DNA of 64,000 nt from NCBI RefSeq assembly GCF_013409595.1, contig NZ_JACCBD010000001.1:3348001-3412000 (forward strand), written 5' to 3'. Positions 1 through 64,000 of this stretch are shown one piece after another (the first letter of the stretch is position 1; the number at the start of each line of letters is the position of its first letter). A program made the translations under genes and the position numbers. The DNA is from Leucobacter aridicollis (GTDB lineage: Bacteria; Actinomycetota; Actinomycetes; Actinomycetales; Microbacteriaceae). The notes below the pieces were generated by a model, which ran no database searches, was not told the DNA's origin, and worked only from the letters and a program-made list of their open reading frames with translations.

Positions 1-614
1 GCCGGGGGCTCCTCGTCGGCGGCGCGGCTCTGGAGCAGGACGGGCGCGGTCGAGATCGCTGCCGGGTCGGCGACGAGGCCCCCGCTTGGCGTCCACGCGT
101 GTCCGGGAGGGAAGGGCTCGACGAATTCGCGCCAGTCCTCATCGAAGGCCTTCATTTCGGACGCGAACAGCGTCGTGTCGCCGCGCCGTGCCCAGTACAG
201 CGGCGCGATCCCGAGGACGTCTCGGGCGACCGCGAACTCACCGGCTTCGCCTGCGACGGCGAGCGCGAATGTTCCCCAGAGGCGGGCGAAGGCGGCAACT
301 CCGTCGCGCGCGAAGAGGCGCAGGGCGGCTTCGAGGTCGGAGCCCGTCATGAACGCCGTGCCGTCGAGCGCTGCGCGAATGCGGCGGTGGTTGTAGATCA
401 CGCCGTCGCCAACGAGCCACAGCCCCGCGTCGGGCGCGGCGAGGGGCGGCGGGGTCGCCCCCGGGTCCATCACTGCAAGGTGGTGGCTCCCGATCCAGGC
501 CGCCCCCACCCGCTTCACACCGCGGCCGTCTGGCCCCCGGTGCTGTATTCGGTCGAGCATTCGCTGCCCGAGAGTTTCGTCAAACGGTCCGTACGCGGCA
601 ACGATTGCCGACAT
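1..614 (-). CDS. Asparagine synthetase (glutamine-hydrolysing)-like protein, N-terminal part, truncated by window start
   Basis: The minus-strand frame is open from an ATG at 614 to the window edge, about 204 codons, preceded by AAGGAAG at a normal distance. It matches the class II glutaminase (Ntn) domain of AsnB: HRGPDG near residue 25, IYNH near 75, an ARD-LGI-PLYWARRGD segment and FASEMKAF near 155-165. The residue after Met, normally the Cys nucleophile (MCGIV), is Ser (MSAIV), and the usual NGEIYN is GDGVIYN. The fold is therefore recognisable but glutamine hydrolysis looks lost. The family makes Asn or modifies carboxylates by amidation; a synthetase domain should follow outside the window. 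It lies about 90 bp downstream of the MarR gene on the same strand and may be co-transcribed with it. Family call good; exact function unknown. Confidence 0.75.
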   Translation of the reverse strand, partial: MSAIVAAYGPFDETLGQRMLDRIQHRGPDGRGVKRVGAAWIGSHHLAVMDPGATPPPLAAPDAGLWLVGDGVIYNHRRIRAALDGTAFMTGSDLEAALRLFARDGVAAFARLWGTFALAVAGEAGEFAVARDVLGIAPLYWARRGDTTLFASEMKAFDEDWREFVEPFPPGHAWTPSGGLVADPAAISTAPVLLQSRAADEEPP

Positions 615-707
615 CACGATCACTTCCTTGCGGGTTGGTTCGGTGAGCTTCCAGGCTACCGGCCCACGTCGCGAGGTTGCTGGGGCACCGCGGGGCGGCG
701 CTCGACC

Positions 708-1151
708 CTAGGCGCCGGCGTGCGCGTCCCGGTACTCCTCGATCGACACGTTGAAACGGCGCAGGAGCTCGGCGAGCGTGTTCACGTCGGTTGTCGACCA
801 GTCCGCGAGGATACGCGTGAGCGCGTCGACCGACTGGTCTTTCGACTCGGCGAGGCGTTCCCGTCCCAGCGGCGTGAGCGCGAGCTTTCGTGCGAGCCCG
901 CCTGCGGGGTCGAGGACGCGTTCAAGCAGCCCAGCCTGCACCGCACCGGTCGTCTGGCGCTGCAACGTCGAGGCGTCGAGCTGGAACGCCGCGCTCAGTT
1001 CCCCGATGGACATCGGCCCCTCGCCGTCAATTCGGCTGAGCAGTAGGTAGACGCTTCGGTCGAGCCGGGCGCGGGACGGGTGCTGGGCTATCGTGTACCG
1101 GCTGAGCAGCATCTGCTCGTACTCGATGCCAGCGACGTTCCGTTCCGTCAT
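708..1151 (-). CDS. MarR-family transcriptional regulator
   Basis: 147 residues starting at MTERNVAG. The ATG at 1151 has AGAGGAG six bases upstream, so it is preferred over an in-frame ATG at 1172. A winged helix-turn-helix occupies about residues 30-95 (helix-turn-helix around ISIGELSAAF-like MSIGELSAAFQLDASTL and the wing DPAGGLARKLALT), with flanking dimerisation helices, the usual MarR layout and length. It is divergent from an MFS exporter, and a perfect 7+7 inverted repeat lies between the two genes. MarR proteins usually repress such neighbours and release on binding a small lipophilic ligand; control of the exporter is inferred from position. Confidence 0.88.
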   Translation of the reverse strand: MTERNVAGIEYEQMLLSRYTIAQHPSRARLDRSVYLLLSRIDGEGPMSIGELSAAFQLDASTLQRQTTGAVQAGLLERVLDPAGGLARKLALTPLGRERLAESKDQSVDALTRILADWSTTDVNTLAELLRRFNVSIEEYRDAHAGA

Positions 1152-1193
1152 GGTGCACTCCTCTGCTCGCACTCACCATCCTAACCGGAAATG

Positions 1194-1209
1194 TATGATG
1201 AACATCATA
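1194..1209. promoter_or_regulatory. Probable MarR operator (inverted repeat)
   Basis: TATGATG-AA-CATCATA is a perfect 7-bp inverted repeat with a 2-bp spacer in the gap between the divergent MarR and MFS genes. It overlaps the first possible start codon of the MFS gene, so binding there would block transcription or initiation. Confidence 0.6.
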
Positions 1210-2636
1210 TGCATAATACACATTCTAGATCCAGCGGCGCCGGGGCGTCCGATCCTGACCGGTCGGGCCTTGCCGTCGCGGTCCTCGCGGCGGCGGGCAT
1301 CGCCTCCTCGATCACCCAGACGATGGTCACCCCGCTCATCCCGCAGCTGCCCGTCATCTTCGACGCCCCGGCATCCAGCACCGCGTGGGTCATCACCGCG
1401 ACGCTCCTCGCGGCCGCGGTCGCCGTGCCGATCTCCGGCAGGCTCGGTGATCTCTTCGGCAAGCGGCGCATGTTGCTCGTCCTCTCCGTGCCGCTCATTG
1501 TTGGCGCGCTCATCTGCGCGGTCGCGCCAACTGTTCAGGTCATGATCGCCGGCCGCGCCCTCCAGGGCTTCGGCTCGGGCATGGTCCCGCTCGGCATCGC
1601 CATGCTGCGAGACCTCGTGCCGCCCCAGCGCCTCTCGTCCGCGATCGCGACAGTGAGTGCGACGCTTGGCGTCGGCGGCGCGATCGGGCTCCCGGTGTCG
1701 GCGGCCGTGATCGACTTCGCGAACTGGCGCGCACTGTTCTTCGCGAGCGCCGTCATCACCCTGCTCGTCGCGCTCGCGATTTGGTGGCTCATTCCCGCGC
1801 TCCCGCCGGGGGCGGCCGGGCAGCGATTCGACTGGCTGGGCGCGATCGGGCTCGCAATCGGGTTGATCTCCCTCATCCTCGGCGCCTCCAAGGGCGCCAC
1901 CTGGGGGTGGGGCGCTCCGCTCACACTCAGCATGTTCGCGACCGCGGTCGCCGCGCTCGGACTCTGGGGCGTGTGGGAGCTCCGCACCACCGACCCGCTC
2001 GTTGACCTCCGCACGGCCGCGGTGCCCCGCGTACTCCTCACGAACATCGCATCGCTCTTCATCGGCTTCGGCATGTACGCAAGCATGCTCGTCATGCCTC
2101 AGCTGCTGCAGCTGCCGACCGCGACGGGCTACGGCCTCGGCCAGTCCATCCTTGCGGCAGGGCTGTGGATGGCGCCCGCGGGCCTCATGATGCTCGTGCT
2201 GTCACCGGTCGGTGGCCGCCTCACTGACGCTCGCGGCCCAAAGTTCACGCTCGTGCTCGGCGGCGCGATCCTCGCTCTCGGCTATGGCGTCGGCCTCCTG
2301 GCGATGGGCAGCACCTGGGGCCTGCTCGCCACGAGCCTGGTGATCAACAGCGGCGTCGCCCTCGCATACGGGGCGATGCCCGCGATCATCATGGGCGCGG
2401 TGCCGAAGAGCGAGACCGCGGCCGCAAACGGCTTCAACACCCTCATGCGTTCCCTCGGCACGACCGTCGGAGCCGCAGTGATCGGCCTCGTGCTGGCGCA
2501 GCTCACGACGAGCTTCGGTGACGCAGTCGTGCCCTCGCAGACAGGGTTCACTGTCGCGCTGCTGCTCGGCGCGGCAATCTCCGCGGCCGCAACGGCGCTC
2601 GCGGCGTGCATCCCGCGGGCCCGCGAAGCCGCATAG
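1209..2636 (+). CDS. MFS drug-efflux type transporter (DHA2-like, 14 TM)
   Basis: About 475 residues from the ATG at 1209; an in-frame ATG at 1191 would add six residues but sits inside the operator palindrome. Neither start has a strong ribosome site. Many hydrophobic segments are visible, with the MFS motif A between TM2 and TM3 (GRLGDLFGKRR, about residues 80-90), a motif C-like segment (LGVGGAIGLPVSAAVID, about 155-170) and an ISSSITQTMV-like N-terminal helix (ASSITQTMVTPLIPQL). This is the layout of proton-coupled multidrug exporters of the DHA2 (EmrB/QacA) group. The substrate cannot be read from sequence. The divergent MarR gene and the shared operator suggest ligand-induced expression. 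Confidence 0.87.
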   Translation: MHNTHSRSSGAGASDPDRSGLAVAVLAAAGIASSITQTMVTPLIPQLPVIFDAPASSTAWVITATLLAAAVAVPISGRLGDLFGKRRMLLVLSVPLIVGALICAVAPTVQVMIAGRALQGFGSGMVPLGIAMLRDLVPPQRLSSAIATVSATLGVGGAIGLPVSAAVIDFANWRALFFASAVITLLVALAIWWLIPALPPGAAGQRFDWLGAIGLAIGLISLILGASKGATWGWGAPLTLSMFATAVAALGLWGVWELRTTDPLVDLRTAAVPRVLLTNIASLFIGFGMYASMLVMPQLLQLPTATGYGLGQSILAAGLWMAPAGLMMLVLSPVGGRLTDARGPKFTLVLGGAILALGYGVGLLAMGSTWGLLATSLVINSGVALAYGAMPAIIMGAVPKSETAAANGFNTLMRSLGTTVGAAVIGLVLAQLTTSFGDAVVPSQTGFTVALLLGAAISAAATALAACIPRAREAA

Positions 2637-2653
2637 CGGGCGACCAACGCACA

Positions 2654-2703
2654 CGACGCGGCGGGGGCGGTCGGCGTCTCCGCCGTCCACCCCCGCCGCG
2701 TCG
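2654..2703. terminator. Bidirectional hairpin terminator between convergent genes
   Basis: A 14-bp perfect GC-rich stem (CGACGCGGCGGGGG at 2654-2667 pairing with 2690-2703) with a smaller inner GGCG/CGCC stem lies between the convergent MFS gene and the giant adhesin gene. There is no T-run, as is common in actinobacteria. Confidence 0.6.
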
Positions 2704-2713
2704 CTTCGCCGGG

Positions 2714-5700
2714 CTAGTTTCCGTCCGTCGACTCGGCCGAACCGGCCGGCGACTCCGCACTGTCACCGCCGCGCTTGCGCCGCACGAGGAGCAGCGCGGC
2801 GCCGAGCAGGATCACTGCCCCACCGCCGAGCAGCCACGGCAGCGTGCTCGCGCCACCGGTCTCCTCGAGCGGCGGCACCGGCTTCACCGGCGTCGGCGAC
2901 ACCGGGTTCTCCGTGCACAGGGTCGAGCCGGGCTCGCACACCGCCGGCGGGGTGACGCCGGGCTTCACGACGAAGTTGCCGAGGACGCTGTCGCCGCGCT
3001 CCGCGTCGCCAAGCACCCGGACCGTGTAGGTCACGCGCACCGTCTCGCCCGGGTGCAGTTCGCCAGCGATCAGGATCCTGTCGCCGTCGAGTTTCGCCGA
3101 GAGCAGCGCGCTGTCGCTCTCGGGGCCAGACACGAGCGTGGCGTCGTCGAGCACGCCAGCGAGGTGATCCTCGTAGGCGACCTCGCCGGCCGCGTTGCCA
3201 GCGTTCGAGAACGTCAGCGTGTACGTCAGCTCCTGCCCTGCGGCGACCGTCGTCCCCGATTCGGGATCGACGCCCTTCGACACAACCAGGTCGGGTGCCG
3301 GGTGCGTCGTGCAGCTGTCGTCGCCAGGCTCACACGTCGTCGGGGGCTCGGTCCCCTCGCCGAACACGAAGTTCGCGAGCTGGTTGTTTCCGTCGCTCTC
3401 CCGTTCGGTGTCGGGCTTCACCGTGACCGAGTACTCGACGGTGCCCGTCGCGCCAGCCTCGAGCGAGCCAGTCACGAGAATCTCGTTCGCCGTCGGGCCG
3501 GAGGCCTCCAGGCCCTCGCTCGCAACGAGCGACCCATCGACGAAGTCGGCGTCGTCCAAGACGTCGCGGAGCGTGTCGCGGAACGCGACCTGTCCAGCCG
3601 CGGTCCCGACGTTCTCAAAGTGGAGCGTGTACGTGAGCTCCTGACCCTCCATGACTGTCTCACCTGAGGCGGGGTCAGCGGACTTCTTCGCGATGACGTT
3701 CGGCATCGGGTTCACCGTGCAGTGCCAGTCGCCGGGCTCGCAGACCGCCGGCGGCTCCTGACCGCTCTCGACAACGACATTGCCGAGCTGGTTCGGGGTG
3801 GTGCCCGCGGGGGCCTCCCCCTCGGGCACGCGCTCAGCATCGGGCTTCACCGTGACCTGGTACGTCACCGTGGCCTCCGTGTCGGACCCGAGCGTTCCCG
3901 TGATGCGAATCTTGTCGCCCGACCGAACAGCCTTCAGGGCCGTCGAGTCGACCGTGAGCGACCCCTCGACAAACGTCGCGTCGTCGAGCACGTCGGTCAG
4001 CGTATCGACGTAGTCGACGCGCTTCTCAGCGGGGCTCCAGTTGTGGAACCAGAGCGTGTAGGTCACGACCTGGCCGGCTTCGACAGCCTCGCCCGAGGCG
4101 GGGTCGGAGCTCTTGTCGACGTCGAGCTCGGGGGCCACAGCGGGGTGGTCGGTGCACCGCGGGTTCTCCGGCAGGCAGAGGCCCGGCACCGACTCGCCGG
4201 GGGCGAGCAGGTAGTTCGTCAGCCGGGCGCCGTGGGCGACCTCCGAGTGCAGGCGGGCCGTGTAGCTCACGGTGACGGTGCCGCCCGGCGCGATCGTCCC
4301 GGCGATGTCGATGCCCTCGCCGTTGACCACGGCAGTTGCGCTCGAGCCCTCGCCCTGCGCGACCGTCGGCCCGCTGACGATGTCGGCGGTGTCGAGCACC
4401 TCTTCGAGGCGGTCCCGGAACGCGAGCTCGCCCGCGCCGGTGCCGGAGTTCGTAAACGTCAGCGTGTAGGTCACGTCGTCGCCGGCGTGCAGCACGGTGC
4501 CGGACTCGGGATCCGATCCCTTCTGCGCATCGATGACGGGGAACACCACGGGGTTCTCGGTGCAGTTCTCAGCCTCGGGGTCGCAGACCGGCTCCTCGCC
4601 GGTCTCCACGACGACGTTGCCGAGGTGGTCATTGCCACGCTCGCCGTCCGCGTTCACGGTGACCTCGTAGGTCACTGTGACCGTCGCGCCGGCAGCCAGC
4701 CGGCCCGTGACGCGCAGCTCGTCGCCAGTGCGGTTCGGCGTCAGTGACGCATCCGACGAAGTCGGCTCCACGGTGATCCCGGCGTCGTCAAGGACGTCGC
4801 TGAGGTCGTCGGTGTAGTCGACGTTTCCGGGGGCCTCGCCGGAGTTCTCGAAGGTCAGCGTGTACGTGACGGCCTGACCGGCGACAACCTCAGTCCCGGA
4901 GGCGGGGTCGACCGACTTCTTCACCGAAACGTCCGCCGACTGCGCGGGATGCGTGGTGCAGGTGTCGTCGCCCGGCTCACAGGTCGTCGGCGGCTCGGCG
5001 CCCTCCTCGAACAGGAAGTTCGCGAGCTGCTCGTTGCCGCGGTCGCCGTCAGCCTTCACCTGCACGGTGTAGCTCACGGTCGCCGTCGCGCCAGCGGCGA
5101 GCTCGCCGGTGATCACGAAGACACCGTCGGTGACCTCACCCGCCAGCGCGCCAGCAGGCACGACCGTCGGGCCGTCCACGAGCTCGGCGTCGTCGAGCAC
5201 GTCGCTGAGGTCGTCAACGTGGTTCACCGCTGCCGGAGCTTTGCCCACCGAGTTGTCGAACGTCAGCGTGTACGTGATCTCCTGGTCTGCAATCACGGGT
5301 TCCCCCGAAGCGGGGTCGGACGACTTCGAGAGCACAAGCTCGGGGACGTGGGTCTCCGTGCAGGTCTCGTCGCCGGGCAGGCAGGTGACCGGTGGCTCGG
5401 CGCCCTCTTCGAGCAGGAAGTTCGCGAGGGTGTTGTCGCCGCGTTCGCCGTCGGCCTTCACCGTGACCACGTAGGTCACCGTCACGACCTGGCCCGCGGG
5501 AACCGAGCCAGTGACGGAGATGCGCTCCGCACCACCGTCGAGCGCCGCGGTCACGTTCGCGGGGTCGGACGAGGTCGGGCCGTCGGTCACGTCCGCATCG
5601 TCCAGGACCTTCGAGAGATCATCGACGTGGTTCAGCGCAGCCGGGGCCGTGCCCTTCGAGTTGTCGAACGTCAGCGTGTAGGTGAGCTTCTCACCCGCAG

Positions 5701-8700
5701 TCACGAAGTCGTTGCCCGACTCGGAGACGGCGGCCTTCGTGTACGTCAGCTCGGGGGCGGGCGTGACCGTGCAGGTCTCGTCGCCTGGCTCACACGTCGT
5801 CGGCGGGTCGACGCCCTCCTCGGCGAGGAAGTTCGCGAGGCTGTTGTCGCCGCGCTCGCCATCGGCCTTCACCGTCACGACGTAGGTCACGGTGACGACC
5901 GCACCAGCGGGAACGGCGCCCGTCACGCCAATCTGCGTGCCGTCGTCGCTGAGCGCTGCGGCGAGCGCGTCAGGATCCGATGAGGTTGGTCCATCAGTGA
6001 GGTCGGCGTCGTCGAGTACTCCGGCGAGGTGGTCGACGTGCTGCACTGCCGCCGGGGCGGTGCCCGCCGAGTTATCGAACGTCAGCGTGTAGGTGAGCTT
6101 CTCGCCCGCCGTCACGAAGTCGTTCCCCGACTCGGAGGCGGCGCCCTTGGAGACCTTGAGCTCGGGCTTCTGCACCGGGTGCGTCGTGCAGCTGTCGTCG
6201 CCGGGCTCACACGTCGTCGGGGGCTCCGCGCCCTCTTCAAACAGGAAGTTCGCGAGCTGCTCGTTCCCTCGGTCGCCGTCGGCCTTCACCTTCACGGTGT
6301 AGCTCACGGTCGCCTTCGCACCGGCCGCGAGCGTCCCGGTGATCGGGAACTCGCCCGTCTCCTCGTTGATCGTGCCCGTCAGCGAACCGGCGGGGTCGAC
6401 GGTCGGGCCGTCGACGAGTTCGGCGTCGTCGAGCACGTCACTCAGGTTGTCAACGTGGCCGATTGCCGATGCGGCGGTACCAGCCGTGTTGTCGAACGTG
6501 AGCGTGTAGGTGACCTCGTCGCCCGCGACCACGGCTTCGCCGGTCGCCGGATCCGCGGACTTCGAGACCTTGAGCTCGGGCTTCTGGACGGGGTGCGTCG
6601 TGCACGTCTCGTCGCCGGGCTCACACGTCGTCGGGGGCTCCGCGCCCTCCTCGAACAGGAAGTTCGCAAGCTGCTCGTTGCCGCGGTCGCCGTCAGCCTT
6701 CACCTTCACGGTGTAGGTCACGGTCGCCGTTGCGCCGGCCGCGAGCGTGCCCGCTATCGGGAACTCGCCCGTCGCCTCGTTGATCGTGCCCGTCAGCGCA
6801 CTGGCGGGAACCACCGTTGGGCCGTCGACGAGCTCGGCGTCGTCGAGCACGTCGCTCAGGTTGTCGACGTGGTTGACGGTCGCGGGGGCCGTGCCAGCCG
6901 TGTTGTCGAACGTGAGCGTGTAGGTGACCTCGTTGCCCGCGACCACGGACTCGCCCGCCGCGGGATCCGCGGACTTCGAGACCTTGAGCTCGGGCTTCTG
7001 GACGGGGTGGGTCGTGCAGCTGTCGTCGCCAGGCTCACACGTCGTCGGGGGCTCGGTGCCCTCGGGGAACAGGAAGTTCGCGAGCTGCTCGTTGCCGCGG
7101 GCCTCGTCGGCCTTCACCTGCACCGAGTAGGTCACGGTGATGACCTTTCCGGCGGGCACGGCGCCGGTGACGCTGAGGCTGGCGCCCGTGCGAGCGGCGA
7201 CCAAATCCGATGCCGAGGCGGTCGGCTCGGTCACCACGTCGGCGTCGTCGAGGACGTCTGCGAGGTCGTCGACGTGGTTCACCGCGGCGGGCGCGGTTCC
7301 ATCGGTGTTATCGAAGGTGAGTGTGTACGTGACGGTGTCGCCGGCAACAACCGCCTCGCCCGTCGCGGGAGCCGCGGACTTCGAGACCGTGAGGTCGGGC
7401 TCGTCAACGGGGTGGGTCGTGCACGTGTCATCGCCAGGCTCGCACGTCGTCGGCGGGTCGACTCCGGTTTCGAACAGGAAGTTGCCGAGTTGCTCGTTGC
7501 CTCGCTCGCCGTCGGGATTCACTGTCACGACGTAGCTCACGGTGGTGGTCTGACCGGCCGGGACAGTTCCGTTGATCGCAAGCGTGTTGCCGTCAAGTTC
7601 CGGGGTCAGTCCCGCTGCCGAGGCGGTCGGGTCGGTCTTCACAACGGCGTCGTCAAGCACGTCCGTGAGGTCGTCCGTGTACTTGACCGTGGCTGGAGCA
7701 GTGCCCGCGGAGTTGTCGAATGTCAGCGTGTAGGTGAGGTCCTGGCCGGCCACGACGGATTCGCCCGAGGCGGGGTTGGCCTTCTTCGAGACAACAAGCT
7801 TCGGGAGGTCGACCGGGTGCGTCGTGCAGAGCTCGTCGCCGGGCTCACAGGTCGCTGGGGGCTCAGTCCCGTCCGGGTGCAGGAAGTTCGTCAGCGCCGG
7901 AGTTCCGCCGCCCTCAGGCGGGGTGATGGGGTCGTGGACGCGCACGACATACTCGACGCGGCCCGAGTGCTCGGCGTACAGCTTGCCTGTCACGTTCAGT
8001 GACTGCGCGTCTTTGTCGAAGTTGGCCTCGAGCGAGTACTGCTCCGGCGCGGGCGGCGGGGGCGAGCCCGGCACGGCCGCACCAATCACTCGGATGGAGT
8101 CGGGGAGTACATCAGCGTACTTCAGCACCTCGGAGAGGTCGTCGGTGAAGTTCACATTCTCCGCGTCAGCGTCGCCACGGTTCTCAAAGTCGAGGTGATA
8201 GGTCACGAGCTGGCCGGGCTTGACAGTCTGCCCGTCGGCCGGGAGCGAGCTCTTGCGTACCTGCAGGTCAGGCGCGAGCACGGTGTGGGAGGTGCAGCGG
8301 GGGTTGCTCTCGACGCACTCGTCGAATTTCTCGGGCGGTTCGCCCGCATCGTCGACGTGCAAAAGATAGTTCTCGAGCAGGTCGCCCGCGGTCTTGCTGG
8401 TCACCTTGACCTTGTAACTGATGTTGACGATCTGGCCGGGCTCCAGGGTTCCGGCGATGTCGATACGCGCGGGGTCGCCCGTTGGTTCTTCTGCCTTGAT
8501 GTCAGCCGTAGACCCGTTCGGCGACTCTACAACGATCGAGTCAGGCACGAAGTCGGCCTTGTCGAGCACGCCGGCGAGGAAGTCGTCGTAGACGATCTCG
8601 CCGGGCACGTTGCCGACGTTCTGGAATGTCAGCGTGTAGGTAATCTCGTCGTCCACAAGCACCGGTGTGCCCGAGAGCGGTGTCGACTCCTTCGCCGCCT

Positions 8701-10150
8701 CGATGAGCGGAACACCGAGCGCGTAGTCCTCGACCTCGCCGGCAGATCCGACGCCGGTGGGAACGAGCACGCCGGTAGGCTCGAGGTCGTCACTCGTCGA
8801 TGCGATGCGCAGCCGCAGGTACACGGTGGGGTCGACGCCCGCCGGCAGATCAAGCTCGGCCAGCGACGGCCAGGTCAGCACCGCCGCGTTGCCCTCACAC
8901 TTTGCGATCTCTGAACGCTCGCCGGTCGGGTCGAAGGTGCCATCGAGGTTCCAGTCAAGCCAGCCGGCGACGTAGCCGTCGCCGCGGCATTCCACGCTGA
9001 GCGGTGCGCCGTCGTTGAAAAGTGTCCCCTTCTCCGTCTTCGGGAGGTCGATGAGCGGGAGTGCGTCCTCGTCGCTGCCAGACCAGTCCTCGCCGGCGCT
9101 CGTGGAGCTCGCGTTGCGGCCGCTCTCGTCGTCGAGCAGCGCATCCCAGCTGTAGAGGTGGTGCGTCTCGGCGTCGATGTGCTTGCCGAGCGTCAGCGGC
9201 GACTCGCCGGGGTAGCCGAGCTCGAAGTCCGACGCGAAGACATCCTTCGGCCCACCGGCGGGGTCGATGACGCCGCCCTCCCACTGGGGCTGGAACACGG
9301 CGCCGGCAGCGCCGTAGGACTTGGGGGCGTCACCGAAGTCGGTGCTCATCACCATGCCGAGGGCGACGGCGCTGTGCGCGCCGCCCTTCACGGTGATATG
9401 CGCCGAGGTCGCGCCCTCCATGAAGGCGATGGCCATCGGGCCGTAGCCACTTCCCCAAGCGACGCACTCAAAGCGGTTCGGCGCGAACCGGAGCCCACCC
9501 TCAGCGGTTGGGGTCGCGAGCGTCGTGTCCTCGGGCGCGCACTCGGGGCTCTTCATGCGGTCGATAATTCGCCAGGTGACATCCGTGCCGACCGGCCGGG
9601 GGTCGGCCTGCAGGTACTCGTCACCCTGGGTGTTGCTCGACTCGGCGTCGGCAACCACGAGGCCCTGGAGCGGGATCTCGAAGCTGGAACCGTCGGCCGT
9701 CACGTAGTCGGCCGTGCAGGAAATCGTGAACGTGGGGGCAGTCCTAGCAACCGTGTTGGTGATGCCCGTCACCATCGTGTTGGCGGTACCGGGGCCACCC
9801 GCGTAGTACAGGTAGGGCAGCGCATCGCCCGAGAAGTCACCGGAACGATAGGTGCTGATCTGCCCCTCGACATCGGTAATGGAGCACGTTGAAACGATCT
9901 TGTCGTCGCCGATTTGGCGTTCGTTCGTGTACGGGGTGCCGTCGGCGATCGGCTGCGCCTCCTCCCCGAAGGAGAACCAGTCGATGGACGCGCGGTGGCG
10001 GCCTTCGCCGCCCTCAGCGAACTGGGCCTGCGCGGCGAGTGGCGCGGTCACGAGGCTGCCAACGACAACGGTGGCTCCGAGCAGCATCGAGAGCGCTGCT
10101 CCGAGCCGCGACCGTCGCTTCGTCTGCGTGCGACTACTCTTCCAAGACAT
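2714..10150 (-). CDS. Giant cell-wall-anchored adhesin with 14 DUF11 repeats
   Basis: 2478 residues from the ATG at 10150, which is followed directly by an export signal (basic SWKSSRTQTKRRSR, hydrophobic core, APLAAQAQ cleavage region); the frame stays open 33 codons further up. Residues about 40-470 form an N-terminal head resembling CshA-type non-repetitive/GEVED regions (DFGDAPKSYGA near 300, GEVEDYALG near 468). Then follow 14 DUF11-type beta-sandwich modules of roughly 130-140 residues, most with TYTLTFDN, VLDDA and VTYTV blocks, and nearly all ending in C-x6-C (for example CEPGDDSC). The C-terminus has a sorting signal: LEETG, hydrophobic helix, RRKR. It should be an extended surface stalk presenting the head for adhesion or cell-cell contact. 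Neighbours are a LuxR regulator and a second surface protein. Ligand unknown. Confidence 0.85.
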   Translation of the reverse strand: MSWKSSRTQTKRRSRLGAALSMLLGATVVVGSLVTAPLAAQAQFAEGGEGRHRASIDWFSFGEEAQPIADGTPYTNERQIGDDKIVSTCSITDVEGQISTYRSGDFSGDALPYLYYAGGPGTANTMVTGITNTVARTAPTFTISCTADYVTADGSSFEIPLQGLVVADAESSNTQGDEYLQADPRPVGTDVTWRIIDRMKSPECAPEDTTLATPTAEGGLRFAPNRFECVAWGSGYGPMAIAFMEGATSAHITVKGGAHSAVALGMVMSTDFGDAPKSYGAAGAVFQPQWEGGVIDPAGGPKDVFASDFELGYPGESPLTLGKHIDAETHHLYSWDALLDDESGRNASSTSAGEDWSGSDEDALPLIDLPKTEKGTLFNDGAPLSVECRGDGYVAGWLDWNLDGTFDPTGERSEIAKCEGNAAVLTWPSLAELDLPAGVDPTVYLRLRIASTSDDLEPTGVLVPTGVGSAGEVEDYALGVPLIEAAKESTPLSGTPVLVDDEITYTLTFQNVGNVPGEIVYDDFLAGVLDKADFVPDSIVVESPNGSTADIKAEEPTGDPARIDIAGTLEPGQIVNISYKVKVTSKTAGDLLENYLLHVDDAGEPPEKFDECVESNPRCTSHTVLAPDLQVRKSSLPADGQTVKPGQLVTYHLDFENRGDADAENVNFTDDLSEVLKYADVLPDSIRVIGAAVPGSPPPPAPEQYSLEANFDKDAQSLNVTGKLYAEHSGRVEYVVRVHDPITPPEGGGTPALTNFLHPDGTEPPATCEPGDELCTTHPVDLPKLVVSKKANPASGESVVAGQDLTYTLTFDNSAGTAPATVKYTDDLTDVLDDAVVKTDPTASAAGLTPELDGNTLAINGTVPAGQTTTVSYVVTVNPDGERGNEQLGNFLFETGVDPPTTCEPGDDTCTTHPVDEPDLTVSKSAAPATGEAVVAGDTVTYTLTFDNTDGTAPAAVNHVDDLADVLDDADVVTEPTASASDLVAARTGASLSVTGAVPAGKVITVTYSVQVKADEARGNEQLANFLFPEGTEPPTTCEPGDDSCTTHPVQKPELKVSKSADPAAGESVVAGNEVTYTLTFDNTAGTAPATVNHVDNLSDVLDDAELVDGPTVVPASALTGTINEATGEFPIAGTLAAGATATVTYTVKVKADGDRGNEQLANFLFEEGAEPPTTCEPGDETCTTHPVQKPELKVSKSADPATGEAVVAGDEVTYTLTFDNTAGTAASAIGHVDNLSDVLDDAELVDGPTVDPAGSLTGTINEETGEFPITGTLAAGAKATVSYTVKVKADGDRGNEQLANFLFEEGAEPPTTCEPGDDSCTTHPVQKPELKVSKGAASESGNDFVTAGEKLTYTLTFDNSAGTAPAAVQHVDHLAGVLDDADLTDGPTSSDPDALAAALSDDGTQIGVTGAVPAGAVVTVTYVVTVKADGERGDNSLANFLAEEGVDPPTTCEPGDETCTVTPAPELTYTKAAVSESGNDFVTAGEKLTYTLTFDNSKGTAPAALNHVDDLSKVLDDADVTDGPTSSDPANVTAALDGGAERISVTGSVPAGQVVTVTYVVTVKADGERGDNTLANFLLEEGAEPPVTCLPGDETCTETHVPELVLSKSSDPASGEPVIADQEITYTLTFDNSVGKAPAAVNHVDDLSDVLDDAELVDGPTVVPAGALAGEVTDGVFVITGELAAGATATVSYTVQVKADGDRGNEQLANFLFEEGAEPPTTCEPGDDTCTTHPAQSADVSVKKSVDPASGTEVVAGQAVTYTLTFENSGEAPGNVDYTDDLSDVLDDAGITVEPTSSDASLTPNRTGDELRVTGRLAAGATVTVTYEVTVNADGERGNDHLGNVVVETGEEPVCDPEAENCTENPVVFPVIDAQKGSDPESGTVLHAGDDVTYTLTFTNSGTGAGELAFRDRLEEVLDTADIVSGPTVAQGEGSSATAVVNGEGIDIAGTIAPGGTVTVSYTARLHSEVAHGARLTNYLLAPGESVPGLCLPENPRCTDHPAVAPELDVDKSSDPASGEAVEAGQVVTYTLWFHNWSPAEKRVDYVDTLTDVLDDATFVEGSLTVDSTALKAVRSGDKIRITGTLGSDTEATVTYQVTVKPDAERVPEGEAPAGTTPNQLGNVVVESGQEPPAVCEPGDWHCTVNPMPNVIAKKSADPASGETVMEGQELTYTLHFENVGTAAGQVAFRDTLRDVLDDADFVDGSLVASEGLEASGPTANEILVTGSLEAGATGTVEYSVTVKPDTERESDGNNQLANFVFGEGTEPPTTCEPGDDSCTTHPAPDLVVSKGVDPESGTTVAAGQELTYTLTFSNAGNAAGEVAYEDHLAGVLDDATLVSGPESDSALLSAKLDGDRILIAGELHPGETVRVTYTVRVLGDAERGDSVLGNFVVKPGVTPPAVCEPGSTLCTENPVSPTPVKPVPPLEETGGASTLPWLLGGGAVILLGAALLLVRRKRGGDSAESPAGSAESTDGN

Positions 10151-10657
10151 CTTTCCCCCACCCCCAAGGCCGTCGCCAGCCTCACCACGTTGAGTGTCCT
10201 TGTAGCGCGACTGCGATTCAAGGACTTCTCTGAATGAAAATCGATTCACATAATTCGTTAATTATCTGCAAATATACACAGCGTTTTCAGTCCTGCCTAC
10301 GGGCAATCTCACTGAAGCACACTGCTGACATCATTGAAATTCCGGGGTTTTCAGGTGGTTGCCCCGCGAGCCGCCGCCTCGGTCCTGCTCCAGGATGAGT
10401 AGTCGCACGGGCGGCTCGCGCGACCCATTGCGTATCCACAAGAGGCGCATTGAGTGGCACACTCAGCGGGCGCGCGGGCCGGGCTCTTCGCCTCGGCGCA
10501 GAACCCGAGTCCCCCACCGCCTCGCGCATGAGCGAACATGCACGGGACACACGGCGCGAGAAACGTATAAAATTCAACAACACGGTGCGGCCAGGGTGGC
10601 CGCGTTGAGACCTCGGCGTACTCACACTGAGGTGGGGGCCAAGAAAGAAGCGATGGA
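10151..10657. promoter_or_regulatory. Intergenic divergent promoter region, adhesin / LuxR regulator
   Basis: About 500 bp without a convincing gene. The part just upstream of the adhesin (10230-10290) is markedly AT-rich for this genome (for example ATTCGTTAATTATCTG and AAATATACAC) and probably carries the adhesin promoter. No operator could be assigned. Confidence 0.4.
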
Positions 10658-13258
10658 ATGCGCGCAAAAGAACTGAGCAGGCTTCTCCACCACGCGCGCC
10701 GCCACGAGAGCGTCCGGCTCGTTTCGAGCAAAGAGTTCGGCCGCACGACGCTCCTCGACGAGCTCGACGAGGCGCTGCATGCGCAGGGCTTCACCGTCAT
10801 CCGCATCGCCGGTGAGCCGACGCTGTCCAACACCCGCTACGGCGTGCTCCGCCAGGCGCTGTCCGCGTCGGACCGGCTCGGTCCGCAGACCACGCCGAGC
10901 GAAGCGCGCGACATCGTCGCGATCGAGCTCAGCCGTTCGCCAAACCCTGTGATCCTGATCGATGATGCGGAATGGCTCGACCTGCACTCCGCAGAGGCGC
11001 TCGCCCCGCTCTTCGAGCGGGACACGGTCTCCGGGGTGTTCGTCACACCGCCGTTCCAGAACCTCACGGCCGAACAGCGCGTGATCTCGCACATGCTCAG
11101 GGCCGAAGCGCGTGTCGAGCTCAGTGCGCTGAGCTTCGAGCAGGTCGGCGTCCTCTCCCAGCGCACCCTGCAGGGAAACGTCAGCCCCGAGATCACGTCT
11201 GAGATCTTCTCGATGTCGTCGGGCATCACCGGAGTCGCAGCCGACATCCTGCGCACCGCCCAAGCCGCGGGGCAGCTCGTCCAGCACCCCGACCGCTGGG
11301 TCTCCGCAGAGCGCAGACTCTGGAACGAGGGGCTCGAGGAGATTATCGAACGACTGCTCGCGCCGCTCGACGACACCGCGATCCGCCTGCTGCACGCGCT
11401 CTCGCTCGTCGGCGATCTCGCCGCCGACGAGTTCCAGAACTTCGACCCCGTCTCGGCGGACAAGCTCTCACGCAGCGGGCTCGTGACCGTGTTCCGCGAC
11501 CCTCAGGGGCGCTCTCGCGTCTCCCCGCGCCCCGCGCTCGTCGCCGATTACTTCAGGCAGCGCCCGGTCGACCTCCTCCACATTGCGGCGCGCGAGCTCC
11601 TCGAACGCTTCGCCGCGACTAGCGGCGAGAACGGCGGATCGCCGTTTGACCTTCTCGCGCTGCGCGCCGACTTCCATTCCATGCACTCGGACACCGAGGA
11701 GACCCACAACGCTGGGCTCGCACGCTTCCTCCGCGAGCAGACCGAGCACAAGTTGATCCTGTCTGGCAGGGAGTGGCGACGCAACCAGGACCCCGCCCGG
11801 GCGCTTGCGTACCTGGACACGCTGCTGCAGTCGGGCAGCTACGTCGCGACGGCTCTCGAGGTGCTCGAGCGCACGTCGCCCGAGGCGGCGACGGACTCCG
11901 AACTGCTCCAGCTCGCCCTCCACGAGCAGATCCTCAGGCAACAGGGCATCCCGTTGCCGCCGCGCCACTCGGACGCGCTCAGACGGCTCCACCCGAGCTT
12001 CGCGCCCGCGCTCGACGCCTACGACATGTACCTGAAGTTTGGGACCGAGGGCCTCGGCGACGAGGTCAAGCAGTGGCTTGGCGACCCTGGCGTCGACCCC
12101 GTAGGTTTCAGCCGCACGATCACCGCCTACATCCGGACGGCTTCGGGCGAGATGCTGTCCGAAGAAGAGATCGCCGAGTCGGAGCTTTCGCTGCCCATCC
12201 AGCGCGTCATCTCCGAGCAGAGCAGGCTCGTAACACTTGCCAGGCGTGCGGTTGCGCTCGACGCCGTCGAGGAGCTCCTCGTCGACCCCCTCAGTCTGGG
12301 TCCGGGCGACGATCCTGTTCCGTTCCTCGTAAACTCGTATGTTCGCGCCCAGCTGCTCCTCGGCATCGGTCGAGTCACGCAGGCGCGTCAGGTGCTCAGC
12401 CAGGCGCTCTCCATCGGTGACCTTGACCTGCGGTACGGCGCGCTCTACGCGGCCATGCTCCGCTGGTCGGCCTTCCTGCACCACCGCGACGGACGGGCAG
12501 ACATCGCGCAGGCGCTGCTCGTCGAGAGCCACGGATACGCCTCGCTGCGCGGCCCGATGCCGGCCATGCGGCCGGAGTTCGGCGACGCCCTTGAGGTGCT
12601 GCTGACCGGCGACCGTCAGGCCGCCGGCAAGCTCTTCTTCAAGGAGTCGCGCGAGTGCTATGAGCGCTCCTTCTTCGACGCCGCCTGGTCGACCGCGCGA
12701 TTCGCGTTCCAGCTCGCACCGTCCGAGGACACGCTGCAGATGCTTGTGAAGATCAGTCAGAAGGAGACGTTTGGCTGGACCGGTCCGCTCATCGACTTCG
12801 CGCGGGCCGCGCTGCACCAGGACCCCAAGCTCATGGTCTACCTTGGAGAGCTCGTCACGCAGTCCGAGCTCACGACCGCCGCGGACTTCCTGGAGGACGT
12901 CGAGTTTGCGCAGCGGGAGGCTGGGTTGGAGCTCGAACCGGACTTTGTGCGCGCCGTGTCCGAGGCCCACCAGTCGTTCCAGATTTACCGTGAGCCGTTG
13001 AGCCACATCGTCGTGCGCGAGCAGGTGAGCCAGGTCGACACGCTCACGCCGCGCGAGCGTGAGATCGCGCCGCTGACGGCGACGCTCAGCAACCGGGAGA
13101 TCGCCGACCGCCTCACGCTCAGCGTGCGCACCGTCGAGAACCACATCGCCCGCTCGATGAAGAAACTCGGGATTTCGTCGCGCAGCGCCCTGAGCGCCGC
13201 AATGTCGAACGCGCCGAAGAGCACGGGAGCTCCGTCAGCCGACGGGACCCCAGCCTAA
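10658..13258 (+). CDS. Large LuxR-family regulator with AAA-type ATPase domain
   Basis: 866 residues, the size of LAL/MalT-like regulators. An N-terminal ATPase-like domain shows Walker B (VILIDDAEW, 98-106), but the P-loop position reads SSKEFGRTT (23-31) instead of GxxGxGK(S/T), so nucleotide binding may be weak or absent. A long helical, TPR-like middle follows. A clear LuxR helix-turn-helix lies at about 796-850 (LTPREREIA, NREIADRLTLSVRTVENHIARSMKKLGI). It is divergent from the giant adhesin and upstream of the choice-of-anchor A gene in the same direction, so control of both surface proteins is a natural inference. The effector is unknown. Confidence 0.88.
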   Translation: MRAKELSRLLHHARRHESVRLVSSKEFGRTTLLDELDEALHAQGFTVIRIAGEPTLSNTRYGVLRQALSASDRLGPQTTPSEARDIVAIELSRSPNPVILIDDAEWLDLHSAEALAPLFERDTVSGVFVTPPFQNLTAEQRVISHMLRAEARVELSALSFEQVGVLSQRTLQGNVSPEITSEIFSMSSGITGVAADILRTAQAAGQLVQHPDRWVSAERRLWNEGLEEIIERLLAPLDDTAIRLLHALSLVGDLAADEFQNFDPVSADKLSRSGLVTVFRDPQGRSRVSPRPALVADYFRQRPVDLLHIAARELLERFAATSGENGGSPFDLLALRADFHSMHSDTEETHNAGLARFLREQTEHKLILSGREWRRNQDPARALAYLDTLLQSGSYVATALEVLERTSPEAATDSELLQLALHEQILRQQGIPLPPRHSDALRRLHPSFAPALDAYDMYLKFGTEGLGDEVKQWLGDPGVDPVGFSRTITAYIRTASGEMLSEEEIAESELSLPIQRVISEQSRLVTLARRAVALDAVEELLVDPLSLGPGDDPVPFLVNSYVRAQLLLGIGRVTQARQVLSQALSIGDLDLRYGALYAAMLRWSAFLHHRDGRADIAQALLVESHGYASLRGPMPAMRPEFGDALEVLLTGDRQAAGKLFFKESRECYERSFFDAAWSTARFAFQLAPSEDTLQMLVKISQKETFGWTGPLIDFARAALHQDPKLMVYLGELVTQSELTTAADFLEDVEFAQREAGLELEPDFVRAVSEAHQSFQIYREPLSHIVVREQVSQVDTLTPREREIAPLTATLSNREIADRLTLSVRTVENHIARSMKKLGISSRSALSAAMSNAPKSTGAPSADGTPA

Positions 13259-13564
13259 CCAAGCGCGCGGCGTCGTTCGAGTGCCGCCAGCATCGTTGCC
13301 CAGACGAGAATCGCGGTTCACTTCCCACCTACCAGCTTTTTGGCGCGCGTCAAGCGTTACGGCAGACAAAGATCCAAATTCTCGCTGGCCGGAACTGCGC
13401 CCATCGCACAAGCTTTTCTTTTTGTTAGGAAAGTTTACGAATTCCGGATAGGTTTACCGTTAGCGCTCTCCGGAGGGGAAACCGGTGCGCGCGGCCACGC
13501 GGCGACGCCTCGTGGGGGGATTCACACGCTGCGGCGCTGCCGCGGCTGTTTTGGGGGTAGCAAC
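13259..13564. promoter_or_regulatory. Intergenic region upstream of the choice-of-anchor A gene
   Basis: About 300 bp with no supported gene; an upstream in-frame extension to 13340 lacks a signal sequence and ribosome site. It has an AT-richer patch at about 13405-13460 (CTTTTCTTTTTGTTAGGAAAG), the likeliest promoter of the downstream surface-protein gene. Confidence 0.4.
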
Positions 13565-15475
13565 GTGTCTCTGACTAGAACTCTGTCGACGGTGGCAAGT
13601 GCCGCTGCCCTCGCCGGCGCCACGCTTGTGGCCGTGCCGGCGATCGCGGTCGCCGCACCGATAGCGCCAGCCGCAAGCAGCGCGGAATCATGCATTCCAG
13701 CTGGCGGCGGCATCGGAACCGGCACGCCAAACGCCGTCGACGGCCAGGTCAATGTCTATGTCGGTGGCGACTTCACTCTCGTCTCCGGGGCCGAGCTCGA
13801 GGGCCTGCTCGTCGTCGAGGGCGACGCGACCTTCGGCGGCGCTGGCCTCTACAACACCGGCGTCGTCGGGGTCGGCTCCCTCCTTACCCCACCGCCGATG
13901 AGTGACATGATCCTCGTGGGCGGCGACATGTCCGTGGCAGAAGAGCGCCGACTGGACGTCGGGCACATTATTGGCGGCGGCGTCCGCGTTGGCGGCGTGA
14001 TCAACGCGGGCCCCCAGGCGATCGAGACCAACGGCGCTGAACGTGTCGAGGGTGTCGGCAAGGCGTCGGCTCTCGGCGACCGGGCCGCCGTCAGCGACGC
14101 CATCACGAGTCAGTCCGCGTCGTACGCGGCGATGCCGACAACCGGCACCGCGGCCGTGGAGTATGGAACGCTGACGCTCACCGGCGACGGCACGGCGAAC
14201 CGCCAGGTCTTTACGCTCGATGGCGCCACCGCCGCCAAGGCAGGCTCGCTGCAGCACAAGAACATCGACCCGGAGTCGATCGTCGTGATCAACGTCGTGG
14301 GCGACACCGCCCGGTTCGCCATGAGCTCGATGCTGCACGAGAACGGCACGGTGATGGACCCGATGAACGTCGACAAGGGCGCCTTCGGTGCGCTGACGCA
14401 GCGACTGCTCTGGAACTTCCCGACCGCTTCGGACGTCGTCATCGGCGGATCCGCACAGTTCCCTGGCTCCGTGCTCGTGGCGAACCCCGATTCGACGACC
14501 TCCGTGAAGGTTCCCGGCACCAACGGCCGCATGTGGGTCGCCGGTAATCTCACCCACGATCTCGGCAACGGCAGCGAGATTCACGCATTCCCGTTCCTTG
14601 ACGGCGACGTGTTTGGCTGCGGCCCGACCGAGCCGGAGGCACCGCTCGCGCAGCTCGCACAGCCGAGCGTCGAGCACGCCGTCTGCGCCGCAGACGGCAA
14701 GCCGTCGATTCCGACGGTCACGCTGCCCACGAGCGACGAGCTCAGCTACGTGCTCACGGGCAGGGTCGCCGCCGGCGAGACCGTCACCGTGACCGCGACG
14801 TCGCTGAGCGCCACCAAGATCGCTCCGCTCGCCGGATGGACCCTCGCCGCGGATTCGCTCTCGGCGACGCTGACGATCACGCTCGCGGACCGTACCTGCG
14901 AGGAACCCGTGACGCCGGACACCACCGTCACGCCGGCCGCGCCGACGGTCACGCAGGCGGTGTGCACGGAGGATGGTGCGGCTTCGCTCCCCACCCTTGA
15001 GGTGGCAGTAACCGAGGGGATCGACTACGCCGTCTCCGGCGACCTGCTGGCCGGGTCGACCGCAGTCGTGACCGCAACCGCCAAGCCCGGTTTTGTGCTC
15101 GCCCCCGCCACGGGCTGGGAGGCAACCGCCACTGGCGCTCAGCTCGTCGTGGTCTTTGAAGCGGTCAGCTGCACCACGAATCCCGAACAGCCGGGACCGA
15201 AGCCCGGCCCCGAACCGACCCCAAAGCCCGGCCCGGAGCCGACCCCAAAGCCGGGTCCGACCCCAAAGCCGGGTCCGACCCCAAAGCCGGGTCCGACCCC
15301 AACGCCGGCCCCGGTTCCGGTGCCGCACGACGCTCCGGCGGCCACCACAGGCCTGGCAGTCTCGGGAGCGGTGAGCCTCACCGCAATCGGGATCGGCGCA
15401 GCCGCGCTGCTGGTCCTCGGCGTGACAGTCCTCGTCGTCACGCGGGCTCGACGGTCGCAGGGCGCAGCCGAATAA
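13565..15475 (+). CDS. Choice-of-anchor A family cell-surface protein
   Basis: 636 residues from the GTG at 13565, chosen because TTTTGGGGG lies seven bases upstream and a signal peptide starts there (VSLTRTLSTVASAAALAG, cleavage near AVAAP). Residues about 40-360 match the choice-of-anchor A domain (CIPAGGGIGTGTPNAV, then YVGGDFTLVSGAELEGLLVVEGD). Two Cys-bounded beta modules of about 80 residues follow (starting PSVEHAVC and PTVTQAVC), then a Pro-rich wall spacer of repeated PKPGP units (about 570-610), then ATTG, a hydrophobic helix and TRARRSQ. It is probably a cell-wall or membrane-anchored surface protein; the sorting motif is not canonical. Its GC and codon use match the neighbours. 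Confidence 0.83.
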   Translation: MSLTRTLSTVASAAALAGATLVAVPAIAVAAPIAPAASSAESCIPAGGGIGTGTPNAVDGQVNVYVGGDFTLVSGAELEGLLVVEGDATFGGAGLYNTGVVGVGSLLTPPPMSDMILVGGDMSVAEERRLDVGHIIGGGVRVGGVINAGPQAIETNGAERVEGVGKASALGDRAAVSDAITSQSASYAAMPTTGTAAVEYGTLTLTGDGTANRQVFTLDGATAAKAGSLQHKNIDPESIVVINVVGDTARFAMSSMLHENGTVMDPMNVDKGAFGALTQRLLWNFPTASDVVIGGSAQFPGSVLVANPDSTTSVKVPGTNGRMWVAGNLTHDLGNGSEIHAFPFLDGDVFGCGPTEPEAPLAQLAQPSVEHAVCAADGKPSIPTVTLPTSDELSYVLTGRVAAGETVTVTATSLSATKIAPLAGWTLAADSLSATLTITLADRTCEEPVTPDTTVTPAAPTVTQAVCTEDGAASLPTLEVAVTEGIDYAVSGDLLAGSTAVVTATAKPGFVLAPATGWEATATGAQLVVVFEAVSCTTNPEQPGPKPGPEPTPKPGPEPTPKPGPTPKPGPTPKPGPTPTPAPVPVPHDAPAATTGLAVSGAVSLTAIGIGAAALLVLGVTVLVVTRARRSQGAAE

Positions 15476-15493
15476 GCCTCCCCGCGAGAAACC

Positions 15494-15541
15494 GAGCCGG
15501 CGTGCTGTCCTGATCCCTCAGGCCGCACGCCGGCTCTTCTT
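15494..15541 (+). terminator. Rho-independent-type terminator
   Basis: 12-bp stem GAGCCGGCGTGC (15494-15505) with GCACGCCGGCTC (15525-15536), followed by TTCTTAT, just after the choice-of-anchor A gene. Confidence 0.75.
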
Positions 15542-15697
15542 ATGGGCGCGGGTTGCTTCTCACAGGGAACTCACCAGAACTGCCCACGCAGCGTGGAGGG
15601 TGCCGCTGTTACGGTCGTAGACACCGGAGACACGCAACGCACCGTTCTGGGGGCGTCGACGCAAGTGCACCCCCAGTTCCGGAGGATGGAGGCACCG

Positions 15698-15877
15698 ATG
15701 CGAGAACCACGGCAACACCAGCAGGGCAATACGACGGGTCCCGACGACAATCCCGAGCTCGATGATCACGAAGGCGCCGACGCGTTCGAGACCAGTGAAT
15801 CCGCCCAGGAGGAGCCACGCAAGGGCTCAGGCGAGCGGCAGGACGAGGAAATCATCACACTCGACACTCCGGACTAA
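15698..15877 (+). CDS. Small acidic hydrophilic protein of unknown function
   Basis: 59 residues starting MREPRQHQQG. The ATG at 15698 has GGAGG five bases upstream, better than an ATG at 15686 that overlaps another GGAGG. The protein is rich in Asp, Glu, Gln and Ser with no hydrophobic core, so it is probably disordered. It lies 41 bp upstream of the SAP/Rho-N-like protein in the same direction and may form a two-gene transcript with it. No family recognised. Confidence 0.55.
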   Translation: MREPRQHQQGNTTGPDDNPELDDHEGADAFETSESAQEEPRKGSGERQDEEIITLDTPD

Positions 15878-15918
15878 GACGCGATCGCCGTGCCAGCACC
15901 GTCAGGAAGGAAGCACTC

Positions 15919-16185
15919 ATGCCAACGCAGAAGACCCCACAACTGAAAGATCCAGAACTCTACGATCGTCTCCGTGAGGAGGGAAACTCCGAGGAGAAGG
16001 CGGCGCGGATCTCGAACGCCGCGGCGCGCGAGGGAAGATCGACGGTCGGCCGCCGGGGTGGTGAAGCCGAGGACTACGAGGATCGCACGGTGCCCGAGCT
16101 ACGCGACCGTGCGAAGGAACTGGGACTCACCGGCTACTCTCGCAAGCGCAAGGCCGAGCTCATTCGAATGCTCCGCGAGCACTAG
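15919..16185 (+). CDS. Small protein with SAP/Rho-N-like C-terminal domain (DUF7218-type)
   Basis: 88 residues with GTCAGGAAGGAAG upstream. The N-terminal half (KDPELYDRLREEGNSEEKAARISNAA) resembles small stress-type DUF7218 proteins. The C-terminal half (VPELRDRAKELGLTGYSRKRKAELIRMLRE, given here as VPELRDRAKELGL plus RKRKAELIRML) is a helix-extended-helix typical of Rho N-terminal/SAP nucleic-acid-binding modules. It probably binds nucleic acid; the role is unknown. Its stop overlaps the stop of the convergent mug gene. Confidence 0.72.
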   Translation: MPTQKTPQLKDPELYDRLREEGNSEEKAARISNAAAREGRSTVGRRGGEAEDYEDRTVPELRDRAKELGLTGYSRKRKAELIRMLREH

Positions 16186-16799
16186 CCACCCACCACCGCA
16201 CGCCATTTCTCGGCAAGCGTGTCGATGTTCTCGTGCGCGTTGAGGCCACTCGGCTGCGGCACCACCCAGAGCTCCACGTCAGCTGGCCACCCGTCGATCC
16301 GGGAGCAATCCTGCTTCCCGAGGACGGCCTTGGGCTGACCAAATGCGATCCTGAACGCGGTGATGCCCGCGACGGCTACCCGCTCCGGTCGCAGCTCAGC
16401 GACGACGCCGAGGAGCCGGTGCGCTCCGGCCACGAGCTCCGCTCGCGTCAGCTCGTCGGCGCGCGCCGTCGCGCGCCCAACGAGGTTCGTGATGCCGATG
16501 CCCGCGTCGAGTAGAGCGCGCTCATCGGCCTCGCTCAGCCCCCGCGAGGCGTCAACGAGGGTGTCGGTGAGGCCGGCGCGATGGAGCGCGGGCCAGAACC
16601 GGTTTCCCGGCCTCGCGAAGGGCGCGTTCACGGCCGCCGTCCACAGGCCTGGGTTCACGCCAACGATGAGCAGCCGCAGAGGCTCCGCTCCGGCCGGGGG
16701 AAGCACGTCGTCGAGCGCGTTCGCATCGATGCCGGCGAACTGGGCCAAATCCGCGGTCCGAGGCTTGCGCCCACCCAAGGGTGATGGTCGTCGATCCAT
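16182..16799 (-). CDS. mug: G/U(T) mismatch-specific DNA glycosylase
   Basis: 205 residues, typical length plus a short N-terminal extension. Motif 1 is VGVNPGL (about 45-51), carrying the Asn expected to position water in the Mug family. It is followed by FARPGNRFWPALHRAGLT (about 61-78), the uracil-DNA-glycosylase-superfamily substrate loop. The C-terminal intercalation motif appears as QPSGLNAH (about 182-189), Gln replacing the common Asn. The enzyme removes uracil or ethenocytosine opposite G in base-excision repair. It overlaps the end of the opposite-strand small gene by 4 bp. Confidence 0.87.
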   Translation of the reverse strand: MDRRPSPLGGRKPRTADLAQFAGIDANALDDVLPPAGAEPLRLLIVGVNPGLWTAAVNAPFARPGNRFWPALHRAGLTDTLVDASRGLSEADERALLDAGIGITNLVGRATARADELTRAELVAGAHRLLGVVAELRPERVAVAGITAFRIAFGQPKAVLGKQDCSRIDGWPADVELWVVPQPSGLNAHENIDTLAEKWRAVVGG

Positions 16800-16808
16800 C
16801 CTGGAATC

Positions 16809-17483
16809 CTACGCCGTGGACCTGAGTACCTCCGCGCGCGCCAGCGCATCGCCGAGCACCCGAAAGTGACCAGCCGTGGGGACCTCGACGTTCTTCGCCC
16901 CCGCGAGAAGGCTCCCCTCGGGGATGTGGGGGTCGAAGCGCGGGAAGATGGAGACGATCTTGGCGTTCGCCTCCACAGCCCGGGCGAGGGACACCATCGT
17001 CGCGTTCGCCGGGGCGAGCGCACGCAGCGTCCGATTCAGCATGTAGGACGCGTACCGCGAGCCGGCGAAGGGGGTCGAGAGCGCGACGACCGTCGCCACC
17101 CGCGGGGCGGCGTCGCCGAAGACCAGCAGGTGCTTTGCGATGAGACCGCCTTTGCTGTGCGCGACGAGCGCAACGCCCGTGAGTTCGTGCTCATCGAGAT
17201 ATGATCCGAGCATCCTCGCGCCCTCCATGACCGAGGCGCGGTTGCGTCGTAGGCCCGGAACGACGTGCACCGGGTGGCCTTCCGCGTGGAGCTCACGCAC
17301 GAGCGGCAGCATGAACTTCCATGACTCATACACGCCGGGCAGGATGACCACCGGCGTGCCCTCACCTCCGCGGAAGCGTGCGGGCGAGGGGCCAGGGATG
17401 AAGGACCGCAACTGCCAGACTCCAGCGTAGGCATAGTCGAGCGCCCACCAGTACGCCTTGCGCAGCCCGTCCATGCTCCTCAT
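16809..17483 (-). CDS. Alpha/beta hydrolase, lipase-like
   Basis: 224 residues from the ATG at 17483 (TTGGGGG upstream; the frame extends to 17600 but without other support). VVILPGVYESW (about 43-53) is the oxyanion-hole strand, AHSKGG (about 108-113) is the G-x-S-x-G-type nucleophile elbow with Ala in the first position, and GHFR near 204 probably supplies the catalytic His. Similar to actinobacterial triacylglycerol lipase-like or PGAP1-like hydrolases. No signal peptide is evident, so it may act inside the cell. It lies 9 bp upstream of mug on the same strand and they may share a transcript. Confidence 0.78.
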   Translation of the reverse strand: MRSMDGLRKAYWWALDYAYAGVWQLRSFIPGPSPARFRGGEGTPVVILPGVYESWKFMLPLVRELHAEGHPVHVVPGLRRNRASVMEGARMLGSYLDEHELTGVALVAHSKGGLIAKHLLVFGDAAPRVATVVALSTPFAGSRYASYMLNRTLRALAPANATMVSLARAVEANAKIVSIFPRFDPHIPEGSLLAGAKNVEVPTAGHFRVLGDALARAEVLRSTA

Positions 17484-17582
17484 GCAGCCCCCAACGGTTG
17501 AGTGGTGCGGATCCGGATGTCCCCCACCGGCTATCGTAGCCCCACCGACGCGGCGGGTGGGGCGAGGAGCCCCTGAAATGAC

Positions 17583-17616
17583 GAAAGCCCCGGAGCGCAA
17601 TTGCTCCGGGGCTTTC
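17583..17616 (-). terminator. Terminator of the rRNA operon
   Basis: Perfect 14-bp stem GAAAGCCCCGGAGC (17583-17596) with 17603-17616 and a six-base loop, just beyond the 3' end of 5S rRNA. Confidence 0.85.
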
Positions 17617-17626
17617 TCAACAAAAT

Positions 17627-17745
17627 GTTCGGCGGTGTCCTACTCTCCCACGAGGTCCCCCTCGCAGTACCATCGGCGCTGTCAGCCTTAGCTTCCGGGT
17701 TCGGAATGTGACCGGGCGTTTCCCTGACGCTATAACCACCGAAAC
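17627..17745 (-). rRNA. rrf: 5S ribosomal RNA
   Basis: The minus strand begins GTTTCGGTGGTTATAGCG and ends near GTAGGACACCGCCGAAC, giving a 119-nt transcript with the terminal pairing expected for 5S rRNA. It is last in the 16S-23S-5S order. Confidence 0.95.
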
Positions 17746-17884
17746 TCTATTGACATAACACACAAACCCCACACCAGGCACCACACAGGATGCAAGGGGT
17801 CGTGGCCGTACGTCAAGAACCACAAAGTAGACGCGAACATCGTTACAACAACATACTTACGCCCCAAAACACTATTTGGGATGA

Positions 17885-22957
<5,073 letters not shown>

Positions 22958-23196
22958 AAAACGAATAGCAGCCAGCCACCGGAATAAGGTAGGCCAGACT
23001 GCGAGTTCAACCTGGACAGAAACCATCATCTGACGATTTCGTTATCCATAAAAAAGGAATCTCCAACACCAAACCAACAGGTTCAATGCCGGGGATAATA
23101 AATTGGCATTTGACAATTTAAGTGCACACTATTGAGTTCTCAAGATCCAGACACCCACCGTACTCACCCTGAGGCTTTCCGAAGAGCAACTTTTCT

Positions 23197-23226
23197 ATCT
23201 TAGACCACCCTCACGCTTCCGCGCAA
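23197..23226 (-). promoter_or_regulatory. Probable rrn operon promoter
   Basis: On the minus strand TTGCGC (23221-23226) and TAAGAT (23197-23202) are separated by 18 bp, about 240 bp upstream of the 16S 5' end. A boxA-like TTGAGAACTCAATAG lies downstream at about 23130. The stretch from 22958 to 23196 is therefore untranslated leader, and no gene is seen from 23227 to 23654. Confidence 0.5.
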
Positions 23227-23654
23227 CTCCAGGCTTGCAGCATTCCTGCCACCACCCGGACCAGACCCACACAGTCCCGAAGAACCATGCACCGCTGGGG
23301 TGAAGATGAATCCCATTTTCCCTACCCGCTTTACAAACCAAACTGCGGTTCAAGTGGGGGTGTTGTGTGAGAGATTCTCGCTGCCAGTCGCGTTTTCCGC
23401 GCCGGCCAACAGATGAATACATTACGCGGAAACACAACACCACACAAATCGGCGCTCGTTCAATTCCCGCGATCCCAATGACCGTAACGAAGTACCGCCG
23501 TTGCCGGGCGTGGCGGATTCTCGGAGGCCGGTCGCGGCATGACATCGGTCACGAATCCACGTGACATTCCGACACTTCCTCGGGCCCGGCGCATCCGGTG
23601 GACTTGGATGACACCATCGCGCGCCATCCGGCCCGCGTCTCGAGATGAGGACCC

Positions 23655-24599
23655 ATGCGAAAGCCACTCAAGATCACCCTGACACTCATCGGCGCCATCG
23701 TGGCCATTCCGGCGCTGGCGCTCGGGACGACCGCAATCGTCAACGCCGTCGCGACGAAATCCGAGCTTCAGGCGATCGAACCGTACGGCGAGCTCGTACC
23801 CGTCGCGGGGAGGCACATGAACGTCGTCGATACCGGCTCGGGCGACGAGACTGTCGTACTGCTCCCCGGCCTCGGTACCGCCGCCCCCGCATTGGACTTC
23901 CAGCCGCTGATCACCGAGCTGCGGGCCACACATCGGGTGATCGCGGTCGAGCCCTTCGGCACCGGGCTGAGCGATCAGACGGACACCCCGCGCACCGCAG
24001 CGAACATCGCGGAGGAGGTGCACGAGGCGCTGCAGCAGCTCGACGTCGACCGCTACGTGCTCATGGGGCACTCGATCGCCGGGATCTACGCGCTCGAGTA
24101 CAGCGCGCGCTACCCCGCCGAGCTCGTCGCGTTCGTCGGCATCGATAGCAGTGTGCCGGGGCAGCCAGGCTCCGCCGATGAGGTACCAACTGACGGCCTC
24201 GCGACGCTCAACAGGCTCGGTATTCTCCGCGTGCTGTCGGCACTGTCGGGAGACCTGTACACGGGCACGCCCTTCGACGACGAGACGAAGCAGCAGATGA
24301 GCCTGCTCTCCACGCGGAACGCGACGGCGCCGACGATCCTCGATGAAATGAAGCGCGCGCCTGAGAACTTCACTGCGCTTCGGAATGCGGCGTTCCCCGC
24401 CGCACTTCCCGTGCTGCTCTTCGTCGCGACGGACGACACCGACGTGCCGGGCTGGATCGAACTGCACGACCGACAGGCGGAGACCGTCGACCACGGCGAG
24501 ACACGACTGTTCACCGGCGGACACTACCTGCACCACACGCAGTCGTCTGCGATCGCGGCAGAGACGACCGCGTTCCTTGCCGCACTTCCCGCGGGCTAA
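23655..24599 (+). CDS. Alpha/beta hydrolase with N-terminal membrane segment
   Basis: 314 residues, with GATGAGGACCC before the ATG. Residues about 5-27 are hydrophobic (signal or anchor). VVLLPGLGTAAPALDF (about 67-82) forms the oxyanion strand, GHSIAG (about 136-141) is the Ser nucleophile elbow, and GGHYLHH near 294 provides the probable His. The sequence suggests an exported or membrane-bound hydrolase on small esters, amides or peptides; the substrate is not readable. It stands alone after the rrn operon and converges with the LacI gene. Confidence 0.82.
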   Translation: MRKPLKITLTLIGAIVAIPALALGTTAIVNAVATKSELQAIEPYGELVPVAGRHMNVVDTGSGDETVVLLPGLGTAAPALDFQPLITELRATHRVIAVEPFGTGLSDQTDTPRTAANIAEEVHEALQQLDVDRYVLMGHSIAGIYALEYSARYPAELVAFVGIDSSVPGQPGSADEVPTDGLATLNRLGILRVLSALSGDLYTGTPFDDETKQQMSLLSTRNATAPTILDEMKRAPENFTALRNAAFPAALPVLLFVATDDTDVPGWIELHDRQAETVDHGETRLFTGGHYLHHTQSSAIAAETTAFLAALPAG

Positions 24600-24648
24600 C
24601 GTGTGCGGTTAGCGGGCGCCGGCGCTGGGCGCCGGATAGTACTCGGTC

Positions 24649-25707
24649 CTACGCCGATTCGCGCACGATGAGGCGGGCGCCGATGAGCGGGGCCGCCGCG
24701 AGGACCGCCGCGTCGGGTGCGGGGGCGCGATCCTGATCGTCGCCATCGACGCGCTGCGCCATCAGCGCCCGCACCGCACCGCGGCCGAGAGCCTCGCCGG
24801 GCAGCTCCACCGTGGTGAGTGCTGGCGAGACGATCGCTGAGGCCGGGAGGTTGTCGAACCCGGTGACGGCGAGGGCGCCAGGCACGCTGATCCCGAGTTC
24901 GCGCGCAGCTCCGAGCACACCGTACGCATGCGAGTCGGTTGCGCACACGAGCGCGGTCACACCCGCGTCCCGCCACCGCGGCCAATACTCCGCGAACACG
25001 GCGGCGGCCCCGTCAGGATCAATGAGGCTCGCCGCCTCGGGGATCGCGACGTAGTCCATGCCGCGTTCCGCGGCCCCGCGCTCGACAAGCGCGCGGCGCA
25101 GTTCGAAGGTCTCAGTGCGCGTGAGGCTGTCGAGGTAGCCGATGCGTGTGTGCCCGCGCTCCGCGAGATGCGCGAGCAGCGCGCCAATGCCGGCCGTGAG
25201 GTCGAAGTTCACCGTCGGCGCCTGAGTCTCGCGCCCGGGAGCGTCGAGCAGCACGAGCGGGGCGCCGGCAGGCAGGTCGCGGAGAAACTCGTCGTCGGGC
25301 GCCTCGACGAGCAGGCCAGCGGGCCTGAGCGCGACGAGCCGATGGACGTCCGCCGCGCTGGGGTTACGCCCTTCCCCGGTGACCGAGAGCAGCAACTGGT
25401 ACTCGTTGCCGAGCTCGGCTTTGATTCCCGAGATGACTCGACCGTAGAACGGGTTCGAGAGGTCGGGGGCGACGAGGATCACGATGTTCGAGGTGCCCCG
25501 TGCGAGCGAGGACGCGGTGTGGTCGACAACGTACCCGAGCTCCCGCACCGCCGAGAGCACTCGTTCGATGTTTGCCTGCGATACGCGACCCGCGGTCTTC
25601 CCGTTCACCACGAGTGAGACGGTGGCCGTCGACGTGCCGGCCAGCTCGGCCACCTCGGCGGCGGTCACGCGGGCCGGCCGTGGCGAGATAGCTTCGGGTC
25701 GAGACAT
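24649..25707 (-). CDS. LacI-family repressor of the nucleoside cluster
   Basis: 352 residues. An N-terminal LacI helix-turn-helix (VTAAEVAELAGTSTATVSLV, about 14-33) is followed by a hinge (TASSLARGTSNIVILV) and a periplasmic-binding-protein-like effector domain (PDLSNPFYGRVISGIK near 80; GFDNLPASAIVSPALTTV near 280). It is divergent from nucleoside hydrolase, transporter and ribokinase genes, with two AAGCGCTT operator cores between, so it very likely represses them and itself; the inducer may be a nucleoside or ribose. TAGAAT lies six bases before the ATG and no separate ribosome site is possible, which suggests a leaderless mRNA. Confidence 0.9.
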   Translation of the reverse strand: MSRPEAISPRPARVTAAEVAELAGTSTATVSLVVNGKTAGRVSQANIERVLSAVRELGYVVDHTASSLARGTSNIVILVAPDLSNPFYGRVISGIKAELGNEYQLLLSVTGEGRNPSAADVHRLVALRPAGLLVEAPDDEFLRDLPAGAPLVLLDAPGRETQAPTVNFDLTAGIGALLAHLAERGHTRIGYLDSLTRTETFELRRALVERGAAERGMDYVAIPEAASLIDPDGAAAVFAEYWPRWRDAGVTALVCATDSHAYGVLGAARELGISVPGALAVTGFDNLPASAIVSPALTTVELPGEALGRGAVRALMAQRVDGDDQDRAPAPDAAVLAAAPLIGARLIVRESA

Positions 25708-25713
25708 CCTTTT

Positions 25714-25719
25714 ATTCTA
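25714..25719 (-). promoter_or_regulatory. -10 element for a leaderless LacI transcript
   Basis: TAGAAT on the minus strand ends six bases before the LacI ATG, the spacing at which actinobacterial leaderless mRNAs start on the A of ATG. Confidence 0.5.
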
Positions 25720-25748
25720 GCCGCGGGCGGGCGACTCATAGGGTTGCG

Positions 25749-25788
25749 ACGTCAAGCGCTTTGCGTGTTATCGTAAAGCGCTTGACGT
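25749..25788. promoter_or_regulatory. Paired LacI-type operators in the divergent promoter
   Basis: Two arms, ACGTCAAGCGCTTTGCG (25749-25765) and CGTAAAGCGCTTGACGT (25772-25788), are inverted copies with one mismatch. Each contains the palindrome AAGCGCTT (25754-25761 and 25776-25783). Centres are 22 bp apart, so two repressor dimers would sit on the same DNA face. A possible -35 (TTGCGA, 25744) and -10 (TGTTAT, 25766) for the forward operon lie within them. Confidence 0.75.
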
Positions 25789-25840
25789 ACCCGATTCGCC
25801 CGCCCGCGCACGCGCGAGTAACGGCCCCAAGGATGTGGAA

Positions 25841-26788
25841 TTGACTAAGAAGATCATTCTCGACTGTGACCCCGGACACGATGACGCCGTAGCCCTGCTG
25901 CTCGCGCACGGCAACCCGGAGATCGAGCTGCTCGCGGTGACCACCGTTGTCGGCAACCAGACGCTCCCGAAAGTGACGCGCAACGCGCTCTCCGTCGCCC
26001 GCGTCGCCGGCATCACTGGCGTCCCGTTCGCGGCAGGCGCCGCGCGGCCGCTCGTGCGCAACATCGAGGTCGCCCCCGACATCCACGGCGAATCGGGGCT
26101 CGACGGCCCCGTGCTGCCCGAGCCCGAGATCGAGCTCGACTCGCGCCACGCGATCGACCTCATTATCGACACGATCATGGCCCACGAGCCCGGCACCGTG
26201 ACCCTCGTGCCGACCGGCGGCCTCACGAACATCGCGATGGCGGCCCGCAAGGAGCCCCGCATCGTGGAGCGCGTAAAGGAGGTCGTCCTCATGGGCGGCG
26301 GCTACCACGTCGGCAACTGGTCGGCGGTCGCAGAGTTCAACATCAAGATCGACCCCGAGGCCGCGCACATCGTCTTCAACGAGACGTGGCCCGTGGTGAT
26401 GGTCGGTCTCGACCTCACGCATCAGGCGCTCGCGACCGACGAGGTCGCCGCCCAGATCGCGGCGGTCGGCACGAAGCCCGCGAAGTTCGTCGGCGAGCTG
26501 CTCGATTTCTTCGCGCTCGCGTACAAGGACGCCCAGGGCTTCGACGCTCCCCCGGTCCACGACCCCTGCGCGGTCGCCTACGTCATCGACCCGACGATCG
26601 TGAAGACCGTGAAGGTGCCGATCGACATCGAGCTCACGGGCACGCTCACGCTCGGGATGACCGTCGCGGACTTCCGCGCCGAGGCCCCCGACGACTGCAC
26701 GACCTGGGCCGCGACCGAGCTCGACGCCCCCCGCTTCTGGAACCTCGTCACCGAGGCTCTCGAGAACATCGGCGAGGTCGACTTCTAA
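25841..26788 (+). CDS. Ribonucleoside hydrolase (IunH family)
   Basis: 315 residues from the TTG at 25841, which has AAGGA seven bases upstream and gives MTKKIILDCDPGHDD; a GTG at 25835 would add two residues but lies too close to the ribosome site. The DCDPGHDDA motif (about 8-16) supplies the Ca2+-binding Asp cluster, with VPTGGLTNIA near 123 and HDPCAVAY near 240 completing the site. The enzyme cleaves the N-glycosidic bond of ribonucleosides to base plus ribose. It is first in a cluster with an MFS transporter (start touching this stop) and ribokinase, under LacI control. Confidence 0.92.
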   Translation: MTKKIILDCDPGHDDAVALLLAHGNPEIELLAVTTVVGNQTLPKVTRNALSVARVAGITGVPFAAGAARPLVRNIEVAPDIHGESGLDGPVLPEPEIELDSRHAIDLIIDTIMAHEPGTVTLVPTGGLTNIAMAARKEPRIVERVKEVVLMGGGYHVGNWSAVAEFNIKIDPEAAHIVFNETWPVVMVGLDLTHQALATDEVAAQIAAVGTKPAKFVGELLDFFALAYKDAQGFDAPPVHDPCAVAYVIDPTIVKTVKVPIDIELTGTLTLGMTVADFRAEAPDDCTTWAATELDAPRFWNLVTEALENIGEVDF

Positions 26789-28216
26789 ATGAACGCCATC
26801 GCGCAAAAGCCCGCCGTGCGCGTGGGCTCCCTCATGGTCGCGCTGCTCGCAGCGTGCGTCGCCTTCCAGCTCAACGCCTCGATGCTGAGCCCGGCGCTCG
26901 TCACCATGGCGAAAGAGCTGAACACCGATGACGCGACGATCGGCCTCTCGCAGACCATGTTCTTCACGGCTGCGGCGCTCTTCTCGCTGTTCCTCCCCCG
27001 CCTGTCCGACATCATCGGCCGCAAGCGCGTGCTCGTCGGCATGCTCGCGATCATGGCTGTCGGCACCGTCATCGCCGCGCTCGCCGTGAACGTCGAGATG
27101 CTCTTCGTCGGCCGCATCATCCAGGGCGTCACCGGCCCCGTGGTTCCCGTGACGCTGCTCATGCTGCGCAACGAGATCCAGGACCCGAAGCGCTACGGCA
27201 CAATGATGGGCGTCATCACCGCCGTCAACGGCGGCATCGCCGGCATCGACGCGCTCGCAGGCGGCTGGCTCGTCGCGAACCACGGCTTCCGGTCGGTGTT
27301 CTGGACGATGACCGTCGTCGCCGTGATCGCGATCGTCTTCGTGCTCGTGTGGGCCCCCGAGAGCCGCCCGTCGAAGGACACGAAGATGGACTGGCTCGGT
27401 GTCGTGCCCCTCGTCGTATCGATCGGCTCGTTCCTCACCTTCCTGAACTTCCTCGGGGCGGTGAACGACGGCAACTGGTTCATCATCTGGGCGCTGCCCG
27501 TCATCGGCCTCGCATCGTTCTGGGCGTTCTGGGCGCTCGAGTCCAAAATTGCCGCACCGCTCATCCCGCCGCGCTACCTCAAGCAGCGGTCGAGCTGGGC
27601 GCTGCTCGTTACGACGCTGCTCACCATGACCGGCGTCTTCGCGGTCGTGAACGGGCTCGTCGCGTCAATCGCGCAGAACGCGGAGGCCGGGTTCGGCCTG
27701 GGCGCCGACCTCACCTCGCTCTGGTTCCTCATGCCGTACGCGGTCGCCGGCTGGATCGTCGGACCGTTCGCCGGCCGGCTCGCTCCGACGTTCGGATACC
27801 TCAACGTGATGCGCGTCGGCATGCTCGGCACCATCGTTGGCACCATCGTGATGGCGTTCGTTGGCGTGCACTCGCTGCCGGTGCTCATCGTCACCACGAT
27901 CCTGCTCGGCATCACCTACGCGGGCATCGGAAACATCATGCTCAACGGCCTCGGCATCGTGCTGTCGCCGAAGGACAACCCCGGCTTCCTCCCCGGCCTG
28001 AACGCAGGCGCGTTCAACCTGGGCGCCGGTGTGAGCTTCGCGATCCTGCCCGCCGTGCAGCTGCTGTTCACCTCGGCCGACGACCCGACGTCGACGACCG
28101 GGTACAGCGCGGGCATGCTCGCTGGCGCCGCGATCTCGATCCTCGGGTTCGCGATGAGCTTCCTCATCCCGGCGCCGACGGACGCCGAGGTCGCAGCCCC
28201 GGCACCCAGCAAGTAG
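26789..28216 (+). CDS. MFS transporter, probably for nucleosides
   Basis: 475 residues, with the ATG directly after the TAA of the nucleoside hydrolase, indicating coupled translation. It has about 14 hydrophobic segments, motif A (PRLSDIIGRKRVL, about 70-82) and the VQGVTGPVVPVTL-like QGVTGPVVPVTLLMLRNEI block near 112. This is the DHA2-like MFS layout usually seen in exporters, but the operon places it with nucleoside breakdown and ribose phosphorylation, so uptake of ribonucleosides is the likeliest role. The substrate assignment is inferred from context only. Confidence 0.85.
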   Translation: MNAIAQKPAVRVGSLMVALLAACVAFQLNASMLSPALVTMAKELNTDDATIGLSQTMFFTAAALFSLFLPRLSDIIGRKRVLVGMLAIMAVGTVIAALAVNVEMLFVGRIIQGVTGPVVPVTLLMLRNEIQDPKRYGTMMGVITAVNGGIAGIDALAGGWLVANHGFRSVFWTMTVVAVIAIVFVLVWAPESRPSKDTKMDWLGVVPLVVSIGSFLTFLNFLGAVNDGNWFIIWALPVIGLASFWAFWALESKIAAPLIPPRYLKQRSSWALLVTTLLTMTGVFAVVNGLVASIAQNAEAGFGLGADLTSLWFLMPYAVAGWIVGPFAGRLAPTFGYLNVMRVGMLGTIVGTIVMAFVGVHSLPVLIVTTILLGITYAGIGNIMLNGLGIVLSPKDNPGFLPGLNAGAFNLGAGVSFAILPAVQLLFTSADDPTSTTGYSAGMLAGAAISILGFAMSFLIPAPTDAEVAAPAPSK

Positions 28217-28238
28217 CGCCAACCACCGTATTCTAGGA

Positions 28239-28276
28239 GCGGGTTCCCGCCGGCCTCGGCCGGCCGGGGACCCGCC
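28239..28276. terminator. Strong intergenic hairpin between the transporter and ribokinase genes
   Basis: GCGGGTTCCCGCCGGCC pairs with GCCGGCCGGGGACCCGC across a TCG loop with small bulges. There is no T-run. It may attenuate read-through into ribokinase or stabilise the upstream mRNA. Confidence 0.45.
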
Positions 28277-28332
28277 CGCTGCATCACCCGCCCGCGCGAG
28301 CGCGACGGCACGGGTCGAGAAAGGACCTCACC

Positions 28333-29280
28333 ATGACCGACGGCCTCATTCTTGTAGTTGGTTCGTTGAATGCCGACCTGGTGGTGCAGACGACGCGCTT
28401 CCCGCAGCCCGGCGAGACGCTCAGCGGCTCGGAGCTGCTCGTCATCCCCGGCGGTAAGGGCGCGAACCAGGCCGTCGCCGCCGGCCGCCTCGGGGGCAAC
28501 GTCGCGATGGTGGGCGCGCTTGGCGCCGACGCGAACGGCGCGCTGCTGCGCGACTCGGTCGAGGCCTCAGGCGTCGACACCGCGCACGTCGCCTCGCTCG
28601 ACGGCGTCGCCACGGGCACCGCCGTGATCACCGTCGACGGGGCGGGCGAGAACACGATCATCGTCTCGCCTGGTGCGAACGGCAAGCTCGGGATCGCCGA
28701 ACTCGATGCCGCGGCAGAGCTGTTCGAGCGCGCCGCGATCCTCTGCCTGAGCCTCGAGGTCGAGCTCGACGTGGTGCTCGAGGCCGCCCGTCGGGCCCGC
28801 GCCGCCGGCGCCCGCGTGCTCCTGAACCTCTCCCCCTACGGCCCCGTGCCAGACGAGCTGCTCAGCCTCACGAACATCCTGCTCATCAACGAGCACGAGG
28901 CGGCCGACCTGCTGGGCCTCACGCCCGAGCAGGTGCTCGCCGAGGGCGGCAAGTACACGCGCGCTGCGCTCACCGAGCGCGGTATCCCTCGCGCCGTCGT
29001 GACCGCGGGCGCCGCGGGCAGCATCGTGTTCGATGGCGCGACGCGCGACGGCGCCGACGCGGTTGCCGTGGCATCGCCGAAGGTCACCGCCGTCGATACG
29101 ACGGGCTGCGGCGACGCGTTCATGGGCTCGCTCGCGCTCCGCCTCGCGGCGGGCGACCACCTCGCGGTCGCGGCGGGCTACGCGGCGACCGTCGGCAGCT
29201 TCGCGGCGACCCGGGCCGGCGCCCAGGCGTCGTACCCCACGCCCGAGGAGCTCGCGGCGTTCTTGGCTGCGCGCGGGTAG
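28333..29280 (+). CDS. rbsK: Ribokinase (PfkB family)
   Basis: 315 residues with GAAAGGACC upstream of the ATG. The first PfkB signature is GGKGANQAVAAGRLGG (about 40-55) and the second is DTTGCGDAFMGSLALRL (about 255-271), where the Asp is the catalytic base and the GCGD forms the anion hole. NLNADL-like SLNADLVV near 12 binds ribose. It phosphorylates D-ribose released by the upstream nucleoside hydrolase, feeding ribose-5-phosphate into the pentose-phosphate pathway. Last gene of the salvage cluster. Confidence 0.93.
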   Translation: MTDGLILVVGSLNADLVVQTTRFPQPGETLSGSELLVIPGGKGANQAVAAGRLGGNVAMVGALGADANGALLRDSVEASGVDTAHVASLDGVATGTAVITVDGAGENTIIVSPGANGKLGIAELDAAAELFERAAILCLSLEVELDVVLEAARRARAAGARVLLNLSPYGPVPDELLSLTNILLINEHEAADLLGLTPEQVLAEGGKYTRAALTERGIPRAVVTAGAAGSIVFDGATRDGADAVAVASPKVTAVDTTGCGDAFMGSLALRLAAGDHLAVAAGYAATVGSFAATRAGAQASYPTPEELAAFLAARG

Positions 29281-29309
29281 GGTCTCTTCTTAACGAGAGG
29301 GGGCGCGTC

Positions 29310-29849
29310 ATGCCGAGGCCGTCGACGCGCCTGCTCCAGGTTGCCGGGGTTCTCGGGGTGGCGCTCATCGCCTGCTCCCCGGTCACGACACTCCTTGAGC
29401 TCTCAGGCATCGCGGGAGGCGGACAGTACTATTCCGTGCTCATGCCAACGCTCGGGAGCACAATCGTCCTCGCGGCCTGCGGCACCGCGCTTCTTACCTG
29501 GGTGTTCGCTCGAGTGTTCGGCGACCCCACCAAACAGTCAGCAGTCGCGCTCATTCTCATGCGAGCGGCACTTTCCTTCGGCTGCGTGCTCGGAGCTGTC
29601 GCTTGGGTGTGGGCCTTGCTTGCGCAGCAGCGCATCTTCCCCGGCCTCCCTGGCGGCGATGCGGTTCCACTGTCGTGGTTTCCGGCCGTACCGATGATCT
29701 GGGCGTTCATGTATCTGCCACTCATTGCGCCGACCGTCGACACCATCCTTTTGAAGCGCCGGCCCGGACGGCGATACCTGCCGGTCGCTTCGATGGCTTG
29801 GAGTGGCTTTCTCGCCGCGCTCTTTGTCGCCTCCGGGACACTGGGGTAA
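29310..29849 (+). CDS. Small integral membrane protein of unknown function
   Basis: 179 residues with GAGAGGGGGCG upstream. Four hydrophobic segments (about 9-28, 48-68, 82-105, 118-135, with a further one near 160-178) alternate with short loops; RRPGRR at about 150 favours a cytoplasmic loop. No catalytic motif or family recognised. It lies 29 bp after ribokinase and may be read with it, though a functional link is not obvious. Confidence 0.7.
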   Translation: MPRPSTRLLQVAGVLGVALIACSPVTTLLELSGIAGGGQYYSVLMPTLGSTIVLAACGTALLTWVFARVFGDPTKQSAVALILMRAALSFGCVLGAVAWVWALLAQQRIFPGLPGGDAVPLSWFPAVPMIWAFMYLPLIAPTVDTILLKRRPGRRYLPVASMAWSGFLAALFVASGTLG

Positions 29850-30307
29850 GGGTTCGCGCGCGGCGACGACTCGCTATGGCCCCGGTTGTCACGAGCCCTG
29901 CGTCCGCGGTGTTCGCGGCGTTGCTGTGGCACTTTCGGGTCTTCTGGCAGCAAAGGTTCTGTCTGTGGGCGAAGGCTGCCACCTCTATCGCGCCGAAGGA
30001 TGAACCGCAGAACACACTCGAGGTGCTTCAATTCATTGTTAATGGAGCGGTGTTTCGAGTGCGCCAATCTCTTCTCGACTCAGCGAGAGAGCGTTCAGGC
30101 AGTCCGACAGGAATGTAGACCAGTGCCCGCCATCACATTCGGACAGACCCCTTCTGGGCCGCCCGATCGCGGTTGAGGGCTGCTCCTGCAGACCATTTGA
30201 CAGGCTTCGAGGTGGCCCAGTTCGCTCACAGTCCTGAAATTGCTGTTCAGCCTTCTCGACACGACGATTGCGCCTCCGGAGCCTGTCGCACCGTAAACGG
30301 ACACCAA
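29850..30307. other. Gene-free stretch at the edge of a lower-GC segment
   Basis: About 460 bp. Short frames exist on both strands (for example 29877-30118 plus and 30039-30341 minus), but none has a ribosome site, known motif or the local codon bias. Base composition is lower in GC than the surrounding chromosome, so it may be decayed transferred DNA. Confidence 0.45.
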
Positions 30308-30337
30308 GGTGCCCCGGGGCCGTGGCCCCGGGGCACC
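30308..30337 (-). terminator. Terminator of the RCC1 surface-protein gene
   Basis: Perfect 14-bp stem GGTGCCCCGGGGCC (30308-30321) and 30324-30337 around a GT loop, 29 bp beyond the stop codon. Confidence 0.7.
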
Positions 30338-30365
30338 TCACGCGACTTCAGCGTTGACGAACCGA

Positions 30366-32933
30366 CTAGTCACGCGCCCCCAGGCGGCGTCGCCGCAGCG
30401 CAAGCACGAAGGCGCCTGCCCCTAGCGCCGCCAGACCCAGCGCCGTAGCTCCCCACGCATCAGAACCACCGGTATCAGGAAGTCCACTGCCACCACCCGG
30501 CTTCGTACCAGGTGACGACGCCGGCGGAACAGTCGGGGGCATTCCGGTCGCAATCTCCGTCCACCCCGCATACAACGTCACATCCTCAACCACCGGAGCA
30601 GCAAAGTCATACCGAACCGTCCCAGCAGCATCCACAAACCAGCCAGCAAACGTGAACCCATCACGCACCGGATCCACCGGAGCCGCCACAGCCTCACCAT
30701 CAGGAACCGTCACCGGATCAACAGCACTACCACCAGCAGAATCAAACGTCACCGTATGCGGCTCAACAACGATCTCCGTCCACCCCGCATACAACATCAC
30801 ATCCTCAACCACCGGAGCAGCAAAGTCATACCGAACCGTCCCAGCAGCATCCACAAACCAGCCAGCAAACGTGAACCCATCACGCACCGGATCCACCGGA
30901 GCCGCCACAGCCTCACCATCAGGAACCGTCACCGGATCAACAGCACTACCACCAGCAGAATCAAACGTCACCGTATGCGGCTCAACAACGATCTCCGTCC
31001 ACCCCGCATACAACATCACATCCTCAACCACCGGAGCAGCAAAGTCATACCGAACCGTCCCAGCAGCATCCACAAACCAGCCAGCAAACGTGAACCCATC
31101 ACGCACCGGATCCACCGGAGCCGCCACAGCCTCACCAAATGGCACCGTTGCCCCGTCAACAGCGCTACCGCCGTTCGGCTCAAAACTGACGGTCACGGGC
31201 GCGAGGGTTAACTCCGCAGCGTCGCTCACGACGTCAGCGTCTTCGTTCGTCTTTCCCGTCGCGCGAACTAGCGCGCCGTGATACTCGGCGGTCGCCGTCA
31301 CGGTGGCTGTCAGTCCCTTATCCGAGACCGTCACTCCGGAATGGGTGGACGCGTCCTGCCAGGTCTTACCTCCGTCAAGAGAAATCTCCCAGACGATTTC
31401 GCCACCGTCACACGCGGTCCACCCAGTTGTGAACACCGCATTGGTGCCCACCTTCACGGTCTGATCTTCCGGCGCACTCAACTTGTACTCGCCCGTAAAA
31501 GTGAATCCGTCTTGGTAGACGACGGGGTCTTGATCACGTCCGTTCGCGATCCACTCAACCGTCACGTCGACCGGTCCGCACACACCGCTCTCAGGGGTCA
31601 CAGCGCGAATCGTCCCGTCCTTGCGCACCTCAGCCTCCGGCGCAGGGATACCTCCGAACAGAACCCGCGCCAGCTCCGTCTCTGCCTTTGGCATGGTCAC
31701 AGGCGTGGGAACGAGCTTGTGCTCGATGGAACCATTACCCAGCTGACCCGCCTCGTTGTGCCCCCAGGCAAGAGCGTTGCCATCGGCTCCAGCTGCCACC
31801 GAACGAAAGCGCCCAGCTGCCACAGCTTCAAACGTCACATCGCTCGGCGCCTTCACCATCGTGGGGACGAACGCGTTTCTCATGGAGTCATTGCCTAACT
31901 GCCCATAGCCGTTATTGCCCCACCCATAGGCGCTTCCATCAGACGCCACGGCCAACGAATGATTATCCCCGCCGACCACCGATGTGAAACTCACACCAGC
32001 AGGCACACGTACCAAGACCGGCACACTCGAATTCCGCGTAGAGCTGTTGCCGAGCTGCCCGTCGGAGTTGCGCCCCCAGGCGTACGTGTTGCCATCAGAA
32101 CCGATCGCCAACGAATGGTATTGGCCGGCCGCCACCGACGTGAACGACACCCCTGCCGGCATGCTCACAACTGTTGGCACATTGGAGTTTGAAGTCGTGC
32201 TGTTCCCCAGCTGGCCCTGGACGTTGTTGCCCCAGGCGTAAGTGTTACCGTCTGAACCGATCGCCAACGAATGGTTAAGTCCAGCCGCGACCGAGGTGAA
32301 CTCCACCCCCGCTGGCGCACGTACCACGTTCGGAACATGCGCATCGGTTGTGGACCCAACACCGAGCTGCCCGTAGATGTTGTACCCCCAGGCATACGTG
32401 TTGCCATCGCTACCTATAGCTAGCGAATGGAATGCGCCGGCAGCCATCGAGCCAAACTTCACCCCATCGGGCGCGGGGACCAAGGTCGGAACGAGCGCAT
32501 CAGTTGTGGAATCAATACCCAACTGCCCAACGCCGTTGTATCCCCAGGCGTATGCGTTGTCATCGGTCCCAAGCGCCAATGAGTGGCTATCTCCGGCAGC
32601 GACAGAGACGAACCTCACGCCGTCGGGCGCCTTCACCAGGCTCGGAATCAGCGCGTTGCTCGTGGAGTCGATGCCCAACTGCCCAGCGCCGTTGAACCCC
32701 CAGGCGTATGTGTGGCCGCTGGAGCCTAACGCCAAGGAGTGATTCGTCCCAGTAGCGCTCGACGTGAACGTCACCGGAATCTCTGGAAGCGCAGGAAGGC
32801 TCACAGTGGTGCCTCCCGCCATCGGCCCGTTGTCCGGCGCTACGAGTGGTGCCGCTACTGCAGGCCCCGCCCCCAACGCCAATCCGAGGCCCGCTGCTAT
32901 CAAGCCCAGCCCGTGTTTCGCCCACCGGTTCAT
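30366..32933 (-). CDS. RCC1 beta-propeller cell-wall protein with Listeria-Bacteroides repeats and LPxTG anchor
   Basis: About 855 residues from the ATG at 32933 (GGAG nine bases upstream; an ATG at 32948 is possible). A signal peptide ends near AVAAP. Seven RCC1 repeats (about 45-400), with the recurring HSLAIGSDGNTYAWG and GQLG blocks, should form a seven-bladed propeller. An IPT/TIG-like module (about 410-485) and an Ig-like module (about 490-590) follow, then three Flg_new/Listeria-Bacteroides repeats of 73 residues (YAGWT ends), then LPDTG, a membrane helix and RRRR. Wall-anchored by a housekeeping sortase. Codons in the repeats (GCT, GTG, TTG, TAT) differ from neighbours, suggesting transfer. 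Ligand unknown. Confidence 0.85.
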   Translation of the reverse strand: MNRWAKHGLGLIAAGLGLALGAGPAVAAPLVAPDNGPMAGGTTVSLPALPEIPVTFTSSATGTNHSLALGSSGHTYAWGFNGAGQLGIDSTSNALIPSLVKAPDGVRFVSVAAGDSHSLALGTDDNAYAWGYNGVGQLGIDSTTDALVPTLVPAPDGVKFGSMAAGAFHSLAIGSDGNTYAWGYNIYGQLGVGSTTDAHVPNVVRAPAGVEFTSVAAGLNHSLAIGSDGNTYAWGNNVQGQLGNSTTSNSNVPTVVSMPAGVSFTSVAAGQYHSLAIGSDGNTYAWGRNSDGQLGNSSTRNSSVPVLVRVPAGVSFTSVVGGDNHSLAVASDGSAYGWGNNGYGQLGNDSMRNAFVPTMVKAPSDVTFEAVAAGRFRSVAAGADGNALAWGHNEAGQLGNGSIEHKLVPTPVTMPKAETELARVLFGGIPAPEAEVRKDGTIRAVTPESGVCGPVDVTVEWIANGRDQDPVVYQDGFTFTGEYKLSAPEDQTVKVGTNAVFTTGWTACDGGEIVWEISLDGGKTWQDASTHSGVTVSDKGLTATVTATAEYHGALVRATGKTNEDADVVSDAAELTLAPVTVSFEPNGGSAVDGATVPFGEAVAAPVDPVRDGFTFAGWFVDAAGTVRYDFAAPVVEDVMLYAGWTEIVVEPHTVTFDSAGGSAVDPVTVPDGEAVAAPVDPVRDGFTFAGWFVDAAGTVRYDFAAPVVEDVMLYAGWTEIVVEPHTVTFDSAGGSAVDPVTVPDGEAVAAPVDPVRDGFTFAGWFVDAAGTVRYDFAAPVVEDVTLYAGWTEIATGMPPTVPPASSPGTKPGGGSGLPDTGGSDAWGATALGLAALGAGAFVLALRRRRLGARD
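30553..31209 (-). repeat. Three 219-bp tandem repeats inside the RCC1 protein gene
   Basis: Units start at 30553, 30772 and 30991, each opening ATCTCCGTCCACCCCGCATA on the plus strand. Units 1 and 2 are nearly identical, while unit 3 diverges after about 31135. Each encodes one 73-residue repeat. They are prone to slippage or recombination. Confidence 0.9.
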
Positions 32934-32948
32934 ACTGTTGTTCTCCAT

Positions 32949-33563
32949 CCCTCTGGTTAGAAAGTCCCCTCACCTTTTCCCTGGAGCGTTCGAAATGCGT
33001 CAGTTTTAGGCCCAGTCGAGGTTCATACCCTGTGGCTTTAGTATGCGCGAGCGATCAGTTGGCGACTAGGGGCCTACACCTCACACCTACCGCATTTGCG
33101 TAGTGCCGCTTCGAAATTTCACTGACGCACGGCCTGAATCGCAGGGTTGACATCCGTCATATACGCGAACAGGACACTTGCGTGTCTCGGCACTCGCTTC
33201 ATTGCTTTACGCGGCCTGCTGGAATCACCGGCGTCATCTGCCAACCACCGCAGATTGAGTCGCTCCGGCGTACGAGCGCGCCTGATGCGTGAGGTGCGAC
33301 GGCGTCTAGAGGGTCCGATTGACCGTTGGGGCGGCCCTGGCCGTGTTGGCCTACTTCAGTACGGCCGGAAGCGACTCGCCGGAGGTGGAGATGACATGAC
33401 ACCCACCGGAGGCCGTGGCCTCACATGCTCCCTTGCGCCATCAGGGTCGCGGTGCGGGGCAGCGGCGCCCCACCTTCATCACACCCGGATAGGTACGCTG
33501 GAGTCATTCCACGCACCGACAGATCAGAAGCTTCTTCGGCGCCACCCTTGCCGCCCGAGAACA
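32949..33563. other. Gene-free stretch upstream of the RCC1 gene
   Basis: About 600 bp, containing the RCC1 gene promoter side near 32950-33060. No frame in it has a ribosome site, motif or the local codon bias. Composition remains below the local GC level until about 33200. Confidence 0.4.
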
Positions 33564-33594
33564 ACAAAACCCCCGGCAGAACCGGGGGTTTTGT
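33564..33594. terminator. Terminator downstream of the tRNA-Thr/tRNA-Met pair
   Basis: ACAAAACCCCCGG (33564-33576) pairs with CCGGGGGTTTTGT (33582-33594), a 13-bp stem with flanking A and T runs in both directions, 12 bp beyond tRNA-Met. Confidence 0.85.
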
Positions 33595-33606
33595 CGTGAC
33601 TCTCTG

Positions 33607-33680
33607 TAGCTGAGGCGGGGCTCGATCCCGCGACCTCACGATTATGAGTCGTGCGCTCTAACCAGCTGAGCTACTCAGCC
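33607..33680 (-). tRNA. tRNA-Met (CAT)
   Basis: The minus strand folds as a cloverleaf: acceptor GGCTGAG with CTCAGCT, anticodon stem ACGAC/ATCGT-type around loop CTCATAA (anticodon CAT), and T-arm GCGGG ATCGAGC CCCGC. Elongator Met is preferred over tRNA-Ile2 (CAT), which uses the same unmodified anticodon. CCA is not encoded. Confidence 0.88.
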
Positions 33681-33715
33681 AAACTGGCCCGCACGAATGC
33701 GAGCCAGAGAGTCAG

Positions 33716-33787
<72 letters not shown>

Positions 33788-33995
33788 GTAGCCACGCGAA
33801 CGTGACAACCGTTAGAGCGTACCACCTCGCGGGGGTGAATGCGAATTCGTCGAGCATCGCCCGGGCGTGCCGCGCGAGCAGGGTCACAGCAGGGGCGATC
33901 TCCACGGTTTCGCGGCGCCCGGCTTGGTACAGTTACGGCGAACTGCGGTCGCATTCGCGGGCCCGCACAGCGCACGTGTTTCGATGGGAGTCAGC

Positions 33996-34535
33996 GTGAA
34001 GAGTGTGTTCGTCGCCGTCATTGGCTTGGTGCTCGCGGTATGGATGTCCGCGGGTCGCTGGTTCTTCGGCATCGGCGGCAGCCTCACCTGGTGGTACGTC
34101 CCCGCGATCGGCCTCACCTACGCCGTGCTGCTGGCCTGGGTCGCGCACCGCATGGCCGTCACCGAGCGGCGCGGGCGGCGCCTGGGCCGCTCCGTGTGGG
34201 TGACGCTGGTCCTGTCATGGGTTTGTGCGATCGGCTTCGGGTTTACTGTGCCCGACAACGTTGGCGGCGAACTCGTCTCGATCGTCAGTCACGCCGCCGG
34301 TTCGCAGTTCTCGGCGGAGATGTCGATCGCGCTATGCAACCCGCTCGGCATCATCGCATTCGCACTCGCGTTCTTCACGCTTGGCATTGCGATCGCCAAC
34401 GGCAAGGATCCTCGGCCGGAAGAGGACGAGCTGCTCGACGCGGCATACGGCGAGGACGGCATGGTGCCGCACCCGCTCGTGCACGAAGCGCGCGAAGCGC
34501 GCGCGGGCGAGGAACCGCACGCACGCCAGCGCTGA
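33996..34535 (+). CDS. Small integral membrane protein of unknown function
   Basis: 179 residues from the GTG at 33996 (GGGAG five bases upstream); an ATG at 33984 is possible. Four hydrophobic segments (about 5-22, 28-48, 68-88, 115-137) are followed by a charged cytoplasmic tail rich in Glu, Ala and Arg (EEDELLDAAYGEDG, then HEAREARAGEE). No known motif. Convergent with the YhgE-like gene, the stops being 9 bp apart. Confidence 0.7.
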   Translation: MKSVFVAVIGLVLAVWMSAGRWFFGIGGSLTWWYVPAIGLTYAVLLAWVAHRMAVTERRGRRLGRSVWVTLVLSWVCAIGFGFTVPDNVGGELVSIVSHAAGSQFSAEMSIALCNPLGIIAFALAFFTLGIAIANGKDPRPEEDELLDAAYGEDGMVPHPLVHEAREARAGEEPHARQR

Positions 34536-34544
34536 CGCTCCCCG

Positions 34545-36614
34545 CTACGCCCGCCGCTCCCGAGCCACCGCCCAGGCCGTGAGTGCGACGCCTGCCGCGC
34601 CCCACAGCGCCAGCAGCGCCGCGGCTCCCCCGACCCCGCTCACCCCTGCGGCGAGCGCCTGGAAGCCGGTGAAGGCCGCGCCGATCGGGCTCGCGTCACC
34701 GACGGCGGAGAGCAGCCCCGGCACGGTCGAGACGATCCCGACGGTGAACGCGACGACGAGGAGCGCGAACGCGACGAACCTGCCAAATCCGCCGAACCTG
34801 GCGGAGAGGCCCTGCACGATGAGCGAGAACGCGATCCCGGCGAGGACGGCGAGGCCGAAGAAGCCGAGCCCCTGGCCGAAGCTGTAGCGCAGTGCGAGCG
34901 GCAACACGACGCCGGCAATCGCGCCCTGTGCGGCGCCGAGGAGCACCGCAGGCAGGGCGCTGCGCATCGTGATCGCGAAGACGCCCTTGGCGGCCTCGCG
35001 GGTGCGCGACCAGAGCGGTGACAGCACGAGGAACGCGGCGAGCGCGCCCGCCCAGAGCGCGATCCCGGCGAAGAGCGGCACGCCTGAGGAGTTGAACAGC
35101 TCGTCGCTGCCGCCCTCGGACTTCACCGACTCGACGGCGGTCTCGGCCATCACCTTGCGCTCGTCCTCGGTGTAGTTCGGGATCTGCGACGCGGCCTCGT
35201 CCAAGCCCGACGCGAGCGTCTCCGAGCCCGTCGCAGCCTCGCCGGCACCCTCGGCGAGCTTGCCCGCGCCGTCGGCGAGTTCGCCGGCGCCCGCCGCGAC
35301 CTGCGAGACGCCGCCGGCGAGCTGGTTCGCGCCGTCCGCGAGTGCGGGGGCCTGACCGGCGAGCTGAGAGACGCCGCCGGAGAATGCCGACATTCCGCCG
35401 GCGAACTCGCCGACGCCAGCAGCGAAGTTCTCGGCGCCGGTCGCGAGCTCCGCCTGCCCGTTCGCCGAAGCCCGGGCGCCGGTCGCGAGGTCGGCACCCG
35501 CGTTGCGCAGCTGCACGAGCTGCGACTCGGTGCTGCCGCTTGCCGCGGCCGTCACCTCGGCGATGGCCTGGTCGACCGTCGCGAGCAGGTCCGCCTTCGG
35601 GTACTCGGGCGGGAAGAGCTCGTCGGGGAGCGCCTCAATCGTGGCCCGGAGCTGCTGCAGGGGCTCGAGCGCCTGGCCTGCGCCGGCGATGATGGGCTCG
35701 AGCACGCTGTTCACGAGCCCCGTGTACTGCTCAACCCCTGAGGCGAGCTGGGCGCCGCCGGTCGCCGAGTCGCGTGTCCCCTGGGCGAGCTCTGCCGCCC
35801 CACCTGCGAGGCCGGTCGCGGCGCCCTCAAGCCCGGTTGCGCCCGCGGCGAGCTCCTGGGTTCCAGCGGCGAGCTGTGAGGCGCCGCCGGCGAGCTGCTC
35901 GGCACCGCCCGAGAGCTCCTGCGCGCCGGCGGCGAGCCCGGTGGTGCCCTCGGCGAGCTCGGTCGTACCGTCGGCAAGCTGCTTTCCACCATCGGCGAGC
36001 TTGGTCGCGCCATCGGCCGCCTCGCTGACCCCGTCGTGGAGGGAACTCATGCCGACGAACACGTTGCCGACGAACTGTTCGCCGAGCTGCTGGTTGAGCA
36101 CCCGCGTCGCGGTCTGCGTCACGATCCCAGACAGCGCAGTGTCGAGCAGCCGGCCCTGCGTGCTCTCGGCGATCTCGATCGTCGCCGTGCGCGCGCCGTC
36201 GGGGCCGTCCGAGAGCGACGTGGCCGCTGCCGAGAAGTCCTTCGGAATCGTGATGCTCGTCGCGAACCGACCGTCTTTCAGGCCGGCCGCAGCGTCCTCC
36301 GCGTCGGTGAGCACCCAGGTGAAGTTCTGGCGCGGCTCGTCGGCGGCGTTCGAGGCATCGGCATCGTCGTCGGCCGCGTCGCCGCCCGCGATGAGCTCGG
36401 CTGCGAGCACGCGCCCGAGCGGCACGAGCTGCCCCTCGACCTCGACGGGCTCGTCGGCATTCACGACGGCGGCCGTCACGGTCTCGAGGCGCTCGCTCGG
36501 GTTCCACAGTCCCCAGAGGAACAGCCCAGCGACGGTGAGCGGCACCAGCAGCAGCCCGAGCAGCGTCGTCATGCTGATGCGCTTGCCGCGCAGCGGGGTG
36601 AGTGCGGGGGTCAT
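34545..36614 (-). CDS. YhgE/Pip-family membrane protein
   Basis: 689 residues. One N-terminal membrane helix (about 18-36) is followed by a large extracytoplasmic region. Residues about 205-300 and 390-490 carry many heptad-like units of the form LAxGAxxLA (for example LAGGASQLAAGTQEL), expected to form long helices, as in YhgE/Pip and SNG-type phage-infection proteins. The C-terminal 200 residues hold about six membrane segments typical of ABC-2-like permeases. Its start overlaps the stop of the upstream MmpL gene (ATGA), so the two are translated together and probably work as one envelope complex. A divergent TetR controls the pair. Confidence 0.87.
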   Translation of the reverse strand: MTPALTPLRGKRISMTTLLGLLLVPLTVAGLFLWGLWNPSERLETVTAAVVNADEPVEVEGQLVPLGRVLAAELIAGGDAADDDADASNAADEPRQNFTWVLTDAEDAAAGLKDGRFATSITIPKDFSAAATSLSDGPDGARTATIEIAESTQGRLLDTALSGIVTQTATRVLNQQLGEQFVGNVFVGMSSLHDGVSEAADGATKLADGGKQLADGTTELAEGTTGLAAGAQELSGGAEQLAGGASQLAAGTQELAAGATGLEGAATGLAGGAAELAQGTRDSATGGAQLASGVEQYTGLVNSVLEPIIAGAGQALEPLQQLRATIEALPDELFPPEYPKADLLATVDQAIAEVTAAASGSTESQLVQLRNAGADLATGARASANGQAELATGAENFAAGVGEFAGGMSAFSGGVSQLAGQAPALADGANQLAGGVSQVAAGAGELADGAGKLAEGAGEAATGSETLASGLDEAASQIPNYTEDERKVMAETAVESVKSEGGSDELFNSSGVPLFAGIALWAGALAAFLVLSPLWSRTREAAKGVFAITMRSALPAVLLGAAQGAIAGVVLPLALRYSFGQGLGFFGLAVLAGIAFSLIVQGLSARFGGFGRFVAFALLVVAFTVGIVSTVPGLLSAVGDASPIGAAFTGFQALAAGVSGVGGAAALLALWGAAGVALTAWAVARERRA

Positions 36615-39388
36615 CGTGCGCCCTCCAGTTCGGTGCGGTCGAGGCGTTCGTGGTGCGGTGCGGTGAAGGAGACGGCCGTGTTCCCGTCGGGGAGGAGGAG
36701 CTCGGCGACGGCCTGACTGCCCAACACGACGAGGATCGGCGGCGCACTGACGCGACCCCGGTCGACGTGCCAGGCGGCGAGCGCCGAGCGCGCGTCCGCG
36801 ACGGCAGCCGGCGACAGTGGCGCCAGCTCGGCGTCGCGGAGGTCGAGCACGACGAGTGTCGGGGAGTCTCGCAGGGCCTGCCTGAGCGTGGCAGCGTCGG
36901 CCCAGGCCGAGCGTGCGCGCAGCGAGCTCGCGCGCTCGGGCAGCAGCAGACCGTCGACCTTCAGCGTGCCGGCGACGATCCTCCCCCGGCCGCTCAGCGC
37001 CTGCGCGAGCGGGAAGCTCGCCGGGTCTCGCGGGTCAAGCACGAGCGTCTCGCCTTCGCCGACGCGCAGGTCGCGCGCGGGAACGTTTCCGCCGCGGCTT
37101 CGCAGGGTGAGCCGCTCCGAGGCGACGCGCGCATCGGGCCGGTCGGCGGGCCAGTCGGCGTGCGCGATCTCACGGGCGAGCCCCTCGCCCTCAACGTCGA
37201 AGGATGGGAGCACCTTCGCGAGCCAGCGCGGCATCTTCCAGGCGCGCTCGCCGAGCAGCGCGAGCACCGCGGGCACGAGTGTCATGCGCACGATGAACGC
37301 GTCGACGAACACGCCGACCGCGAGGCCGAGCGCGATCACCTTGATGCTCGGATCCCCCGCGGGCACGAACGCGGCAAACACGGCGATCATGATGAGCGCC
37401 GCCGCGGTCACGACCTTCGCCGAGCCGACGAAGCCGCGCTGAATGGCGCGCTGGGCGTCTCCGCCGTGCACGTATTCCTCGCGCATGCGGGCGACGAGGA
37501 ACACCTCGTAGTCCATCGCGAGGCCGAAGAGCACTCCCATGAGGATGATGGGCATGAAGCTCAGCACCGGCCCGGTCGAGCTGACGTTCAGGATGTCGGA
37601 GAGCCAGCCCCACTGGAACACGGCAACGACCGCGCCGAACGCGACGCCAACGGACAGCAGGTACCCGAGCGTCGCTTTGATGGGCACCCACACCGAGCGG
37701 AACACCATCGCGAGCAGCACGAGCGAGAGCCCGACGACGAAGATGCCGAATGGCAGCAACGCGGTCATGAGCTGCGCGGAGACGTCGATACCCACCGCTG
37801 TGAAGCCCGTCACCGCGAGGCTCACGCCGTACGTGTCTTCCCATTCGTCGTGGTGGCTGCGCAGCTCCTTCACGAGTTCGGTCGTGCTCGCGGCGTGCGC
37901 GCCCTCCTCCGGGATGACCTGGATGATGCCCGTGTCGGCGCCGGGGTTCGGCGTCGCGAGTGGCACATCGGCGACGCCGGGGACCCGCTCGACCTCACGC
38001 TTCAGGTCGTCCATGAGCCCAAGCGGATCCGTGCTCGAAATGATCGAGCCGGTGAGCAGCAGGGGCGCGTTGAAGCCCTCGCCGAAGTGCTCACCCGTGA
38101 GCTCGTGGGTGACGCGCGCAGGATCGTCGACCTCGAGCGAGGTCGCGTCGGGCAGCGCGAGACGCAACTGAAGCGCCGGGATCGACGCGACGCCGAGCGC
38201 GATGAGCACGGCGAGAATCGTGACGACCGGTCGCTTCGTCGCGCCGCGCACCCAGCGCGCGAAGAACCTGTCGGCGCGGGTCTGCTCGGGGACGATCGGC
38301 TCGGATCCGGATCCCTCGCCGTCGTCACCCGCCGCTGCCGTCGGGCGGTGTTTGCGGGGGAGGATCCTGATCCCCGCCATCGACAGCACCGCGGGCGTGA
38401 GCGTGATCGCGATGAGCACCGCGACCGCGACCGCCGCCGCGGCCGCGACGCCGAGCGCGGTCAGGAACGGGATGCGCGCAACGGCGAGGCCGACGAGCGC
38501 GATGATGACAGTGAGGCCAGCGAACACGACCGCCGACCCCGACGTCGCCGTGGCCCGCGCGATCGACTCGCGCACGCCCAGGCCGGCCCGGAGCTGCTCC
38601 TGATGCCGGCTCACGATGAACAGGGTGTAGTCGATGCCGACGGCGAGCCCGAGCATGAGCGCGAGCATCGGCGTCGTGGAGGTGAGGTCGACGAACGCCG
38701 TCACGAAGAACAGCCCCGCGATTGAGACGCCGACGCCGATCATCGCGATGAGGAGCGGCATGCCGGCCGCGATGAGCGACCCCAGGGTGAGGATCAGCAC
38801 GACAAACGCGATCACCACGCCGATGGCCTCGGTGGGGCTCAGCCCAGGCACGGCGGCAGAGAACATCTCGCCGCCGTACGCCACCTCTGCGTCGGCGGGG
38901 AGCTGCTCTCTGAGGTTGTCGGTCGCGGCGGCAATCCCGTCGACGGTCGCGTCTGCGACCCCGGTCATCTCGCCCTCGACCTGCACGCGCATGAGGAGGG
39001 CGCGGCCGTCGGGCGAGATCTCGGTGTTCGCGGCGGCAGCCTCTCCCGTGCCGAACGGCGTGAGCACGCCTGAGACTCCCGGCAGCGGCTCGAGGTCGCC
39101 CGCCACGTCGAGGACGGCGTCGCGGTAGCGGTCGGTCTCGAGGTCGCCGCTCGTCGGGGCGACGACGATGATCGTCGCGCTCGTACCGCTCACCTCTGGG
39201 AACGTGTGCGAGAGCGAGGTGATCGCGTCCTGCGCCTCGGTGCCGGGGATCGAGATCGGCGCGTTTGCTCCCTTGCCGAGCGTGAGCGCGCCGGTCGCGA
39301 GCAGCGCGAGCAGCACGAGCCATATCGTCAGCACGAACCACTTCGCCTGAGCGGCCCAGCGCCCGAGGGCATAGAGTGCGGAAGACAT
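36611..39388 (-). CDS. MmpL/RND-family permease with unusual C-terminal domain
   Basis: 925 residues from the ATG at 39388 (GAGGGG five bases upstream); upstream codons to 39625 lack support. The layout is RND: TM1, a porter loop, TM2-6, a second loop and TM8-12, with DYTLF near 255 and DYEVF near 630 as the MmpL proton-relay region. Residues about 730-925 are an extra cytoplasmic tail that looks like a worn ABC-ATPase: GEGETLVLD, GRIVAGTLKVDGLLLP and a Walker-B-like TLVVLDLRDAEL are visible, but no P-loop or LSGGQ. It likely exports lipids or lipophilic compounds. It is coupled to the YhgE gene and opposite to TetR. Confidence 0.88.
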   Translation of the reverse strand: MSSALYALGRWAAQAKWFVLTIWLVLLALLATGALTLGKGANAPISIPGTEAQDAITSLSHTFPEVSGTSATIIVVAPTSGDLETDRYRDAVLDVAGDLEPLPGVSGVLTPFGTGEAAAANTEISPDGRALLMRVQVEGEMTGVADATVDGIAAATDNLREQLPADAEVAYGGEMFSAAVPGLSPTEAIGVVIAFVVLILTLGSLIAAGMPLLIAMIGVGVSIAGLFFVTAFVDLTSTTPMLALMLGLAVGIDYTLFIVSRHQEQLRAGLGVRESIARATATSGSAVVFAGLTVIIALVGLAVARIPFLTALGVAAAAAVAVAVLIAITLTPAVLSMAGIRILPRKHRPTAAAGDDGEGSGSEPIVPEQTRADRFFARWVRGATKRPVVTILAVLIALGVASIPALQLRLALPDATSLEVDDPARVTHELTGEHFGEGFNAPLLLTGSIISSTDPLGLMDDLKREVERVPGVADVPLATPNPGADTGIIQVIPEEGAHAASTTELVKELRSHHDEWEDTYGVSLAVTGFTAVGIDVSAQLMTALLPFGIFVVGLSLVLLAMVFRSVWVPIKATLGYLLSVGVAFGAVVAVFQWGWLSDILNVSSTGPVLSFMPIILMGVLFGLAMDYEVFLVARMREEYVHGGDAQRAIQRGFVGSAKVVTAAALIMIAVFAAFVPAGDPSIKVIALGLAVGVFVDAFIVRMTLVPAVLALLGERAWKMPRWLAKVLPSFDVEGEGLAREIAHADWPADRPDARVASERLTLRSRGGNVPARDLRVGEGETLVLDPRDPASFPLAQALSGRGRIVAGTLKVDGLLLPERASSLRARSAWADAATLRQALRDSPTLVVLDLRDAELAPLSPAAVADARSALAAWHVDRGRVSAPPILVVLGSQAVAELLLPDGNTAVSFTAPHHERLDRTELEGAR

Positions 39389-39410
39389 GAGATCCCCTCG
39401 GTGCAGCGAT

Positions 39411-39448
39411 GGATACAGGAGTGTATCCAGTTCGATACAGTACTGTAT
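39411..39448. promoter_or_regulatory. Two palindromic TetR operators
   Basis: GGATACA-GGAG-TGTATCC (39411-39428) and ATACAGTACTGTAT (39435-39448) are perfect inverted repeats sharing the ATACA/TGTAT arms, with centres 22 bp apart, in the gap between the divergent MmpL and TetR genes. Confidence 0.75.
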
Positions 39449-39483
39449 TCGTTGAGCCTGTCCGAAAACTGTGAGGAGGCGAT

Positions 39484-40146
39484 ATGTCCGACCCGCACCC
39501 CGCGGTGGATGCCGACTACGTGAGCGCGCGCCGCCGCGAGACCCGCACGAGACTCCTCGACGCCGCGGCCGAGGTATTTGCCGAGTTCGGCATTCAGGGC
39601 GCCTCCGTCGAGCGCATCTGCGCACGCGCCGACTTTACGCGTGGCGCGTTCTACTCGAACTTCTCCTCGAAGGAAGAACTGTTCCTCGCGCTGCTCGAGC
39701 GCGAATACGAGCAGCGGGCAGACCAGATCCGCGTCCGCGCAGCCGAGCTCACTGAATGCCTGCGCCAGAGCCCCGAGCCCCCGACCCGCGAGGACGCGGC
39801 CGGCTATGTGACCACGTTTCTCTCCCCGAGCGGCAACGAGACGAGCTGGTTCACGCTCGAAACCGAGTTCCTGCTGCTCGCGCTGCGCCACCCCGAGGGC
39901 GAGGTGCAGCACGTCGACTTCAACCTCCAGTTCCGCTCGGAGCTCAGCAACGTCGTCGAGAGCATCGTGCACGCCGCGGGCCGCCGCTTCATCATCCCCG
40001 TCGACCGGGCGCTCACGATCCTCGCGGGCGGCTACGAGCGGGCGGTGCGCGTGAGCGCGCTCAGCGGGTTCGACGCCCCCGAGGGCGTGAACGAGCTCGG
40101 CGACAGGTTCGCGGAACTGTTGTTCACGATCACCGAGCCGGTGTAG
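39484..40146 (+). CDS. TetR-family transcriptional repressor
   Basis: 220 residues with GAGGAGG four bases before the ATG. The helix-turn-helix covers about residues 18-65 (TRTRLLDAAAEVFAEFGIQG, then ADFTRGAFYSNFSSKEELF), including the canonical F-x-R-G-x-F-Y-x-x-F pattern. The C-terminal two-thirds is an alpha-helical ligand and dimer domain. Divergent from the MmpL-YhgE operon with two palindromes between, so it is the likely repressor of that operon and of itself. The ligand is probably a lipophilic molecule, unknown. Confidence 0.92.
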   Translation: MSDPHPAVDADYVSARRRETRTRLLDAAAEVFAEFGIQGASVERICARADFTRGAFYSNFSSKEELFLALLEREYEQRADQIRVRAAELTECLRQSPEPPTREDAAGYVTTFLSPSGNETSWFTLETEFLLLALRHPEGEVQHVDFNLQFRSELSNVVESIVHAAGRRFIIPVDRALTILAGGYERAVRVSALSGFDAPEGVNELGDRFAELLFTITEPV

Positions 40147-40364
40147 GCGCCGGATCTTCCTGGTCCGCTGCCCTGGCCCTGGCGCCTTCCCTGGTTCCGC
40201 CTCGGGCCTTCCTTGCCCTGGCCCCGGCTCGGGCCTTCCTTGCGGTGGCCCCGACCCAACACCCCTTTCTCTTCCGCCCACATCTTGTTTGGGCTGAAAA
40301 GGATGTGCTTGTGCGAAGTACATGTGTTGGGGCTCTCGCCTGCACCTGCGGGTAGGATGAATTC
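40147..40364. repeat. Short GC-rich direct repeats between the TetR and dcd genes
   Basis: CTCGGGCCTTCCTTGC occurs twice, 32 bp apart, within CCTGGCCC-rich sequence. The right end (about 40300-40360) should hold the dcd promoter. No gene seen. Confidence 0.5.
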
Positions 40365-40970
40365 GTGCTGCTTTCAGACCGCGATATCAATGCCGAACTC
40401 GGCGCAGGCCGCATCAAGCTCTCACCGAGCGAGCCCTCGATGGTCCAGCCGTCGAGCGTCGACGTAAGGTTCGACCGCTTCGTGCGCCTCTTCGACAACC
40501 ACAAATACGCGCTCATCGACCCAGCAGAAGATCAGCCTGAGCTCACCCGAATGGTCGAGGTGGACCCCGAGGAGGGCTTCATCCTGCACCCCGGCGAGTT
40601 CGTGCTCGGCTCGACGTATGAGCTCGTCGGACTCCCCGACGACATCGCCGCGCGCCTTGAAGGCAAGAGCTCCCTCGGCAGGCTCGGCCTACTCACCCAC
40701 TCGACCGCGGGCTTCATCGACCCCGGGTTCGAGGGGCACATCACGCTTGAGCTCTCGAACGTCTCGACGCTGCCGATCCGCCTCTGGCCCGGCATGAAGA
40801 TCGGCCAGCTCTGCTTTTTCAGGCTGTCGTCTCCCGCAGAACGCCCCTACGGCGCGGGCGCGACGTTCTCGCGGTACCTCGGTCAGCGCGGCCCCACGGC
40901 GTCACGCTCGCACATGAACTTCCACCGCGCAGACGTCACCGGCACAGACGAGGGTGCCCGCGGGGCATAG
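40365..40970 (+). CDS. dcd: dCTP deaminase (probably the bifunctional dUMP-forming type)
   Basis: 201 residues from a GTG with GGTAGGA upstream. MLLSDRDI at the N-terminus, QPSSVDVRF near 28, [18 protein letters not shown] (about 103-120) and [14 protein letters not shown] (about 122-136) are hallmark Dcd/Dut trimer motifs, the Glu of GFEGHITLE being the deaminase catalytic residue. The actinobacterial form converts dCTP to dUMP directly; that is inferred from lineage and length. Thymidylate supply links it to the thymidine kinase gene at 54.5 kb. Confidence 0.94.
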
Positions 40971-41040
40971 CTTCGGGGCTCGCTCCGGGGCTCGCTTCGG
41001 GGCTCGCTCAAGACGCCAAGCCGGGGCTCGTTCAATCCCC

Positions 41041-41102
41041 CTGGGATCCGCAGTTTGTATGCCTCACCCTACGGCCTGAGGCATACAAACAGTCGATCCC
41101 AG
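41041..41102. repeat. 62-bp interrupted palindrome, convergent-gene terminator or repeat element
   Basis: Two nested perfect stems: CTGGGATC (41041-41048) with 41095-41102, and GTTTGTATGCCTCA (41053-41066) with 41077-41090. They are separated by symmetric 4-nt internal loops and a 10-nt apical loop. Just upstream GGGGCTCGCT is repeated about three times (40973-41010). Confidence 0.7.
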
Positions 41103-41141
41103 ACGATAGCGCCGAAGACCGCCGGGGCGCCGCAGTGAGGC

Positions 41142-41621
41142 CTACTCGGCGCCGTCGGCCCGCTCGCCGCTGCGAGCCTCGGCGATCCGGAGCACCTCGT
41201 CGAGGAAGACCTGCCACCCCTCGAGCGTCGCCGCCTTCTGCTCGTGCGGGAAGTCAGGCGTGTCCTGCGTCATCCGCAGGGCGGCACCGCCATCGGCGGG
41301 GACGACCGCCACGGTGACGAGCACCTCCGGCGCGTCCTCACCAGGCACGTCCGTGAGCGTGAAATCGAAGTGCATCGGCGGCTCGACCCTGGCGAACCCG
41401 CCCTGCCAGTCGATCGTGTTGCCGTCGGGCAGCACCATCGTCGCACGCCACCTGCCGCCCTCGATCGCGCTGAACTCGAGCCTGTCTGCCGGCACGTCAA
41501 CGTCGGTGCCGCCGAACCAGCTCGCGAACGACTCGGCCTCGCTCAGCGCGGCAAACACGGCCTCGGGCGACGCGGTCGTCGCGCGATCGATGACGATGCC
41601 AGTCTGGGTAACTCCGGTCAT
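41142..41621 (-). CDS. SRPBCC (AHSA1-type) domain protein
   Basis: 159 residues with GAGAGGGG before the ATG. IDRATTASPEAVFAALSEAE (about 10-29), SWFGGTDVDVPA, GGRWRATMVLPDGN and a C-terminal amphipathic helix (GWQVFLDEVLRIAEARSG) are the START-like AHSA1 fold, a hydrophobic cavity binding lipids or small molecules. No enzyme motif is visible and the ligand is unknown. It lies 47 bp downstream of the PLP-enzyme gene, same strand. Confidence 0.83.
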   Translation of the reverse strand: MTGVTQTGIVIDRATTASPEAVFAALSEAESFASWFGGTDVDVPADRLEFSAIEGGRWRATMVLPDGNTIDWQGGFARVEPPMHFDFTLTDVPGEDAPEVLVTVAVVPADGGAALRMTQDTPDFPHEQKAATLEGWQVFLDEVLRIAEARSGERADGAE

Positions 41622-41668
41622 GGTGGCCCCTCTCCGAGAAGTCAGGCTTGCGCCCCTGGGTTACGACA

Positions 41669-43222
41669 CTACTGTGGGCCGGGCCCGGCAACCACCCTCA
41701 GCTTCGTCACGCGGGAGTCAACGGCGCCCCGCACGTATCCGATCGGCGACGCCGCCACAGCTCGGAGAAAGTCGAGCGCCTCCCGCGTGATCTGTTCGCC
41801 TGGCACAATGTTCGGGACACCGGGCGGGTACGCCGCGAGCGCGTCCGCGGACACGCGACCAATCGCCGCCGACCAGTCCACGACCTCGGTGCCCGCAAAG
41901 TAGGCGGCGCGGGGCGTCATCACCCGCGTGCCCGGGGCCGGGAGCGTGGGCACCGCCGGCGGTGCGCCGGCTGGGGTCCCGGCGTCCCGGTCCTCGCCGG
42001 CTGCCGCACGGTCGAGCACGGCAACCATCGCGCGGAAGAGCCTGTCGACGTCGAGTTCCTTCCCCGGCCCAAGGAACGCCACGACGGCCGCCGACGTCGC
42101 GATCTCGAGCAGGATCCCGTGGTCCCGCGCGAGCTCGGCGCGCATCTCGTAGCCGGTGACCTCCGTGCGCGACAGCCCGATCGAGACCCGAAGCGGGTCC
42201 GCGCGCCGCACGCTTGAGTAGTCGCCGAACTCGTCGCTCACGAGCGTGAAGCGGTCATCGGTGCGCAGGAGCATCCGCAGCCGCTCCGCGAGCACGACAC
42301 TGTCGCCGATGCGGTCGGTTTCGCGCACAAGGCTGCGCCTGGCGATGTCGAGGGAGCCGAGCAGCAGGGAGCTCGCGCTCGTCGTCTGCGTGAGGGTGAA
42401 GGCCCGCTCGAGCGCGGGTTCGAGCGCGTCGGCGAAGGGTCCGTCGGCGAGTAGCAGCATCGCCGATTGGCCGAGGCTGCCACCCATCTTGTGCGTGCTC
42501 GTGACAACGATGTCCGCCCCAAGCGCCGTCGGGAAGTCTGGGAGTTCGGGATGGAATCCGAAGTGGGCGCCCCAGGCCGCGTCGACGATGAGCGGCACCC
42601 CGTGCGCGTGCGCGACGCCTGCGAGCCCCGCAATGTCCGAGACCGCACCGAAGTAGCTTGGTGAGATCACATACGCGGCCCGCGGGCGGTCCCCGCGCCC
42701 GGCCGCGCGACCGAACGCCTCGTCGAGGAGCGCGGGGGTGAGCCCATGATTGATGCCGTGCGTCGCGTCGAACTCGGGGAACACCCACTCCGGTCCGAGC
42801 CCGGTGACGACGAGCCCGTCGAGGAAGCTCGAGTGGGCGCTGCGCTGGGCGACGATGACGCCCACGTCCGCTCCGGCCTCACTGCCGGCGGCGCCGACGC
42901 CGATGACCGCCATCCGGTTGCCCTGCGAGGAGCCGTTCGCGAGGAACCAGGCCCGCCTGGCGCCCCACGCGTCGGCCGCGAGGGCGAGCGCCTGGTCCAG
43001 CGGGCTGTCGTCGCCCGCGTCGATCCCGTCGACAAGCTGCGGGATGTCGTGGCGCAGCGCCAGCTCACCGGCAAACTCGGCGAGATCGCCGGACATTCCG
43101 GCCGCTGTCGCCGCGTGGCCGGGCACCATGAACATCAGCGGATCCTGATCGGCGTGGCGCTCCAGCGCCTCTGCGTATGGCGCGCGACCGTGGTCGCGCC
43201 GTGGATCCTGCGCCTGCCTCAT
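41669..43222 (-). CDS. PLP-dependent Orn/Lys/Arg decarboxylase-family protein
   Basis: 517 residues, the length of short (Bacillus SpeA/YaaO-like) decarboxylases lacking the N-terminal wing domain. MFMVPGHA near 31, GSSQGNRMAVI near 96 (phosphate-binding loop), HSSFLDGLVVTGL near 128, VDAAWGAHFGFHPELP near 217 (Asp contacting the pyridine nitrogen) and STHKMGGSLGQSA near 246 (Schiff-base Lys) are all present. It should decarboxylate a basic amino acid to a polyamine precursor; which one cannot be told. The C-terminal third is the decarboxylase accessory domain (YPPGVPNIVPGE). Confidence 0.85.
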   Translation of the reverse strand: MRQAQDPRRDHGRAPYAEALERHADQDPLMFMVPGHAATAAGMSGDLAEFAGELALRHDIPQLVDGIDAGDDSPLDQALALAADAWGARRAWFLANGSSQGNRMAVIGVGAAGSEAGADVGVIVAQRSAHSSFLDGLVVTGLGPEWVFPEFDATHGINHGLTPALLDEAFGRAAGRGDRPRAAYVISPSYFGAVSDIAGLAGVAHAHGVPLIVDAAWGAHFGFHPELPDFPTALGADIVVTSTHKMGGSLGQSAMLLLADGPFADALEPALERAFTLTQTTSASSLLLGSLDIARRSLVRETDRIGDSVVLAERLRMLLRTDDRFTLVSDEFGDYSSVRRADPLRVSIGLSRTEVTGYEMRAELARDHGILLEIATSAAVVAFLGPGKELDVDRLFRAMVAVLDRAAAGEDRDAGTPAGAPPAVPTLPAPGTRVMTPRAAYFAGTEVVDWSAAIGRVSADALAAYPPGVPNIVPGEQITREALDFLRAVAASPIGYVRGAVDSRVTKLRVVAGPGPQ

Positions 43223-43249
43223 TGCTTGCCCTGCCCCGTTCGTTGGTGG

Positions 43250-45256
43250 TTATCGCCGCGATTCGCTGCGCGCCGCGCGGGCCGTGTCGCGCTCGGCCTG
43301 GGCCGCGAGCATCGCGTTGTAGGCCTCGAGTTCGGAGTCACCGGAGCGCTCCTCGGCGCGGTCCTTGCGCTTCTGTTCCTTCGTGTCGCTGCGCGACCAC
43401 TGCACGGCGACGACGAGCGCGAGCGCGAGCGTCGGCAGCTCGCCGATGCCCCACGCGATGCCGCCGCCTGTCGCCTGGTCCTCGAGTGGGGTCGCGCCCC
43501 AGGTGCGGCCCATCGAGCCGAACCAGTCGGCGACGAACAGCGAGTCGCCAGTCATCATGGTGACGCCGAAGAATGCGTGCGACGCCATCGTCGCGAACAG
43601 GATTACGAGCCGGATCGGGTACGGTGCGCGGTTCGGGATCGGGTCGACCCCGATCATCGTCAGGCTGAAGAGGTAGCCGGAGATGAGGAAGTGAATGATC
43701 ATCCACTGGTGGCCGAGGTGCTCGGCCATTGCCCACCTGAGAATCGGCGAGAAGTAGAACACCCACAGCGACCCGACGAAGATCGCGGCGGCGACGACAG
43801 GGTTCGTGACGATCTTCGACCACGGCGTCTGCAGCCCCCACATGATCCACTCGCGGGTGCCCCACGAGCCGTCCGTGCGCTTGTCGGTTGCGCGCAGCGC
43901 GAGCGTGACGGGCGCGCCGAGCACGAGCACGAGCGGAATGAGCATCGTGAACATCATGTGCCCGAGCATGTGGACGCTGAAGAGGTACTGCTCGTACGCG
44001 TTGAAGGCGCCGTTCGTCGCGTAGAACAGGAACAGCATCCCTGCCGTCCACGCGATCGTGCGGCCGATCGGCCAGCTGTCGCCGCGGCGGCGCAGGCGAA
44101 GCACGCCGGCGATGTAGAACGCGATGCCGAAGAAGGCGACGAGGCCCCAGGCGAGGTCGAACTTCCACTCGGTGAGGTAGCTCATCGGGGTGAGCTCGGG
44201 CGGCAGCGGGTCGCCCGTCAGGATCTCGGCAGGAGACGCCCCCACGGCCTCGCCGGCAGGCTCGAGCGGCACGGGGGTCGCGGTACGGCCGAGCGCGCCG
44301 GCGATGCCGCTCGCGAGGCCCATGACCGCCAGCTCGGCGACGACGAACCAGGCGAACACCCGCATGCCGCGGTCGCTCTGCTCGATGCGCGGGATGAGTC
44401 GTTGCCGGTGGAGGGCGCCGAACGCGCCAAGCGCGACGAGCGAGACTGTCTTCAGGATGATGAGCTGGCCGTAGCCGGTGCCGAAGAGCGCGTCGAGGTC
44501 GCCGATGCGCAGCCACGCGCTCACCACGCCGGACGCGCTCACTGCGATGAAGGCGAGCAGCGCGATCGACGAGTAGCGCGAGACGAGGATCGCGAGGCGT
44601 TCGCGATTCACGGACTTCGCGACGAAGATGAGCACGAGCAGTCCGCCGAGCCACACGGCGGCGCCGACGAGGTGGACGAGCAGCGAGTTCACGGCCTGAC
44701 TGTGCCCGGAGGCGCCGGCGGCGTGGCCCTGCTGCGCGAGCGGCAGCGTGGTGAGCAGGCCGAGCACGAGCACGAGCAGGGTCATTCGCCGGCCGCGCAC
44801 CGCGAAGGCGAACACCGTCACGAGCGCCGCGATGAGTAGCTCCCAGAGCCAGAGCTGGCCGATCTCGACCTCGGTGACGAACTGGGCGAGGCCCGCGCCG
44901 AACGCGGCGGAGCCCGAGAACGGCATCGTCGTGATGTCGGAGTAGGTGAGGATGAGGGTCGCGCCCGAGGCGACCGTGAGCACCGCTGCGGCGCCAGCCG
45001 CGACGTCCATCGCGATCCGGTACTCGGGCTTGTCGACCGCGAACGCCCAGACCGCCATCACCAGCGAACCGACGAGGCCCGCGACCGAGACGTTCACGAG
45101 GGTGCGCAGGATCGGCACGCCGTAGCGCACGAGCGCTCCCGGGTCTGCGAGGTCGCGCTCGTTCGCAGCCCCGCCAATCGACAGCCCCCAGAAGAGGGCG
45201 GCGAACGTCGCCGCCAGGAGCACGGCAGGGGCAATCACGCGAATGAAACGGGGCAC
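43250..45256 (-). CDS. CopD-CtaG fusion: copper transport / cytochrome oxidase assembly membrane protein
   Basis: 668 residues with about 15 membrane helices. The N-terminal half is CopD-like (HSQAVNSLLVHLVGAAVWLGGL at about 180-200, with conserved His). The C-terminal half is caa3_CtaG (HMLGHMMFTMLIPLVLVLGAP near 415; His pairs in HLGHQWMIIHFLISG near 500 and HAFFGVTMM near 560). Such fusions are common in actinobacteria and deliver copper to cytochrome c oxidase. The start is a GTG whose upstream G-run touches it, so translation may be leaderless. A charged tail ends the protein. Confidence 0.88.
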   Translation of the reverse strand: MPRFIRVIAPAVLLAATFAALFWGLSIGGAANERDLADPGALVRYGVPILRTLVNVSVAGLVGSLVMAVWAFAVDKPEYRIAMDVAAGAAAVLTVASGATLILTYSDITTMPFSGSAAFGAGLAQFVTEVEIGQLWLWELLIAALVTVFAFAVRGRRMTLLVLVLGLLTTLPLAQQGHAAGASGHSQAVNSLLVHLVGAAVWLGGLLVLIFVAKSVNRERLAILVSRYSSIALLAFIAVSASGVVSAWLRIGDLDALFGTGYGQLIILKTVSLVALGAFGALHRQRLIPRIEQSDRGMRVFAWFVVAELAVMGLASGIAGALGRTATPVPLEPAGEAVGASPAEILTGDPLPPELTPMSYLTEWKFDLAWGLVAFFGIAFYIAGVLRLRRRGDSWPIGRTIAWTAGMLFLFYATNGAFNAYEQYLFSVHMLGHMMFTMLIPLVLVLGAPVTLALRATDKRTDGSWGTREWIMWGLQTPWSKIVTNPVVAAAIFVGSLWVFYFSPILRWAMAEHLGHQWMIIHFLISGYLFSLTMIGVDPIPNRAPYPIRLVILFATMASHAFFGVTMMTGDSLFVADWFGSMGRTWGATPLEDQATGGGIAWGIGELPTLALALVVAVQWSRSDTKEQKRKDRAEERSGDSELEAYNAMLAAQAERDTARAARSESRR

Positions 45257-45269
45257 CCCCCTAGCCTAC

Positions 45270-45291
45270 GCGGGCAGACCTGACTGCCCGC
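45270..45291. promoter_or_regulatory. Inverted repeat in a very short divergent promoter
   Basis: GCGGGCAG-ACCTGA-CTGCCCGC lies in the 50-bp gap between the divergent CopD-CtaG and DUF1361 genes. It is a candidate shared operator or part of one transcript's 5' end. Confidence 0.4.
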
Positions 45292-45306
45292 ACCTAAGCT
45301 GAGGGC

Positions 45307-46014
45307 ATGCTGTTCCTTTTCATCGGCGCCGCGATCCTGAACGTCTACGCCGCGACCCTCGTGATCCTGCGCGCCGCCGTCTACCGCACCCGGCTATACC
45401 GGCCGATGCTCTGGAACATCATGCTCTCGGTGCTGCCGATCCTGCTGCTCGCGCTCGCGTTTGTGGCGCTCGTGGGGCTGCTGCCCGTCAACCGGGTGCT
45501 CGCGTTCGCGATCGTCACGGTGCTCGGCGTGGCCTGGCTGCTCATGCTGCCCAACGCGAGCTACCTCATCACCGAGCTCAACCAGTCGCACCGCTCCGAC
45601 GACGACCCGGTTCCGCTCTGGTACGACATCATTCTCGTGATCTCACTCGCGATGAGTGGGGTGATCAACACGATCGTCAACGTCTTCGTCGCGCAGCTGC
45701 TCTACTCGGTGGTGATGTTCGACGATCGGGCCGTGTCGTTCTTTCGGCCGCGTGCGATGATCGCGCTCGCGGTCGTGCTGCTGCTCGTCGGCCTCGGCAT
45801 GTACCTCGGGCGCTACCTCCGCCTGAACAGCTGGGACGTGCGGCACCCGACAGCGCTCCTCGAGAAGGTCGTCACTCACTTCAAGCAACGCGGCAACGCG
45901 CTCGCCTGCTTCGGCTTCACGCTCACCTACGCCCTCTTCATCGGGATCCTGTACCTCACGATCGTGACGCCAATCGTCGTGGGGCTCTACGAGCTCGAGC
46001 TCGCCCGCCAGTAG
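45307..46014 (+). CDS. DUF1361 integral membrane protein
   Basis: 235 residues with GCTGAGGGC before the ATG. Six hydrophobic segments are visible. The central LPNASYLITELNQSHRSDDD-type block near 85-100 (LPNASYLITEL, W-YDIILVIS) and W-DVRHP near 178 match DUF1361. Function is unknown. It shares a 50-bp divergent promoter region with CopD-CtaG, but no functional link is established. Confidence 0.82.
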   Translation: MLFLFIGAAILNVYAATLVILRAAVYRTRLYRPMLWNIMLSVLPILLLALAFVALVGLLPVNRVLAFAIVTVLGVAWLLMLPNASYLITELNQSHRSDDDPVPLWYDIILVISLAMSGVINTIVNVFVAQLLYSVVMFDDRAVSFFRPRAMIALAVVLLLVGLGMYLGRYLRLNSWDVRHPTALLEKVVTHFKQRGNALACFGFTLTYALFIGILYLTIVTPIVVGLYELELARQ

Positions 46015-46053
46015 CTTCGGCGGGCGAGCTCGAGCGCTCCCGGACTGCTGCGA

Positions 46054-47574
46054 CTAACGGCGCGGAGCCTGCACCTCGACGCGGCCCGTGCGGCGGCGGA
46101 TCTCCGCCGCGACCTCGCGAGCGTCTCCCTCGGGGGCGGTCGACTTGCGATCCGGGCGTGCAATGAACAGGTAGAGCAGGCCAGACACGAGCACCACGGC
46201 GAGGCCGATGAGCACGACGTAGTTCTGGAAGAACGTGCCGCCCGAGTCGGGCTTCGCGAGCAGGATGATCGCGAACACGCCGTACGCGAGCGCGGCCACG
46301 TTCACGACGACGCCGAGGCCGCCGAGGCTGAACGGCCCGGCGGGTTTCCAGCCTTTGAAGCGCTGTCGCAGGGCCGCGAGCACGACCATCTGGAACGCGA
46401 CGTAGATGCCGAGAATCGCGAACGAGGTGACCGGCACGAGCAGGCCGTCATTGAAGTAGATGAGCACGCAGATGAGCGCGGGGACAGTGCACGCGACGAT
46501 GAGCGCGTTCGTCGGCACCTTGCTGCGCTCGGACACCTTCGACAGCCAGGTGTGGCCGGGGAGCATGCCGTCGCGGGCGAACGAGTACAGCAGCCGCGAT
46601 GCCGCGGCCTGCAGGCTGAGCACGCACGAGACGAAGGCGAGCACAGTCACGACCAGGAAGACCTTCGCGCCGACGGTGCCGAGCGTCGACTCGAGGATCG
46701 CGGGGATTGGGTCTGCGATTTCGCCGGACACGATGCCCTCGAGGTCGGGGGCGGCGAGGACGTATCCGGCGAACGAGAACAGCGCGGAGACCGCGCCGAC
46801 GAGGATCGTCATCATCATCGCCCGGGGAATGCGCCGCGCGGGATCCTCGACTTCCTCGGCAACGTCGCCGCAGGCTTCGAACCCGTAGAACAGGAACAGG
46901 CCGGCGAGCGCCGACGCGAGGAAGACCGGCAGGTACGAGCCGTCGCCCTCGGTGCCCATGGTGTCGAAGAACACCGAGAACTCGTGCTTGCGCTGGAACA
47001 GGAGCAGGTAGAGGCCCAGGCCGATCACGCCGACGAGCTCGGCGGCGAGGCCGATCCGCGCGATGCGCGCGAGCCACTTTGTGCCCGAGAAGTTGATGGC
47101 GAGCGCGAACAGCAGGAGGCCGAGGCCAGTGAAGAGGGTCGTCTCGGGGGTGAGCTCGATGCCGAACAAACTCGTGATGAACCCGGCCCCGAACTCGGCG
47201 ACCGAGGTGATCGTCACGATCATCGCCCAGATGTACACCCAGGCAGCCATCCACGCGTAGCGCCGACCCCACAGCCGGCGCGCCCACGGGTAGACGCCGC
47301 CGTGGATCGGGTACTGCGAGACGACCTCGCCGAACACGAGGGAGACGAGCAGCTGGCCGCAGGCGACGATGACGATCCACCAGATCGAGGGCGGTCCGCC
47401 CGTCGAGAGCGCCAGCGCGAGCAGCGAGTAGACGCCGACGAGCGGCGAGAGGTACGTGAAGCCGAGGGCGAAGTTCGCCCAGAGGCTCATGGAGCGGTCA
47501 AATTTGCCCTCGTAGCCGAGCACTGAGAGGTGCTCGTCGTCGGCGAGCCGCGCCTCCGGTGGGGTTGCAGACAT
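46054..47574 (-). CDS. APC-family amino-acid permease
   Basis: 506 residues with about 12 membrane helices. The unwound TM1 signature region (ALGFTYLSPLVGVYSLLAL near 37-55), GEVVSQYPIHGGVYPWARRLWG (about 87-108) and FYGFEACGDVAEEVEDPARRIPRA (about 222-245) are the consensus APC blocks of amino-acid/choline permeases (BAT1/GabP-like). The substrate is not determinable; urea-amidolyase-type or amine uptake is possible. An AAGGCAAGGC run precedes the ATG. Not clearly in an operon. Confidence 0.88.
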   Translation of the reverse strand: MSATPPEARLADDEHLSVLGYEGKFDRSMSLWANFALGFTYLSPLVGVYSLLALALSTGGPPSIWWIVIVACGQLLVSLVFGEVVSQYPIHGGVYPWARRLWGRRYAWMAAWVYIWAMIVTITSVAEFGAGFITSLFGIELTPETTLFTGLGLLLFALAINFSGTKWLARIARIGLAAELVGVIGLGLYLLLFQRKHEFSVFFDTMGTEGDGSYLPVFLASALAGLFLFYGFEACGDVAEEVEDPARRIPRAMMMTILVGAVSALFSFAGYVLAAPDLEGIVSGEIADPIPAILESTLGTVGAKVFLVVTVLAFVSCVLSLQAAASRLLYSFARDGMLPGHTWLSKVSERSKVPTNALIVACTVPALICVLIYFNDGLLVPVTSFAILGIYVAFQMVVLAALRQRFKGWKPAGPFSLGGLGVVVNVAALAYGVFAIILLAKPDSGGTFFQNYVVLIGLAVVLVSGLLYLFIARPDRKSTAPEGDAREVAAEIRRRTGRVEVQAPRR

Positions 47575-47745
47575 AGCGATGCCTTGCCTTTCTGATCTTC
47601 GTTGATCCGAGCTCTCCGAGCCCTGAGAGCAGCGTAGACCCCCGGCAGCGGGGGCGCTGCCGCAACTTCGCCCGGTGCTCGACGCGGCGGCTGGGCAAAG
47701 TGGACGCTGCGGATCCCGCGAAAGTGTGGTGCGGGCTCGGCGGCG

Positions 47746-48759
47746 CTACCAGCGGTTGCGAACGTCCTCGGCCCAGCCGGTGATCCCCTCGAAGCAGATC
47801 TCTTCGCCGGTCGCGGTGCGGAAGGTGCCGGCCCACTCGCCGAAGCACTGGTCCGTCCGGCCGGCAAGCACCCCGAAGTTCGTCTGGCTGTGTTTCACGT
47901 GAAAAGGTGTGAAGACCGCGTCGAACCCGCCGCCGCGCACGCGCCAGGGGCGCCGCCAGTTGTGTGAGTCGTAGTCCCAGGACGTCTCGCCGTGGATCTT
48001 GTGCATCACGCCGTCGACGAAGAACGCGTTCTCCGACACTCCGGTGCCGGCGGTCCAGCGCGCGCCAACCTGCACCCCGATGACCCTGCCGCACGCCCGG
48101 CCCGAGCCGGCGCCCCAGTTCCAGGCGATGCTATACGGCCAGCGGCCGCGCCCGTGGTCGAGCACCGCCCAGCTGTCCCCTGCGGGGAGCTGGAACTCGT
48201 CCGAACCGATCCGCAGCGTGCCCGTCGCGGGCCTGGCGACGTCCTTCACGGTGTACTGAAAGCGCGTGTCGCTCCACGGGACAACGAGGGCGAGCCGCTC
48301 GTGCCCCTCTGGCAGCACGGCGACGACGTCAAACGAGGCCCCGGCAATCTCGGCCCGGATGCGCGTCCCGCCGGGAACCTCGTCGATGTCGATCGACAGG
48401 CCATCGGAGCGCATGCTCGACGATCCCCGCTCGAGGCTCGGAGCGAGTACGGCGCCGCGCGGCGGGATCACCGCCCCGGCTTTGCCCCACTCCTCGCCCG
48501 TCTCGCGGTCGAGCACCCACACCTCGGGGACGCAGGCGTAGTCGATTGCCGATACCGTCGCCGCAAGAATGTGCGTTGGGGTGACGATATTCCAGTATTC
48601 CCAGCGCTTGTTTCGGCCGCGGCCAGCGCCGAGACCACTCGTGTCGATGATGGGCTGGGTCGCCCAACCGACGGCTGCGCGGTTGAGTGTGCCGTCCGGC
48701 GCGACGAGCGCCACCGGCGCCTGGATCGCGGGCTCAGTTATCGCCCCGTGCTCGTGCAT
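47746..48759 (-). CDS. DUF2804 domain protein
   Basis: 337 residues, family length. The beta-rich sequence with NKRWEYWNIVTPTHILAATV (about 49-68), DHGRGRWPYSIAWNWGAGSG (about 200-219) and SHNWRRPWRVRG near 275 identifies DUF2804, a lipocalin/AttH-like fold. Its function is unknown; the fold suggests lipid or terpenoid binding. No signal peptide. The gap to the APC permease (about 170 bp) argues for its own promoter. Confidence 0.82.
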   Translation of the reverse strand: MHEHGAITEPAIQAPVALVAPDGTLNRAAVGWATQPIIDTSGLGAGRGRNKRWEYWNIVTPTHILAATVSAIDYACVPEVWVLDRETGEEWGKAGAVIPPRGAVLAPSLERGSSSMRSDGLSIDIDEVPGGTRIRAEIAGASFDVVAVLPEGHERLALVVPWSDTRFQYTVKDVARPATGTLRIGSDEFQLPAGDSWAVLDHGRGRWPYSIAWNWGAGSGRACGRVIGVQVGARWTAGTGVSENAFFVDGVMHKIHGETSWDYDSHNWRRPWRVRGGGFDAVFTPFHVKHSQTNFGVLAGRTDQCFGEWAGTFRTATGEEICFEGITGWAEDVRNRW

Positions 48760-48989
48760 TCCGTGTATCCCCCGCCTGTGACGCCGCTGCCAGCTCGCCC
48801 CAGCGAGGCAAGGCTTCGTCGTCGTTCATGGAGCGAGTCTAGTCCCGCTAAACCTCCGCCGCCGCCCCTCCGATGAGGGGACGGCCTCACCGGACCGGCG
48901 CCACCCGGCAGCACGTACCCGCACACGCAGCCGCATCCGAAATACTTGGAGCTGCGGCGAGCGCAACGCGCGCCCGGGGGAGGAATGAC

Positions 48990-49943
48990 ATGAGGTTCGC
49001 GCGCACGGGAACACCGGCGGGCCACCCGACCGCTCTTCACGACCGCGGTGCACTCGCGGCCTCCCGGCGAACCGGCCGTCTCGCACTCCCCGTGGCCGTC
49101 GGCGTCATCGCGGCGACGGCGAGCCTCGCGGGGTGCGCGGCACCCGATCAGGATCCGCGGGGCTCCACGCCCAGCCCCTCCCTATCCAGCGAGGCGGCGA
49201 TCACGCTCCCACCCGCGGGCGCCTCCCCGGACTACCAACTCGGCGGGGCGTACGATCCTGCGCCCGGGGTCGGAATCGTCGCGCGCGACCGGGGCGCGGA
49301 GCCCGCGGCCGGCACGTACTCGATTTGTTACGTCAATGGGTTTCAGACGCAGCCGGGAGAGCTTGAGCTCTGGCCGGCCAGCACCCTGTTGCGGGATGCC
49401 GCGGGCGGGGTGTTCATCGATCCTGACTGGCCCGACGAGGTGCTGCTCGACACGTCCACACACGGGGCGCGCGAGGAGATTCTCGCGCGCGTCAGCGACT
49501 GGATCGCGGGCTGCGCGAGCGCCGGCTTCGACGCCGTCGAATTCGACAACCTCGACTCGTACACACGCTCAGGCGGCGCGCTCACCTTCGAAGACAACCT
49601 CGCGCTCGCGTCCGCGCTCGTCGAGACCGCCCACGAGCACGGACTCGCCGCTGGACAGAAGAACGCCCCCGACGATGCCGCCGCTCTGCGCGAGCGCGCC
49701 GGCTTCGACTTCGCCATCACGGAAGAGTGCAGCGTATTCAACGAGTGCGACGCCTACACCGACGTCTACGATGACCGCGTGATCGCTATCGAATACACCG
49801 ACGCGCTGCCCCGGCCGTTTGCCGAGATGTGCGCCGACCCCGCGGCGCCGGCGTCGATGGTGCTGCGAGACAAGCCGCTCGGCTCGCCCGGCGACGACGG
49901 CTACGCGTTCGAGCTCTGCCCGCCAGGCGATCCTGCACCCTAG
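48990..49943 (+). CDS. GH114-like (endo-alpha-1,4-polygalactosaminidase family) lipoprotein
   Basis: 317 residues from the ATG at 48990 (GGGGGAGGAATGAC upstream); the frame continues upstream without support. An unusually long basic N-region precedes the lipobox LAGC (Cys near 46). The catalytic TIM-barrel domain shows DYQLGGAYDPAPGVGIVARD near 78, ICYVNGFQTQPGE near 105, FIDPDWPDEVLLD near 134 and GFDAVEFDNLDSY (about 174-186), whose Glu/Asp residues are the expected acids. It likely cleaves a galactosamine-type exopolysaccharide at the cell surface. Its stop overlaps the convergent VOC gene by a few bases. Confidence 0.82.
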   Translation: MRFARTGTPAGHPTALHDRGALAASRRTGRLALPVAVGVIAATASLAGCAAPDQDPRGSTPSPSLSSEAAITLPPAGASPDYQLGGAYDPAPGVGIVARDRGAEPAAGTYSICYVNGFQTQPGELELWPASTLLRDAAGGVFIDPDWPDEVLLDTSTHGAREEILARVSDWIAGCASAGFDAVEFDNLDSYTRSGGALTFEDNLALASALVETAHEHGLAAGQKNAPDDAAALRERAGFDFAITEECSVFNECDAYTDVYDDRVIAIEYTDALPRPFAEMCADPAAPASMVLRDKPLGSPGDDGYAFELCPPGDPAP

Positions 49944-50866
49944 CTGGCGGTGAGGAGATCCTCGGCGCTCGCCCCAGGCAGCGCGAGGGTCACCTGCGTG
50001 CCCCACGGGTCCGCCACCACGACAGCGCGGCCGGTGTCCTGGAACGCGAGCCCGCGGTCGCGCAGGCGAGCGGTGAGCGCGTCAAGGTCCTCCCTGCCAG
50101 GCAGCGTGATCGCGACGTCGGCGAGCCCGAGACGCGCGGCGCGCAGCCCGGCCCCCTGGCTGTTCCAGACGTTCATCGCGACATGGTGGTGATAGCCGCC
50201 CGCTGAGGCAAACAGCGCCGTCGGGATGCCCGTCGCCGTAGCCTCGAATCCGAGCGCGTCGACGTAGAACTCCCGCGCCCGCGCGACGTTGCCGACCTGC
50301 AGGTGCACGTGACCGACGCTGCCCACCTGGAGCGCCGCGTCCGCAAGCACGCCCTCGTCGAGGTGCTCGCGCAGGTAGGCGTTGGGGTCGAGAAACAAGG
50401 TGTCCATGCGGATCTCGTCGCCGTCGTACTGCCACGCCTCGCGCGGCCTGTCGACGTAGAGCTCGATGCCGTTACCCTCCGGGTCGGTGAAGTAGAACGC
50501 CTCGCTCACAAGGTGGTCGCTTGATCCGGCGAACCTGCTGCGCGGGTCCTGGGCCGCCCGATAGACCGTCGCGGCGAGGCTCGCGGCGTCCGCGAACAGG
50601 AAGGCAGTGTGGAACAGGCCAGCGTCGCGCGGGTTGAGCTCGGGCAGATCGGGCGTGTGGATCAGGCGGACGAGCGGGGCGCCGCCGCGCCCGAGCACGC
50701 GATGCACCTGCCCGGCGAGCACCCGCTCCTCGATCGGCACGAGGGCGAGCGCCTGCTCGTAGTAGTCGCTCATGAGCTCGAGATTGCCGACGCGCAGGCT
50801 CACCGCGTCCATTGCGAGTCCCGCCGAGAGGGTGCGCTCGGGCACCTGGGCGATGTGCTGTTCCAT
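49940..50866 (-). CDS. VOC-family ring-cleavage dioxygenase-like protein (CatE type)
   Basis: 308 residues from the ATG at 50866 (AAAGGC upstream). Two vicinal-oxygen-chelate halves are visible: VSLRVGNLELMSDYYEQAL (about 20-38) and GHVHLQVGNVAREFYVDALGF-like VGHVHLQVGNVARAREFYVD (about 175-194). Metal ligands likely include HTAFLF and YHHHVAMNVW His and a Glu near 142 (GIELYVDRP). The architecture matches catechol-2,3-dioxygenase CatE. It lies downstream of an NADP reductase and opposite a MarR, a layout like quinone- and catechol-response loci. Confidence 0.84.
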   Translation of the reverse strand: MEQHIAQVPERTLSAGLAMDAVSLRVGNLELMSDYYEQALALVPIEERVLAGQVHRVLGRGGAPLVRLIHTPDLPELNPRDAGLFHTAFLFADAASLAATVYRAAQDPRSRFAGSSDHLVSEAFYFTDPEGNGIELYVDRPREAWQYDGDEIRMDTLFLDPNAYLREHLDEGVLADAALQVGSVGHVHLQVGNVARAREFYVDALGFEATATGIPTALFASAGGYHHHVAMNVWNSQGAGLRAARLGLADVAITLPGREDLDALTARLRDRGLAFQDTGRAVVVADPWGTQVTLALPGASAEDLLTAS

Positions 50867-50940
50867 GATTGCCTTTCGTTGGGTGGGGCGGCACTTGGCG
50901 CGCCTCCCCACCCGGTTGCCGCGGGGTGACTGTGCGGGTG

Positions 50941-50978
50941 GGTGAGTGCGGGTTGGTGAGTGCGGGTTGGTGAGTGCG
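50941..50978. repeat. 14-bp tandem repeat in the gap between the reductase and VOC genes
   Basis: GGTGAGTGCGGGTT occurs at 50941 and 50955, with a partial third copy at 50969. Confidence 0.8.
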
Positions 50979-50981
50979 ACG

Positions 50982-51557
50982 TTAGTTGTTGACGGCGAAG
51001 CCGCCGGCCCACGAGATCTTCTCGCCAGCGGCGAGCGTGAGCTGCAGGAAGCCGATCGCCTCGAGTTCGTGGGCGCGCTTCAGCGAGCCCGCGTCAATGG
51101 CCGCGAGGCCTCCCGCGGTGACCGCTGCGGCAAGCGCGGCCTTCGCCTCCGCGTCGTCGCCCGCGACAAGCACCGTGGTCTGGGTCTCGCCGACCGTGCC
51201 TGACGCGAGGGTGGCGGCGAAATTCGTGTTGAATGCCTTGAGCACCTTCGCCGCAGGGAGTGCGCGCTGCAATTCCGCCGCCGCCGAGCTGCCCGCTGGC
51301 ACGACGAGCTCGTCAAAGGTCTCGAAGTTCAACGGGTTGGTGATGTCCACGACGACCTTGCCCGCGAGCTGGTCGCCGTGGCTCGCGACGATGTCGGCGA
51401 TTGCCGGGTACGGGACGGCGAGGATCACGACGTCGCCCTGGACCTTGGCCCCCGTGTCCGCGGAGCCGATGTGTGCGACGGTGGCGCCGCCCGAGGTAAG
51501 CACGCCCGCGATTGCGGTTGCCATGTTGCCCGTGCCGAAGATTGTGAAAGTGGTCAT
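50982..51557 (-). CDS. NADPH-dependent F420-reductase-like oxidoreductase
   Basis: 191 residues from the ATG at 51557, which has AAGGAGCG upstream; codons upstream to 51764 are unsupported. An N-terminal Rossmann motif FTIFGTGNMATAIAGVL (about 4-20), AVPYPAIADIV near 66, VVDITNPLNFETFDELV (about 88-104) and KAFNTNFAATLASGT near 128 match F420:NADP oxidoreductase-like proteins. It probably moves reducing power between NADPH and F420 or a quinone. First gene of a two-gene unit with the VOC protein and divergent from a MarR gene. Confidence 0.84.
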   Translation of the reverse strand: MTTFTIFGTGNMATAIAGVLTSGGATVAHIGSADTGAKVQGDVVILAVPYPAIADIVASHGDQLAGKVVVDITNPLNFETFDELVVPAGSSAAAELQRALPAAKVLKAFNTNFAATLASGTVGETQTTVLVAGDDAEAKAALAAAVTAGGLAAIDAGSLKRAHELEAIGFLQLTLAAGEKISWAGGFAVNN

Positions 51558-51615
51558 GCTGCGCTCCTTGATCGTGAGGTGTCTTTGGGGTGGCGGGGGT
51601 TGAACCGCTCCCATT

Positions 51616-51633
51616 TGGTTGTAGCTACAACCA
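51616..51633. promoter_or_regulatory. Probable MarR operator (perfect palindrome)
   Basis: TGGTTGTAG-CTACAACCA is an 18-bp perfect palindrome in the divergent gap between reductase and MarR genes. ACTTGCAAGT at 51651-51660 is a second, shorter palindrome nearer the MarR start. Confidence 0.65.
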
Positions 51634-51685
51634 TAGGGTACGCCCGTTTTACTTGCAAGTGCAACTAAATTGCTAGAATGGACAA

Positions 51686-52270
51686 ATGAGCTCTTCCCTC
51701 TCGCACCCCGAACGCGTTGCGGTCGCGCGCCTGCACGCGATGCTCGAGCTGCTCCCGACGGCACTCGACAAACGGCTGGGCGATGCGGGCGTCACCGCAT
51801 TCGAGCACACCCTGCTCACCGCGCTCGTCGAACGCGAAGCGCGGCGCATGCGGCTCAGCGAGCTCGCCCGAACCACCAACGCCACGCTCCCCCGTATCTC
51901 GCGGGTGGCGACCTCCCTTGAAAAGCGCGGGCTCATCGAGCGCGCCCCGTGCCCCGAAGACGGGCGGGCGACAAACGCGGTGCTCACCGCAGCCGGGGTC
52001 GCAACCCAACAGCGCTCGCGAGAGCTCTACGACGACGCGGTCCGCGAACTCGTCTTTGCCGGGCTCGCGCAGCTCCCTGGCGACGGCGTCGCGCAGCTCA
52101 CCGACCTGACGCTCGCCGTGCTGACGAGCCTCGATCCTGACCACCCGCGCGCGGCGGGCGCGACAGCCACACAGGAGTGTGCCGCAGACCCGGCCCCTGG
52201 CTCCGCTTCCGAGCCCACCGGCGAGCCCAGCTGCGCCGCAGACCCAGCTCCTGAGAACCTAGGCGCATGA
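51686..52270 (+). CDS. MarR-family regulator with C-terminal low-complexity tail
   Basis: 194 residues. The winged helix covers about 45-115 (RMRLSELARTTNATLPRISRVATSL recognition helix; CPEDGRATNAVLTAAG wing). The last 40 residues are a repetitive Ala/Asp/Pro-rich tail holding two similar CAADPAP blocks, beyond the usual MarR length. It probably represses the divergent reductase-VOC genes via the TGGTTGTAG palindrome. Its stop overlaps the next gene's ATG (ATGA), so the methyltransferase is translated with it. Confidence 0.88.
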   Translation: MSSSLSHPERVAVARLHAMLELLPTALDKRLGDAGVTAFEHTLLTALVEREARRMRLSELARTTNATLPRISRVATSLEKRGLIERAPCPEDGRATNAVLTAAGVATQQRSRELYDDAVRELVFAGLAQLPGDGVAQLTDLTLAVLTSLDPDHPRAAGATATQECAADPAPGSASEPTGEPSCAADPAPENLGA

Positions 52271-53103
52271 GCACATCGGACTACCTCGCCGCGAACCAAG
52301 CGAACTGGGACGACCGCGCGCCCCTGCACGCCGCCCGCGACGGCTCGGGGTACGGCGTCGCCAGGTACCTCAACGACCCCGCGGCACTGTCGGACGTCGT
52401 CACCTTCGACCTCCCGCTCCTCGGCGACATTGCGGGGCTCACCGCCGTGCACCTGCAGTGCCACATCGGCACCGACACGATCTCGCTCGCCCGCCTCGGC
52501 GCCACCGTCACCGGCCTCGACTTCTCGCGCGAGTCAATCGCCGAGGCCCGCAAGCTCGCCTCCGAGGCTGGCGACGCCGTCGAGTTCGTGGAGTCCGACG
52601 TCCACCTCGCGCTCGACGCGCTGCCTCCCGAGGCGTTCGACCTCGTCTACACCGGAATCGGGGCGCTCTGCTGGCTGCCGCGCGTCCAGGACTGGGCCAA
52701 GGTCGTAGCCGGACTGCTTGCGCCCGGCGGCACGCTGCATCTCCGCGAGGCACACCCGATCCTCTGGGCGATGGACGAGTCAGTCACCACCGACCTCGCC
52801 CTGCGCTACCCCTACTTCGAGCACGTCGAACCGCTCGAGTGGGACGACGCCGAGACCTACGTGGACACCCCGACGGCACTGACCGCAACGAAAACCTACG
52901 AGTGGAACCACTCGCTCGGCGAGATCGTCACAGCGCTACTCGAGACCGGGCTGCGGGTCGAGGCGCTCGTCGAGCACCAGAGCGTGCCGTGGGAGGCGCT
53001 GCCGGGCCAAATGACGCTCGGAGACGACGGCGAGTGGCGACTGACGGACCGCGCCGGGGTGGTGCCGCTGAGCTACACGCTGCGCGCGGTGAAGCCGGCC
53101 TAG
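52267..53103 (+). CDS. Class I SAM-dependent methyltransferase
   Basis: 278 residues overlapping the MarR stop by 4 bp. Motif I is AVHLQCHIGTDTISLARLGA (about 60-79), with Q-C-H-I-G-T-D in place of the usual GCGxG, as in a known methyltransferase subgroup. VTGLDFSRESIAEAR (about 81-95) binds the adenosyl ribose, and FDLVYTGIGALCWLPR (about 124-139) is motif IV. The target cannot be read, though coupling to the MarR regulator suggests detoxification by O-methylation of a phenolic, perhaps the same compound class sensed by the regulator. That is inference. Confidence 0.87.
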   Translation: MSTSDYLAANQANWDDRAPLHAARDGSGYGVARYLNDPAALSDVVTFDLPLLGDIAGLTAVHLQCHIGTDTISLARLGATVTGLDFSRESIAEARKLASEAGDAVEFVESDVHLALDALPPEAFDLVYTGIGALCWLPRVQDWAKVVAGLLAPGGTLHLREAHPILWAMDESVTTDLALRYPYFEHVEPLEWDDAETYVDTPTALTATKTYEWNHSLGEIVTALLETGLRVEALVEHQSVPWEALPGQMTLGDDGEWRLTDRAGVVPLSYTLRAVKPA

Positions 53104-53276
53104 CGGCAGAGGACACCTGCCGGCGTCGTGTGGAGACGTTGGGGCTCCGTGCGGTGTGCGCACCCTGAAGTGCATCGATCGTGGGACTGGTTGCACGCGG
53201 ATTCCAAGGAATCCGCCAGAGCACTGCTGACCACAGTAGGATCGGGGCAATCTCAGTGTGCAACAAAGGAGTATGC

Positions 53277-54392
53277 ATGTCCACCGAAATTCGAGAGCGC
53301 CTTAACAGCCTTGCATCCAAGCTCGAGCAGCAGCGAGGAAGCATCGAGACTGAGGAAGCTACGAAGAACGCATTCGTAATGCCATTTATTTCTCTCGTGC
53401 TTGGCTACGACGTTTTCAACCCGAACGAGGTCATTCCGGAGTTCACGGCCGATGTGGGTACCAAGAAGGGAGAAAAGGTCGACTACGCAATTGTGAAAGA
53501 TGGTGAGGTGCAGATCCTCATCGAGTGCAAACATGTCGGCGCACCCTTAAACATCAAACACGCGTCGCAATTGTTCCGCTACTTCGCCGTCACCACTGCC
53601 CGCATTGCTTTGCTTACGAACGGCGACGAGTACCAGTTCTTCACCGACCTTGACGCTCCCAACAAGATGGACGAGAAGCCCTTTCTCGTCGTTAAAGTAT
53701 CCGATTTCGACTCCGCACTGCTTCCAGAGATCAACAAACTCGCTAAGGACGCATTTGATCTGGACTCGATCATCAATGCGGCCGAGGAGCTGAAGTATGT
53801 TGGCGAGTTTAAGCGCGTCCTTTCCTCCCAGTTCGCCGACCCCGACACAGATTGGGTCAAATTCCTCACCGCTCGAGTGTACGAAGGCTCGTTCACGCAA
53901 AAGGTCCGCGAACAGTTCACCGGTCTAGTACAAAAGGCAATGAAGCAGTTCCTCAATGACCGCGTCAACGACCGCCTCAAAGCCGCGCTGGGCAACCAAC
54001 CTCTCCAGCTCGACGACGCATCGGTGTCCTCCCCCGAAGCGAGCGCACACGTCGCGGAGGCTTCGGCAGAAGCCGCGAGCGACGCTCGCGAAGGCATCGA
54101 AACCACACTTGAAGAGATTGAGGGATATCAAATCGTTCGCGCGATTGTCTGCAGTGAAGTCGCTCCCTCGCGAATCTTCCAGCGCGACAACAAGTCTTAC
54201 TTCGGGATCCTGCTCGATGACAACAACCGAAAACCCATTGCGCGTCTTTGGTTCAACACTTCCCAGAAATACCTGGGCGTCTTCGATGCCGAGAAGAATG
54301 AGACACGGCAACCCATCGAGTCACTCGACGAGATCTACCGCTTTGCGGACGATCTCAGACGGACCGTCCAAGGCTACGAGGGCGGTAAGTAG
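53277..54392 (+). CDS. Solitary restriction-endonuclease-like protein (HsdR N-terminal domain)
   Basis: 371 residues from the ATG at 53277 with AAAGGAG five bases upstream. The first 170 residues carry a PD-(D/E)xK nuclease fold of the type I HsdR_N type: VDYAIVKDGEVQILIECKHVG (about 57-77, written here in parts: VDYAIV and ILIECKH), with Asp, Glu-Cys-Lys as expected catalytic residues. ATP-motor and methylase parts are absent, and no HsdM/HsdS genes are nearby. A linker of Ala/Glu-rich sequence (about 250-290) precedes a C-terminal domain of unknown type. The GC content is clearly lower than in neighbours, suggesting transfer. Role perhaps phage defence or DNA repair. Confidence 0.8.
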   Translation: MSTEIRERLNSLASKLEQQRGSIETEEATKNAFVMPFISLVLGYDVFNPNEVIPEFTADVGTKKGEKVDYAIVKDGEVQILIECKHVGAPLNIKHASQLFRYFAVTTARIALLTNGDEYQFFTDLDAPNKMDEKPFLVVKVSDFDSALLPEINKLAKDAFDLDSIINAAEELKYVGEFKRVLSSQFADPDTDWVKFLTARVYEGSFTQKVREQFTGLVQKAMKQFLNDRVNDRLKAALGNQPLQLDDASVSSPEASAHVAEASAEAASDAREGIETTLEEIEGYQIVRAIVCSEVAPSRIFQRDNKSYFGILLDDNNRKPIARLWFNTSQKYLGVFDAEKNETRQPIESLDEIYRFADDLRRTVQGYEGGK

Positions 54393-54483
54393 CACCAGAG
54401 TCGGGTCGGTGCCTTAGCAGGAGCCCCGAGAGCGCAGGTGCGCATTCCACAGGGTTTACGGAGCGGCTCGGCGCGCGCTGGCG

Positions 54484-55062
54484 CTAGTCCCAGCGTGCGC
54501 CGGCCGCGGTGCGCTCGCGCTGGTGGCAGGCTGCACAGACCGACTCGTATTCGACCGAGCCATCGTCGATCGCGACCTGGTCGCCATCGAACACGGGCAT
54601 GCCCGAAACCTTGCGCAGGTTCATCGTCGCCTTCGAGCCGCACCGGCACAGCGTACGGATCTCCTCGATCTCGTGCGCCACACTCAAGAGGCGCGCGGCC
54701 CCGGGGAAGTTGTCGCCACGGAAGTCTGTGCGCAGCCCGTAGGCAATGACCGTGATGCCAACGCGAACCGCCACATCGAGCAGCTCATTGACCTGACGGC
54801 TCGACAGGAACTGTGCCTCGTCAACGAGGATCACGTCGTGCCGCGCCTTCTCTGCGGGAAGGGATTCGCCATCAACCCAGAGGAAGTCGACGGGGCGCTC
54901 GACGCCGAGCCGCGAGATCACGCGGTCTCCCCCCTTGGAGTCAACGGCGGGCTTCACGATCAGAATCTGCTTGCCGAGCGACTCGTAGTTGTGCCCCACT
55001 TGCAGGAGGGCGACGCTCTTCCCAGCGTTCATCGCCGCGTAGCGGAAATGCAGTTTTGCCAT
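54484..55062 (-). CDS. tdk: Thymidine kinase (type II)
   Basis: 192 residues. Walker A-type loop FRYAAMNAGKS (about 5-15), VILVDEAQFL (about 80-89, Walker B plus catalytic Glu) and YGLRTDF near 110 (lasso substrate region) are present. Two Cys pairs (CRCG near 139 and CAAC near 180) form the structural zinc ribbon of type II thymidine kinases. It phosphorylates thymidine to dTMP in salvage. No operon partner; it faces a repeat-rich region with DnaA-box-like sequences upstream. Confidence 0.94.
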   Translation of the reverse strand: MAKLHFRYAAMNAGKSVALLQVGHNYESLGKQILIVKPAVDSKGGDRVISRLGVERPVDFLWVDGESLPAEKARHDVILVDEAQFLSSRQVNELLDVAVRVGITVIAYGLRTDFRGDNFPGAARLLSVAHEIEEIRTLCRCGSKATMNLRKVSGMPVFDGDQVAIDDGSVEYESVCAACHQRERTAAGARWD

Positions 55063-55214
55063 GCAGCGACTTTACCGCGTTGTCGCAGCGGCTCGCCTCG
55101 CGTCGCTGCTCACTTCAGCGCCCCGCGTCAGTGCACGGGACGCCGCCTGCGCAGCCGCTTTGAGTTGCTTGGAGCTGCCTATGGAAAGTGAAAGCGAGAC
55201 GAACACCTGTTTCG

Positions 55215-55232
55215 AATTACAAAAATGTAATT
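55215..55232. promoter_or_regulatory. AT-rich inverted repeat upstream of the tdk gene
   Basis: AATTACA-AAAA-TGTAATT, a 7+7 repeat in a short AT-rich patch, unusual in this genome. A possible operator. Confidence 0.45.
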
Positions 55233-55280
55233 TACGAACCCGTGTTCTAGCGGTTTGTAAACCTCCTGTTCACAACCGGG

Positions 55281-55345
55281 TTCTCCACAGGCGGGTGTGG
55301 ACAAGTTGTGGAGATTCCTCGAAATTAAGCTATGAGTTATCCACA
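55281..55345. promoter_or_regulatory. Cluster of DnaA-box-like sequences
   Basis: TTCTCCACA (55281-55289, plus), TTGTCCACA (55296-55304, minus strand) and TTATCCACA (55337-55345, plus). The last two match actinobacterial and E. coli consensus boxes. TTGTGGA-type half sites and AT-rich bases lie between and around them. Confidence 0.55.
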
Positions 55346-55918
55346 TTCTTGGGGATAAGTTGTGGAATCTGGACCCATGACCGGCCGTCACGCCACTGGG
55401 TCGCACGGCACCGGGCCGCCCGGCGCCAAGGCCGCTGGGGCACTGGGCCCACTGCGCCAGGGGCACTGGGGCACTGGGGCACTGGCTCGCTAGGGCTCGA
55501 AGCCGCGGGCCGCCATGCCTAATGCCTCCTCCCCGGGCCCCCGCTCCCCGGACGCCTCGCCTCCGCTCCCGGGCACCCGCCCCGCTCCCGTGCCCCCTCC
55601 GCCCCACTGTCGGGCCCCCTCCGCCCCACTGTCAGGCCCCCGCCACCCCCGCCACTGCACACGAATCCTGCAACTGCACACGTAATTTCGCGTTATTAAG
55701 GTGTGTTCTTGCGGGAAACGTGTACGCCGGCGGATGCTGATGACCCGGGCAAGGCTGAGATCGGGCAAGGCAGGCCGCGGGGGCAAGGCAGGCCTCGGGA
55801 GCAAGGCGGGAAGAACCGGGGCAGGCAGGCCCACGCGCGGCGCGGCGCGAGCTGGAGCCGCTGCGTGCCGCGATGCCCAGGCAGTCCAGCCCCAGAATCG
55901 ACTCCAGGCCCCAAACGC
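55346..55918. repeat. Gene-free low-complexity region
   Basis: About 570 bp of repeats: GGGGCACTG units at about 55432-55485, and a 20-bp segment GCCCCCTCCGCCCCACTGTC at 55592 and again at 55614. Short frames have no ribosome site or motif. Confidence 0.6.
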
Positions 55919-55956
55919 AAAATGCCCGGCCAGACTTTCGTCTGGCCGGGCATTTT
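55919..55956 (-). terminator. Terminator of tRNA-Tyr
   Basis: 16-bp stem AAAATGCCCGGCCAGA (55919-55934) with 55941-55956 and a six-base loop, four bases beyond the tRNA CCA end. Confidence 0.9.
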
Positions 55957-55960
55957 CAGG

Positions 55961-56044
55961 TGGTGGCGGGTGCGTGATTCGAACACGCGAAGCTTACGCG
56001 TCTGATTTACAGTCAGATCCCTTTGGCCGCTCGGGCAACCCGCC
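55961..56044 (-). tRNA. tRNA-Tyr (GTA)
   Basis: Class II tRNA with a long variable arm. Acceptor GGCGGGT/ACCCGCC, anticodon loop CTGTAAA (anticodon GTA) in stem TCTGA/TCAGA, T-arm CGTGTTCGAATCACG. The 3' CCA is encoded at 55961-55963. Confidence 0.96.
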
Positions 56045-56138
56045 TCGGTTGCGTTACCACAACCAAGGAATAACACTACCGGCAGATCGGTCCGAACGGA
56101 AATCGAAACGCGCCCAATTCTCGTGCAAAGATCAATGC

Positions 56139-56651
56139 ATGCCCACTCTTTCACCCGAGTACACCGTCCACTGGGCCCGCGGTCTCGATGAGCTGCCGGT
56201 GCGCACGTTCCACGACATCGCGAAGCTGCGGCAGGAGGTCTTTGTCGTCGAGCAGGACTGCGTCTACCTCGATCTCGACGGCCGTGATCTCGAGCCAACA
56301 ACCGAGCAGTTCTGGGTGACCTACGATCCCGTGGTCGAGGTCGATCATCCCACCGAGTCACCAGCCGAGCGCCGCGAACCGACCGTCGCGGCAACGCTGC
56401 GCGTGCTCGATGAGGGTGGGCGCGAGCCGGGGATGCGGGCAATCGGCCGCGTCGTGACGTGCCCGCAGCACCGAGGCAAAGCGCTCGCGGCCGCGCTCAT
56501 GGAGGCGGTGCTCGCGACGCACGGCGCCGAACCGCTCGTGCTCGAGGCGCAGTCCCACCTCACCGGCTGGTACGGCAGGTTCGGGTTCGAAGTCGCTGGC
56601 GACGAATACCTCGAGGACGGCATTCCGCACACCCCGATGCGGCGCGGCTAG
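56139..56651 (+). CDS. GNAT acetyltransferase, ElaA type
   Basis: 170 residues from the ATG at 56139 (weak ribosome site). LRQEVFVVEQDCVYLDLDGRD (about 30-50; R-x-E-V-F-V-V-E-Q) is diagnostic for ElaA, and RVVTCPQHRGKALAAALMEAVL (about 103-124) is the acetyl-CoA pyrophosphate loop (Q-x-x-R-G-K/x-A). Y-x-x-F-G-F near 150 completes the fold. The substrate is unknown. It starts about 95 bp from tRNA-Tyr on the opposite strand. Confidence 0.86.
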   Translation: MPTLSPEYTVHWARGLDELPVRTFHDIAKLRQEVFVVEQDCVYLDLDGRDLEPTTEQFWVTYDPVVEVDHPTESPAERREPTVAATLRVLDEGGREPGMRAIGRVVTCPQHRGKALAAALMEAVLATHGAEPLVLEAQSHLTGWYGRFGFEVAGDEYLEDGIPHTPMRRG

Positions 56652-56672
56652 CGAAGCAGGGGCGCAGAGGCG

Positions 56673-56707
56673 ACAGGGCAACAGGGCAACAGGGCAACAG
56701 GGCAACA
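56673..56707. repeat. 9-bp tandem repeat
   Basis: ACAGGGCAA is repeated about four times between the GNAT and DUF402 genes. Confidence 0.8.
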
Positions 56708-56753
56708 GAGGCCACAGGGCGACAGCGGCACCAACCCCCGCACCCGGCGGAAG

Positions 56754-57386
56754 CTACCTTTCGAGCCCGTACCCCTCGAGCCTGTCGAGCCAGGCATCGG
56801 CCGTCGCGTCGTCAAACGGCGCGACCTGCGCCCTGACGCGCGCCTCGAGGTCGAGAGCGAGGTGTTCCAACCGGTCCATGACGTCGCGCGGATAGCCGAA
56901 TAGTGCGGCGTGCTCCGCCCACTCGTCTCGGTCGTCCACCCAGGTGCCGCGCTCCCCCTCGACCCGCACCACGTCGAGGTCCATGTCGATGCCGGTGACA
57001 AGCTCAGGGGTGTCCGTCCATTCGACATCCCACCCGAGGTCGATGTAGATGCGCATGCCCTTCCGGTGATTGCGGTTCACCGTCAGCGCGAAGTCAGGAT
57101 GCGGGATCCCCGCGCCCTCGAACGCAGACCCCGGGCCGGCCGCCGGCACGAGGGTGACGCTCGCACCACCGACCGCGTAGGCCCGTCCCGGCCGGGCGCT
57201 CCCCCAGCCCGTCGGTTGTCCGACCCAGTCGCCCCACTTGTCGGACCCGAGGTAGACGCACTCGTGTCGCCAGTGCGGTGAGCCATCCCACTTTCGCCAC
57301 TGGAAGATCATCAGGGTGCCTGGTGTTGGTCGCGACGTGTGCACAGGGGCGAGTCTAGCGAGGCTCGTCGCCGCGCTCATCAGCAA
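56754..57386 (-). CDS. DUF402 domain protein
   Basis: 210 residues. The start is uncertain, since the first 25 residues resemble unsupported upstream sequence and the family core begins near MIFQWRKWDGSPHWRHECVY. MRIYIDLGWDVEWTDTPELV (about 112-130) and the Asp/Glu pair in DMDLDVVRVEG are the DUF402 metal-binding core, found in nucleoside-diphosphatases such as Ntdp and in the FomD-like fold. It may hydrolyse nucleoside diphosphates or diphosphate esters. No operon. Confidence 0.82.
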   Translation of the reverse strand: MLMSAATSLARLAPVHTSRPTPGTLMIFQWRKWDGSPHWRHECVYLGSDKWGDWVGQPTGWGSARPGRAYAVGGASVTLVPAAGPGSAFEGAGIPHPDFALTVNRNHRKGMRIYIDLGWDVEWTDTPELVTGIDMDLDVVRVEGERGTWVDDRDEWAEHAALFGYPRDVMDRLEHLALDLEARVRAQVAPFDDATADAWLDRLEGYGLER

Positions 57387-57436
57387 CGGGCGCGGCGCGG
57401 TACGCCCATCAGCAACGGGCGCGGCGCGGTACGCCC
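57379..57436. repeat. 29-bp perfect tandem duplication
   Basis: A 29-bp unit beginning ATCAGCAACGGGCGCGGC at 57379 is repeated exactly at 57408, between the DUF402 and PutA-like genes. Confidence 0.85.
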
Positions 57437-57452
57437 GGCGGGGCGCCCCGCC

Positions 57453-60400
57453 CTAATCGAGCAGCGCGTCGAGGCCTGGCGCACGCTCGGCGAGGCCGTG
57501 CCGCTCCGCCCGCACCGAAATCGACTGCTCGCGCAGCAGCGTCAGGAGTTCGACGGGGCCCGCCATCGTCACGGGCTCGGCCCAGAGGGCGGCCCGGTCG
57601 AGCCCGCCCATCCATTCCGCAACGCGAACGCGTTCGCCACCGATGAGCCGCACCCGCGCCGCGTCAGAACCACCAGGGCCGCGCGGCCCCTCGGCTGCGA
57701 GCCGCTCAAGCCAGTGCTCGTCGCGTTCGAGGGAGACGTCGATGCCCTGCGAGGCGAGAAGGTCGCTGACGGCCTGCGGCAGCACGACGCCAGTCGAGAC
57801 CGCAACGGGTGCGCGCACGAGCAGCGCGGCAGCGAGCACCCTGACGAGCCCGGCGAGCGCCCCGTCCTCTGCCAGCCGCACCTGCACCACGACCGGGGCC
57901 GTGCGGAGGGCGTTGCGCTCAATCCCGAGCCCGATGCCATCGGCGATCGCGCCAAGGTCCGTCTGCCAGGTGAGCTGGTCGGCGAGCGCCGCCCTGCGGA
58001 GCTCATCGAAGTCTTCGTAGTCGAGCGCGGGCTGCGCGGCCTCGATGAGCAGCGCGACCTCAGGCGCGAGACCCCTGAGGTGCAGGGTGTCGCTGCGCTG
58101 CCCCGAGCGCCGCTCCCAGGATCCCTGCGCGACGAGCCAGTGCGGGCCGCCGCCGAGCGCTGGCAGCCCCATGACCGCGTCGTTCCAGCCGCCGAACGGC
58201 TGCCGCTCGACCCGTGCTGCGCTGCTCGCCCGGTTCACCGACACCGAGGCCGCCTCGATGCCCGCGAGCCAGGATCGGACTTCGCCGTCATCCCACGACT
58301 GGATGGCGGCGACGGCACCGCTGCCCGCGGCGTTCTGCTGCGATACTGCCTCGCCGAGCAGCTGGGCGGTGCTGATCCCGATGACGGGGAGCCCGCGGGC
58401 GTCGTCCCAGAACGGTGACCCTGGTGCCACGCCGAGTCGCACTCCGGGCCGCCACAGCAGCCCCTCGTCGTCGAGCTGCTCGGGGGCCACGAGCCATTCC
58501 TCGCCCGGCGCGAGTTCCGTGAGCGCGGCGAGGCCTGCCGCACTCGGGGCTGCGGGGAGCGGACCGATATCGAAGGCGAGCGGGTCGTCGCCGAGCGGTC
58601 GCGCCGAATCGCCGACGCGGAGGCGCCGCACGGCGTCGGCGAGCGCGCTCCGGAAGCCCCGAGAACGGGCGACGCTCGCGAGCAGGACGACCATGTTTGT
58701 GCTGCCGAGCGACGTCTGCGCGCCGCGGAAGGCGGAGTCGATAATGTCGGGGATCGCCCGCTCCCGCTCGGCGGATGGGGTGACGAGCACCGAACCTCGC
58801 GCCGTGAAGTGGCCCTCGACGCGGAGGTCTGGGCGGTGCCGGGCGAGCGCCCGACCGAGCTCGCGCTCACCGAGCACGACTGCGCGGTCGACGTGCGGGC
58901 TCGCGCCGAGCTCGGCGAACGCCTCGTCGCCCGCGACGCTCACCGTTTCGACCGCGCCGGGGGTGAGCCCGCCGACCTCCCACTCCTCGACGCAGGACGT
59001 TGCCGCGTCGAGCATGCCGGGCGAGACGGCCCAGAGCGCGCCCGCGCCGCTGCCGAGCACTGCAAGGACCGCAGCGGCCTGGGTCGCGAGCGGCGCCGTG
59101 AGGTCGCCGACCACGAGTACGAGCCTGTCGGGCACAAACGTCGCGCCGCGCACCACGCGGAGCCCGTCAGCGAGCTGGGCGGCGTACCGAGCGGAGTCGA
59201 TGATGTGGTTGACCGCGGCGTCGAGCTCTCGCATCGGCGCGCCGGTGCTCGCGGCGAGGTCCGTGATGAGGCGGTCGCGGGCCGCCGCGGTAGCGAGCGC
59301 GACGCGGCGGAGCCTGACGGCGCGGCCCTCGTGCCGGAGGTCCGACCAGCGCTGCGCTGCCTCGCGCGCGGCGGTCACGGCGGCATCAGGATCGAGGTCT
59401 GCCTGCGTCAACGCGATGGTCTCGTCGAGCCGTTCGCCGCGCAGCGCGATCTCGCCGGCCTGTCGGAGCAGCCCGCGGGCCCACTCCCGGTTCGCGGCAA
59501 GGCTGCCGTCGGTCGGCGGCTCGTTCGCGAATCCGGTGCGCGAGACGACCGGGATCGCGTGCTGCGGCGCGACGGCCTCGAGCACGACCTCGCCGGTGGC
59601 GTTGCGCGCCAGGCCGAGCACGGCGGCGGTCAGGCCGCCGGTGTCGTGGGTCGCCGGCTCGTCGGGGGCGCGGTAGAAGAGCGCGCTGTCGCGCTCCGTC
59701 GGATCCCACTCGCGGGCGCGCTGCTGCGTTCGGTGGCTCGCCGCGGGCGGTTCGGCGGCGAGTGCGATGGCGTCGCGGAAGACCTCGGCGGACACGTGGG
59801 TCGGTTCAGGATCGGCCGCCTCAGCGAGGAGCCCGACGAGGTACCCAAGGACCTCCGCGTACTCCCCCTTCGGGGTGACTGGCAACCGCAGTCGCACATC
59901 CGGCACGCCGTGCTCGTCGTTCACGAGCGCGGCGGCGAGCCCCGGCGCGAGACCGCACCTGAGTTGGAGCCCGAACAGCCTGTCCGAGCCGAGCTCGGTC
60001 GCAGCGGCGACGGTCGCCGCAGCGACGAGCGGATCCTCTGTGGCGATAACCGGTCGCAGCACCGACGCACGGCTCGGCTGCAGCGCGACCTCGATGAGCC
60101 GCAGAAGCTGGGCCGTGCGCTCGGTCGTGTCCTCGATGACGGCGACGGGCAACCCGCTCTGGATCGAGGCGACCCGCTCGGCCGCCGCGACATCACCGAG
60201 TCCGATCACGACGTCGACGGGCGCGCCACCGTCGGCGACCCGCCGGCGCGCGAAGCGGTGGATCGCGGCATAGGTTTCCCACGAGTCGGGGAGCTCAGCG
60301 AAGAGGCGCACCCCGACCTCGAGCCTGTCGAGTTCGGAGCAGCCGAAGGCGCGGGTGAGAAACTCAGTCAGCCGCTTCGCCCAGATCGTGTCGCGTGGCT

Positions 60401-61094
60401 CGATGACGAGCCGCACGCCGTGTTCGAGCGCCGCTTCGAGAATCGGGCGCGCCCGCTCGATCGCGAGCGTGAGGTCCGCCTCGATGCTCCACTCGTCGGC
60501 GCCAGGGGCGAGACGCGCAGGATCAAACGCGAGCTCCCGAACGGCAGGGTGTGCCGCGAGGGTGAGCAGGCGTTCGACCTCACGCTTGCCGCCGGACTCG
60601 CCGAACACCTGGGCGCCATGGAGCGCGACGAGCACCGAGTTGCCCCGCTCCCGGTGGGCCCGGATCGCCTCGGTGAGCGCGGTCATGCGCCCGGCGAGCT
60701 TGAGCTGGAGCAGCACGTCGGGAAGCCTGCCGAGGAGGTTCTTGCGCGCCGCGGGCCGCACAACCCACGGCAGCCCGAGCGAGGCGACGCCGCCGGCGCG
60801 AAGCAGCAGCCTGTCGCGCGTTGGCATGCTCTCGGGCAGTTCGCCCCGCGAGACGCCGCGCAGCCCGACGGCCGCGGTAAACGCGTCGGAGGTCCCGAAC
60901 AGCGAATCGACGAGACGGCGGGTGAAGTCGAGACTTTCGGGGCTCGTCGCGAGCTCACCGAGCAGGCCGCCGCGTGGCGTGTGCTGGCCGTCACCGCCGG
61001 CCGTGGACACGCTCTCCCAGGCGCTGACGCGCTCGTGCGCGGCCTCTGCGACAGACTCCCACACCGACACGACGTTCACCTGCTCGTCTCTCAT
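57453..61094 (-). CDS. PutA homologue (proline dehydrogenase / P5C dehydrogenase) with both active sites apparently lost
   Basis: 1213 residues, normal length for actinobacterial bifunctional PutA, uninterrupted and with normal high-GC codons. The order is intact: PRODH barrel (about 130-430), linker, ALDH domain (about 480-980), C-terminal domain. GGAPVDV, RPDLR, VNRASS and RQPFGGW (963-970) align well. Key residues differ: the FAD/catalytic block RLVKGA reads VIGLGD (296-301), the substrate motif YLxRRLxEN reads YLVGLLAEA (418-426), the ALDH catalytic Glu is His 762 and the catalytic Cys of GQKCSA is Leu 796. It should catalyse neither step of proline oxidation. A regulatory, scaffold or nucleotide-sensing role is possible; which is unknown. 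Confidence 0.78.
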   Translation of the reverse strand: MRDEQVNVVSVWESVAEAAHERVSAWESVSTAGGDGQHTPRGGLLGELATSPESLDFTRRLVDSLFGTSDAFTAAVGLRGVSRGELPESMPTRDRLLLRAGGVASLGLPWVVRPAARKNLLGRLPDVLLQLKLAGRMTALTEAIRAHRERGNSVLVALHGAQVFGESGGKREVERLLTLAAHPAVRELAFDPARLAPGADEWSIEADLTLAIERARPILEAALEHGVRLVIEPRDTIWAKRLTEFLTRAFGCSELDRLEVGVRLFAELPDSWETYAAIHRFARRRVADGGAPVDVVIGLGDVAAAERVASIQSGLPVAVIEDTTERTAQLLRLIEVALQPSRASVLRPVIATEDPLVAAATVAAATELGSDRLFGLQLRCGLAPGLAAALVNDEHGVPDVRLRLPVTPKGEYAEVLGYLVGLLAEAADPEPTHVSAEVFRDAIALAAEPPAASHRTQQRAREWDPTERDSALFYRAPDEPATHDTGGLTAAVLGLARNATGEVVLEAVAPQHAIPVVSRTGFANEPPTDGSLAANREWARGLLRQAGEIALRGERLDETIALTQADLDPDAAVTAAREAAQRWSDLRHEGRAVRLRRVALATAAARDRLITDLAASTGAPMRELDAAVNHIIDSARYAAQLADGLRVVRGATFVPDRLVLVVGDLTAPLATQAAAVLAVLGSGAGALWAVSPGMLDAATSCVEEWEVGGLTPGAVETVSVAGDEAFAELGASPHVDRAVVLGERELGRALARHRPDLRVEGHFTARGSVLVTPSAERERAIPDIIDSAFRGAQTSLGSTNMVVLLASVARSRGFRSALADAVRRLRVGDSARPLGDDPLAFDIGPLPAAPSAAGLAALTELAPGEEWLVAPEQLDDEGLLWRPGVRLGVAPGSPFWDDARGLPVIGISTAQLLGEAVSQQNAAGSGAVAAIQSWDDGEVRSWLAGIEAASVSVNRASSAARVERQPFGGWNDAVMGLPALGGGPHWLVAQGSWERRSGQRSDTLHLRGLAPEVALLIEAAQPALDYEDFDELRRAALADQLTWQTDLGAIADGIGLGIERNALRTAPVVVQVRLAEDGALAGLVRVLAAALLVRAPVAVSTGVVLPQAVSDLLASQGIDVSLERDEHWLERLAAEGPRGPGGSDAARVRLIGGERVRVAEWMGGLDRAALWAEPVTMAGPVELLTLLREQSISVRAERHGLAERAPGLDALLD

Positions 61095-61138
61095 GACCCC
61101 ACTCTAGGGCTGGCTCCTCGCGAAACCCCGTGAACACG

Positions 61139-61176
61139 CGAACGCCCCGCGCACCTTTCGGCGGGCGGGGCGTTCG
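61139..61176 (-). terminator. Terminator of the ABC-importer substrate-binding gene
   Basis: 12-bp stem CGAACGCCCCGC (61139-61150) with 61165-61176, just beyond the stop of the substrate-binding protein and before the PutA-like gene. Confidence 0.75.
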
Positions 61177-61193
61177 AACCGGAGACTCCGGAG

Positions 61194-62186
61194 TTATTCG
61201 ACCTTTTCGGCCTCGGCGAGGATCGCCTCGGGGATGGTTGCGCCCATCCGCTCCGCGGCCCCCTCGTTCACGACGTACGCGAACTCGTTCGACACCTCGA
61301 CTGGCATGGTCGCAGGGTCAGCGCCCTCGAGCACCTTCAGCGCCATCTCGCCGGTCTGGTAGCCGAGCTTCGTGTAGTCGATGCCGAGCGTGATGACCGC
61401 GCCGCTCTCGACGGTGCCGGCCTCTGCGCCGATGACGGGGATCTGCTTGTCTTCAGCGACCTGCACGAGCGATGCGATGCCGGCGACGACCATGTTGTCG
61501 GTCGGCACGTAGATCGCGTCGACGTCTCCGAGCGCCTCGGTTGCCGCGGCGATGTCGTTCGCCGTGGTGACGGTCTTCGTGACGACCTCGAGCCCCAGCG
61601 GGCCAGCTGCCTCGGTCACGGCATCGACCTGCACCTGCGAGTTGACCTCGCCCGATGCGTACACGATGCCGACCTTCTTCGCGCCGGGGGCGACCTCCTT
61701 GAGCAGCGCGAGCTGCGCATCGAAGGGCGCGAGGTCGCTGGTGCCGGTGACGTTGCCGCCGGGCGCCTCGTTCGACTCGACGAGCTGGCCCTCGACCGCG
61801 TCGGTGACGGCGGTGAAGAGGATCGGCTTGTCGGTGATTGCCTGTGCCGCGGTCTGCGCAGCGGGCGTCGCCACCGCGAGCACGAGGTCGAGGTCTGAGG
61901 AGGCAAAGCCCTGCGCGATGGTGACGGCGGTCGCCTGATCGCCGTTCGCGTTCTGATCGTCCCACTCGACGTCGACGCCCGCGTCGTCAAACGCCTGCTT
62001 GAAGCCGGCGGTGGCTGCGTCGAGCGCGGGGTGCTGCACGAACTGGCTCACACCGATCTTGTACGAGGCCTTCGCCTCATCACCCGAGTCGGTTGCGGCG
62101 GGGCTGGAGCAGGCGCTCAGCGTGAGCGCAGCGGCGGCGAGGCCGGCGAGCGCGATGCCTGAGCGGCGGAACGAGGTCAGTCGCAT
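61194..62186 (-). CDS. ABC transporter substrate-binding lipoprotein (TrpX/YvfK type)
   Basis: 330 residues from the ATG at 62186, giving a lipoprotein signal (SFRRSGIALAGLAAAALTLSAC, lipobox LSAC). A periplasmic-binding-like fold follows, with IGVSQFVQHPALDAATAGF near 45, PILFTAVTDAVEGQLV near 125, KKVGIVYASGEVNSQVQ near 165 and IYVPTDNMVVAGI near 215: the ABC_sub_bind (TrpX) group, linked in other bacteria to tryptophan or purine-like substrates. Third gene of the importer cluster with ATPase and permease upstream; the 165-bp gap before it may hold a second promoter. Confidence 0.89.
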   Translation of the reverse strand: MRLTSFRRSGIALAGLAAAALTLSACSSPAATDSGDEAKASYKIGVSQFVQHPALDAATAGFKQAFDDAGVDVEWDDQNANGDQATAVTIAQGFASSDLDLVLAVATPAAQTAAQAITDKPILFTAVTDAVEGQLVESNEAPGGNVTGTSDLAPFDAQLALLKEVAPGAKKVGIVYASGEVNSQVQVDAVTEAAGPLGLEVVTKTVTTANDIAAATEALGDVDAIYVPTDNMVVAGIASLVQVAEDKQIPVIGAEAGTVESGAVITLGIDYTKLGYQTGEMALKVLEGADPATMPVEVSNEFAYVVNEGAAERMGATIPEAILAEAEKVE

Positions 62187-62351
62187 AGTAAAACGGTCCT
62201 TCGTGAATGTGCCGCTGCAACACCGCAACGGCAGGGGAAAACGGCAAGGGCTTTGCTGTTTCCAGCATCGTACCCCGGGAGCCCCACCCGCTCACTCGCA
62301 CTGCGGTGCAACAGTTACGGAAACGAGACGGGGCGTGGCAGAGCGCGGGCG

Positions 62352-63143
62352 CTACGCCAACAGCGCGCGGTCGTCGAAGCTCGCGCCCTTGATCTTCGCG
62401 AACTCCGCGAGCAGCATCGGCACGGTGAGCTTCGACTTCTCCTCGGCGTTCGCCTCGAACACGATCCGGCCCTCGTGCATCATGACGAGCCGGTTGCCGA
62501 GTGTGATCGCCTGCTCCATGTTGTGGGTCACCATGAGCGTCGTGAGGTTGCCCTCCGAGACGATGCGCTCGGTGAGCGTCGTCACGAGCGCGGCGCGCTG
62601 AGGGTCGAGCGCTGCCGTGTGCTCGTCGAGCAGCAGGATCCGCGGCTGGGTGAACCCAGCCATGAGCAGCGACAGCGCCTGGCGTTGACCGCCGGAGAGC
62701 AGACCAACCTTCGCGGTGAGGCGGTTCTCGAGCCCGAGTTCGAGCGACTCGAGCTCAGTGGCGAACGCCTCGCGGCGGGCCTTCGTGATGCCGCGGTGCA
62801 GCCCGCGGCGCTTGCCGCGCTGCAGGGCGAGGGCGAGGTTCTGCTCGATGGTGAGGTCGGGCGCCGTGCCAGCCATCGGATCCTGGAAGACGCGGCCGAC
62901 GTAGCGGGCACGCTTGAATTCCTTCAGCTTCGAGACGGATGCGCCGTCGATCCTGATCTCGCCCGCGTCGATCGGATAGCGGCCCGAGATCGTATTCAAC
63001 AGCGTGGACTTCCCCGCGCCGTTGGAGCCGATCACCGTGACGAAATCGCCCTCGGCGAGCTCCAGATTGAGGTCGACCAACGCGCGGCGCTCGTTGACGG
63101 TGCCGGCGAAGAACGTCTTCGAAATGTTCGCGATACTCAGCAT
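62352..63143 (-). CDS. ABC transporter ATP-binding protein
   Basis: 263 residues. Walker A GSNGAGKSTLL (about 38-48), Q-loop FQDPMAGTAP near 90, signature LLSGGQRQALSL (about 148-159; S-G-G-Q), Walker B ILLLDEHTAALDP (about 169-181) and switch His near 205 (VTHNMEQA). All motifs are intact. The gene begins two bases after the permease stop. It powers the importer with the permease and the TrpX-type binding protein. Confidence 0.94.
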   Translation of the reverse strand: MLSIANISKTFFAGTVNERRALVDLNLELAEGDFVTVIGSNGAGKSTLLNTISGRYPIDAGEIRIDGASVSKLKEFKRARYVGRVFQDPMAGTAPDLTIEQNLALALQRGKRRGLHRGITKARREAFATELESLELGLENRLTAKVGLLSGGQRQALSLLMAGFTQPRILLLDEHTAALDPQRAALVTTLTERIVSEGNLTTLMVTHNMEQAITLGNRLVMMHEGRIVFEANAEEKSKLTVPMLLAEFAKIKGASFDDRALLA

Positions 63144-63145
63144 GA

Positions 63146-64000
63146 TTACGCTCCCGTCGTCGCGGCCGGCGCCGGCTGGGTCAAGGTGTCGGAGCGCTTG
63201 TTCCCGCGGTTCTTGAACGACGGGATGCGCTTCAGGAAGCCCCAGCGCGGCAGCAGCAGCGCCGCGATCACGAGCAGGGCGGTCATGAGCTTCATGTCGT
63301 CCTGGTTGAAGCCGATGCGCAGCGCGCCGAAGATGATGATGCGGTACAGCACCGCGCCGACGACCACCGCGAGGGTGGCGAGCCAGATCCAGCGCTGCCC
63401 GAGGAGCGCCTGGCCGAGGATCACGGAGGCGAGCCCGACGAGGATCACGCCGATGCCCATGCTGATGTCGGCGACGCCGTTGTACTGCGCAATGAGCGCG
63501 CCCGCGAGGCCGACGAGGCCGTTCGAGAGCGACAGGGTGAGGATCTTCATGCCGTCGGTGTTCACGCCGAACGAGCGGATCATCTGCTCGTTGTTGCCCG
63601 TCGCCTGGATCGCGAGGCCGAGATCGGTCGACAGGAACCAGTCCACGAGCAGCTTGATCGCGAACACCACCACGAGGAAGATCAGCACGACATACCAGGT
63701 CTTGCCCATCCAGCCGGCCTCACGCAGCGGGCTGATGAGCGTCTCCTCGCGGAGGAACGGGAGATTTGATTTCCCCATGATGCGCAGGTTGATCGACCAG
63801 AGCGCGATCATCGTGAGGATGCCGGCCAGCAGCCCGTCGATCTTGCCCTTCGTGTGCAGGATGCCGGTGATCGCGCCCGCGATCATGCCCGTGACGCCGC
63901 CCGCGAGCGTCGCCAGCAGCGGACTCTGGCCCGCGTGGATGAGGGCGGCTGCGGTCGCGGCGCCCGTCGTGAGGCTGCCGTCGACCGTGAGATCCGGGAA
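63146..64000 (-). CDS. ABC transporter permease (partial, runs past window end)
   Basis: The frame is open to the window edge, where codons read FPDLTVDGSLTTGAATAAAL, the conserved N-terminal block of branched-chain/TrpY-type permeases, so the start is outside. Seven or more hydrophobic segments are visible in the part present, ending with a basic tail (KRIPSFKNRGNKRSD). Partner of the ATPase, 2 bp away. Its N-terminus is missing by truncation only. Confidence 0.88.
   Translation of the reverse strand, partial: FPDLTVDGSLTTGAATAAALIHAGQSPLLATLAGGVTGMIAGAITGILHTKGKIDGLLAGILTMIALWSINLRIMGKSNLPFLREETLISPLREAGWMGKTWYVVLIFLVVVFAIKLLVDWFLSTDLGLAIQATGNNEQMIRSFGVNTDGMKILTLSLSNGLVGLAGALIAQYNGVADISMGIGVILVGLASVILGQALLGQRWIWLATLAVVVGAVLYRIIIFGALRIGFNQDDMKLMTALLVIAALLLPRWGFLKRIPSFKNRGNKRSDTLTQPAPAATTGA

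Follow-up and report, generated by a model that had tools for sequence, protein, structure and literature searches.

The question raised by this locus of Leucobacter aridicollis is what a full-length homologue of PutA is kept for, when the residues that carry out its catalysis have been replaced. The gene lies in a window of 64,000 nucleotides, the whole stretch of DNA that was analysed, and we refer to its product as pseudo-PutA. The features of the locus are collected in Table 1.

Table 1. Features of the pseudo-PutA locus, in positions of the window
Feature	Position	Strand	Basis
Pseudo-PutA gene, 1213 codons and stop	57453..61094	-	open frame; 5ux5 match; orthologues in 54/54 genus genomes
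PRODH-like domain, residues 44-430 (approximate boundaries)	59805..60965	-	alignments; identity in 19 same genomes
Inter-domain linker, residues 431-521	59532..59804	-	column conservation
Core of conserved linker, residues 455-495, RTQQRAREWDPTERDSALFYRAPDEPATHDTGGLTAAVLGL	59610..59732	-	alignment conservation
ALDH-like domain, residues 522-995	58110..59531	-	Pfam Aldedh 112 bits; alignments
C-terminal domain of type-B PutA, residues 996-1213	57456..58109	-	identity and dN/dS by region
-10-like TAGAGT, predicted leaderless-type promoter	61101..61106	-	6 nt before ATG
G+C-rich hairpin, 12 outer and 4 inner pairs, no U tract	61139..61176	-	between ABC gene and predicted promoter
TrpX-like ABC transporter substrate-binding protein (SBP)	61194..62228	-	PF04392 276 bits; NF041285 TrpX 275 bits, below cut-off 390
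ABC transporter ATPase	62352..63143	-	PF00005
ABC transporter permease	63146..63886	-	PF02653
DUF402/NtdP-like protein, downstream, context only	56754..57386	-	PF04167 21.6 bits, below cut-off 23.9
GNAT acetyltransferase, convergent; true start probably inside ORF	55701..56651	+	PF13673

The PutA homologue and its replaced residues

The gene is a single ATG-started frame with no internal stop, and the sequence-only reading was right to call it a full-length, uninterrupted PutA homologue. Its best solved relative is the PutA 5ux5, which phmmer aligns to residues 26-430 and 591-1076 (E 1.3e-87), with a third stretch at residues 1146-1201 that falls below significance. The homology follows the PutA order of PRODH, ALDH and C-terminal domain. 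A frameshift or annotation artefact is rejected, as the frame is open throughout and 45 distinct relatives are near full length as well.

Family models recognise the protein poorly. Pfam Pro_dh (PF01619) does not detect the window gene and detects 13 of 32 relatives weakly, Pfam Aldedh scores it at 112 bits versus 300 for the active copy of the same genome, and the NCBIfam PutA equivalog NF008869, run on the window gene alone, gives 53 bits against a cut-off of 747. No RHH domain was matched by Pfam at the N-terminus at E 1, and similarity to PutA starts by residue 26-44. The DNA-binding role that had been suggested thus finds no backing as far as RHH-type domains, the type searched for, are concerned.

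A second putA with intact residues, which the sequence-only reading had proposed to look for, is present in the same genome (G000:C1:3213507 onward, L052) and served as our reference. Compared with it, the PRODH-like domain of pseudo-PutA carries Leu299 for the Lys of VKGAN, Glu353-Asp354 for His-Asn and Gly421-Leu422 for Arg-Arg, and the ALDH-like domain carries His762 for Glu and Leu796 for Cys. These substitutions had all been listed correctly beforehand. The alignment adds Asp191, at the position of a PRODH Lys that we take to be the general base (K329 of E. coli), and the ALDH losses of the PWN Asn, the KPA Lys and the EYFGP Glu. Displacement of the catalytic residues is rejected: the window row is free of gaps at the motifs surrounding the replaced residues, and the only cysteines (252, 380 and 701) are not near 796. 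The residues of the proline, FAD and NAD sites are gone, which tells against the earlier suggestion of proline or P5C sensing where this would use the old sites.

The orthologues share these losses. Ten positions were checked in the 45 distinct near-full-length members of the clade and in 102 other PutA-like ORFs, with the window gene and the own active gene each counted once. The PRODH Lys, His and Asn and the ALDH Asn, Lys, Glu, Cys and Glu are missing from every clade member, while the first Arg of the PRODH pair is kept in four members and the second in one; all ten positions are intact in 97 of the other ORFs. Some of the new letters are nearly fixed among the 45 (K191D in 42, H353E in 38, N354D in 40, L379R in 42 and H896W in 44), whereas the ALDH Glu position (mostly R/H/Q) and Cys position (mostly P/L/A) vary, as would be expected where selection for catalysis has ended. 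The 65 active rows compared come from a broader range of taxa than the 46 pseudo rows and include the own active copy twice. In 97 columns, a letter that is at least 97% invariant in the active rows occurs in less than 10% of the pseudo rows; 94 of these columns lie in PRODH or ALDH. By its sequence, pseudo-PutA is a two-site pseudoenzyme, i.e. a homologue without the catalytic residues, which has presumably lost both activities and, judging from the alignments, probably keeps a PutA-like fold.

Distribution, selection and the shift of conservation

Orthologues were found in all 54 Leucobacter genomes searched. They belong to a single clade (support 100/100) that holds Leucobacter, Canibacter and two further genus groups; the Canibacter genome G005 lacks the gene. 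The frame around the best match is at least 1193 residues long in 49 of the 54 genomes. Two of the other five matches stop at contig ends and three (G160, G168 and G179) are split over frames. Because of these three, which include G168, a 99%-complete single-contig assembly, the gene may not be strictly essential. Random substitutions and frameshifts in relatives had been named as a pattern that would speak against a selected function. This is borne out in part by the variable ALDH letters and the three split frames, but not by the other, nearly fixed letters or by the long frames elsewhere.

The dN/dS of pseudo-PutA is 0.038-0.147 in seven pairs, values that are approximate because dS is high in most of them (0.24-1.05). 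The gene is maintained by purifying selection. An active copy, scored by a Pro_dh E-value below 1e-30, accompanies pseudo-PutA in 45 of the 54 genus genomes. Among the 45 good genomes with pseudo-PutA, six (G150, G096, G172, G169, G194 and G199) lack a canonical Pro_dh match, so its role is not just that of a PutA subunit or regulator. The presence across the genus, the low dN/dS and the persistence without canonical Pro_dh uphold the claim of selection for another job, to which pseudo-PutA very probably owes its retention.

Conservation has shifted between the regions. As a matched comparison, we took the mean identity of active and pseudo copies by region in 19 same genomes. It falls in both catalytic domains, from 0.866 (active) to 0.547 (pseudo) in PRODH and from 0.826 to 0.608 in ALDH, and it does not fall in the linker (0.661 and 0.664) or the C-terminal domain (0.667 and 0.712). 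Across the four regions of pseudo-PutA, conservation within the clade is highest in the C-terminal domain and lowest in PRODH, and the former also has the lowest dN/dS in three of the four pairs that were split by region. In the linker, 30 of 91 columns are at least 93% conserved among the 46 pseudo rows versus 7 among the 65 active rows, where many columns are gapped. The whole-linker dN/dS between close species is 0.069-0.285 in four pairs, the highest of the regions in two. Only the linker core looks constrained, since the linker as a whole evolves no slower than the rest between close species.

Five partly dead PutAs of the Microbacteriaceae (L034, L061, L279, L287 and L291) have all lost ALDH residues, and three of them (L034, L061 and L287) largely keep those of PRODH. 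The tree places all five outside the pseudo clade, and another PutA, intact at all ten positions, is encoded in at least three of their genomes (G019, G017 and G035). Beside the pseudo clade, L034 and the L286/L287 pair branch in an order that is modestly supported (83/72).

A proposed scaffold or regulator and its rivals

We propose, with a probability of about 0.6, that a duplicated type-B PutA became a non-catalytic Leucobacter protein that is most likely a protein-binding scaffold or regulator. A Microbacteriaceae type-B PutA would have been duplicated and one copy would have lost the conversion of proline to glutamate, probably in the ALDH half first and the PRODH half second. In the Leucobacter lineage this presumed non-enzymatic derivative would have been kept in all sampled genomes. 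The two-domain shell would be retained as a platform for a scaffold or sensor, with the linker core (EWDPxERDSALFYRAPD...TGGLTAAVLGL) and the C-terminal domain as its working surface. Through that surface the protein would most likely bind a partner protein in the cytosol, and it would function without active PutA, probably from its own leaderless-type promoter. A scaffold role, which the sequence-only reading had listed, is possible and is our leading reading.

A new ligand site would account for the near-fixed charged residues of the PRODH-like domain as well as a scaffold would, and a new chemistry is compatible with the sequence. The old pockets could have been rebuilt for a different small molecule, with Asp191, Glu353-Asp354 and Arg379 as the new site in place of the K, H-N and L of active PutAs. 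In PRODH, 22 columns with conservation among the pseudo rows are different or unconserved in the active rows. However, PRODH is the region least conserved in the clade, and a common ALDH chemistry is unlikely because the letters at the ALDH Glu and Cys vary. We consider this neo-enzyme or ligand binder unlikely. Another reading is that a two-enzyme catabolic machine has changed into a core protein of the genus that acts as a non-catalytic switch controlled by a ligand or partner, with the linker core and C-terminal domain as effector surface, a barrel newly charged by the same residues as sensor pocket, and a tie to solute uptake by the neighbouring TrpX-like transporter where this is present. 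It would have arisen by an ALDH-first series of losses, still legible in living relatives; we find this distinctly unlikely.

Pseudo-PutA could also serve the adjacent TrpX-like ABC transporter from the cytosol, as an accessory protein or a sensor. Same-strand ABC genes lie directly upstream in 20 of the 32 named loci whose upstream DNA could be read, adjoin the gene in 11 of 20 loci of a second set (some from the same species), and occur upstream in G047 and Canibacter (L134 and L126). The SBP is near none of 17 active PutA loci. It is found in 16 of 150 family genomes, including all seven with a recognised pseudo-PutA, and the Canibacter genome G005 lacks both. However, nine of those 16 genomes have no recognised pseudo-PutA, nine of the 54 genus genomes (five of them good) lack the SBP at E 1e-40 while all nine have pseudo-PutA, and the two genes lie apart in some genomes (G014 and G051). 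Pseudo-PutA is thus not obligately linked to a TrpXYZ-type transporter.

The upstream DNA also bears on this question. A TANNNT lies 6-7 nt ahead of an ATG in 36 of 37 pseudo loci, with the exact TACAGT in 26. For each locus the scan kept the best motif ahead of a start codon, whichever this was, over a stretch that runs from the upstream stop to 150 nt into the match. It also returned TANNNT in 14 of 17 active loci (exact TACAGT in three), so that only the exact motif and its fixed spacing are telling. Pseudo-PutA probably has its own leaderless-type promoter. A strong hairpin separates it from the SBP gene in the window, and the 96-nt stretch holding this hairpin folds at -49 kcal/mol (z -2.94). 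Between window positions 60900 and 62400 a consensus scan gave no intrinsic terminator with a U tract and no sigma-70 consensus promoter. The promoter-like layout, the non-adjacent loci and the SBP-free genomes weaken simple membership of an ABC operon, and the link may be inherited synteny; we regard a dedicated transporter accessory as very doubtful. On the other side, a convergent GNAT gene is present at 20 of 34 named loci. Other neighbours in the locus scan are mostly apparent shadow ORFs, and two further neighbour genes are presumably rhodanese-like and M13-peptidase-like.

Pseudo-PutA might instead be a regulatory or structural subunit of active PutA in a heteromeric, prozyme-like complex, as the shared family and the frequent co-occurrence would allow, but the six good genomes in which no canonical Pro_dh was matched strongly disfavour this and leave it quite improbable. 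A decaying, still unbroken pseudogene, hinted at by drifting catalytic letters and three split frames, is scarcely credible given the genus-wide presence, the long frames, the dN/dS and a linker and C-terminal domain conserved as in the active copy, and relaxed decay is rejected for the clade.

Significance and comparison with known systems

The residues of two consecutive active sites and of both cofactor sites are gone from an enzyme of about 1200 residues, and the protein still occurs across the genus. The linker core and C-terminal domain of PutA may have a function in their own right. Intact, partly dead and fully dead forms all survive among the relatives, so that both the sequence of losses and the new function can be tested. 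The product could easily be annotated as an enzyme of proline catabolism, and would then mislead metabolic models. Among the literature matches listed, none describes an inactive PutA in its title or the start of its abstract; subscription journals are thinly covered there, and this is weak evidence of novelty.

Several known proteins resemble pseudo-PutA in part. Human ALDH16A1 is not known to have a PRODH domain. It is described as an ALDH-superfamily pseudoenzyme without catalytic residues that is thought to work via protein interactions (PMC10650815), and by this description it is likened here to pseudo-PutA, which also belongs to this superfamily and lacks these residues. The trypanosome prozyme is likewise described as a paralogue that has lost catalysis and is retained by its host, a dead AdoMetDC that functions in complex with its active partner (PMC6221367), whereas pseudo-PutA persists where canonical Pro_dh is not found. 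Trifunctional PutA repressors, according to two papers, also combine PutA with a non-enzymatic role, but they keep catalysis and have an N-terminal RHH domain (PMC5293562, PMC9132996), for which pseudo-PutA has no match. Another close system is the type-B bifunctional PutA represented by 5ux5. Pseudo-PutA shares its domain order and its length of about 1200 residues, and matches it significantly in both domains and at the start of the C-terminal domain; it differs in that the PRODH-, FAD-, NAD- and ALDH-site residues that were checked are replaced, and it is the linker core and the C-terminal domain that are best kept.

Loss of both active sites

The window gene is a single uninterrupted frame of 1213 codons, whose source we take to be Leucobacter, of the family Microbacteriaceae. 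The closest solved relative of its product, here called pseudo-PutA, is PutA 5ux5 (phmmer, E 1.3e-87, residues 26-430 and 591-1076), and a profile built from 32 pseudo-PutA family members reaches 5ux5 at E 4.1e-162. The fold is probably kept. Pfam Aldedh matches the window gene with 112 bits and Pfam Pro_dh does not match it; scanned individually, 32/32 members match Aldedh and 13/32 match Pro_dh (best 3.8e-11). Elsewhere in the same genome the single Pro_dh match is a canonical PutA (G000:C1:3213507 onward), which scores 194 bits for Pro_dh and 300 bits for Aldedh.

Compared with this active copy, the replacements described by the sequence-only reading are correct in both domains, i.e. the VKGAN Lys to Leu299, His-Asn to Glu353-Asp354 and Arg-Arg to Gly421-Leu422 in PRODH, and Glu to His762 and Cys to Leu796 in ALDH. 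Furthermore, Asp191 stands where active PutA has a Lys, which we take to be the PRODH catalytic base (E. coli K329), and the Asn of PWN, Lys of KPA and Glu of EYFGP, presumably NAD-site residues of ALDH, are also gone.

A residue census of aligned, non-duplicate open frames (at least 900 aa, BLAST score at least 250 bits, match across at least 1000 query residues; shorter or frame-broken copies excluded) split into 45 ORFs nearer the window protein and 102 nearer active PutA. None of the 45 keeps the PRODH Lys, His or Asn, or the ALDH Asn, Lys, Glu, Cys or Glu, while the first PRODH Arg is kept in four and the second in one. All ten positions are intact in 97 of the 102 others, the exceptions being loci L181, L061, L279, L034 and L291; L287 keeps nine of the ten and is absent from these five. 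ALDH residues are affected in 5/5 of the partly dead PutAs L034, L061, L279, L287 and L291 (genomes G019, G017, G035, G003 and G090). New residues are nearly fixed among the 45 pseudo-PutAs, e.g. K191D (42), H353E (38), N354D (40) and L379R (42) in the PRODH-like domain, as well as W315L (42), G349V (43), H896W (44) and R1180P (43).

Ancestry and distribution

The nine pseudo rows of a 38-row maximum-likelihood tree form one group with support 100/100, and a 48-row quick tree contains the same clade. Nearest to it in the 38-row tree is L034, then the pair L286 (G024) and L287, with other PutAs beyond; this placing of L034 and the pair has support 83/72 in the maximum-likelihood tree and 97 in the quick tree. 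All ten residues survive in L286, and only the ALDH Glu is missing from L287. In L034 none of the five ALDH residues is left, but the PRODH Lys, His and Asn and a single Arg remain; in the Leucobacter clade hardly any of the ten survive. The 38-row tree was rooted at its midpoint, for drawing, so the order of loss, ALDH first and PRODH later, is an inference. L061, L279 and L291 are also partly dead but lie on other branches, therefore partial decay of PutA is recurrent in the Microbacteriaceae.

The gene is present in all 54 genus genomes searched (E 1e-100 or better), with a frame of at least 1193 aa at the best match in 49. In the remaining five, matches stop at contig ends (G183, G192) or are split over frames (G160, G168, G179). 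The split-frame copies L262 (G168), L263 (G160) and L130 may reflect either assembly error or real decay. A family survey gave some match in 135/150 genomes, and among the better matches, from whose sequences the clade was assigned, dead-clade members came from the window's own genus and from g6 (Canibacter), g47 and g51 (Leucobacter chinensis by its NCBI name). In the second Canibacter genome sampled, G005, the single match is a PutA whose ten checked positions are all intact. A scan of genome contigs for two linker patterns yielded 34 loci, every one named as Leucobacter or Canibacter. In an order-wide survey of 248 genomes, sites were read at the best-match loci; those not belonging to the clade are canonical, with His changed to Gln in one of them, and a dead PutA of this clade may occur elsewhere.

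Gene neighbourhood

Features at the pseudo-PutA locus, in window coordinates
Feature	Position	Strand	Remark
Pseudo-PutA	57453-61094	-	
Predicted promoter element TAGAGT	61106-61101	-	ATG at 61094
G+C-rich hairpin	61176-61139	-	between transporter gene and predicted promoter
DUF402/NtdP-like gene (weak)	56754-57386	-	beside pseudo-PutA
GNAT acetyltransferase	55701-56651	+	beside pseudo-PutA

Among 32 named loci whose upstream DNA could be read (L107 and L124 excluded), 20 have a TrpX-like ABC set (substrate-binding protein or SBP, ATPase, permease) immediately upstream on the same strand, and two others have it at an upstream distance of about 5 kb. In a second locus set, with several loci from the same species, it is directly upstream in 11/20. 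No SBP was found near active PutA (0/17 loci), or nearby at the loci of the relatives L135 and L288-L291. The SBP is rare in the family (16/150 genomes), occurring in 7/7 sampled genomes with a recognised pseudo-PutA and in nine others, including G019 and G003. At E 1e-40 it is missing from 9/54 genus genomes; the good genomes G169 and G199 have neither SBP nor canonical Pro_dh, yet carry a one-frame pseudo-PutA. Given the adjacency and co-occurrence, and the genomes lacking the SBP, the transporter link is real but not obligate.

The ABC set stands twice in tandem, as copies or near-copies, upstream of pseudo-PutA at L104, L105, L110, L117 and L262. The matched SBP stretch holds one stop codon each in G096, G159, G154, G196, G170 and G197, possibly from an over-extended N-terminal match. 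A convergent GNAT gene adjoins pseudo-PutA in 20/34 named loci.

In 36/37 pseudo loci a TANNNT element precedes an ATG by 6-7 nt (exact TACAGT in 26), an arrangement known from leaderless actinobacterial transcripts. Active PutA loci have TANNNT ahead of a start in 14/17 (exact TACAGT in 3), and the active copy of the window's genome has no such element before its start. Ordinary Microbacteriaceae PutA genes (L137-L153, the 17 loci just counted; L029, L035) often carry TANNNT 6-7 nt ahead of a start codon, as in leaderless transcripts. The hairpin has no U tract.

Conservation and possible function

Pseudo-PutA looks repurposed and not plainly decaying. Its dN/dS is 0.038-0.147 (Nei-Gojobori, seven pairs, dS being high in most); for the active copies of these genome pairs it is 0.048-0.103. 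Four pseudo-gene pairs were also analysed region by region: the C-terminal domain (CTD) has the lowest dN/dS in three, and the linker taken as a whole does not evolve slowly (0.069-0.285 in the pseudo gene, 0.184-0.332 in the active gene).

For a same-genome comparison, 22 genomes with an active copy were taken; a pseudo copy of more than 1000 aa was available from 19 of them (two without a pseudo locus and one with a partial frame were dropped). Mean column identity in active versus pseudo copies is 0.866 versus 0.547 in PRODH, 0.826 versus 0.608 in ALDH, 0.661 versus 0.664 in the linker and 0.667 versus 0.712 in the CTD. The drop in conservation is therefore confined to the two catalytic domains; the linker and CTD show none. 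Across 65 active rows (the active copy of the window's genome counted twice) and 46 pseudo rows, 97 active-invariant columns are lost in the latter: 49 in PRODH, 45 in ALDH, 2 in the linker and 1 in the CTD. With conservation of at least 93% required, the linker has 30 conserved columns in pseudo rows versus 7 in active rows, in which gaps affect many linker columns; the CTD has 73 versus 34.

One role to consider is that of a PutA subunit or regulator. Pro_dh matches better than E 1e-30 are absent from 9/54 genus genomes, and the weak matches in G169, G182, G194 and G199 fall on the pseudo gene itself. Among good genomes (at least 90% complete, at most 5% contaminated), 6/45 have no canonical match (G150, G096, G172, G169, G194, G199). 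Pseudo-PutA is present in every genus genome without one, which argues against such a role.

The main rival is that pseudo-PutA has a rebuilt ligand pocket. We favour, with a probability of about 0.6, a cytosolic scaffold or regulator that would work through protein binding. A simple hydropathy scan found no clear membrane segment; the highest mean over 19 residues, 1.98, falls in the CTD at residue 1086. In a type-B PutA, the CTD reportedly contributes to ALDH activity and substrate channelling (PMC5293562). In pseudo-PutA the CTD is now the best-kept region though the ALDH residues are gone, therefore the CTD and linker core (residues 455-495) appear to serve something else.
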